Shown: one piece after another, positions 1 through 39,208 of the stretch | Numbering within the stretch: the stretch's first letter is position 1 | Layout of the letters: every line of letters starts with the position of its first letter | Source of the DNA: an uncultured Pseudomonadota bacterium | GTDB lineage: Bacteria; Pseudomonadota; Gammaproteobacteria; Competibacterales; Competibacteraceae | Length of the DNA: 39,208 nucleotides | NCBI GenBank assembly: GCA_903844665.1 | Contig: CAIMUS010000010.1 | Coordinates: forward strand, 1-39,208 | Reading direction: 5' to 3' | Translations under genes and position numbers: made by a program | Notes under the pieces: model-generated | What the model was told of the DNA's origin: nothing | Databases searched by the model: none | The model's input: the letters and a program-made list of their open reading frames with translations, nothing else

Positions 1-97
1 ACGTGCAACCCGGACAACACACCCCGTTGGGCCAGCGTATCCGTCTGACTTCTTCGTAACATTTTTCTTCATCGATGAGGTTGTTGAGGCGGCACAT
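1..97 (-). pseudogene. Decayed N-terminus of an IS1595-like transposase (partial)
   Basis: Reading the minus strand from an ATG at 97 gives a peptide beginning MCRLNNLIDEEKCYEEV and continuing with RRIRWPNGV. This resembles the start of IS1595/ISXO2-family transposases, in which a RWP(N/D)GVxCPxC zinc-ribbon motif follows. Here the expected Cys-Pro-Gly-Cys-Thr is present only in another frame, because about two bases appear to be missing after the GV codons. The open frame also runs off the window at base 1. I read it as a frameshifted relic. The family call rests on one short motif, so confidence is moderate. Confidence 0.4.
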
Positions 98-170
98 GGC
101 GGACAGGCACAGAGTGGACGAAGTTCGAATTTTATCATGTCATCAAAACCCAATATGAGCCTTGCGTGTT

Positions 171-383
171 TCAAGTTTCCTTGTCTGCTATCTGTTCATT
201 ATGCTTTGTTGCCATGGCAAATACTTCGTCAACACTTTTGTCTTGCCAAAGCATCTGCTGCCATTCAGTGTAATCAAACGACTCACGGCTTATTAAAACA
301 ATAAATCTTTCCGCTTCAACAGGCCCCAAGCGCTCCCGTAGAGCCTGTATCCCCTCATGACGAATCAGGGTATCGCTTCTCAT
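171..383 (-). CDS. Small partner protein of a PIN-domain toxin (putative antitoxin)
   Basis: A 70-aa acidic protein whose ATG overlaps the stop of the upstream PIN gene by four bases (ATGA), so the two are translationally coupled, toxin gene first. A second pair with the same order, overlap and kind of partner lies at 38313-38962. Both partners share features such as 'IRQ/IRH', a central 'EATRF/EAERF' and a late 'DEVF'. I infer an antitoxin role from this genomic pairing. No DNA-binding motif is obvious, and the function is not recognised from sequence alone. Confidence 0.6.
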   Translation of the reverse strand: MRSDTLIRHEGIQALRERLGPVEAERFIVLISRESFDYTEWQQMLWQDKSVDEVFAMATKHNEQIADKET

Positions 384-826
384 CGGCTGTTCTCCATAAG
401 AATCGCAAAGTCTATCGGATTGACAGTTTTTATTTCCGGCAATGACTGGGCTTTTTTTAAAAGCGTACGATCAGTGGTGAGGAAATAATCACATTCAGCT
501 TCAACAGCACAAGCCACATGCAAGGCGTCTTTGGATTTGATGCCGGTGTTGGTTGTGATAGTGGCGCCACGCTCACGAATACTGTCCAAAGCGGGGATGT
601 AATGTTTTGACAGTGTTTTCCACTCGGCGATGGCTTCACGGTGATCAGGATACGGATTGGCGCTGTTTTCGTAATCCAGCATGAATGACCAAACCAGTGC
701 CAGCTTACCATCGAGAACGGCGCTTTGAATATATAGCTTGGCCTCGGTCTCCAATTTGATGCGAGCGGCGGTTTGGCTGTCATAAGGCCGATTAAAACAA
801 CACATGTCAAGATAGATTTTCATCAT
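380..826 (-). CDS. PIN-domain protein, probable toxin ribonuclease
   Basis: A 148-aa protein starting MMKIYLDMCCFNRPYD, a variant of the N-terminal PIN strand in which an Asp follows a hydrophobic strand. The later part has 'KSKDALHVACAVEAECDYFLTTD', the usual PIN arrangement of a D-A-(L)-H helix and a terminal TTD acid. PIN proteins are Mg2+-dependent ribonucleases, usually VapC-like toxins. The four-base overlap with the 70-aa downstream gene supports a toxin/partner operon. It is paralogous in layout to 38313-38753, with the same YLD-C-RPYD start. Confidence 0.75.
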   Translation of the reverse strand: MMKIYLDMCCFNRPYDSQTAARIKLETEAKLYIQSAVLDGKLALVWSFMLDYENSANPYPDHREAIAEWKTLSKHYIPALDSIRERGATITTNTGIKSKDALHVACAVEAECDYFLTTDRTLLKKAQSLPEIKTVNPIDFAILMENSR

Positions 827-891
827 CCCAATGGTCTATTTCTAGCCGGGGAATATTCGATTGCGAAGAACGGCTGGGTACGGTGAGGCGC

Positions 892-945
892 GACCCGCAC
901 CCACGACCTTGCGGGCGCGGGTCGGGTGGAGTGCAATGTTAGGCA
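892..945 (-). other. attC-like half site behind the truncated secreted-protein gene
   Basis: On the minus strand the sequence GTGCCTAAC starts here and supplies the TAA stop of the upstream ORF (939-941), the usual relation between a cassette gene and its attC R'' box. It is followed by a stem with GACCCGC (892-898) pairing to GCGGGTC (917-923). A matching GTTRRRY box on the far side was not found, so this is a degenerate or truncated site at best. Confidence 0.4.
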
Positions 946-1250
946 CGGCATAAGCCAAATGCCGTAGGATGTGCCGACGAAGGAGGCGCATCAATCGAGT
1001 CACCATCCCAGGAGTTGGGGGAAATGAATCCCCATCCAAAGTTTGCGAAAGATGGATTTCCACTCGTATCAGTGGCAGAAATAAAGCCCCCAGGATTGCC
1101 GCCACTGGCGCTAAAGACCGGGGCGGTGGCACCCACGGTGGTCGTCCACCCCTTGATTGAACTATCAAAACCACTGTAAAGCGAGGGTTGACCGATAGCA
1201 GGATAAGCGAATAGCAACGTACTGAGTAACATGATGCTATGACGTTTCAT
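939..1250 (-). CDS. Short secreted protein, truncated cassette gene
   Basis: A 103-aa product with a clear Sec signal peptide (charged MKRHS, hydrophobic core, cleavage near IGQ-PS). A Gly/Ser/Thr-rich stretch, 'FDSSIKGWTTTV...SGGNPGGFISATD', follows. That stretch resembles the start of laminin-B-like domains seen in many exported PEP-CTERM-type proteins. The domain stops early, and the last ~15 residues look like read-through of repeat DNA ending in the TAA of an attC-like box. An AAGGAG ribosome site lies 7 nt before the ATG. It is probably a cassette-borne, truncated gene, and whether a stable protein is made is doubtful. Confidence 0.45.
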   Translation of the reverse strand: MKRHSIMLLSTLLFAYPAIGQPSLYSGFDSSIKGWTTTVGATAPVFSASGGNPGGFISATDTSGNPSFANFGWGFISPNSWDGDSIDAPPSSAHPTAFGLCRA

Positions 1251-1320
1251 TGTTCATCTCCTTCTTTATCGATTGCCGCAGATTGATTTTGTTTAGATGT
1301 TGGCAGCGCGGCCCCACCAA

Positions 1321-1380
1321 CGCCTAACGATGAGCATCAGCCGCGCGCGTAGCGCGTCGGCTGCATGCGTTTGTTAGGGC
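1321..1380 (-). other. attC-like integron recombination site
   Basis: A 60-bp imperfect palindrome. Read on the minus strand it begins GCCCTAAC and ends GTTAGGCG, matching the inverse-core and core boxes (RYYYAAC and GTTRRRY). Between them is an interrupted stem: GCAGCCG pairs with CGGCTG, and CGCGC with GCGCG, around a small loop. Length and box positions fit short attC sites. It lies just after the AbrB/PIN module and just before the secreted-protein ORF, the spacing expected between two cassettes facing the minus strand. No integrase gene is in the window, so this would be an attC cluster without integrase. Confidence 0.65.
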
Positions 1381-1450
1381 TATCGCGGTTCCAGGAAATC
1401 CGCCACTTCCGAACCGCTGCCCTACCTTGAATATAGTAAAGCAACTCCAC

Positions 1451-1490
1451 TTTGCCATAGTCAGCGCCTAAAAATGACCCCTTTTTATAT
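1451..1490. repeat. Dispersed repeat with TGACCCCTTTTT end, copy 1
   Basis: The stretch TTTGCCATAGTCAGCGCCTA followed by AAAATGACCCCTTTTT matches 2334-2376 apart from a small indel and substitutions. Repeats ending in this motif often flank REP-associated transposases in gammaproteobacteria (recalled, not checked). No transposase is present here. Confidence 0.6.
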
Positions 1491-1515
1491 ATTATCACCT
1501 GCCAACTTCGGGGAC

Positions 1516-1911
1516 TTATTTCGGTCCCACTTTTTTGTTCAAGTCGGCATCGAAACTGAATACCTGCCAGTCCCTCTTTTCGGCGATGGTCCAGACCAAG
1601 GCATCGACGATGCTGAGGTTTGTGCTGGCGAATCGTAGTAAGGCATCCTGAAGGACAATGCGGTTTTCGCATTCAACACCCTGGAAGCTCAATATCCCGA
1701 GTAGCTTTTCGGCGATTTCCGTCCGTGGCACCCGATAAAACTTCAGCAGCACAAACACGCATTCGGCCAACACGCTTTCCGGGATATAGGCCGTTTGGTT
1801 CCCACTTTTCAGTCCGGCCATGAATTCGGAAGCCCGCGCGAAATGTTCCGGGTGATCGGCCAGCAAGTAGCGCAGGATGACATTGGTATCAACCACCCGG
1901 ATGGTCTTCAT
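1516..1911 (-). CDS. vapC: VapC-type PIN-domain toxin
   Basis: A 131-aa PIN protein starting MKTIRVVDTNVILRYLLADH. It has the N-terminal catalytic Asp in VVDTNV, a Glu in 'LAECVFVL', an Asp in 'SIVDALV', and a closing acid in 'FSFDADLNKK'. All four acidic positions of the PIN nuclease are visible. The ATG at 1911 is chosen because it opens the conserved strand and overlaps the end of the AbrB gene by 23 bases. The gene sits in cassette-like DNA, with the attC-like site 136 bp downstream. Toxin-antitoxin modules are frequent integron cargo. Confidence 0.85.
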   Translation of the reverse strand: MKTIRVVDTNVILRYLLADHPEHFARASEFMAGLKSGNQTAYIPESVLAECVFVLLKFYRVPRTEIAEKLLGILSFQGVECENRIVLQDALLRFASTNLSIVDALVWTIAEKRDWQVFSFDADLNKKVGPK

Positions 1912-2131
1912 CCGCAACCTCGCTCCATATCTGCTCGCGGATGGTTTCCAGCGGGACGTATTGCCCGGCATAGCGTTTGAGGCTGCCGGCCAATTCGGGC
2001 AGGGATTCGAGCCGGACGACATCGTCTTCGACCACGAAGCAAACCGTATCGCCCCGCAGCATTTCCCGGATCGATGGGGGCAGGGTGATTTGGCCCTGCG
2101 GCGAAATGTGAGCTGTTTCTTCCAAGTGCAT
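1889..2131 (-). CDS. vapB: AbrB/MazE-type antitoxin
   Basis: An 80-aa protein with an N-terminal swapped-hairpin AbrB motif, 'HISPQGQITLPPSIREML', and a C-terminal tail rich in Glu/Asp and aromatics that would wrap the toxin. It precedes and overlaps the PIN gene, the standard VapBC order. Such proteins neutralise the PIN ribonuclease and repress their own promoter, so regulation is probably autogenous. Confidence 0.85.
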   Translation of the reverse strand: MHLEETAHISPQGQITLPPSIREMLRGDTVCFVVEDDVVRLESLPELAGSLKRYAGQYVPLETIREQIWSEVADEDHPGG

Positions 2132-2164
2132 AGTGTTGACCTGTTCAAATGCTGCTTCTGAATA

Positions 2165-2225
2165 GGGCCGTTGGGCAGGTTCGCCGGTTCCCCGGCGTAA
2201 CCCGCCCTTGCATTAGGTTACTCCC
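2165..2225. repeat. Imperfect hairpin upstream of the AbrB gene
   Basis: An interrupted stem, GGGCAGGTTCGCCGG pairing with CCGGCGTAACCCGCCC, lies around 2171-2210, followed by TTGCATTAGGTTA. The bulged stem is reminiscent of attC or REP structures, but the flanking boxes do not fit attC well. It may hold the module's promoter side. Confidence 0.35.
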
Positions 2226-2333
2226 TTCTCGCTGTAAAGACGGCCCAGATTCAGCACAGTGCGCTAAGCGCGGAGCCGCACGATTAGTATCTTGCAGGTG
2301 CGGGTCGGGTGGAGCGTAGCAAAGTAGCTCCTC

Positions 2334-2376
2334 TTTGCCACAGTCAGCACCTAAAAAGGTGTCTGACCCCTTTTTT
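2334..2376. repeat. Dispersed repeat with TGACCCCTTTTT end, copy 2
   Basis: Second copy of the 1451-1490 repeat. It contains a small CACCT/AGGTG hairpin (2348-2361) and ends in a T-run. Confidence 0.6.
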
Positions 2377-2396
2377 TCTTTCCTTTTTTTCTTTCA

Positions 2397-2418
2397 CTTT
2401 CCCTTCGGCAAGGGAAAG
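2397..2418. repeat. Nine-base-pair perfect hairpin downstream of mutB
   Basis: CTTTCCCTT, a four-base loop CGGC, and AAGGGAAAG form a perfect stem 31 bp after the mutB stop. In the mutB direction it is followed by A-rich, not T-rich, sequence. It is therefore not a standard intrinsic terminator for mutB, though it could still stabilise the 3' end. The T-runs on its left flank face the other way. Confidence 0.5.
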
Positions 2419-2448
2419 GGTCAAGGGGAGGATCATCAAAACAACGGA

Positions 2449-4629
2449 TCAGGCCGCCAACCGCTCGTTCAGCTCGTCCAGCACCTTCTGGGCGGCCACC
2501 GGGATCACCGTGCCCGGCCCGAAGATGGCGGCGGCGCCGTGGGTCTTGAGGTAGTCATAGTCCTGGGCGGGGATCACGCCGCCCACCACCACCATAATAT
2601 CCTCCCGGCCCAGTTTCCCCAGTTCTGCCACCAACTGTGGCACCAAGGTCTTGTGGCCGGCGGCCAGCGAGCTGACGCCGATCACATGCACGTCGTTTTC
2701 CACCGCCTGGCGGGCCACTTCGTCGGGCGTCTGGAACAGGGCGCCGATATCCACATCGAAGCCCAGATCGGCGAACGCGGTGGCGATCACCTTGGCGCCC
2801 CGGTCGTGGCCGTCCTGCCCCATCTTGGCGACCAGAATGCGGGGGCGACGACCCTCGCGTTCCTCGAAGTCGTCCGCCATCCGCCGGACGATGGCCACTT
2901 CCTGGTCCTCACCGAAGGCGCTGCCGTACACCCCGGAGATGGAGCGGATGACCGCCTTGTGGCGGCCGGTCACCTTCTCGATGGCGTCGGAGATCTCACC
3001 CAGGCTGGCCCGCGCCCGCGCCGCTTCGACGGCTTTTTCGAGCAGATTGCCCGAGCCGCTGGAGGCGCTTTCTGTGATGGCGTTCAGCGCCGCCCGCACC
3101 TTGGCCTCGTCGCGCCCGACGCGCAACTGCTGCAGCCGCCTAAGCTGCGCCTCCCGCACCGCCGTATTGTCGATGTCCAGGATTTCCAGCGGTTCCTCCT
3201 TGCTCAGACGGTACTTGTTGACGCCGACGATGGTCTCCTGGGCCGAGTCGATGTAGGCTTGGCGGCGGGCGGCGGCCTCCTCGATGCGCATCTTGGGCAG
3301 ACCGGTTTCGATGGCCTTGGCCATGCCGCCCAGACTCTCGACCTCCTGAATATGGCTCCAGGCCCGTTTCAGCAGGGCATCCGTCAGGGCCTCGACGAAA
3401 TAGGAACCACCCCAGGGATCGATGACCTTGCAGAGGCCGGTTTCATCCTGCAAGTAAAGCTGGGTGTTGCGGGCGATGCGGGCCGAAAAGTCGGTCGGCA
3501 GGGCGATGGCCTCGTCCAGCGCGTTGGTATGCAGCGACTGGGTATGACCCAGCACGGCGGCCATCGCTTCCACGCAGGTGCGGGTGACATTATTGAACGG
3601 ATCCTGCTCGGTCAGGCTCCAGCCGGAAGTCTGGCAGTGGGTGCGCAAGGCCATCGAGCGCTCTTCCTTGGGATTGAACTGCTTGATGATCTTGGCCCAC
3701 AGCAGCCGTCCGGCCCGCATCTTGGCCACTTCCATGAAGTAGTTCATGCCGATGGCCCAGAAGAACGACAGCCGGGGGGCGAAGGCATCGATATCCATGC
3801 CTGCTTTGAGGCCGGTGCGGACATATTCCAGCCCGTCCGCCAGGGTATAGCCCAGTTCCAAATCGGCGGTGGCGCCGGCTTCCTGCATGTGATAGCCGGA
3901 AATGCTGATGCTGTTGAAACGGGGCATTTCCTGGGCGGTGTAGGCGAAGATATCGCCGATGATGCGCATCGAGGGTTCCGGCGGATAGATATAGGTGTTG
4001 CGCACCATATATTCCTTGAGGATATCGTTCTGGATGGTGCCGGTCAGTTGGGCGTGCGGCACGCCCTGCTCCTCGGCGGCCACGATATAGAAGGCCATCA
4101 CCGGCAGCACCGCGCCGTTCATGGTCATGGAGACCGACATCTTATCCAGCGGAATCCCGTCGAACAGGATCTTCGCGTCCAGGATCGAGTCGATGGCCAC
4201 GCCCGCCTTGCCGACATCGCCGACCACGCGCGGATGATCCGAGTCGTAGCCGCGATGGGTGGCCAGATCGAAGGCGATGGACAGGCCCTTCTGCCCGGCG
4301 GCCAGATTACGGCGGTAGAAGGCGTTGCTCTCCTCGGCGGTGGAGAAGCCGGCATACTGGCGCACCGTCCAGGGGCGCATGACATACATGGCCGGATAGG
4401 GGCCGCGCAGAAAGGGCGGAATGCCGGCCAGATAGCCCAGATGCTCCAGGTTCTTGATATCGTCCCAGGTGTACAGGGGTTTGATATCGATCTGCTCCAT
4501 GGTCCTGAAAACCAGTTCCTCCAGCGATTTCCCCGTGGCCTGTTCGACCGCCGCGCGCCATTGTTCGAAGCTGGCCGGGGTGAAGTCCTGGCCGTAATCC
4601 ATGTGGGTGAAATCCGGTGTTTTGCTCAT
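2449..4629 (-). CDS. mutB: Methylmalonyl-CoA mutase, large catalytic subunit
   Basis: A 726-aa cytoplasmic B12 enzyme that interconverts succinyl-CoA and (R)-methylmalonyl-CoA. The N-terminal two thirds form the substrate TIM barrel, with conserved '[18 protein letters not shown]', '[17 protein letters not shown]' and '[11 protein letters not shown]'. The last ~130 residues are the cobalamin domain with the base-off ligand motif DGHDRG in '[15 protein letters not shown]'. Length fits the family. The ATG at 4629 is chosen because it overlaps the mutA stop by four bases (ATGA). It forms an obligate heterodimer with MutA, and the pair links propionyl-CoA metabolism to the TCA cycle. The chaperone gene meaB and the epimerase gene are not in the window. 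Confidence 0.97.
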
Positions 4630-6785
4630 GATACGACCCCCGTTTTCTTTTGCAGATTGAGCAACAGTTCGTGGCAATTGGCGCCCAGATAGACGAAGTT
4701 ATCCACGCCGGCGGCTTTCAATGCCTCCACCTGAGCGGCCGGATAGCCGGCTACCAGCACGGTGATATCCGGCCGGGCGGCCTTGAGTTTCTTAACCAGA
4801 GGCGGCGCCAGCTCGGGATAGGTCGAATCGGTGGAGCAGATCACCACGATCGGCGCCTCGGCGGCCAACGCCGCCTGGGCGGCGGCATCGGCATCGGCGA
4901 AACCGTCGGGATCGATGACCTCGAAACCGCCGACTTCCAGGAAGCCGCGGGCGAAATCGGCGCGCCCCTTGTGCTGGGACAGCGGTCCCATGTTGGCCAG
5001 GAAAATTTTGGCCCTGGAGCCGGTGCGGGCGGCATAGCTCTCCGCCGCTTCCCGCAACCGCTCGAAGGGGACGGCGCCCCGCTGAATGCAGACGGGATAG
5101 ACTTCGGGACCGGCGCTGTCGCCGGCGCGCAGGGTCCGGGCGATCTCGCCCAGAGTCGCGCCATTGCCCGCCGCTTGAATCGCCGCATCGATAATTCCAG
5201 CGCCGGCTTTGGCCAGCGCCTCCAGCGCCGCCTGGCGCTTACCGGAATCGGCGGCAGCCCGTTGCCGGGCCAGGGCGGCGGTGCGTTCCTGTTGCAGCGC
5301 CTGGGCGTCGACCGGCGCAACCTCCAGCGGTTTTTCCTTAAGGTTGGCGTACATATTGGCGCCCACGAAGACATCCCTGCGGCGGGCCAGATTGGCGGCC
5401 CGCTGGGCAGCGACTTCCGCGACCTGAGTCTGCGGCAAACCGGCCTGCAGGGACTTGTACATACCACCCTGCTGCTCCACCTGCTGCAACAGGCTCCAGG
5501 CTTTGCGGGCGACCGCGTCGGTCAGCCATTCCACATACCAGGAACCACCCGCCGGGTCGATGGTGCGCGGGATATTGCACTCTTCCCTCAGGATGGTATG
5601 AACATTGCGAGCGATTCGGCGGGAGAATTCGTCCGGGGTGCGAATCACTTCGTCGAATGGCGCTATGTGCAGACTGTCGACACCACCCACCACGCCAGCG
5701 AAGGCTTCGACGGTGGCGCGCAGCATGTTCACATAAGGATCGAGCGCGGTCTTGTTCCAGGCCGAGCTGCGGGCGTGGATGCTCATCTTCTGCGCCTGAG
5801 CATCGCCGTCGAAAGCGGCCACGATCTTCGCCCACAACATCCGGGCGGCGCGCAGACCGGCGACTTCCATAAAGAAATTGGAGCCGATGGAGCAATTGAA
5901 GCGAAGCCGCGGCGCGACCGCATTCACCTCCAGGCCGCGCGCCTGCATGGCCCGCAGATAGTCCACCGCCGTCGCCAGGGCGAAAGCCAGTTCCTGGACG
6001 ACCGTGCCGCCACCGTCATGATAGGGCTGGCTTTGCACCGCGATGGTCTGTAAGCCGGGGGCATTGACCCCCGTCCAGGCGGTCAGCCGGGCCATGCTGT
6101 CGTAGATCCGCTCCAGCGGCCGGGGCAGGCTGCCTTCACGGGCGAGCGCGCCCAGCGGATCCATGCCGATGCAGCCCCGCAGTTTGGCCGGCGCGACGCC
6201 ACGCTGTTTGGCCAGCGCCAGCAGCAGCGCCGCCATGGGCACAGCCGTGGTGCTGGCCTGAATGAAAAGCGGGGTCTGTTCGAGGTCGATGCCGGCGAGC
6301 GCCTGCTCCAGATCGGCCAGGCTGGAAATGGATACGCCGCCCTGACCGATGGCGTCGGCCTCGGACTGATCGGCATCCACGCCTAAGCGGGTGGGACGGT
6401 CCAGCACCAGGTTGACGGCATTCTGGCCGCGTTCCAGATCGGCGCGCAGCGCCTGGTTGAAGGCTTCCGGGGCGCCGTAGGGCAGTTCCTGGCAGACGTC
6501 CCAGGGGTTGCCGACATAGCCCAGCAATTCGGCGGCGCGCGCGAAGGGCGCGAAGCCGGGAAGGGTATCGAATTGGGGCAGATCCTTACAGTCTTCCAGG
6601 CGGTACAGGGGTTGCAGGTCGATCCCCTCGTAGGTGCGGGTGACGAGCTTCTTGTCGAAGGGCGCCCCTTTTAGGGCCTTGTCGATGGCTTTGCGCCATG
6701 CCTCATAGGTAGGCGCGGGAAAATCGCCAAACAGGGGACCGGTTTCCTCCCCCGCGGGTTGGGTTGCATAGGGTTCGTTGGCCAT
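4626..6785 (-). CDS. mutA: Methylmalonyl-CoA mutase, small subunit
   Basis: A 719-aa paralogue of MutB with the same barrel layout ('[18 protein letters not shown]', '[18 protein letters not shown]', '[17 protein letters not shown]'). At the position of the B12 ligand it reads '[18 protein letters not shown]', so the DxHxxG histidine motif of the catalytic subunit is absent. That is normal for the structural, non-cobalamin-binding subunit. At 719 aa it is somewhat longer than many small subunits (I recall about 620-640). It is first in the mutA-mutB pair and overlaps mutB by four bases. The C-terminus '[13 protein letters not shown]' is typical. Confidence 0.93.
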
Positions 6786-7212
6786 ACCTGATCCTCGGAT
6801 TCGTTTGCTTTTAGAGACATCGTCCCGTCAGGGAGATAGTCAGAGAGATACGTGAGTCGCAATACATAACCTGCAGGCCGCTCCCTGGATGCGCAGGGTA
6901 GGAAGTCGTGGGGTGCAGCGCTGCACCCCGGTGGGGCGCCGCGTTGCAATAGTATAGTCAATTTGGGTGGATACGTCTTGATTCCTATGGCTTTTGTAGT
7001 GGACATAACTCAGGTGTATGCTCACTCTCGCGAAAAGAAGTGTCGGCGGTCACCCGGTTGTTCGCGAGTCCGTAGGGCAGAATAAGCCGTCAGGCTGTAT
7101 TCCGTCACCTGATTGCGGTACCTTTGCATACTACGCGGTCTAGAAGCGCGCTCGACTGGTCACGCCAATTTCAATGCTACCGTGGTCCGATCCTTATGGT
7201 TAGGAGGGCAAT
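6786..7212. other. Gap upstream of mutA with a 20-bp perfect palindrome
   Basis: This 427-bp stretch lies between the divergently transcribed mutA and the small membrane-protein gene and must carry both promoters. I see no convincing gene in it. It contains the perfect palindrome GGGGTGCAGCGCTGCACCCC (6910-6929). That could be an operator for a dimeric regulator, or a relative of the GC-rich dispersed repeats found elsewhere in the window. No riboswitch was recognised. Confidence 0.4.
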
Positions 7213-7578
7213 GTGAAGATAAGGCATTATTTATTACTTATTCTGACCCTGCTGAGCGTCGCCTTCCTCCAGCCCCTGATACTGCTGCTGGGGGGCATTA
7301 CGCTGCTGGGCGGGGTGATCGCCTTTATCTATGCCGATATGCCGCCGGAAAGTCAGCGTGCCTGGGAACTGAGGATTACGGGCTTATTCAAGCAACTGCA
7401 GTTAGCGCTGAGCAGGCAACCGCAACCCCCGGATGCCACCGGCAACCAGCGCCAGCCGCTGGACAATCCAGGGCGGCGGGAACTCATGAAGCGGCTGGAG
7501 GCGGAGATCGATGACGCCGGCGCCGCGACCGCAAGCAAGCCGCCGAACGGTAACTCCCGTAATCGGCGTACCGGCTGA
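7213..7578 (+). CDS. Small membrane protein of unknown function
   Basis: A 121-aa protein starting with GTG. An AGGAGGG ribosome site lies 4 nt upstream, and the overlapping ATG at 7211 runs straight into a stop. The first ~42 residues are two close hydrophobic helices ('YLLLILTLLSVAFLQPLILLLGGITLLGGVIAFIYAD'). A hydrophilic tail rich in Pro, Gln and Arg follows and is predicted to lie in the cytoplasm. I do not recognise the family. It stands alone between mutA (divergent) and the crotonase gene, with GC-rich repeats behind it. Confidence 0.6.
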   Translation: MKIRHYLLLILTLLSVAFLQPLILLLGGITLLGGVIAFIYADMPPESQRAWELRITGLFKQLQLALSRQPQPPDATGNQRQPLDNPGRRELMKRLEAEIDDAGAATASKPPNGNSRNRRTG

Positions 7579-7620
7579 GGCATGCCGTCCGTGCTTGGCT
7601 ATGAGACCGGATTCGCGGTA

Positions 7621-7677
7621 GCCGGCGGGGACGCCGGCGCTTCCAGGCTGGCCGGCGGGGACGCCGGCGTTCCCAGG
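7621..7677. repeat. Tandem pair of a 27-bp GC-rich dispersed repeat
   Basis: Two units starting GCCGGCGGGGACGCCGGCG and ending in (C/T)TCCCAGG or TTCCAGG lie at 7621-7647 and 7651-7677. A third is at 32325-32351. Each unit contains the self-complementary GCCGGCG...CGCCGGC. They are extragenic and palindromic, like REP sequences. Confidence 0.8.
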
Positions 7678-7741
7678 AGGAAACCGGCCGGCTTTTACGC
7701 GCCTCGACCCGACCGGGTGTTCTCTCGTTAAATAACAAGTT

Positions 7742-8569
7742 ATGGTGATGTCGATGTCCGATCTACCGCAGTTGCAGGATGCTTCCCTGACCCTGGAAAA
7801 CCGGGTCGCCGTTCTGACCTTTCAGCGTGACGATGTGCGCAACGCCCTGACCGGCACGGCCTTGGTGACCGATATCGTCACCACTATCCAGTGGGCCAAT
7901 CGCGACGAGGCGGTTGCCGTGTTGATCCTGACCGGCGCCGGCAGCGCTTTCTCGGCCGGCGGTAATATCAAGGAAATGCGCGACCGTAGCGGTACCTTCG
8001 GCGGCACGACGCTGGAGATTCAGCGGCAATATCGGCAGGGGATTCAGAATATCCCGCTGGCGATGCACGGCGCCGAAATCCCGTTGCTCGCCGCCGTGAA
8101 CGGTCCGGCGGTCGGCGCCGGTTGCGATCTGGCCTGCATGTGCGATATCCGCATCGGCTCCACCCAGGCCGTGCTGGGGGAAACCTTTATCAATCTGGGG
8201 ATCATTCCCGGCGATGGCGGCGCCTGGTTTTTGCAGCGTCTGGTCGGGTATCAGCGGGCGGCGGAGCTGACTTTCACCGGGCGCCTGGTCAAAGCCGCCG
8301 AGGCCAGGGAAATCGGGCTGCTGCTGGAAGTGGTGGAACCGGCGGAATTGCTGCCCCGCGCCGGGGAACTGGCCGCCGCTATTGCCGCCAAACCGCCGCA
8401 GACCGTGCGTTTTACCAAACGCCTGCTGAAGCTGGCGCAGCGGCTGGAACTGCCCGATTTTCTCGATCTCTGCGCCTGTTTCCAGGCGCTGTGCCATCAC
8501 ACCGAAGATCATATCGAGGCAGTGAATGCGTTTCTGGAAAAGCGGGCGGGAAACTATAAGGGGAAATGA
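7742..8569 (+). CDS. Crotonase-superfamily (enoyl-CoA hydratase-like) protein
   Basis: A 275-aa crotonase-fold enzyme with the CoA/oxyanion-hole segments 'GSAFSAGGNIKEM' and 'GPAVGAGCDLACMCDIRIGS' and the helix 'LGIIPGDGGAWFLQRLVG'. Canonical hydratases carry Glu in GxxCE and in QPE. Here the matching positions are Asp (GCD) and Phe (ETF), so simple water addition is uncertain. The protein may act as an isomerase or on an unusual acyl-CoA. Starts at 7742, 7748 or 7754 are all possible and none has a clear ribosome site; the first is given. Proximity to mutAB suggests acyl-CoA metabolism, but they are not in one operon. Confidence 0.85.
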   Translation: MVMSMSDLPQLQDASLTLENRVAVLTFQRDDVRNALTGTALVTDIVTTIQWANRDEAVAVLILTGAGSAFSAGGNIKEMRDRSGTFGGTTLEIQRQYRQGIQNIPLAMHGAEIPLLAAVNGPAVGAGCDLACMCDIRIGSTQAVLGETFINLGIIPGDGGAWFLQRLVGYQRAAELTFTGRLVKAAEAREIGLLLEVVEPAELLPRAGELAAAIAAKPPQTVRFTKRLLKLAQRLELPDFLDLCACFQALCHHTEDHIEAVNAFLEKRAGNYKGK

Positions 8570-8577
8570 GATTGACG

Positions 8578-8671
8578 TAGGATGGGTAGAGCGGGGTCAA
8601 CGCGGAGCGAAACCCATCAGTGCCGGGCGGCGGGAATAATGATGGGTTTCGCTCCGCTCTACCCATCCTAC
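8578..8671. repeat. Long inverted repeat, dispersed palindromic element
   Basis: The left arm GTAGGATGGGTAGAGCGG and then GGAGCGAAACCCATCA are mirrored by TGATGGGTTTCGCTCC and CGCTCTACCCATCCTAC. The whole can fold into one long hairpin. It directly follows the crotonase gene stop, so it could act as a 3' structure. Similar palindromes are widespread in gammaproteobacterial genomes. Confidence 0.85.
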
Positions 8672-8824
8672 TCCTACTACTCCTACAACTACTGCGGGCT
8701 GTCAAGTAAATTGTAATCCGCTTAACATTATTGTGGTATCAGTGCGCTCTGGATGGTCCATAGCTTTCTACTACCTTGTCTCCTACCTGGCTAATTCGTT
8801 GAGCAAAATCAAGAGGACATTACG

Positions 8825-10051
8825 TTGAAGGAATTCGCGAGACAGTTGTCACCGAGATTGCTGAATATCGAGGACAAGATCCGATCCAATCTTTTTGCTT
8901 GGCGGGGTCAATTCTCTCCTCAGCTTATTCAATGCTTGCTCGATGCCTACTGTCTTCCCGGTTCTGTGGTCTTGGATCCCTTTGCGGGGAGCGGTACGGT
9001 CTTACATGAGGCTGCGGCCATGTCCCTTGCCGCTTATGGATTCGAGATCAACCCGGCGGCGTGGTGCTTCAGTAAAGTGTACGAGTTTGCAAACACCACG
9101 CCAGAAGAAAGAAAAAAAATTCTGAGTGAACTTCGGCATCGGATCGATGATGAGTTTCAGATGATTCTTTTTGCAGACGATCACCTTTCGGCTGATGCCG
9201 TCGAAACCAAGGTAATCCGTATTGCGGACTCGATCGACGACCAAGCCAAAATACTCTGCAATGCGCTCATTGTACTCCTCGACGTCTACAATAATTCCAT
9301 AACAAACGGATTAGTGCAGGGTAAATTCAATGCGTTAGCTGAACTGGTCACACGGTTACCAGTTGCCGATCAACCGATCAAAGCGGATCTGCAAGATGCC
9401 AGAGCACTCCCTTTAAGAGATGAGTCGATTGATTTCGCCATTACGTCTCCTCCTTATATTAATGTTTTCAATTATCATCAAAATTACCGCAGGTCAGTCG
9501 AACTTTTGGGATGGGACCTATTGCGTGTGGCAAGATCGGAGATTGGTTCCAACAGAGCCAATCGAGGAAATCGCTTCTTCACAATCATTCAATATTGCAT
9601 CGATATGGCAAGGTCTCTTCAAGAACTTTCCAGAGTTCTGACCTCCGACGGCCGAGCTATCTTAATTGTTGGCCACGAATCGAGAGTCCTTGGCGCCCCA
9701 TTCTATAATGCAGACATTATCGAGCGAATAGCTCGGGATTCAGGATTGTTCGAGGTCGTCCTCCGGCAGAAGAGAATATTCGTTAATCGCTTTGGAAAAG
9801 CCATCCGGGAGGATATTCTCAACTTGGCCAAAGTACGTCATCTCTGCGATGCAACCATTGCATTGACAGTGGGTAGGGCTGTCGCTCGTGATGCTCTTAA
9901 CGCCGCCGTATCGCTAGTCCCACAGGAAAACAGTACATTCATTGTCGAGGCTCTGGAAAGAGTCGATGATATCAAAGGAACACCTCTTTTCGACAGTTCG
10001 AGCTACCGGTATTATCAAACAAGAGATTGTGTCATGATGGTCAAAGAATGA
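8825..10051 (+). CDS. DNA methyltransferase (TSPPY type)
   Basis: A 408-aa S-adenosylmethionine-dependent DNA methylase. Motif I DPFAGSG is at residues 51-57 and the catalytic TSPPY at 207-211. TSPPY is most typical of N4-cytosine methylases, though some N6-adenine enzymes share it. The start is TTG at 8825, supported by AGAGGA 8 nt upstream. It ends just before the endonuclease gene, so the two form a type II restriction-modification operon. Base composition is clearly more AT-rich than the flanking housekeeping genes, which suggests horizontal acquisition. Confidence 0.88.
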   Translation: MKEFARQLSPRLLNIEDKIRSNLFAWRGQFSPQLIQCLLDAYCLPGSVVLDPFAGSGTVLHEAAAMSLAAYGFEINPAAWCFSKVYEFANTTPEERKKILSELRHRIDDEFQMILFADDHLSADAVETKVIRIADSIDDQAKILCNALIVLLDVYNNSITNGLVQGKFNALAELVTRLPVADQPIKADLQDARALPLRDESIDFAITSPPYINVFNYHQNYRRSVELLGWDLLRVARSEIGSNRANRGNRFFTIIQYCIDMARSLQELSRVLTSDGRAILIVGHESRVLGAPFYNADIIERIARDSGLFEVVLRQKRIFVNRFGKAIREDILNLAKVRHLCDATIALTVGRAVARDALNAAVSLVPQENSTFIVEALERVDDIKGTPLFDSSSYRYYQTRDCVMMVKE

Positions 10052-10064
10052 GGTAGATGAACCT

Positions 10065-10988
10065 TTGAAAAAGCCTGATTCGATGTTCCCCACGCCGCAT
10101 CTGGATAAACTCGAAGCATTGCTTCGCAATCCCAGACTCCCACCTGTCGATAAGCCTGGAGTTATAGAGGCGATAGAAAGATATCGTGAATGGATTCACG
10201 CGCTTGAAAACGTAAAATCTGGGCAGGAAAACACGGTCTGGCAACTTGTAGAGGTAACCAATCAGTATAAAACGTTTATTGAATTGAATCTGATTTTCGA
10301 CAGCCCCGAGAACTTTCTTTATCGGCAGAAAGGGCAACTTAAGCTCGATAACACGATTCTTGAAGAGTTCTTACCTCAGCTTGTCTATCGGAGTTTGCAG
10401 TTGGGCGACCAGGCATTTGAGTTTGGCCCACGCAGCACTTTCACAGGCTTGAGTTTTACTTCATCGCTATCGACTCCAGGAAACGGTGGACATCCGAGAC
10501 TGCGAACAAAGGATCAGGATTTCATTCTCGGTAAGCGCCTTTTCATCATCACTTCCTTTGACAAGAACTTTCATAAATCAGAAGTCGTTGAGTCACATCT
10601 GGGTTATGTCTGTGCCGAATGCAAGACCAACCTCGATAAGACGATGTTCCAGGAGGCGGTAGCAACAAGCCGTGATCTAAAGATTGCTGTGCCTTCATCC
10701 CTCTACTTCCTTGTCTGCGAATTCCTTGACATGACTCCTATTTCGATAACGTCAACGCAGATTGATGATGTTCTAATCGTCAGGAAAGCAAAGCGAATGT
10801 CGTCGAACGTAAGGCAGGAATATACAAGCGCGGAAGCAAGGCGGAGACATCGGCAAGCTTATGTCGATTTCCTGGAATCAGCAAAATACTATGCTGATGT
10901 TTTTCAGCGCATGATCGATAAAATCCAAACTACGATCGACAAAACCGACCCTGAAATTGACAAGGTTCTCAAACAAGGACACTTTTGA
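10065..10988 (+). CDS. Probable Bpu10I-family restriction endonuclease
   Basis: A 307-aa protein, the second gene of the restriction-modification pair. The N-terminus 'PHLDKLEALLRNPRLPPVDKPGV' matches what I recall of the Bpu10I endonuclease family. A PD-(D/E)xK-like core is visible, with 'KDQDFILG' near residue 150 and E-C-K in 'CAECKTNLDKTMFQEA' at 185-187. The reading starts at TTG 10065, 13 nt after the methylase stop. An ATG at 10083 is an equally plausible start. It would cut unmodified DNA at the site its partner methylates. The nuclease role is well supported by context; the family name is from memory. Confidence 0.7.
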   Translation: MKKPDSMFPTPHLDKLEALLRNPRLPPVDKPGVIEAIERYREWIHALENVKSGQENTVWQLVEVTNQYKTFIELNLIFDSPENFLYRQKGQLKLDNTILEEFLPQLVYRSLQLGDQAFEFGPRSTFTGLSFTSSLSTPGNGGHPRLRTKDQDFILGKRLFIITSFDKNFHKSEVVESHLGYVCAECKTNLDKTMFQEAVATSRDLKIAVPSSLYFLVCEFLDMTPISITSTQIDDVLIVRKAKRMSSNVRQEYTSAEARRRHRQAYVDFLESAKYYADVFQRMIDKIQTTIDKTDPEIDKVLKQGHF

Positions 10989-11142
10989 AAGAGAACCGCC
11001 CGCCGACCAGGCGGAACTCCGGCAAATCTGGGAAGAAGCCGGGTTGGGGGCGTTTCCCAAGAGCGGGAATCAGGCAGCCCCGGCGAAGCGGAGTTTGAAA
11101 GAGAAAGTGCTTGGATGGTTGGGACGGCGGCGGGGGAACTGA
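10957..11142 (+). CDS. Doubtful 61-aa ORF overlapping the endonuclease end
   Basis: A short ORF that overlaps the last 32 nt of the endonuclease gene and ends '...KEKVLGWLGRRRGN'. The part beyond the overlap (from about residue 11) has coding-like composition, closer to the host than to the AT-rich restriction genes. It could be the tail of an older host gene cut by insertion of the restriction locus. No family is recognised and no ribosome site is evident. Confidence 0.25.
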   Translation: MTRFSNKDTFEREPPADQAELRQIWEEAGLGAFPKSGNQAAPAKRSLKEKVLGWLGRRRGN

Positions 11143-11219
11143 CAGCCGTGACTTTTGTGGCCTTTGGATGTTGTAGGATAGTTCCTGCCTCCTGTAACTC
11201 AAAAGCTAAGGAGTTTCAC

Positions 11220-11470
11220 ATGAACAGCATTGCATTAAAAACCCATACCGGCGTCGATGGACGGCTGCGGCTGGATGTCCCCACAGGCTTGATTGATACG
11301 GATCTTGAAGTGATTGTATCATGCAGCCTGTGACGGCCAAACCCGCGACCAAACCGGAAGACCTTGGCTGGCCGCCCGGTTTCTTTGAGAAAACTTTCGG
11401 TTCTTTTAGGGATGAGCCGCTGGAGCGGCCTGAGCAAGGCGAGTATGAGCAACGGGAAGAATTGCTGTGA
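11220..11470 (+). pseudogene. Frameshifted antitoxin gene of a VapBC-like pair
   Basis: An ATG at 11220 with AAGGAG 6 nt before it opens 'MNSIALKTHTGVDGRLRLDV', which stops at 11333. Shifting frame at about 11320 gives 'MQPVTAKPATKPEDLGWPPG' followed by FFEKTFGSF and ending 'QREELL'. That is the usual second half of this small antitoxin family, which I know as a partner of PIN toxins. One base appears to be lost at the junction (GTA-TC-ATG). The toxin gene that should follow is also destroyed. Confidence 0.65.
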
Positions 11471-11500
11471 AATATCTTTTGGACAGTCTGACCTGTCTCA
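11467..11500 (+). pseudogene. Stub of a VapC toxin gene
   Basis: A GTG overlapping the antitoxin stop opens VKYLLDS, which matches the canonical MKYLLDT start of VapC PIN toxins. Similarity ends after about six to seven codons, at the 3' end of the convergent lytic transglycosylase gene. The toxin has therefore been almost completely deleted. Confidence 0.5.
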
Positions 11501-12142
11501 AAACGGCCACCAGGACTTGCCCGAACTCTCGAATCGCTGCTGACACCGGCCAAGTTGCGCTTGGTAGCGGCTGGCCTGGCGGCTGACCTGCCGCGCCCTC
11601 TCCATCAGCCAGGGTTTACTTCGGTAGCTGCCGTTGGCAAAGGCGTTCTGACCTTCGTGATAGGCCAGATACTGGCGGTACGCATCACTTTTGGCAACGC
11701 CGTTGCGTCGCCAGGTCTGAGTCACATACCAACCCACGAAATCCATGGCGTCCACGAACTCGTCCCGATCCGCGCCGTGATTTCCGGTCGCCTGGATATA
11801 CTTTTCCCAGGTGCCGTCGAGCGCCTGACTATAGCCATAGGCCGAGGACGGCCGGGGACCGGGAATAATCCACAGAATCCGGGTGCGCGGCGGTTGGGCG
11901 TCAGCCTCAAAGGCGGATTCCTGACGGACGATGGCCAGCAATACCGGAATCGGCACGCCCCAGCGCCGGCTGGCTGCTTTGGTATCCGCAAACCAGCCGT
12001 CCTTCTCGGAGAAGATGGCACAGGCGTCATTGACATTCCTTGGTGGGGCTGTCGCACAGGCAGCCAGCAGGAGCAGACCAGGAATGCACAACAGGCTCCG
12101 ATAGCTTGGACTGAACGGCGTGTCCACCTGCATTGTCAGCAC
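11498..12142 (-). CDS. Lytic transglycosylase lipoprotein (SLT domain)
   Basis: A 214-aa protein with a lipobox, LLLLAAC, placing it in an outer- or inner-membrane-anchored periplasmic position. The catalytic Glu lies in 'VRQESAF', followed by 'SAYGYSQALDGTWEKY', the ES/GYSQ pattern of soluble-lytic-transglycosylase-type domains that cleave peptidoglycan glycan strands. An ATG at 12133 (residue 4) is an alternative start. It begins 2 bp after the gabD stop, so it is probably co-transcribed with gabD. The C-terminus abuts the decayed VapC stub. Confidence 0.85.
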   Translation of the reverse strand: MLTMQVDTPFSPSYRSLLCIPGLLLLAACATAPPRNVNDACAIFSEKDGWFADTKAASRRWGVPIPVLLAIVRQESAFEADAQPPRTRILWIIPGPRPSSAYGYSQALDGTWEKYIQATGNHGADRDEFVDAMDFVGWYVTQTWRRNGVAKSDAYRQYLAYHEGQNAFANGSYRSKPWLMERARQVSRQASRYQAQLGRCQQRFESSGKSWWPF

Positions 12143-12143
12143 C

Positions 12144-13607
12144 CTACCGCTCGATGCCGCCCATGCACAGGTACTTGATTTCCAGATATTCCTCGATGCC
12201 GTACTTGGAGCCTTCCCGCCCGAGGCCGGATTCCTTGACGCCGCCGAAGGGCGCGACCTCGGTGGAAATCAAGCCGGTGTTGATCCCGACCATGCCATAT
12301 TCCAGCGCCTCCGCCACCCGCCAGACCCGGCCAATATCGCGGGTGAAGCAATAGGACGCCAGCCCGAATTCGGTGGCGTTGGCCAGGCTGACCGCCTCCT
12401 CCTCGGTATGAAAGCGAAACAGCGGAGCGACCGGCCCGAAGGTTTCCTCCTGAGCCAGCAGCATCCCGGCGTCGACGTCGGTCAGAATAGTGGGCTGGAA
12501 GAAGGTTCCGCCCAATTCATGGCGCCTGCCGCCCAGCAGCACGCGGGCGCCTTTGCTCACCGCATCGGCGATATGGGTTTCCACCTTCTTCACCGCCGCC
12601 GCGTCGATCAGAGGACCCTGACCGACGCCCGGCTCCAGGCCGTTACCCACTTTGAGTTTCTCCCGCACCGCCTGGCTTAAACCGGCGGCGAAGGCATCGT
12701 AGATGCCGTCCTGGATCAGCAGCCGGTTGGCGCAGATGCAGGTCTGGCCGGTATTGCGGTATTTGGAGGCGATAGCGCCGTCCACGGCGGCATCCAGGTC
12801 GGCATCGTCGAAGACGATAAAGGGTGCATTGCCGCCCAGTTCCAGGGAAAGCTTCTTGACCGTGCCGGCGCACTGGGCCATGAGTTGTTTACCGGTGGCG
12901 GTGGAGCCGGTGAAACTCAGCTTGCGGACGCTGGGATTGCCGGTCAGTTCCGCGCCGATAACCTGGGCCGAGCCGGTGACTACGTTGAGCACGCCCGGCG
13001 GCATCCCGGCCCGTTCCGCCAACTCGCACAGGGCCAGCGCCGAGAACGGAGTCTGCGAGGCCGGCTTGACCACCATGGTGCAGCCGGCGGCCAGGGCGGC
13101 GCCCGCCTTGCGGGTGATCATAGCGGCGGGGAAGTTCCAGGGGGTGATGGCCGCGCAGACGCCGATCGGCTGCTTGATCACGACGATGCGCCGGTCCGGC
13201 AGATAGGGCGGGATGGTATCGCCGTAGACGCGCTTGGCTTCCTCGGCGAACCATTCGATAAACGAGCCTGCGTAGACGATCTCTGCGCGCGATTCCGCCA
13301 GGGGCTTGCCCTGCTCCAGGGTCATCAGCACGGCCAGGTCTTCCTGATTCTCCAGCATCAGGTTGAACCATTTCCGCAGGATGACGGAGCGTTCCCTGGC
13401 AGTTCTGGCGCGCCAACCCGGTAAAGCCGCCTGGGCGGCTTCGATCGCGCAGCGGGTTTCGGCGGCGCCCAGCCTGGGGACATTGCCTAAAATTTCACCG
13501 GTGGCCGGATTGCTGACCGGGATCAGCTCTCGATTGTCGGCCTCCACCCAGACGCCATCGATATAACACTGCTGTCGGAACAGACGCGGGTCTTGCAGTT
13601 GCATCAT
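12144..13607 (-). CDS. gabD: Succinate-semialdehyde dehydrogenase
   Basis: A 487-aa aldehyde dehydrogenase that oxidises succinate semialdehyde to succinate. 'GVCAAITPWNFPAAMITRK' carries the N-x-P nucleotide region, 'LELGGNAPFIV' the general-base Glu, and 'GQTCICANR' the catalytic Cys. The overall pattern and length match GabD, which usually prefers NADP+. The start is ATGATG preceded by AGAGGAG. The lytic transglycosylase gene follows at 2 bp, and the MucD-type protease gene lies 26 bp upstream, so the three may be one transcript. GABA transaminase is not in the window. Confidence 0.93.
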   Translation of the reverse strand: MMQLQDPRLFRQQCYIDGVWVEADNRELIPVSNPATGEILGNVPRLGAAETRCAIEAAQAALPGWRARTARERSVILRKWFNLMLENQEDLAVLMTLEQGKPLAESRAEIVYAGSFIEWFAEEAKRVYGDTIPPYLPDRRIVVIKQPIGVCAAITPWNFPAAMITRKAGAALAAGCTMVVKPASQTPFSALALCELAERAGMPPGVLNVVTGSAQVIGAELTGNPSVRKLSFTGSTATGKQLMAQCAGTVKKLSLELGGNAPFIVFDDADLDAAVDGAIASKYRNTGQTCICANRLLIQDGIYDAFAAGLSQAVREKLKVGNGLEPGVGQGPLIDAAAVKKVETHIADAVSKGARVLLGGRRHELGGTFFQPTILTDVDAGMLLAQEETFGPVAPLFRFHTEEEAVSLANATEFGLASYCFTRDIGRVWRVAEALEYGMVGINTGLISTEVAPFGGVKESGLGREGSKYGIEEYLEIKYLCMGGIER

Positions 13608-13633
13608 TGACTCCTCTTACGGCCGTCGCCGGT

Positions 13634-15055
13634 TTAGCCTTTATCAGATACTTTCAGCGGCAGAAACAGCGAGTTTCCTTCCCGTTGCAGCAATACCGGT
13701 ACGGTTTTACCCTTGGGCAGAGTTTTGACCAACTCCGCAAACTGGGCCGTGCTTTTCACGTCGGTCTGATTGATCGCCAGGATCACGTCGCCCGGCTGGA
13801 TGCCGGCGTCCTGGGCGGGGCCATCACCCACCTCTTCAACCAGAATGCCGCGCTCGCCCAGATCCAGTTCCCGGCGCTGTTCCCGATTCAAGTCGCTCAG
13901 CGCCATATTCAACAGCTTGCCCTGTTGCGTCTTGCCGCCCTTGCCTTTGCTGGCGACCTGCTCCTCTTCTTCCTTGAGTTTTTCAATCGTGACATCCACC
14001 GTCCTGGTCTTGCCGTCCCGCAACACAGACAAACTCACCGTCTTGCCCACCGGCATGGCTCCGACCAGCGGCGGCAATTGCGAGGATTGCTCTATCGGCT
14101 TGCCGTCGAAACTGAGGATAATGTCGCCGGCCTTGATGCCCGCTTTGGCCGCCGGACTGAGGGGCAGCACCTGCGACACCAGGGCGCCATGGGGTCGGTC
14201 GAGGCCGAAGGATTGTGCCAGTTCCTGATTGATGCCCTGGATCAGCACCCCCAGCCAGCCGCGGGTGACATGTCCCTGAGTCTTCAATTGCTCCGCCGCC
14301 TGCATCGCCACTTTGATCGGGATCGCGAAGGACAGGCCCATATAACCTCCGCTGCGGCTGAAGATCTGAGAGTTGACACCGATCACCTCGCCTTGCAGGT
14401 TGAACAGCGGTCCGCCGGAGTTGCCGGGGTTGACGGCGGCGTCGGTCTGGATAAAGGGAATATAGGTATCGCTCGGCAGGCTGCGGCCCAGGGCGCTCAC
14501 CACGCCTACGGTAGCGGTATAGTCCAGTCCGAAGGGGGAACCGATGGCCATGACCCATTCGCCGACTTCCAGTTTGTCGGAATCGCCAAGCTTCACCACC
14601 GGCAACCGATCGGCCTCGATCTTGAGCAGGGCCACATCGGTGCGTTCGTCCGTGCCCACCACTTTCGCCGGCTTTTCCCGCTGATCCAGCATCCGCACGA
14701 TGATTTTGTCGGCGTCCTTGACGACGTGGGCGTTGGTCATGACATAACCATCCGCCGAAATAATGAAGCCCGATCCCAGCGATTGGGTTTCGCGTTGCGG
14801 CATATCCGGCCTTTCCTCGAAAAACTTCTTGAAGAATTCGTTCAAGGGGTTATCTTCCGGCAGGTTGGGAGCGCCCGGAAACCGGAAGGGAGCGCCGCCG
14901 GACGGCTTCTGCGTGGTACTGATATTGACCACGGCCGGGCCATATTCCTTGATAACCTGCCGGAAGTCCGGCAGTTCCGCCGCCAGCAGGGGGATACTCT
15001 GCAACAGCAGCAACAGGGAAAGTGGCCAGGCCGCCACGGATTTAAGATATTTCAT
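13634..15055 (-). CDS. mucD: DegP/HtrA-family periplasmic serine protease (MucD-like)
   Basis: A 473-aa protein with a signal peptide ending LLAAE-LP. The trypsin-like domain has His in 'VMTNAHVVK', Asp in 'RTDVALLKI' and Ser in 'GNSGGPL'. Two C-terminal PDZ domains follow ('RGWLGVLIQGIN...', 'ERGILVEEVGDGPA...'). Length matches MucD/DegQ-type proteases of periplasmic quality control. The ATG at 15055 follows CAGGAGATCCT and begins the signal peptide; upstream codons in frame are not needed. The gene lies downstream of the moxR gene on the same strand, 124 bp away. Confidence 0.93.
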   Translation of the reverse strand: MKYLKSVAAWPLSLLLLLQSIPLLAAELPDFRQVIKEYGPAVVNISTTQKPSGGAPFRFPGAPNLPEDNPLNEFFKKFFEERPDMPQRETQSLGSGFIISADGYVMTNAHVVKDADKIIVRMLDQREKPAKVVGTDERTDVALLKIEADRLPVVKLGDSDKLEVGEWVMAIGSPFGLDYTATVGVVSALGRSLPSDTYIPFIQTDAAVNPGNSGGPLFNLQGEVIGVNSQIFSRSGGYMGLSFAIPIKVAMQAAEQLKTQGHVTRGWLGVLIQGINQELAQSFGLDRPHGALVSQVLPLSPAAKAGIKAGDIILSFDGKPIEQSSQLPPLVGAMPVGKTVSLSVLRDGKTRTVDVTIEKLKEEEEQVASKGKGGKTQQGKLLNMALSDLNREQRRELDLGERGILVEEVGDGPAQDAGIQPGDVILAINQTDVKSTAQFAELVKTLPKGKTVPVLLQREGNSLFLPLKVSDKG

Positions 15056-15179
15056 AGGATCTCCTGAAGTCGCGGAAAAAGGGTGGGCGATGTCCGTCCG
15101 GCATTGGATTCCAGTGTAACCGCCGCACGCCCGGTTCGCGAGCAGGCGCGCTCCCACGGGCGCGCCAAACCGGCTGTCG

Positions 15180-16112
15180 TCATCGCAGCACCGCCACATC
15201 GTCCCGATCCTTGAGCAGGGTGGACAGCGCAGGCAGATCGATCAGCGGGCAGTGAGTCAACTTTCTGGCATCCACCCAACCGCGCGCCGCCAGCACGGTC
15301 AGCCAAACCAGCAATTCCGCCGTCGCCGGTTTCTTGCGGACTTCCCGCCCCCGCAGTTCCAGAAAGCGCTGGATCGCCGCTTCCCGCACGTCATCGGGCA
15401 GGTTGGGGAAATCGCCGCCGCGGGCGGCGACGGCGCGGCGCAGCAGTTCCTCGGTAAACTCAATGTGATGGAAGATACAGCGGCGCAGGAACGGTTCCGG
15501 CAGTCGCCGTTCGCTGTTGCTGGTGATGACCACCACCGGCGGCGGCTGTTCTCCCCGATTGACTTTCTGCTTCAACTCGGGAACGACGAACTCGTGTTGA
15601 TCGAGGACGTTCAGCAGATCGTTGGGAAAATCACGCGGCGCCTTGTCGATTTCGTCGATCAACACCACCGTCGGTCCGCCGGCTTCGTATGCCAGCCACA
15701 GCGGTCCCTTATCGATAAACACGGCTTTGCCCGGTATCTGCCCCCGGTTGGCGGGATCGCTGGCGGCGTGCAGATAGGCGACGGCGTCGAAGTGGTAGAG
15801 CAGATCTTCCGCCGTGGTGCTGCTGCGGACGTAGAGCGAAAATAACTCGACCTCGAAATACCAGGCCAGGTAATGGGCGACCTGGGTCTTGCCGGTGCCG
15901 GGTTCGCCGGTCAGCAGCAAGGGCGCGCCGACCGCCAGGGCGACATTGACGGCGTCCACCAGACCGGCATCCGGCTGATAATGTCGGGCGGCGGCGCGGT
16001 GACTGCCGAGAGTTTCGGGCAGAGTCCGCTGCGCCAGCGCCTGGCGGCGGTCGGGATTACGATCGGCGGGTTCCAGCAGTTCGAAGGGGGGCATAGGTCT
16101 GGGCTGCATCAT
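15180..16112 (-). CDS. MoxR-type AAA+ ATPase of a conflict-type locus
   Basis: A 310-aa AAA+ protein with Walker A GEPGTGKT (69-76), Walker B VVLIDEID (149-156), sensor-1 '[10 protein letters not shown]' and arginine-finger region '[11 protein letters not shown]'. The long '[17 protein letters not shown]' insert is typical of MoxR-clade ATPases working with VWA-domain partners. Its ATG overlaps the stop of the TIR gene by one base (TAATG), showing tight coupling. A second ATG follows at once. Partners are probably the TIR protein and the VWA-like/FGE protein across the DGR. I infer a signalling or remodelling role in a defence response rather than metal-cofactor insertion. Confidence 0.85.
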
Positions 16113-18460
16113 TAAAACCGTTCGTCATCGGTGGGCAGGGTGACACTTTGTTCCCGCCGGAGTTTGGACAGCAGGTTACGCCAGGAGCCATTTTCCGCTT
16201 CCCGGATGAGGTCGATGGTGTGCTCGAAATCGCCACCCTTGGCGGCAATCAGACGTTCGGCGACTTCGGACTGAATATCGGGATCGCAGCCGGTGTTGCC
16301 ATCCACCAGGTAATCGTACAGATGGCTTTCCGCTACGTTGTCGAGGGGCGGCAGCGCGCTCAGCCGAAAGGCGGGATGCCTGCACCAGTTCTGCCAGCCG
16401 TATTGTTGCAGAATCTGGGCGAGGCGTTCCAATTTGTCGCTTTTCGCCTCGATGGCGACATAGGAAACGATACGCAGATCGTCGGGGCAGTGGCTGCATA
16501 GAAAGCTGCTGGAGAAGCGCAACCACGTCTCAAGTTCCGACGGCTTGAGCGCCATCTGGTGATTGGCGCCGTCGCCGAAAATACCCCAGTTCAGCCAGAG
16601 TACCGCTTTTTTGCCTGTGCCGGTCACGCGAGGAGCATGGCGGCGCAGCACAAATTTTATGACCGGTTCGTAATCGTCCGGAGCGAGTTGCAGTCCCAGT
16701 TCATATTCCAGATTGCTTTGCAGATTTTGCCGGTTTTCAGGGAACTGTAGTGGTGGCCAGTTGATCTCCGCAACATCTGCGACTTCCAGCTCCAGATAAT
16801 GGCGGAGTTGCTCATGCAGTGAGCCGAGCAGATTGCCCGGAGCAGCATAGGCTACCAGCGCCATGACGCGCCGTTTGTCGCTGCGAACGAGTTCCTTCAG
16901 ATGCTTGCCGACCTGAGCTTTCTGCTCATCCCGATCCAGCACCAGGTAGGCATACTGTTTGCGGGGGTCTGGCGAATAGGTATGGGTTTTCCAGGTTCGG
17001 TAAGTGCTGTGCGCCGCCAGCGTTGCGGCTTGGCCTGCGTCCTGCTGTTTCTTGATGGCGTGCAGGGCGGTGAGCGGGTCTTCACCTTGCCCGAGCCAGC
17101 GGCTCAGCCAGGTAACCGCCTGGGACGTTGCTTCCGGTCCCCATTCCCTGCTCCGCCGCCAGATCACCAGCGACGCCACTTCGCCGAGCAGCCGGCCTGG
17201 AGAAGGTCCGGGATCGGGTGAAGCGGGGGTGTTCAGGTAAATCACCGCCGGGTAGGTTTGCAGTTCGCTGCACCGGTCGGCCAGTTCGGTCAGCCGGATC
17301 GCGCCATCATCCAGCAGCAAAGCGGGACGGTCCGCCGTGCCGGACACGTGTCCGTAAACATAAAGCAGCAGATGTGAGCGCATGCCGAGCAAGGCGTTTT
17401 CCAGCGCCGACCGGGTACGCACGATCCGCACATAATCGGGTTGACGCCCGGTAGGCCAGACTTTTTGCAGTACCTCTTTGATAGCATCAGGATGTTCCGA
17501 GTCGGGTTTGATACCGTTCACCTCCGCCTGTGGGGCAACTATCAGCACCTCGCAAGGAGCATAAGTAGCGCAATCCTCGCTTGGATCGATGACATGGGTA
17601 GTGGTGAACTCCCAGCCACGATCCACCAGCAGCCAGTCATCCCATTTGGTCAGGCACCACGGCAGACGGAGCAATACCGAATTATCGGTACAGATGCGCA
17701 GCCGGACCGGCGCCCAGATCGGATTGAGCGGCGGCGATTGCCGAAACAGGGCGCGAGACACTTTTTCCCAGGATTCCCCGGTTCCGAAGAGCAATTTGAA
17801 GAGGGTTTCGCCGGCTGGATTCTGCGATGCCGGTATATCCTGCCAGGGATGACTGCCGGCGGCGATGGCGTCGGTTCCCGGCAGATAGTAACGGGCATCG
17901 AGCGTGTTGCCATGCCGCGCCAGATGGACGGTGAGTTGATAAGTTCGAGAGCCGGCGGGGTATGGCGCGAGTTGTCTGGGAGGCGGTTCAGGCGGCGGAG
18001 TGGAGGTTTGAACCGTACCGGCCAATTCCCGGATGCGCTCGGTAAGCTCCAGGTACAACTGCTCTTGCTCATGGGTATTACGGGCCAGCAACGGTTTATC
18101 CGGTGTTCCAATCCCTTGAAAGCGGGCGAGTTTGTCGAAATTTTTGACGTCGGAAACTCGCAGAAACACTGGCAGCACGGTCAGTTCGCGCGCCGCCTCA
18201 CGCGCCAGGATGCGCGGCAGTTCCTTGTCATAGATGAAGTCGGAGGCAAGAAAATCCTGGGAAATGAACAACACAGCAGCCGTGGCCGTATCGAGCGCCT
18301 CGATGATTTTCTTGTTCCAGTCTTCACCCGGCTTGATGCCCGTGTCTATGAAGACCTCGATAAGCCGGTCCCGCTCCAGGGGTTTCAAAAAAGGTTGTAA
18401 TTGTTCCAGCGCCTGGCTGTCTTTGTGGCTGTAGCTGACGAAGATTTTTGACTTTGTCAT
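16112..18460 (-). CDS. TIR-domain effector fused to CHAT-like and STAND-like regions
   Basis: A 782-aa cytoplasmic protein. Residues 1-130 are a TIR domain: '[10 protein letters not shown]', '[13 protein letters not shown]' and '[13 protein letters not shown]', with E80 at the usual NADase glutamate. A Pro-rich linker (150-165) follows. Residues ~170-490 look CHAT/caspase-like, with '[11 protein letters not shown]' as the His strand, but the Cys strand reads '[10 protein letters not shown]', so the protease would be inactive. The C-terminal ~280 residues resemble a STAND-like module without a Walker motif. Start is ATG 18460; earlier in-frame codons fall in repeat DNA. It is coupled to moxR by a one-base overlap. 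Domain limits beyond TIR are judgements by eye. Confidence 0.75.
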
Positions 18461-18572
18461 GAGATTTTCTTTTAGGTGATTTCCTGAAAAGATTATACCT
18501 GTGGGTCCAGTCTTTATTCCCCCCCTGCCAAGGGGGGGTGCCCGAAGGGCGGGGGGGCACGTCCGCACGATC

Positions 18573-18620
18573 GAACCACCCCGGCGCTGCGCGCCACCCC
18601 TCCTTATCCAAGGAGGGGAA
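18573..18620 (-). repeat. 48-bp repeat arm upstream of the TIR gene
   Basis: Nearly identical (one difference) and inverted relative to 21382-21429, upstream of the reverse transcriptase gene. It contains CCCCTCCTTGGATAAGGAGGGG and GGCGC/GCGCC palindromic parts. It lies in the 326-bp region between the TIR gene and the divergent 63-aa ORF, which otherwise shows only GC-rich inverted repeats such as that around 18520-18560. Confidence 0.8.
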
Positions 18621-18786
18621 TCCATACCCACCCATACCTGACTTTCCGGTATCACCTTTGCCAGAAATCACCTTATGCCTCCATGGGGTCGGTATTTATG
18701 CCGGCAGATCGGGTTACGCGACGCTAACCCGGCGCGCCAACGGCTACTATAATGCCAGTGTTATCACTAAACTAAAGGACATTTTA

Positions 18787-18978
18787 ATGACTCGATCCAA
18801 TTCTACTCAACAAATGATGGAGCAGGTAGGCCAACGAACAAAACCCCTGCTGTCGCCTGAAGCAGTAGCTTCTGGCAAAGAACTGGTTGAATTCTTTCGC
18901 GTTTCCCCCCTAACTGGCGAAGATATCATATTTGAGCGTGATCGTTCGTCGGGTAGGCCGGTTGAACTGGATTGCTGA
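18787..18978 (+). CDS. 63-aa protein with an antitoxin-like C-terminus
   Basis: The start is ATG 18787 with AAAGGAC 7 nt upstream. The tail 'FFRVSPLTGEDIIFERDRSS' resembles the C-terminal toxin-binding tail (SPL-G--L--ERD-S--R) of many small type II antitoxins. The DNA-binding N-terminus typical of those proteins is missing and no toxin gene follows. Instead its stop overlaps the region where the membrane-anchored FGE protein begins. It may be an antitoxin relic or a small regulator of the DGR target. It is not Avd-like as far as I can see. Confidence 0.5.
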   Translation: MTRSNSTQQMMEQVGQRTKPLLSPEAVASGKELVEFFRVSPLTGEDIIFERDRSSGRPVELDC

Positions 18979-18992
18979 ACCACAAGCTGCGT

Positions 18993-19991
18993 ATGAATGA
19001 GGACAAGTCTAAACCTACCGCAGCAGCTTTGCAGCCCGTATTGACTCTGCGCCGCCTCGACTACCTTCCCCCCTGGCTGGCGATCACCCTGGGCGTCTGT
19101 CTGAGCTTGGGCGCCGTGCTGGTTCCGGCTTCATCCCTGGTCGCCATCATGAGCTTCGTGGCGCTGCTGGGGATCGCCGTGGCCTTGGCTCATGGGGGAG
19201 AACCGATAGCCGAAATCATACGTGAACCGCCCCCTCCGCCGCCCCCTCCGCCGCCTTCACTCGTCGAACTGGTCGATATTCCTGATGGCGTCTTTCGCAT
19301 GGGAAGCACCGAGTTCGACTGGTCGCAACCCGTCCACGAAGTTCATGTCCCCGCCTTCCGCTGCATGCGTTATCCGGTCACCCGGCGGCTTTACCAAGAG
19401 ATCACGGGAAATGATCCCGGCTGGCCGGAAGGGGAAGCCGACGAACGGCCTGTCAATCAAGTTAACTGGTATGACGTGATTGAATTCTGCAACCGCTTGT
19501 CGAAAAAAGAGGGTTTGCAACCCTGCTACCACAAGGACGCAAGCGACGCATGGCAATGCGATGCTCGTGCTGATGGCTATCGGCTGCCCAGCGAGGCGGA
19601 ATGGGAATATGCCTGCCGGGCGGGTACGCAGACGCGCTACTCCTTCGGCGATGACGAGAGTCAGTTGGGGGATTATGCCTGGTTTGGCAAAAACTGGGAG
19701 GATGGAGCGTATCCGGTCGGTCAAAAAAAGCCCAATCCCTGGGGGTTGTACGACATGCACGGCAATGTCTGGGAATGGGCGCAGGATTGTTATCATGACA
19801 GTTACAAGGATGCGCCAGCGGATGGGAGCGCGTGGGAAACTGACAATTGTCAGCGTAGGGTGCTGCGGGGCGGCTCCTTCTACGTCGGGGCCAGGTACCT
19901 GCGCTCCGCGGGCCGGGACAGGGGCGCGCCCGGGGACCGGGGCGGGGACGGCGGCTTCCGCTGTGTGCGAGGATCGCGCCGCCAGCCTTGA
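18993..19991 (+). CDS. Membrane-anchored FGE-domain protein, DGR target 1
   Basis: A 332-aa protein. It has two close transmembrane helices (~26-67), which would leave both ends in the cytoplasm, then a run of ten prolines (79-88) and an FGE/sulfatase-modifying-factor domain (~90-332). The domain has 'DGYRLPSEAEWEYACRAGTQ', 'NPWGLYDMHGNVWEW' and 'VLRGGSF'. The last ~43 residues are VR1. The catalytic Cys pair of true formylglycine-generating enzymes is absent after RGGS, so it is a binding scaffold (C-type-lectin fold) rather than an enzyme. A TTG at 18972 overlapping the 63-aa ORF could be an alternative start. It lies divergent from the TIR gene. Confidence 0.88.
   Translation: MNEDKSKPTAAALQPVLTLRRLDYLPPWLAITLGVCLSLGAVLVPASSLVAIMSFVALLGIAVALAHGGEPIAEIIREPPPPPPPPPPSLVELVDIPDGVFRMGSTEFDWSQPVHEVHVPAFRCMRYPVTRRLYQEITGNDPGWPEGEADERPVNQVNWYDVIEFCNRLSKKEGLQPCYHKDASDAWQCDARADGYRLPSEAEWEYACRAGTQTRYSFGDDESQLGDYAWFGKNWEDGAYPVGQKKPNPWGLYDMHGNVWEWAQDCYHDSYKDAPADGSAWETDNCQRRVLRGGSFYVGARYLRSAGRDRGAPGDRGGDGGFRCVRGSRRQP
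19858..19984 (+). repeat. DGR variable repeat 1 (VR1)
   Basis: This 127-bp repeat is collinear with the TR at 21112-21238. It shows 19 differences, all at TR adenines (16 A to G, 3 A to T). The 98 non-adenine positions are identical. It encodes the C-terminal lectin-like loop of the upstream FGE protein and ends 7 bases before the stop codon finishes. Confidence 0.96.
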
Positions 19992-20013
19992 CGCTTGATC
20001 CTTGACCTTTGAC

Positions 20014-20064
20014 CCGTAGGGCGTAGGCCGGAATAAGCGGAGCCTTTGGCGGAGCGTTTCCGGC
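20014..20064. repeat. REP-like inverted repeat behind VR1
   Basis: GCCGGAA (20027-20033) pairs with TTCCGGC (20058-20064), inside a unit GTAGGCCGGAATAAGCGG that resembles enterobacterial REP/BIME sequences. It lies 43 bp after VR1 and could serve as the hairpin often found downstream of DGR targets. Confidence 0.55.
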
Positions 20065-20081
20065 TCTTTCTGCGTAATCCC

Positions 20082-20215
20082 TTCATCAGTGTTAATCTGC
20101 GGTTCAGACCTCTTCATCAGTGTTAATCTGCGGTTCAAACCTTGTTAATGCGCGGTCCGAACGCCACCATTCAGTCTGAACCGCAGATTGACGCAGATTA
20201 AAGGATTACACAGAT
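20082..20215. repeat. Direct and inverted copies of a TTAATCTGCGGTTCA repeat
   Basis: A 25-bp unit, TTCATCAGTGTTAATCTGCG plus GTTCA, is repeated at 20082-20106 and 20113-20137. A related inverted unit starts TGAACCGCAGATTGACGCAG at 20177 and runs to 20215. The inverted copy supplies the premature stop of the PIN fragment at 20206. Confidence 0.8.
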
Positions 20216-20370
20216 TTTTCTTTAAGCTTAAACAGCTCTATGACGACTTGCTCACAAACGAAAAAGCGGTTCTCAGTGCCCAACAGTATGTCGGCAAAGC
20301 TGGATTGAGTCCGCAGTAAAGCTGAGAACACAATATTCGTATCGACGACAATCGGCTGTCGTTCGGACAT
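20206..20370 (-). pseudogene. Truncated PIN-domain toxin gene
   Basis: The minus strand from ATG 20370 reads MSERQPIVVDTNIVFSALLR and later 'RFFVCEQVVIELFKLKEKSV', then stops. This is the first third of a PIN domain, with the first catalytic Asp in VVDTN and the Glu in 'VIEL'. The remaining acidic residues are lost where the gene runs into a dispersed repeat. It follows the 98-aa antitoxin-like gene by 6 bp, so this was a toxin-antitoxin operon whose toxin is now broken. Confidence 0.75.
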
Positions 20371-20376
20371 CACCCA

Positions 20377-20673
20377 CTACCCCGATAATTTGGATTTGAC
20401 ATTCGACCAGACCTCACGGTCGATCTCTTCGGCCAGGGTAGCCGCTGATTCCTCTGTAAGCTGGCTGCGTTTTCTAATGGCTTCCAGTTCAAGATAGTCC
20501 AAAAGCTCCACGGGATCCTCGAAGCTAATAATTCGCTCTGGCCGAATCGGTTTGGCTGAATCCGCCTCTCGTGCAATTTTCTTACCCCGCTCGAAGAAAT
20601 CTTCGACGCTGGCTGAGCGGATCACAGTCGCTAATTCAGCATCGCTCCTGAGTTCATTTTTTCGCTTGCTCAT
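20377..20673 (-). CDS. Orphaned antitoxin-like protein
   Basis: A 98-aa charged protein starting MSKRKNELRSDAELATVIRS and continuing through a predicted helical middle with 'EDPVELLDYLELEAIRKRSQ'. It directly precedes the truncated PIN gene in the same direction, so it is best read as the antitoxin of that pair. The start at 20673 is preferred over the in-frame ATG at 20718. No family name is recognised. It may still be expressed and could buffer related toxins in trans. Confidence 0.55.
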   Translation of the reverse strand: MSKRKNELRSDAELATVIRSASVEDFFERGKKIAREADSAKPIRPERIISFEDPVELLDYLELEAIRKRSQLTEESAATLAEEIDREVWSNVKSKLSG

Positions 20674-20733
20674 GCAAAACTCTCCAGTCTTTCTCAAAGC
20701 GCTCTTCGATGTCGTCATAAGACACGAAATGAA

Positions 20734-20876
20734 CGTAATCGTTTAGCTCCCTCTTCCCCGCTTGCACAAACAGGGGGGAGGTATCGATTTTTCCCCTCCT
20801 TGGATAAGGAGGGGAAAGCATCAATACCTACCCTTGTCAGCCCTGCAAGCAGGGGAGAGGGGACTAAACGGTTACG
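20734..20876. repeat. 143-bp MITE-like element with ~33-bp terminal inverted repeats
   Basis: The left end CGTAATCGTTTAGCTCCCTC is mirrored by the right end, whose reverse complement begins CGTAACCGTTTAGTCCCCTC. Both continue into CCCC(G/T)GCTTGCA. The middle holds another small palindrome, CCCCTCCTTGGATAAGGAGGGG. There is no coding potential. It lies between the orphan antitoxin gene and the DGR template. Confidence 0.7.
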
Positions 20877-20928
20877 TTGCGCGCTGTTCGCGAGCCAGCC
20901 CGCTCCTACAAAAGCACCGGCAAATGCG

Positions 20929-21055
20929 TAACCGTTCAGACCCCTCTCCCCAACCCTCCCCCACAAGGGGGGAGGGAGTTTTTGCAAAACAGCCGTTTAG
21001 CCTATTCCCCCTCCCCTTGAGGGAGGGGGTTAGGGGGAGGGGTGTGAATGTTTAC
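20929..21055. repeat. 127-bp GC-rich palindromic element, copy 1 (next to TR)
   Basis: The ends are inverted (TAACCGTTCAGACCCCT... versus ...AGGGGTGTGAATGTTTA), and the interior has CCCTCCCCCACAAGGGGGGAGGG. A second copy of equal length is at 28451-28577. This copy ends 56 bp before the DGR template and may therefore contribute to, or insulate, transcription of the template RNA. Confidence 0.8.
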
Positions 21056-21111
21056 GCAAATGCGGCTACAATACCGGCCGTCAGGCCCAATGAATCCCGA
21101 TCTTGCTGAAT

Positions 21112-21238
21112 GGGTGCTGCGGGGCGGCTCCTTCAACAACAGGGCCAGGAACCTGCGCTCCGCGAACCGGAACAGGAACACGCCCGAGAACCGGAACAGG
21201 AACAACGGCTTCCGCTGTGTGCGAGGATCGCGCCGCCA
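21112..21238 (+). repeat. DGR template repeat (TR)
   Basis: A 127-bp non-coding template with 29 adenines, 26 of them packed in the middle, mostly as AAC and AGG codon-like triplets. AAC triplets are the signature of DGR templates because adenine mutagenesis of AAC cannot create stop codons. It matches VR1 and VR2 exactly outside adenines, with one exception in VR2. It lies 195 bp upstream of the reverse transcriptase gene on the same strand. It is in frame with a short ORF (MNPDLAEWVLRGGSF...), a trace of its origin from an FGE gene. Confidence 0.96.
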
Positions 21239-21298
21239 ACATGCTGCTTATCGAGCACCATGCAGGGTCTGACCGGGGCTGGTTCCCCGACATCCCCC

Positions 21299-21341
21299 GC
21301 CCGCCCGTTCTGGTAGCCTTGCGGCGAACGTCCGGGCGGGC
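21299..21341 (+). ncRNA. Hairpin between TR and reverse transcriptase gene
   Basis: GCCCGCCCG (21299-21307) pairs perfectly with CGGGCGGGC (21333-21341) around a 25-nt loop. In studied DGRs the RNA between TR and RT is structured and needed for cDNA priming. This hairpin is a candidate for such a part. That role is inferred from position only. Confidence 0.4.
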
Positions 21342-21381
21342 ACCCTTCTTTATATAGCGCTCCTATACCGGTTGTGGAATT

Positions 21382-21429
21382 TTCCCCTCCTTGGATAAGG
21401 AGGGGTGGCGCGTAGCGCCGGGGTGGTTC
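21382..21429 (+). repeat. 48-bp repeat arm upstream of the reverse transcriptase gene
   Basis: Inverted relative to 18573-18620 with a single mismatch. It ends 4 bp before the reverse transcriptase start codon, so the gene's leader is made of repeat DNA and no separate ribosome site is evident. Confidence 0.8.
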
Positions 21430-21433
21430 GACG

Positions 21434-22432
21434 ATGCGTTCAGTTCCGGCAGGTTCATTCGAACGGTTGAGCAGCCTGGAGTCCCTTTGGGTGGCCTGGC
21501 TGTTGTGTAGCCGTGGTAAACGGCGGCAACCGCACATGGCGACCTTCGATCTGGATGCCGATACCCATATCATCCGCCTGTACCGGTCTTTGCACCATGG
21601 TTTCTATCGGCCAGCACCCTATCGTCTGTCCGTGGTGCGCGATCCCAAAACCCGCCTGATCGCGGCCCCCGCTATCGTCGATCGCATCGTGCAACAGGCC
21701 CTGCTGAACGAGATCGCGCCGACCTACGAGCGGGGCTTTATCGACCAGAGTTATGCGTGTTGCCGCGGACGGGGACCCCATCGGGCGGTGTTGCAATATT
21801 TAAGTTGGACCCGGCGTTACCGTTACCGCCTGTCGCTGGATGTGCACCGTTATTTCGCCTCGATTCATCATGAGACCCTGTATGAGTTGTTCGCCCGCCG
21901 GTTGCAGGATTCCAGAACCCTGGATCTGATCGCGCGTATGCTGGCCGCCGGTGGTCAGGTGTATCAGTCGCCGCTGGCGGTGGCCGCGCTTAAACTGCAA
22001 GACGATCCGGTGCCGCCGGGTTGCGGTTTGCCGCTGGGAGGTTATTTGAGTCACTGGTCGGGCGGGTTGTATCTGGACGGTCTCGACCATTACGTCAAGC
22101 GGGTGCTGAAGCTACTGGCTTATTTGCGCTATATGGACGATTTCACCCTGTTCGGCGACGACCGCGCGGCGCTGGAAGAGGCCCGTGAAACGATTCGGGA
22201 ATGGCTGCGTAGTGAACGGCGGCTGGAATTGAATCCGCATCGTCAGGCCGTACAGCCCACCGCCCAACCCAGTACGTATCTCGGCTTCCGGGTCAGCCAG
22301 GCAGGGTTATTGCCGGGTCCCAAGGCCAAACGGCGGTTGCGCCAGCGCTTGCACAATGCCGACACGCTGGGTCCCGACCGGCTGGCGCGCAGTCTGCGCG
22401 CTTACCGGGGGGTGCTTTTGACCATCGGTTGA
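21434..22432 (+). CDS. DGR reverse transcriptase
   Basis: A 332-aa reverse transcriptase of the diversity-generating type. The N-terminus 'LWVAWLLCSRGKRR' and 'DPKTRLIAAPAIVDRIVQQA' match DGR RT regions. Motif A is 'LSLDVHRYF' (D136), and the active site YMDD is at 233-236. The hallmark (I/V/L)GxxxSQ segment reads LGGYLSH at 201-207, with His in place of Gln. There is no maturase or endonuclease domain, unlike group II intron enzymes. It reverse-transcribes the upstream TR with adenine infidelity. It is convergent with the 1150-aa target gene, whose VR2 begins 131 bp after its stop. No Avd accessory gene is visible nearby. Confidence 0.95.
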   Translation: MRSVPAGSFERLSSLESLWVAWLLCSRGKRRQPHMATFDLDADTHIIRLYRSLHHGFYRPAPYRLSVVRDPKTRLIAAPAIVDRIVQQALLNEIAPTYERGFIDQSYACCRGRGPHRAVLQYLSWTRRYRYRLSLDVHRYFASIHHETLYELFARRLQDSRTLDLIARMLAAGGQVYQSPLAVAALKLQDDPVPPGCGLPLGGYLSHWSGGLYLDGLDHYVKRVLKLLAYLRYMDDFTLFGDDRAALEEARETIREWLRSERRLELNPHRQAVQPTAQPSTYLGFRVSQAGLLPGPKAKRRLRQRLHNADTLGPDRLARSLRAYRGVLLTIG

Positions 22433-22555
22433 TAGGGGATGTGATGACAAAATGACAATGACAATGACAAATTGTTATTAACAAAATGACAAATTGTAAA
22501 TTTGGCCGCCGACCCCGCTTCGCGGGGTAAAAGGTCAAGAGTCAAGCGTCAAGCG
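22433..22555. other. Short AT-rich spacer between the RT and target 2 ends
   Basis: It contains repeated AATGACA units, two copies of AATGACAAATTGT, then a 7-bp hairpin (ACCCCGC/GCGGGGT, 22512-22528) and repeated GTCAAG(C/A)GTCAAG. The hairpin and the GTCAAG repeats lie just beyond the 3' end of VR2 in its reading direction. Confidence 0.7.
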
Positions 22556-25500
22556 TCAAGGCTGGCGGCGCGATCCTCGCACACAGCGGAAGCCGCCCTT
22601 CCCGTCCCGGTTCTCGGGCGTGCCCCTGCCCCGGACCGCGGAGCGCAGGACCCAGGCCCCGACGTCGAAGGAGCCGCCCCGCAGCACCCTTAACTCACAG
22701 TTGTCAGCTTCCCATGCGCTGCCATCCGTCGGCGCACCTTTGTAATTGTTATGATAACAATCCCGCACCCATTCCCAGGCATTACCGTACATGTCGTACA
22801 GCCCCCAGGGGTTGGGCTTCTTCTGGCCGATGGGGTGGGCATGATCATTCGAGTTCTCCGAAAACCAGGCATAATCTCCCAACTGCCTCTCATCATCGCC
22901 GAAGGAATAACGTGTCTGCGTGCCGGCGCGGGCGGCGTATTCCCATTCTGCTTCGGTCGGCAAGCGGTAAGGCTGCCCTGTCTGCTTCGTCAGCCATTCC
23001 ACGTAGGCATTGGCATCATTCCAACTGACACAAACCACCGGGTGGTCATCGGTTTGTGGAACTCCTGGATCCCGCCAGTTCTTACTGACATCGTACTTTC
23101 CTGTGCTTCCAGTCCAGACATAACAGCCGCCGCCTTTCTCCGCTTCGGTCCGGTAACCAGTCGATTCTACGAATTTTTTGAACTGTCCTACCTTTACTTC
23201 GTACTTGCCCATCGAGAACTCGCCCACTTTAACTTTATGCGCCGGGCCTTCACTGTCGTAACGGTTTTTCTCGCTATCCGGCGACCCCATCATAAACTCA
23301 CCCGGACAGATCCGAATGAAGGTGATGCCGTTCTGGTCGGTTTCTTCCATCGGTTGACAACCGCCAATGCCGCGCAGCAGGCATTCCTTATCACCTTCCA
23401 CTGCCACATCCGGCAGCTTAGCCACAGAGCGGACACCCTCGAAACGCAGCGCCTGCGTCAATGCCGACCAGTTGCCAGCGCGCAGCAAGGCGCTCGCTCC
23501 GCCGGAAAGCAGCAGACCGGCTGTCTGCGCCGGCTTACCCGCCGTGAAGACCAGCAACTGCTGTCCGTCTCCCAATCGTTCATGCAGTCCCAGTAACGCC
23601 TGCCGCTGGCGTGGCCAGTTCGGATCGATCAACACCACGTCCGCACCGCCGCTGGTGAGCAGATCGATGGCCAGATCTGCTATGGCGGCATCGCCCGGTT
23701 TGGCCACCAACACCACCAAGCTGCGCTGGATATCGGCGGCCAACGGCCCTGCCTCCACCTGACCACAGCGCCATAATTCCGCTCCGTCCTCCAAGGTCTC
23801 CACACAGCGCCGTTCCTGCCGGCTCCAGTTCACTGTCACTTGAGCGGCCGGCACGGTTTCCGTGGACTCCAAGGTTTTGCGCGTATGGACGGACACCCGC
23901 CAGCGGTCGGCTGCCGATTCGGTCCGGTCCCCTGCATCCGCCGGTTTTTCCGGGCCATGCACGATGACCGGTGGCCCGCCGGGCAATACCGTCGGACTTT
24001 GCCAGGCGGTCCAGCATTCTCCCAGCATCAGCCCCAGACAGATGCCCAATCCCAGCCACAGGCGGCCCGGCTTGCGCAGCCGTACCACCGCCATACGGCC
24101 GCCGAATCCCATGGCCTGCAACATCGCCTGCTCGACCGCCGAGCGCTGCTCCCAGCGCCAGGGCAGTTGGATACATCCCTTTCCGCCGCCGCCAAGCGGC
24201 GCCAGGCGGCTGAGTTGCCGTTCGATCACAGCTTGCAATGATCCCTGATGCAGCCGATAGAGTTCGGGTATCGCGACTTCAGGCCGCCGCCAGAGCAAAA
24301 TCAGGTTGTATTCCAGCACCATCTGGCGATGGGCAGGCGTAGCCTTGAAAGACACAACGCCATCATTGGCCAAGCGCCGCTCTATCTCCAGTTCATAGCG
24401 TTCTTCCCAGAATTGCAGCGCCCGATCGAGCAGACTGTCCTGGGCGATGCCGCCAGCCGGATGGGTCTCGGCGTCCCGCAACCAGTTGAGCAGTTCAACC
24501 CGTCGGTCGGGACTCCATTGCAATCGCCCGCCGGGCCCCGCCGCTTCGTCGCGCAAGTCCCGCAAGGCCCACGGCGAAACACCGAGGCCGAGCCGTCGCC
24601 GCAACGTCAGGGCGGTGGCTTCGTCCACCGAAGCCGGCGCCAACGCGCAGACCGCCGCCCAAGCGGTATCGTCATGGCCCCAATCCTGCAACGGTTTGAT
24701 TGCCGTACTGCCGCCGAGAAAGGCCGCCAGACCGGCGGGCGCGATTCGCTCCAGATCGTGTTTCGCCAGCATCCAGGCCAGGTTATTACGGTCGGCGGAA
24801 AAATCGACGAAGGCCAGTTGCGGCCAGTGCGACAGACCGCGCAACAAGGCATCGATGCGCGTGCGCCGATCATCGACGGCATACTGGCGGGCCAGCGCGC
24901 GTCCGTCGGTGAGCACCGCCACCAGCGCCAGGTCGCGGCGCTCGTCGATCTCGTGGGGAGCGAACACCGCTCCCTCCGGCGTCACCAGACGATCCGGGAT
25001 GCCCCGGAACAGCGCCCGCTCCGCCACCAGTCCGTAGGCATGGAGGATGGCTTCGATCTCATCGGCCAGCCGCAACAGGGCGGAATCCTCGACGGTCTCG
25101 TCCAGCCACAGCCAGACTTCGCGTTGATAGGAGGCCCGTTGATGCTGCACCGTGAGGATGCCGCCCCGGCGTGCGGTGGCTTCGACCGTGGCGGGCAGAT
25201 CGAGATGACGGCTGGGTTCATCGGCGATGAACCGGCCTATGCCCCAGACCAGCGCTTCCTGCTGGCGGGCGTCCAGCAGTTGCGGGCCACTCAGCTTCGG
25301 CGGTTGCAGGAACACTCGGGGCGGACCGGGGCGGGTGGGTTCCGGTTTGAACTCCGGCAGCCAGCGTTTCCGGCCCAGAGTGAACCAAAGTGCACCCGCC
25401 GTCAGCAGGGCCAATCCACCCAGACCCAACGCCGGCCAGCCGGTCCACTTCGCCGCCGGCGACGTTACGGCGAGCGTGGGCATCCAGGTGGTGAAAAGCT

Positions 25501-26008
25501 TCTGCCGCAGGTCCGGCCGGGGAATAGGCTGGGTGGATTTGAGCGGTTGCTCGGGCGGCGCTTCAACAACAGGCAGCGGCGGAGGGGCGGTAGGCCACGG
25601 GAAAAAGTAACCGCCGATTACCAGCACAGTCAGGCAAACGATCACCGCGGCGATCAGCCAACCGCGCCGGGACCGGCCGACAGCAGGACTGGTAACGACG
25701 GCAGCCGGCTTGGCATCAGGTAAAGCCGATGGTTCCGGCTTGAGATAGGCTTGCAAATCCTGTTCGGCGCGTTTCAGCCAGATGTCGCAAACCCGCTCGA
25801 ACGCCGCGCGATCCTTCTGGCTCTTGACCAGAACGGCGCGCAGCAAGGCTTTCAGCCGTCGCCGGTTGTACTCATGGTCGCCGCCGGCGAAATCCGGCTG
25901 CCGGTCGAAGACCTGTTGCAGCCGCAGCACCTCGGTGACGCCTACCGGCAACCCGGCTTCGCGCAATGCCAGCAATAAGGCTTCGAGGTTGAGGTGATCG
26001 TGCATCAT
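22556..26008 (-). CDS. 1150-aa membrane protein with VWA-like and FGE domains, DGR target 2
   Basis: The N-terminal ~95 residues form a helical domain ('LRLQQVFDRQPDF...EYNRRRLKALLRAV'). TM helices lie at ~116-137 and ~191-212. A VWA-like region (~297-430) contains 'WLWLDETVEDSALL' and 'LALVAVLTDGRALARQ', with a degenerate metal site. A third TM is at ~649-669. The C-terminal FGE domain (~890-1150) has 'PYRLPTEAEWEYAARAGTQ' and 'VLRGGSF', and its final ~43 residues are VR2. True FGE catalytic cysteines are absent. Three TMs would put the VWA part in the cytoplasm and the FGE part outside, if the N-terminus is inside. It starts 60 bp after accA. A MoxR partner is encoded 6.4 kb away. Confidence 0.85.
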   Translation of the reverse strand: MMHDHLNLEALLLALREAGLPVGVTEVLRLQQVFDRQPDFAGGDHEYNRRRLKALLRAVLVKSQKDRAAFERVCDIWLKRAEQDLQAYLKPEPSALPDAKPAAVVTSPAVGRSRRGWLIAAVIVCLTVLVIGGYFFPWPTAPPPLPVVEAPPEQPLKSTQPIPRPDLRQKLFTTWMPTLAVTSPAAKWTGWPALGLGGLALLTAGALWFTLGRKRWLPEFKPEPTRPGPPRVFLQPPKLSGPQLLDARQQEALVWGIGRFIADEPSRHLDLPATVEATARRGGILTVQHQRASYQREVWLWLDETVEDSALLRLADEIEAILHAYGLVAERALFRGIPDRLVTPEGAVFAPHEIDERRDLALVAVLTDGRALARQYAVDDRRTRIDALLRGLSHWPQLAFVDFSADRNNLAWMLAKHDLERIAPAGLAAFLGGSTAIKPLQDWGHDDTAWAAVCALAPASVDEATALTLRRRLGLGVSPWALRDLRDEAAGPGGRLQWSPDRRVELLNWLRDAETHPAGGIAQDSLLDRALQFWEERYELEIERRLANDGVVSFKATPAHRQMVLEYNLILLWRRPEVAIPELYRLHQGSLQAVIERQLSRLAPLGGGGKGCIQLPWRWEQRSAVEQAMLQAMGFGGRMAVVRLRKPGRLWLGLGICLGLMLGECWTAWQSPTVLPGGPPVIVHGPEKPADAGDRTESAADRWRVSVHTRKTLESTETVPAAQVTVNWSRQERRCVETLEDGAELWRCGQVEAGPLAADIQRSLVVLVAKPGDAAIADLAIDLLTSGGADVVLIDPNWPRQRQALLGLHERLGDGQQLLVFTAGKPAQTAGLLLSGGASALLRAGNWSALTQALRFEGVRSVAKLPDVAVEGDKECLLRGIGGCQPMEETDQNGITFIRICPGEFMMGSPDSEKNRYDSEGPAHKVKVGEFSMGKYEVKVGQFKKFVESTGYRTEAEKGGGCYVWTGSTGKYDVSKNWRDPGVPQTDDHPVVCVSWNDANAYVEWLTKQTGQPYRLPTEAEWEYAARAGTQTRYSFGDDERQLGDYAWFSENSNDHAHPIGQKKPNPWGLYDMYGNAWEWVRDCYHNNYKGAPTDGSAWEADNCELRVLRGGSFDVGAWVLRSAVRGRGTPENRDGKGGFRCVRGSRRQP
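22563..22689 (-). repeat. DGR variable repeat 2 (VR2), opposite strand
   Basis: A 127-bp repeat read on the minus strand. It differs from the TR at 18 positions: 17 are TR adenines (13 A to G, 4 A to T) and one is C to G. The flanks GGGTGCTGCGGGGCGGCTCC and GGATCGCGCCGCCA are identical to the TR. It encodes the hypervariable end of the 1150-aa protein. Confidence 0.96.
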
Positions 26009-26068
26009 GGCCGGTCGGTGATACCCGTTGGCAGCCCGTGCCGGAGTTGCGCAAGCGGCTGGCGGGCT

Positions 26069-27025
26069 TTATTCCTTGAACATCCCATAGCTCAGCAAAC
26101 GCCGATAGCGTCGTTCCAGCAGCTCGTCCAATGGCACTTTATTCAACTCCTCCAGGGTTCGCAGCAGGACGATTTTCAATTCCTCCGCCATCTGTTCGCT
26201 GTTGCGGTGCGCCCCGCCCAGCGGCTCCTCGATCACGGTATCGATCAGATTGAGCTTTTTCAGATGATCCGCCGTAATGCCCAGCGCCTCCGCCGCTTCG
26301 GGAGCCCTGTCGGCGCTCTTCCACAGGATCGAAGCGCAACCCTCCGGGGAAATGACCGAATAGGTGCTGTACTGGAGCATCGATACCCGGTCGCCCACGC
26401 CGATGGCCAGCGCCCCGCCGGAACCGCCCTCGCCGATAATCGTGCAGATAATGGGGGTACGCAGTTGCGACATCACGAATAGATTACGGGCAATGGCCTC
26501 GCTCTGGTTGCGTTCCTCCGCGCCGATGCCGGGATAGGCGCCCGGCGTATCGATAAAGGTCAACAGGGGCAGTTGGAAACGCTCGGCCAGTTGCATCAGC
26601 CGTAAGGCCTTGCGATAACCTTCCGGCCGGGGCATGCCGAAGTTGCGGAGTATTTTTTCCTTGGTGTCGCGGCCTTTCTGATGGCCGATCAGCATCACCG
26701 GCTGACCGTCCAGCCGCGCCAGCCCGCCGACGATGGCGGGATCGTCGGCAAAGGCGCGGTCGCCGTGCAGTTCCTGAAACCCGGTAAAAATGTGCTCGAT
26801 ATAGTCCAGGGTATAGGGGCGCTCGGGATGGCGGGCGATCTGGGCGATCTGCCAGGATGTCAGCGCCCCGAAGATCGATTCCGTCAGCGTCTGGCGTTTG
26901 GCGTCCAGGCGCGCCATCTCGTCGCTGATATCCAGATCGGTATCGTTGCACAGACGGCGCAGTTGTTCGAGCTTGTCTTCCAGCTCGGTAATAGGTTTTT
27001 CAAAATCCAGAAAATCGGCGTTCAT
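26069..27025 (-). CDS. accA: Acetyl-CoA carboxylase carboxyltransferase subunit alpha
   Basis: A 318-aa subunit that, with AccD, transfers the carboxyl group from biotin to acetyl-CoA in the first step of fatty acid synthesis. Full-length family match: '[18 protein letters not shown]', '[11 protein letters not shown]', '[20 protein letters not shown]', '[15 protein letters not shown]' and '[17 protein letters not shown]'. It is cytoplasmic and housekeeping. It is the right-hand boundary of the accessory DGR block, and the 1150-aa target gene follows in the same direction after 60 bp and could share its transcript. Confidence 0.97.
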
Positions 27026-27129
27026 GACAGCGACTGATCCCTCCAGTCGAGACGGGTCGAAGATGGGCCAAGATACTGGGAATTTTGCAGTGCGGCAAGA
27101 AGAGGGAGTTAACGACCCAGAAAATCCCC

Positions 27130-27278
27130 GTAGGTCGGGTTACCGTGAAAATCCTCCCGTAGGTCGGGTTAGACGCGCCCCCTACCCAGTCAGCCAATAG
27201 CAGAGAGGTTACAGGCGCGTCGTAACCCGACATGGGGGCTACGGGGCATGACCAGTTAGGCGCGCCGTAACCCGACAT
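27130..27278. repeat. Cluster of GTAGGTCGGGTTA repeats between accA and potD
   Basis: Direct copies GTAGGTCGGGTTA lie at 27130-27142 and 27159-27171, and inverted copies CGTAACCCGACAT at 27221-27233 and 27266-27278. Paired copies can form hairpins. The 386-bp gap has no gene and must also hold the divergent promoters of accA and potD. Confidence 0.85.
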
Positions 27279-27411
27279 CGAGCCGGCGCCGGCCAGTCAG
27301 TAGGGTTTTCAGCCAGACACTATATAAGTTATGCTACAAGCCGCCTGGCGCCAGCCATGCGCCTGTGTACTGCTCTTGCCTGTTCACCTGGCCTTCACAA
27401 GGGGAAAATCG

Positions 27412-28446
27412 ATGAGATCGATGAAACCGCTGTTCTTCCTGCTCTGCAGTTGGCTTACCACGGCCTTTGCCGCCGACGAGACCCTGGTGGTTTACAACTG
27501 GTCGGAATATCTGCCCAAGCAAGTGATCAACCAGTTCACCAAGGAAACCGGCATCACGGTGAAATATTCGACCTATGACAGCAACGAAGCCATGTACGCC
27601 AAGGTCAAGACCCTCAATGGCAAAGGCTACGATCTGGTGGTGCCGTCCACCTATTACGTCGATCGCATGCGCCGGGAAGGACTGTTGCAAAAAATCGACA
27701 AAACCCGCTTAAGCAATCTCGGCAATCTGAACCCACGCCTGTTAAACCAGCCTTACGATCCGAATAACGACTACAGCATTCCCTATCTATGGGGCACTAC
27801 GGGAATCGCCATCAATACCAAGACGGTCGATCCGCAAAAAGTGACCGCCTGGGCCGATCTCTGGGATCCCGGTTATAAAAAAAAGCTGTTGCTGTTGAAC
27901 GATATGCGGGAGGTCCTTGGCATGGGACTGAAGGTCCTTGGCTATTCCGTCAACAGCACCAATGAAGATCAGCTTCGCGCCGCTTATGAAAAACTTACCC
28001 GGATTTTGCCGAACGTACGGGTCTTTAACGCGGAATCGCCCAAATCTTTATACCTGTCCGGCGAAGTGCCATTAGGGATGGATTGGAACGGCGATGCCAA
28101 TCTGGCCAATCAGGAAAATCCCAAAATCCAATATATTTATCCCAAAGAAGGGGTGTCGATGTGGCTGGACAGCATGGTGATTCCCAGCGGCGCCGAACAT
28201 CTGGAGGCAGCCCATAAATTTATCGACTTTGTACTCCGTCCCGAAATCGCCAAAATCATCACAGAGAAGGTCGGCTATACCTCTCCCAATCTGGCGGCGA
28301 TCGAACTATTGCCGGAGAAGGTGCGCAATAACCGGATTGCCTATCCGACTGAGGAGGATCTGAAAAACGCCGAGTTTCAAATCGATGTCGGCAAGGCGCT
28401 GCCCATTTACGAGAAATACTGGCAGCAGTTGAAAACGGGTAAGTAA
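27412..28446 (+). CDS. potD: Spermidine/putrescine-binding periplasmic protein
   Basis: A 344-aa substrate-binding protein of the PotABCD polyamine ABC importer. It has a signal peptide (MRSMKPLFFLLCSWLTTAFA-AD), then 'LVVYNWSEYLPKQVINQFTK', 'YDLVVPSTYYVDRM', 'SIPYLWGTTGIAINT' and 'WNGDANLANQENP', all close to PotD/PotF. The ATG at 27412 has AAGGGGA 7 nt before it; codons upstream in the same frame precede the signal peptide. Transporter subunits potABC are not adjacent: the gene is followed by repeats. It could be PotF-like (putrescine) rather than PotD. Confidence 0.88.
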   Translation: MRSMKPLFFLLCSWLTTAFAADETLVVYNWSEYLPKQVINQFTKETGITVKYSTYDSNEAMYAKVKTLNGKGYDLVVPSTYYVDRMRREGLLQKIDKTRLSNLGNLNPRLLNQPYDPNNDYSIPYLWGTTGIAINTKTVDPQKVTAWADLWDPGYKKKLLLLNDMREVLGMGLKVLGYSVNSTNEDQLRAAYEKLTRILPNVRVFNAESPKSLYLSGEVPLGMDWNGDANLANQENPKIQYIYPKEGVSMWLDSMVIPSGAEHLEAAHKFIDFVLRPEIAKIITEKVGYTSPNLAAIELLPEKVRNNRIAYPTEEDLKNAEFQIDVGKALPIYEKYWQQLKTGK

Positions 28447-28450
28447 TTAG

Positions 28451-28577
28451 TAACCGTTCAGACCCCCCACCCCAACCCTCCCCCACAAGGGGGGAGGGAG
28501 TTATTGCAAAACAGCTACTTAGCGTATTCCCCCTCCCCTTGTGGGAGGGGGTTAGGGGGAGGGGGGTGAACGCTTAC
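28451..28577. repeat. 127-bp GC-rich palindromic element, copy 2
   Basis: Second copy of the element at 20929-21055, same length and orientation, with roughly 10% differences. It begins 4 bp after the potD stop, so it forms the 3' end of that transcript. Confidence 0.8.
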
Positions 28578-28648
28578 AGTAATTAAGACAAGACTTGACC
28601 CACTATAGTCCCGCTAATGGTTATCCAGACATTCGTTGCCACTGGCCT

Positions 28649-28715
28649 CCTGGGAGCGCCGCACCCCAGTGCGGCCCTCACTACAAATGCCGCACTGGGG
28701 TGCGGCGCTCCCAGG
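28649..28715. repeat. Perfect 27-bp inverted repeat
   Basis: CCTGGGAGCGCCGCACCCCA plus GTGCGGC (28649-28675) is the exact reverse complement of 28689-28715, with a 13-nt loop. It would form a very stable hairpin. The CTCCCAGG end is shared with the 27-bp repeats at 7621 and 32325. No gene is seen between 28447 and 29115. Confidence 0.9.
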
Positions 28716-28933
28716 GATATCACTGCGTAGGTCCGGTTCTCAATTAGCTGAACTATATCCGCAAAGTCAAAAGGCAAGACTTGACCCCGCTATCCGAGCT
28801 TTCGACAGCTCTGCTTTAAGCTCATAAAAGTATTGAATAAAAACACTTGATCGATGGAAAATAGTAACATAAAATGAAATTATTATGAAAACGCTCATGT
28901 GATTGAACGCTTGAGAGACCTTAAAAAAGGCAA

Positions 28934-29114
28934 GGGCGGGTATCCACTTAAGCCGGGACACTTTAGTTATCGCCTCGGACTTCAGGATCTTGGCGGCATC
29001 GCGATCGACATAACATATTGGACATAAAACTGTCCCGCCTTAAGTTGGTAGCCCACCTGCAAAATTTAACCCATTGAAATTACTAAATGTCCCGGCTTAA
29101 GTGGATGCCCGTCC
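28934..29114. mobile_element. 181-bp MITE-like element with 27-bp terminal inverted repeats
   Basis: The left end reads GGGCGGGTATCCACTTAAGC then CGGGACA. The right end (29088-29114) is its reverse complement with two mismatches, and the similarity extends inward (ACTTTAGT / ACTAAATGT). There is no ORF inside. A third, partial TGTCCCGCCTTAAG lies internally. It ends one base before the ATG of the restriction-modification gene. Confidence 0.7.
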
Positions 29115-29115
29115 C

Positions 29116-32100
29116 ATGGACCCCATCGAAGTCTATCTCGACCAACTCCAGCAAAACCTGCAAACCGGCCAGGCCACCGAGCACACCCATCGTCCGGCAC
29201 TGCAAAATCTCATACAGAGCCTGCTACCCACGGTGCAGGTCTTCAATGAACCGCGCCACATCGAGTGTGGCGCGCCCGATTACGTAATTCAACGCGGCGC
29301 CGAGCCGCTGGGCTATATCGAGGCCAAGGACATCGGTGAAAACCTCGACAAAGAGCAAAAATCCGACCAGTTCAAACGTTACCGGGACTCCCTTAACAAC
29401 CTGATTCTCACTGATTATCTTGAATTTCGCTGGTTTCTGGAGGGCGAATACAAAGCTGACATGACCGTGCGGCTGGCGGAAGTCGATAACACAGGCCAGT
29501 TAAAACGGTTCCCCGAAAATTTCCCTGCCTTACAGACGTTGCTGGAAACTTTCGGTGAAGCGCAAGCCATCACCCTGCGAGGCCCCGATGAACTGGCCGC
29601 GACAATGGCGAAAATCGCCCGCCTGCTGCGGGATTTGATTGTTCGCGCCTATCGGCAGGAAGGCCCGAACGGGAAACTTCACGTCCAGCTTGAGAGCTTT
29701 CGCAAAGTTCTGCTCGACTATCTCATGCCGGAACCGTTTGCCGACATGTACGCGCAGACGATCTGTTATGGGCTGTTCGCCGCCAAATGCAGCGCGATGG
29801 GGCAGCCCTTCTCCCGGATTTATGCCGGTTACTATGTCCCCAAAACCAACCCCTTCCTGCGCAACCTGTTCAACCAGATCGCCGGGGTGGAACTGGATGA
29901 CCGCCTGGTGTGGATCGTGGAGCAGCTGGTGGCGGTGCTCAACCGCACCGACATCGCCGCCATTTTGGCCAACTTCGGCAAGCGCAGCCGGCAGGAAGAC
30001 CCGGTCGTGCATTTTTATGAGACCTTTCTGGCACAGTACGATCCCGTTTTGCGGGAAATGCGAGGCGTTTATTACACCCCGGAGCCGGTGGTGTCTTACA
30101 TCGTGCGTTCGCTGGATGGGGTGCTGCGGCGCTCCTTCGGCCTTAAAGATGGACTGGCGGACAGCAGCCGTCTGACACCGACGGTGCATAAGGTGCAGAT
30201 CCTCGACCCGGCCACCGGCACGGGAACATTTCTGTATGCGGTGTTCGCCCGGATTTTCGAGCAGTTTCACCATAACAAGGGCTTGTGGTCGGGCTATGTC
30301 TCCCAGCACCTGCTACCGCGGGTGCATGGTTTCGAGTTGCTGATGGCGCCTTATACCGTCGCCCACATGAAACTGGGATTACAGTTGCAGGAACTGGGTT
30401 ATGACTTTCACAGCGACGAGCGGCTGCGGGTGTTTCTGACCAATACGCTGGATCAGCCGCATCACAGTGAAATGACGCTGCTGGCCAAGTGGCTGTCGGA
30501 TGAGGCGAATGCGGCCAGCGCGGTGAAACAGGACATGCCGGTCATGGTCATTTTGGGAAATCCGCCGTATTCCGGGCATTCGGCGAATAAGGGTGACTGG
30601 ATCGATAATCTGCTGCGCGGCGTCGCCAGCGGCCACAACGGAGAACAACCCATCGCCAATTACTTTCAGGTGGACGGCCAGCCGCTCAAGGAGCGCAATC
30701 CAAAATGGCTGAATGATGATTATGTAAAGTTCATCCGTTTTGCCCATTGGCGGATTATGCAGACGGGTTACGGCGTATTGGGCTTTGTCACCAATCACGG
30801 TTATCTGGACAATCCAACGTTTCGCGGCATGCGCCAGGCGCTGATGCGTGATTTTGACGAGATTTATCTACTGGATCTCCACGGCAGCAGCAAAAAGAAG
30901 GAAAAAGCACCGGATGGAAACCCTGATAAAAACGTGTTCGATATTCAGCAAGGTGTAGCGATAGGGATATTCGTTAAGTCTGGCCAGAACAGTGAGCAGC
31001 CGGCCAGGGTATTTCATGCGGAATTGTGGGGCGAGCGGAAAGGGAAGTATCAGTGGTTACTGGAAAACGATTTGACAACAACGGCTTGGAAAGAATTAAA
31101 GCCACAGGCTCCGTTTTATCTATTTGTGCCACAGGATGGAAATTTAAAGAAAGAGTATGAAGCGGGATGGAAGGTTACGGAGATGATGCCAGTTAATGTA
31201 TTGGGTTTTCAAACCCATAGAGATAATTTCGCAATTAGTTTTGATAAAGAAGTCATACAACATCGCCTATTGGAAATGCTCGATCCAGAGATTTCAGATT
31301 TAGATCTCGCCAGAAAATATGGCTTGCGGGATAACCGAGATTGGAAACTTAATGAAGCAAGAAACTTGTTACGAGAAGATAAGGAATGGAAAAACAAGAT
31401 TATCAGATGCTTGTATCGACCTTTTGACCAACGTTACTGCTACTTTAGTGAAGTAGCAATGGATTATCCAAGACGAGAGTTAAAAATTCATGTTGCTGAA
31501 AAAAATAACTTATGTTTTAATTTTGTTAGGCAAACAAAAATGAAGTCATGGCAGCATGTTCTAGCATCAAATTCTTTGGCTCCAGCAGTTTGTATTGAAG
31601 TTAAAGATGGTTCCAGCATTTTTCCTCTTTATCTGTATTCGGAGCAACAAACCAGTCTGTTTGCTGCCACCTCCTCACATTCTTCAGAACCCAAACGCCA
31701 ACCCAACCTCTCCCCGCGCTTCATTCAAGACCTGGAAACCCATCTCCAACTCCAGTTCGTTCAAGAGGGCACCGGCGATTTACAAACCACCGTCGGTCCC
31801 GAGGACATTTTCCATTACATGTATGCTGTATTCCACAGCCCCACCTACCGCCAGCGTTACGCTGAATTTCTCAAAATCGACTTCCCGCGCCTGCCGCTGA
31901 CCAGCGATAACAACCTGTTCCGTGAACTCGCCGCGGTGGGGCAACAACTGGTGAATATCCATCTGCTGGAAGCCGATGTTCAAAAGGACAGTAATTATCC
32001 AGTAGCCGGCGATAATAAGGTGGAAAAAATCGAATACAAAGACGAAAAAGTGTATATCGACAAAACTCAGTACTTCGAGAAGGTAAAACCAGATGTGTGG

Positions 32101-32274
32101 GAGTTTTACATCGGCGGTTATCAGGTCTGCCAAAAATGGTTGAAAGATCGTAAGGGACGTATTTTAAGCTACGACGATTGCGAGCATTACCGGTATATTC
32201 TGGCAGCCATTGAACGCACGCTTGCGCTGATGGAGGAAATCGATGAAATCATCCCTGGATTTCCGTTGTCCTGA
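29116..32274 (+). CDS. Single-chain type ISP-like restriction-modification enzyme
   Basis: A 1052-aa protein. An N-terminal PD-(D/E)xK nuclease is suggested by 'GAPDYVI' (D55) and 'GYIEAKD' (E69, K71). A helical linker follows, then an N6-adenine methylase with DPATGTGTF (364-372) and NPPY (482-485). The second half would hold target recognition and the Type-ISP C-terminal domain. No helicase motifs (DEAD/DEAH) are seen between nuclease and methylase, so it is shorter than LlaGI/LlaBIII-type enzymes. Codons for residues ~610-850 are AT-rich compared with the rest. Start is ATG 29116, directly behind a MITE-like repeat; a GTG at 29101 lies inside the repeat. Confidence 0.85.
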   Translation: MDPIEVYLDQLQQNLQTGQATEHTHRPALQNLIQSLLPTVQVFNEPRHIECGAPDYVIQRGAEPLGYIEAKDIGENLDKEQKSDQFKRYRDSLNNLILTDYLEFRWFLEGEYKADMTVRLAEVDNTGQLKRFPENFPALQTLLETFGEAQAITLRGPDELAATMAKIARLLRDLIVRAYRQEGPNGKLHVQLESFRKVLLDYLMPEPFADMYAQTICYGLFAAKCSAMGQPFSRIYAGYYVPKTNPFLRNLFNQIAGVELDDRLVWIVEQLVAVLNRTDIAAILANFGKRSRQEDPVVHFYETFLAQYDPVLREMRGVYYTPEPVVSYIVRSLDGVLRRSFGLKDGLADSSRLTPTVHKVQILDPATGTGTFLYAVFARIFEQFHHNKGLWSGYVSQHLLPRVHGFELLMAPYTVAHMKLGLQLQELGYDFHSDERLRVFLTNTLDQPHHSEMTLLAKWLSDEANAASAVKQDMPVMVILGNPPYSGHSANKGDWIDNLLRGVASGHNGEQPIANYFQVDGQPLKERNPKWLNDDYVKFIRFAHWRIMQTGYGVLGFVTNHGYLDNPTFRGMRQALMRDFDEIYLLDLHGSSKKKEKAPDGNPDKNVFDIQQGVAIGIFVKSGQNSEQPARVFHAELWGERKGKYQWLLENDLTTTAWKELKPQAPFYLFVPQDGNLKKEYEAGWKVTEMMPVNVLGFQTHRDNFAISFDKEVIQHRLLEMLDPEISDLDLARKYGLRDNRDWKLNEARNLLREDKEWKNKIIRCLYRPFDQRYCYFSEVAMDYPRRELKIHVAEKNNLCFNFVRQTKMKSWQHVLASNSLAPAVCIEVKDGSSIFPLYLYSEQQTSLFAATSSHSSEPKRQPNLSPRFIQDLETHLQLQFVQEGTGDLQTTVGPEDIFHYMYAVFHSPTYRQRYAEFLKIDFPRLPLTSDNNLFRELAAVGQQLVNIHLLEADVQKDSNYPVAGDNKVEKIEYKDEKVYIDKTQYFEKVKPDVWEFYIGGYQVCQKWLKDRKGRILSYDDCEHYRYILAAIERTLALMEEIDEIIPGFPLS

Positions 32275-32324
32275 GTCAAGTTCGCGCAGGGCAGAATCGT
32301 CCAGGAGGTTCCGCCATTCGATCT

Positions 32325-32351
32325 GCCGGCGGGGACGCCGGCGCTCCCAGG
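32325..32351. repeat. 27-bp GC-rich dispersed repeat, single copy
   Basis: GCCGGCGGGGACGCCGGCGC then TCCCAGG, the same unit as the tandem pair at 7621-7677. It lies between the convergent restriction gene and the sterol desaturase gene. Confidence 0.8.
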
Positions 32352-32353
32352 AA

Positions 32354-33151
32354 TTACTTGATAAACGGCTGCAACAGCAACCAGTGCAGCCCCACCGAGC
32401 GGCGGTCCCGAAAAATATTTAACCCGATAGTCATGCCGGTATGGCCCTCGCAGGGCTGCGCCCGATAGGTCCCGAACCAATGATCCCACCAGGGCAGATT
32501 GAACCCGAAATTGCTATCGGTTTCGTCGCGCTGGATGGAATGATGCACCCGGTGCATATCGGGGGTGACGATAACCAGCCGCAACCACGATTCCAACCCG
32601 GCGGGTATTTGCACATTGCCGTGATTGAACATAGCGGTGGCGTTGAGAATCACCTCGAACAGCAATACCGCCACCGCCGGCGCGCCTAATAGCACCACCA
32701 CGGCGATTTTGAGCAGCATCGACAGCACGATCTCGAAGGGATGGAAGCGCAGTGCCGTGGTCACGTCGATATTGGTATCGCTATGGTGGACCCGATGCAA
32801 ACGCCACAGCAGCGGCACTTTATGGAACACCACATGCTGGGCGTAAATGACCAGATCCAGCAGCAGCAGCGAGGCGATACAGGCGAACCAGAAGGGCGCC
32901 TCCAACTGGTTGAACAAACCCCAGCCACGATTCCGCGCCTCCAGGGCGGCGCCGACCGCCAGCATCGGCAGCAGCCAGCGCAATACCAGGCTGTCGACGA
33001 TCACCATGCCCAGGTTGGCCGGCCAGCGGCGGATGCGCGGCAGAGTCAGGGAACGGCGTGGCCGCCGCCATTCCCACAGCGCCATGAACAGCAGGATAGC
33101 CAGAAAGCAGACCAGGCGGATGGTGGGTTCGTGCGGTAACAAGATGGTCAT
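32354..33151 (-). CDS. Sterol desaturase / fatty acid hydroxylase family membrane protein
   Basis: A 265-aa integral membrane protein with the di-iron histidine motifs of the family: HVVFH, HRVHH and a second HRVHH, set among 4-5 hydrophobic helices. Such enzymes hydroxylate or desaturate lipids; the substrate here is unknown. Its ATG overlaps the stop of the upstream PIN toxin gene (ATGA). It is therefore the third gene of an AbrB-PIN-desaturase operon, an unusual place for a lipid enzyme. The 27-bp repeat follows its stop. Confidence 0.88.
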   Translation of the reverse strand: MTILLPHEPTIRLVCFLAILLFMALWEWRRPRRSLTLPRIRRWPANLGMVIVDSLVLRWLLPMLAVGAALEARNRGWGLFNQLEAPFWFACIASLLLLDLVIYAQHVVFHKVPLLWRLHRVHHSDTNIDVTTALRFHPFEIVLSMLLKIAVVVLLGAPAVAVLLFEVILNATAMFNHGNVQIPAGLESWLRLVIVTPDMHRVHHSIQRDETDSNFGFNLPWWDHWFGTYRAQPCEGHTGMTIGLNIFRDRRSVGLHWLLLQPFIK

Positions 33152-33570
33152 GAGGCGGCTGGATCAGTGCGCGCATTTACCTCCAGCACCCGCACCAAAG
33201 GCGCAATCCCGGCATCCCGCGCCCCCCGGCAAAAACTGTGATCGAAAGTATGCATAACGGCATTACCGCACGCCGCCAAATGCAGCGCATCGGCAAAATC
33301 GGCGCCGAGGCGATACCACCCCAGCGCCTGTTTGACGCTGTTATGTTCCTCGATGGTCGTATTTTCTGCATCGAGCAGGTCCTTGAAAAAACCTGCAATC
33401 TGGTCGCGAGTCTTCTTGTATGAAGCACGCAAAACCCACTCAGTTTCCAGCAGGACAGTCCGTGGGATAAACACCTCATGCGATAACAGCAAACGCCTGA
33501 CGATTGCGACCTGACCGAGGTCGTCGTTGACCGCCGCACGCACAAGCAGGTTGGTGTCGAATGCGATCAT
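33148..33570 (-). CDS. vapC: VapC-type PIN-domain toxin
   Basis: A 140-aa PIN protein starting MIAFDTNLLVRAAVNDD. It has Asp in FDTN, Glu in 'LLETEWVL', Asp in 'GADFADALHLAA' and a closing Asp in 'HTFDHSFCRGA'. The nuclease residues all look intact. The ATG overlaps the antitoxin stop by four bases, and the gene's own stop overlaps the start of the desaturase gene in the same way. Confidence 0.88.
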   Translation of the reverse strand: MIAFDTNLLVRAAVNDDLGQVAIVRRLLLSHEVFIPRTVLLETEWVLRASYKKTRDQIAGFFKDLLDAENTTIEEHNSVKQALGWYRLGADFADALHLAACGNAVMHTFDHSFCRGARDAGIAPLVRVLEVNARTDPAAS

Positions 33571-33851
33571 CGACTGCGTTTCTCGGACTCTTCCCAATCA
33601 GCGCTGTAATCGACTGGGGCAAACAGGACTTCATCTGGAATCGGGGGACCATCATGCTGAAGACACCCGATTAAATCCTCCAGTCGATGCTTACCCTTTT
33701 TTGGCTTAGGCTGGAGCATGATACTGTCGCCGGTCGGGATAACGGTCAGTTCCATACCCGCATCCCAATGCAATTGCTCGCGGATGGCTTTAGGGATAAC
33801 GATCTGTCCCTTGCTGGAAAGCTTGATAGTCTCGGTTTTGGCAGGCTGCAT
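33567..33851 (-). CDS. vapB: AbrB/MazE-type antitoxin
   Basis: A 94-aa protein with the AbrB fold signature 'IKLSSKGQIVIPKAIREQLH' at the N-terminus and an acidic C-terminal tail ('DYSADWEESEKRSR'). The ATG at 33851 is supported by GGAG 7 nt upstream and by the position of the AbrB motif; an upstream in-frame ATG at 33896 is less likely. It heads the three-gene overlapping operon with the PIN toxin and the desaturase, probably autoregulated. It follows metH in the same direction, 47 bp beyond its stop. Confidence 0.88.
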   Translation of the reverse strand: MQPAKTETIKLSSKGQIVIPKAIREQLHWDAGMELTVIPTGDSIMLQPKPKKGKHRLEDLIGCLQHDGPPIPDEVLFAPVDYSADWEESEKRSR

Positions 33852-33898
33852 GACGATCTCCGGGTAGTATATTTCTACACACCATTGGACAGCCAAAA

Positions 33899-37606
<3,708 letters not shown>

Positions 37607-37836
37607 AAGCAATTCACACTCAAAGGGATAGGATGGTGTCGAGTGGCAGATTGTGACCTTATCCAGGTCCAGAGACAAGCGGATTGCCGTGCCTGCGGCT
37701 TAAGGATTGTTAACCGTGAGGCGCGGGGAATACTTTAGCGGGAGAGTGTTGAGGCAGCGGTTCTTATACTGCCTCCGTGGCCTGCCGGCAGGCCTGGGTG
37801 AGGCAGGGATGCGGGAGGACCGGTCAGATCAGGGGA

Positions 37837-38025
37837 TCAGGAGAGCCGCCGGCGCGGATGCAGTACGTAATGCAACTGCCGACTCAGGTGTTGCAGCAGA
37901 TTTAAATTGTGGCAGGCTTCCTCGGGATGTTCGTAGGGCCCGAAACACTCATCGAAGGCTTTAAACCACCAGCCCCCATGAGCAAACCAGACGTAGGGGT
38001 AACAGCTTCGGTTATGGTTTGGCAT
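37837..38025 (-). CDS. Small conserved-looking hypothetical protein
   Basis: A 62-aa protein starting MPNHNRSCYPYVWFAHGGWW, rich in aromatic residues and His. I do not recognise the family. A longer reading from ATG 38094 adds 23 residues. Ribosome-like GGAG abuts the 38025 ATG, so the true start is unsure. It lies upstream of metH in the same direction, with 230 bp between. Confidence 0.5.
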   Translation of the reverse strand: MPNHNRSCYPYVWFAHGGWWFKAFDECFGPYEHPEEACHNLNLLQHLSRQLHYVLHPRRRLS

Positions 38026-38130
38026 CTCCAAGCGCCTCGTAAAATTATCGCCAACTTCCAAAATTACTTTAGCAGACGGCGCTAGAACAATCACACTAAG
38101 CTGTCCGTTCCGTTGCCAGCCTGGATTTTT

Positions 38131-38164
38131 GTGATGGGGTCATGATGGGGTCATGATGGGGTCA
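38131..38164. repeat. Three tandem TGATGGGGTCA units
   Basis: Eleven-base units TGATGGGGTCA are repeated three times in a row, followed by GGCTTGCA. The third unit ends GGGGTCAGGC, related in sense to the TGACCCC repeats at 1451 and 2334. The 38026-38312 gap otherwise shows a REP-like GTAGCCCGGATGAAGCGG near 38199. Confidence 0.8.
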
Positions 38165-38312
38165 GGCTTGCATAGTTGATGATATGCGTTTAGCCGGCGT
38201 AGCCCGGATGAAGCGGAGCAGAATCCAGGAGATCGTGGCACGGTATACCCATATTCCGATACACTGCATACGGGCCATATAGCGCTGTTCGCCAGCGGCG
38301 TATACTCATCAC

Positions 38313-38753
38313 ATGAAAACCCTCTACCTTGATGTCTGCGTCCTTTGCCGCCCATACGATGACCAGAATCAGCTTCGCATACGCCTTGAAACGGATGCGG
38401 TGTTCCTGATTCTGAAGCGCATCGAAACCGGGCTTTATCGTGCGGTCGTATCGCCAGCCCACTACAAGGAGGTTGGCGCGATTTGGGAAACCAGCGAGCG
38501 GCTTGAAATGGAAAGCCTGTTGAGCCGGCTGGATAAATCGTGCGAATGCAATCTTGTCCAAGCCCGCCATCGTGCCGAGGCTTTGATCAACATGGGATTT
38601 GGCATCGCCGACGCCGCCCATGTCGCCTTCGCCGAACAGTTAGCGGAATTCTTCATTACCTGCGATGACAAATTACTGAAGCGGTGCACGCAGGCCGCAT
38701 TGCGTATCGCCGCAATGAGCCCGCTCGAATTCATAGCCCAGGAGAAACCATGA
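38313..38753 (+). CDS. PIN-domain protein, probable toxin ribonuclease
   Basis: A 146-aa protein starting MKTLYLDVCVLCRPYDDQNQ, a PIN variant like 380-826, with 'GIADAAHVAFAEQLAEFFIT' and a closing 'CDDKLLKR'. It is followed by a 70-aa partner overlapping by ATGA. Order and overlap are the same as in the pair at the left end of the window. The leader has an AT-poor repeat and no striking promoter. Confidence 0.78.
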   Translation: MKTLYLDVCVLCRPYDDQNQLRIRLETDAVFLILKRIETGLYRAVVSPAHYKEVGAIWETSERLEMESLLSRLDKSCECNLVQARHRAEALINMGFGIADAAHVAFAEQLAEFFITCDDKLLKRCTQAALRIAAMSPLEFIAQEKP

Positions 38754-38962
38754 CCACCGAAACCGTGATGACCGAAGAACAACTGATCCGTCAAGCTACC
38801 GATGCCTTGATCGACAATCTGGGCATAATGGAGGCCACCCGCTTTCTCACCATCAAACGCCAAGGCCGCCTGGAATCCGTGGAAAGACACAGATTATGGC
38901 AAAGCGGGTTGGATAAAGAGGGGTTCTTTGACGAGGTTTTTACCCGTGGGAAAGGGAAATAA
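38750..38962 (+). CDS. Small partner protein of the PIN toxin (putative antitoxin)
   Basis: A 70-aa protein starting MTTETVMTEEQLIRQATDAL, with 'GIMEATRFLTIKRQG' and 'DKEGFFDEVFTRGK' later. The start ATG at 38750 has GGAGAAACC in front and overlaps the toxin stop. It is analogous to the protein at 171-383 in size, position and scattered motifs, so both pairs belong to one toxin-first module family. Confidence 0.65.
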   Translation: MTTETVMTEEQLIRQATDALIDNLGIMEATRFLTIKRQGRLESVERHRLWQSGLDKEGFFDEVFTRGKGK

Positions 38963-39020
38963 GCCAGCGTAGACTGGATGGCGATTGCGGAAGCTGGAAT
39001 GATCGAGGCACCGAATCTGT

Positions 39021-39072
39021 GCCTAACTGGGCGTTGCAGCGGATTCCGCCACGCTCCGCCGCTGAACTTTTC
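39021..39072 (-). other. attC-like half site at the right end
   Basis: On the minus strand the segment ends CAACGCCCAGTTAGGCAC, giving a good GTTAGGC core. It is preceded by a stem in which CAGCGG pairs with CCGCTG. The partner box (CCTAAC-like) on the far side is not recognisable. It lies 33 bp behind the stop of the minus-strand gene fragment, as an attC would. Confidence 0.4.
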
Positions 39073-39104
39073 TTGCTGTAAATTTTCCAGTGATAGCCTT
39101 TAGA

Positions 39105-39208
39105 TCAACTAGCCAAGGCCAAGATAGTATGAATGCCATTAATGTCTGAATCGTTGGCAGCCTCATTAGCAAACCAGAGCTCCCGCCACTTATTATTGAG
39201 CTCTGCCA
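39105..39208 (-). CDS. C-terminal fragment of a gene leaving the window
   Basis: The minus strand reads, up to a TGA at 39105, AELNNKWRELWFANEAANDS then DINGIHTILALAS. Its even composition looks coding, and it lies in cassette position before an attC-like half site. No family is recognised, and the start is outside the window. Confidence 0.45.
   Translation of the reverse strand, partial: AELNNKWRELWFANEAANDSDINGIHTILALAS

Follow-up and report, generated by a model that had tools for sequence, protein, structure and literature searches.

Adenine-only variable repeat as a probable record of past homing in a seemingly degraded cellular diversity-generating retroelement

The 127-bp repeat VR1 at the 3' end of a short gene in the analyzed DNA (the window, 39,208 nucleotides of contig C10 from an uncultured Competibacteraceae bacterium) is almost certainly the target of a cellular diversity-generating retroelement (DGR). 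The fuller reading that we favor is probable rather than firm: VR1 is a DGR target in a conflict-system setting, the cassette around it is partly degraded, and the repeat records past homing and is not an efficient target at present. According to the proposed mechanism, RNA of the template repeat (TR) would be copied by the reverse transcriptase (RT) of the element, which errs at adenines, and the mutated cDNA would replace the variable repeat (VR). The rewritten codons would then sit in the lectin-like domains of two target proteins, one short and one long, which both have hydrophobic segments. Present activity, if any, would be more likely at the second variable repeat, VR2, and would need Avd encoded at another locus of the genome. 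The coordinates of all features are collected in Table 1.

The ungapped comparison of VR1 with TR (19858-19984 against 21112-21238) reproduced the alignment claimed in the earlier note: 19 substitutions, every one at a template A, and none at the other 98 positions. Sixteen of the changes were A-to-G and three A-to-T; A-to-C was not seen. TR holds 29 adenines among its 127 positions, and random placement would put all 19 differences on them with a hypergeometric probability of 1.1e-15. The repeat boundaries were sharp at both ends and the VR1 changes stopped there. VR2 differed from TR at 18 positions, 17 of them adenines (13 changed to G, four to T), with one C-to-G change at TR position 92; for both VRs pooled, 36 of the 37 differences were at template A. 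VR2 was absent from the earlier finding on VR1. The A-only footprint itself is textbook for DGRs, and its attribution to mutagenic homing in the earlier note is supported by the A-only VR1, the A-biased VR2 and the DGR-type RT beside the template. The accompanying claim, activity of the element since the last homing event, is neither shown nor implied by this pattern. A-only differences arise from the homing event itself, and therefore the VR1 pattern cannot show activity after it; the identity at the 98 non-A positions would say only that there has been little ordinary mutation, or strong selection, since homing.

Table 1. Features of the cassette and its surroundings in the window.
Feature	Position	Strand	Remarks
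MoxR-like AAA ATPase	15180..16112	-	AAA_5 E 3e-14; overlaps the TIR gene by one base
TIR-domain protein, candidate effector	16112..18655	-	TIR_2 E 2.3e-13; PADLOC ThsB-type TIR E 5.4e-20
Short target gene, 339 aa	18972..19991	+	N-terminal part hydrophobic, then a proline-rich linker; FGE-sulfatase (C-type-lectin-like) domain at the C-terminus
VR1, variable repeat	19858..19984	+	3' end of short target gene; 19/19 differences from TR at template A
Dispersed repeat	20016..20064	+	starts where VR1/VR2 downstream homology stops; at the site of the expected VR1 hairpin
Dispersed inverted-repeat pieces	20069..20215	.	between VR1 and TR; cut a PIN-like reading frame
Antitoxin-like ORF (20377-20718) and truncated PIN-like frame (about 20216-20376)	20216..20718	-	labels by eye
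MITE-like repeat	20927..21056	.	upstream of TR, where C96 and L042 have Avd
TR, template repeat	21112..21238	+	last three A (TR positions 113, 116, 127) unchanged in both VRs
Spacer TR-RT	21239..21433	+	conserved stem 21299-21307 / 21333-21341
DGR reverse transcriptase, 332 aa	21434..22432	+	YMDD present; motif 4 GLPLGGYLSHW (SH, not SQ)
VR2 hairpin, GAA loop, 7-bp stem	22512..22528	-	35-51 nt downstream of VR2
Long target gene, 1150 aa	22556..26008	-	C-terminal FGE-sulfatase domain with VR2; Pfam E 3.7e-65
VR2, second variable repeat	22563..22689	-	17/18 differences from TR at A

Two explanations without reverse transcription were weighed against this footprint. Simple duplication of the lectin-like domain with later divergence would account for the paralogy of the VR1 and VR2 genes, which extends beyond the VRs. 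However, the two VRs agree at 97 of 98 non-A positions, as compared with 221 of 280 in the homologous 280 bp just upstream, which argues for rewriting from one template and against a mere old duplication. The 59 differences in these flanks are mixed, only 22 of them involving A, in contrast to the repeats, and duplication with drift, to which we assign a negligible probability, is ruled out by the directional A-only pattern inside the VRs. A-to-G editing or deamination of the repeat would agree with the 29 A-to-G changes among the 36 at adenines, but the other seven are A-to-T transversions, the changes end with the repeats and an RT of the DGR type adjoins the template, all of which make this explanation scarcely credible. 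Fourteen template adenines were changed in both VRs. At 11 of these the new base was identical, where a hand calculation based on the G/T proportions predicts about 9.6, and the changes in VR1 and VR2 are compatible with separate events.

The last three adenines of TR (TR positions 113, 116 and 127) remained unchanged in both VRs (0/6, p 0.002 given 36/58 changed overall). For comparison, 36 TR/VR pairs found in 28 of 52 scanned loci were used. Their selection required that 75% or more of the differences fall at A, the direction of each pair being the one that gave the highest A share, and the A bias of this set is therefore the selection rule. Over these pairs, A was changed in 123/246 cases in the last 35 nt and in 420/725 elsewhere, so the unchanged 3' adenines of the window cassette reflect no strong general rule.

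In the draft assembly (348 contigs, 4.9 Mb), five TR matches were obtained at E <= 0.001, namely TR itself, VR1, VR2 and two places in a diverged second cassette on contig C96. The RT query gave four matches, on C10 (window), C96, C333 and C114, and one or more A-biased repeat pairs are present at every one of these loci. The C96 cassette (L040) shares with the window the order VR1(+), TR, RT(+), VR2(-), an RT with 60% identity, a short (373 aa) and a long (1171 aa) target, and differences at A (16/16 and 11/13). Unlike the window, it carries a gene for HTH_17, an Avd split between two frames, the SQ motif in its RT and hairpins at both VRs, and its MoxR gene adjoins the long target. At L040:8830-9718 the HTH_17 gene is followed by the two Avd halves in different frames, a frameshift or an assembly error.

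Two cassettes from other genomes resembled that of the window. The Lamprocystis sp. MAG (L042) has the same order, an RT with 59% identity and differences at A of 19/19 and 16/17; it differs by an open-frame HTH_17 over the cut-off, an open-frame bAvd match just under it (39.8 of 40 bits), and two targets that are both long, with metallophosphatase, one of them with NACHT domains. In C96 and L042 alike, two A-biased VRs are present and HTH_17 and Avd lie between VR1 and TR. The closest RT (69%) was that of a Holophagales MAG (L041), in which short and long FGE targets, a MoxR with 74% identity to that of the window, and a homolog of the C-terminal part of the TIR protein (46% identity over residues 317-847 of the latter) were also found. 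The long target, MoxR and the TIR C-terminal homolog stand side by side there, and the locus ends before any TIR domain could be seen. In contrast to the window RT, the L041 RT is without about the first 66 residues (the match begins at query residue 67), and the repeat scan of this locus found no TR; L041 thus shows another form of decay. At L041:5538-6798 an HTH gene overlaps this N-terminally short RT. The Bordetella phage BPP-1 DGR is like the window in the A-only TR/VR changes, the spacer RNA, the downstream hairpin, which in the window is present at VR2 and not at VR1, and the RT fold of 8ub7, and unlike it in the phage tail target and Avd in cis.

The RT of the window was matched by RVT_1 (E 6.4e-18) and, in phmmer, by 8ub7 (E 1.4e-28). 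Its AlphaFold model (pLDDT 87) had as the best PDB match the same 8ub7, a DGR ribonucleoprotein RT (TM 0.82 on query), which we take to be the BPP-1 RT. The best NCBIfam model was a group II intron RT, far under the cut-off (123 of 300 bits). On viral contigs three RTs were found at 28-29% identity, and among plasmids at E <= 1e-30 five records at 31.8-37.9%. In the RT tree, the window, C96, L041 and L042 grouped at 100/100. Motif 4 was of the DGR type in 41 of the 52 loci (38 SQ and three SH, the latter being the window, L041 and L042), and of the group II type in five, while six yielded no motif; the three SH RTs alone grouped at 94/88, just below the star of the tool. The (I/V/L)GxxxSQ motif, usual but not defining for DGRs, is replaced by LGGYLSH in the window. 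In PMC3521204, SQ is given for 90% of DGRs, SH is among the variants in 15/155 with A exchanges, and whether motif variants are errors or recent inactivations is left open. Damage to the window RT as the source of its SH motif was rejected, as the RTs of L041 and L042 carry SH too. The other cassette with an SH-type RT and a TR, L042, has 35 of 36 differences at A when its VRs are pooled.

A consensus fold of the spacers of the window, C96 and Lamprocystis contained 34 pairs, eight of them with at least one two-sided compatible change, from only three sequences; the spacer is likely part of the template RNA bound by the RT. Rfam at gathering thresholds gave no match in the window or the C96 locus. 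A scan of 18600-22700 for promoters and terminators returned three promoter-like sites against 1.9 expected and five terminators against 4.6, nothing usable.

Both targets have the arrangement usual in DGRs, a VR at the C-terminus of a protein with a C-type-lectin fold. For the short target, the FGE-sulfatase match in Pfam had E 1.9e-52, and the hydropathy windows start at residues 32-62. The AlphaFold model of its VR1 domain (pLDDT 87) was closest in the PDB to TvpA of Treponema denticola (2y3c, TM 0.86 on query), likewise a DGR variable protein with the FGE-type C-type-lectin fold, but the identity in the structural match is 33% and the organism and gene setting are different. The long target has hydrophobic segments near residues 113-141 and 193-212 by hydropathy, no Pfam domain besides FGE-sulfatase at E <= 0.01, and 45% and 36% identity to the long targets of L041 and C96, respectively. 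TR has 16 variable codons, 10 of which are AAC; none is able to become a stop and 7.5e14 proteins are possible. The FGE-sulfatase profile gave 35 matches in the genome, TR pieces included.

Avd, an accessory gene that is usual in DGR cassettes though not defining for them, was not found in that of the window. The bAvd profile had no match on C10 at E <= 1, no Avd-like ORF of at least 80 aa was listed between VR1 and TR in the window, and no HTH gene was found in this interval, where C96 and L042 have one. Elsewhere in the genome, the profile recognized a copy on C333 over the cut-off, the partial copy on C96 below it, and three weak matches on C195, C303 and C92. The interval between VR1 and TR is occupied by dispersed repeats instead. 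The sequence 20020-20064, or nearly all of it, had at least 21 further matches in the genome (hand count, with 40 of 82 first-look candidates scored), and the MITE-like repeat 20927-21056 recurred in at least 39 other places with 83-95% identity (hand count, 40 of 296 first-look candidates scored). The antitoxin-like ORF 20377-20718 had no Pfam match. Degenerate DGR loci without key parts are also described by Dore 2024 (PMC10907252).

The second difference concerns the sequence downstream of the VRs, where DGRs usually, though not by definition, have a hairpin. VR1 and VR2 share 29 aligned bp there, 26 of them identical, which end at ACCC; VR2 then continues into its hairpin and VR1 into the dispersed repeat. 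For VR1, neither a downstream hairpin by the survey test nor a perfect stem of >4 bp with a loop of 3-8 was found within 200 nt, though folding with RNA parameters allows a longer, imperfect stem in the repeat. The survey test asked for a GC-rich hairpin within 110 nt downstream, with a stem of 6 or more and a loop of 3-4, and was applied to the 35 VRs with enough sequence. Hairpins were present in 20 VRs, 12 of which had at least one with a GNA loop, compared with 3.8% and 0.1%, respectively, of shuffled sequences that kept only the base composition; among TRs, two of 28 had a hairpin and none a GNA loop. Since 15 of the 35 VRs have none on this test, its absence at VR1 need not mean a loss of function. 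In DNA, GNA loops are very stable when closed as GCGNAGC. Outside the survey count, L042 VR1 is followed by a stem of 7 bp (7-nt loop), and the short target of L041 by one of 10 bp (GCA loop); the long target of L041 has none there. The phage DGR hairpins described in PMC3240598 have 4-nt GRNA loops, whereas those of window VR2 and C96 have 3-nt GAA loops. In BPP-1, loss of the hairpin is reported to impair homing severely, with some activity remaining (PMC3240598, PMC12875486).

The spectrum of errors at A was compared among the pairs as well. A-to-C changes made up 0/36 in the window cassette and 2/98 in the window, C96 and L042 together, against 60/445 in the other 30 TR/VR pairs (Fisher 3.8e-4 for the three-cassette group and 0.015 for the window alone); this comparison is weak statistically, as the pairs share ancestry and templates, VRs in genomes are under selection, and the window had already been seen when the three cassettes were grouped. 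With the same limits, an adenine followed by C was changed to C in 0/63 cases in the three cassettes versus 21/356 in the others. For the BPP-1 RT in E. coli, 26.8% G misincorporation is reported at A followed by C (PMC12875486).

The cassette looks partly degraded because HTH and Avd were not found in cis, VR1 has no hairpin and dispersed repeats lie at both places, and for this reason we read the VR1 pattern as a record of past homing. The rival that excludes this reading, and is excluded by it, is a fully active DGR, in which RT, TR and spacer work with Avd in trans or without Avd and both VRs are rewritten now; we consider it rather unlikely. The RT frame is indeed open, of normal length and with YMDD, the spacer is conserved, and VR1 is free of any non-A change. 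Its 98/98 match to TR at these positions would fit recent homing as well as selection. The draft state of the assembly and the single non-A change in VR2 also count against the favored reading. Help in trans has a candidate in the C333 Avd over the family cut-off, and Dore 2024 (PMC10907252) reports targets at incomplete loci for which diversification in trans is the best explanation; the RT of the C333 cassette, however, is only 39% identical to that of the window and the Avd of C96 is the split one. Homing may have continued after the loss of both Avd and hairpin. The rival is further weakened by the missing hairpin of VR1 and by the drop of repair to about 1e-9 in E. coli on Avd inactivation in BPP-1 (PMC12875486).

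A bolder proposal, which seems improbable to us, is that an SH-type RT rewrites its targets although its cassette carries no Avd, and VR1 although no hairpin follows it, with errors at A that avoid C. If true, Avd in cis and the hairpin would not be universal needs, and DGR RTs would differ in their error spectrum. The window provides a natural experiment, clean A-only targets without Avd and without one hairpin, to be compared with a sister cassette on C96 in the same genome, where each VR has its hairpin and Avd is present at least as remains. The pair bears on Avd in trans between cassettes and on the need for the hairpin in a cellular DGR.

The short and long targets, the MoxR ATPase and the TIR protein together form a putative conflict system, whose changeable sensor would be the lectin-like domain. 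The TIR and MoxR genes are neighbors, both on the minus strand, on the far side of the short target. Clade 5A DGRs, as presented in Dore 2024 (PMC10907252), have MoxR directly upstream of a target, one short and one long target, and genes for TIR proteins or peptidases in the vicinity; the sensing of invaders by such sets is the proposal of that paper. DGR 8 of Thiohalocapsa PB-PSB1 is one example, and in the same source the clade is like the window in the MoxR ATPase with a TIR protein nearby, a short CLec-only target, a long target with an N-terminal extension without known domain, several DGRs per genome, and MITE-like repeats replacing DGR parts. Unlike clade 5A, the window has MoxR beside the TIR gene and not immediately upstream of a target, the position that it takes in C96 and L041, and Avd and HTH were not found. 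Apart from the position of MoxR the window fits the description of the clade, and we say of the cassette that it resembles clade 5A without filing it there.

Other sequences in the window were noted in passing. A 57-nt sequence occurs in two inverted copies that are 93% complementary, one at 21382-21438, ending just before the RT start codon, and the other at 18564-18620, within the listed TIR ORF at its 5' end; the former holds a GCGTAGC hairpin (21410) that adjoins no VR. PIN-like genes are located at 380-826, 33148-33896 and 38313-38753, the second being over the Pfam cut-off (33148-33597) and adjoined by a gene for a MazE-type antitoxin, the other two below the cut-off. The region 29101-32274 encodes a large single-chain Type ISP restriction-modification enzyme (Type_ISP_C E 1e-88).
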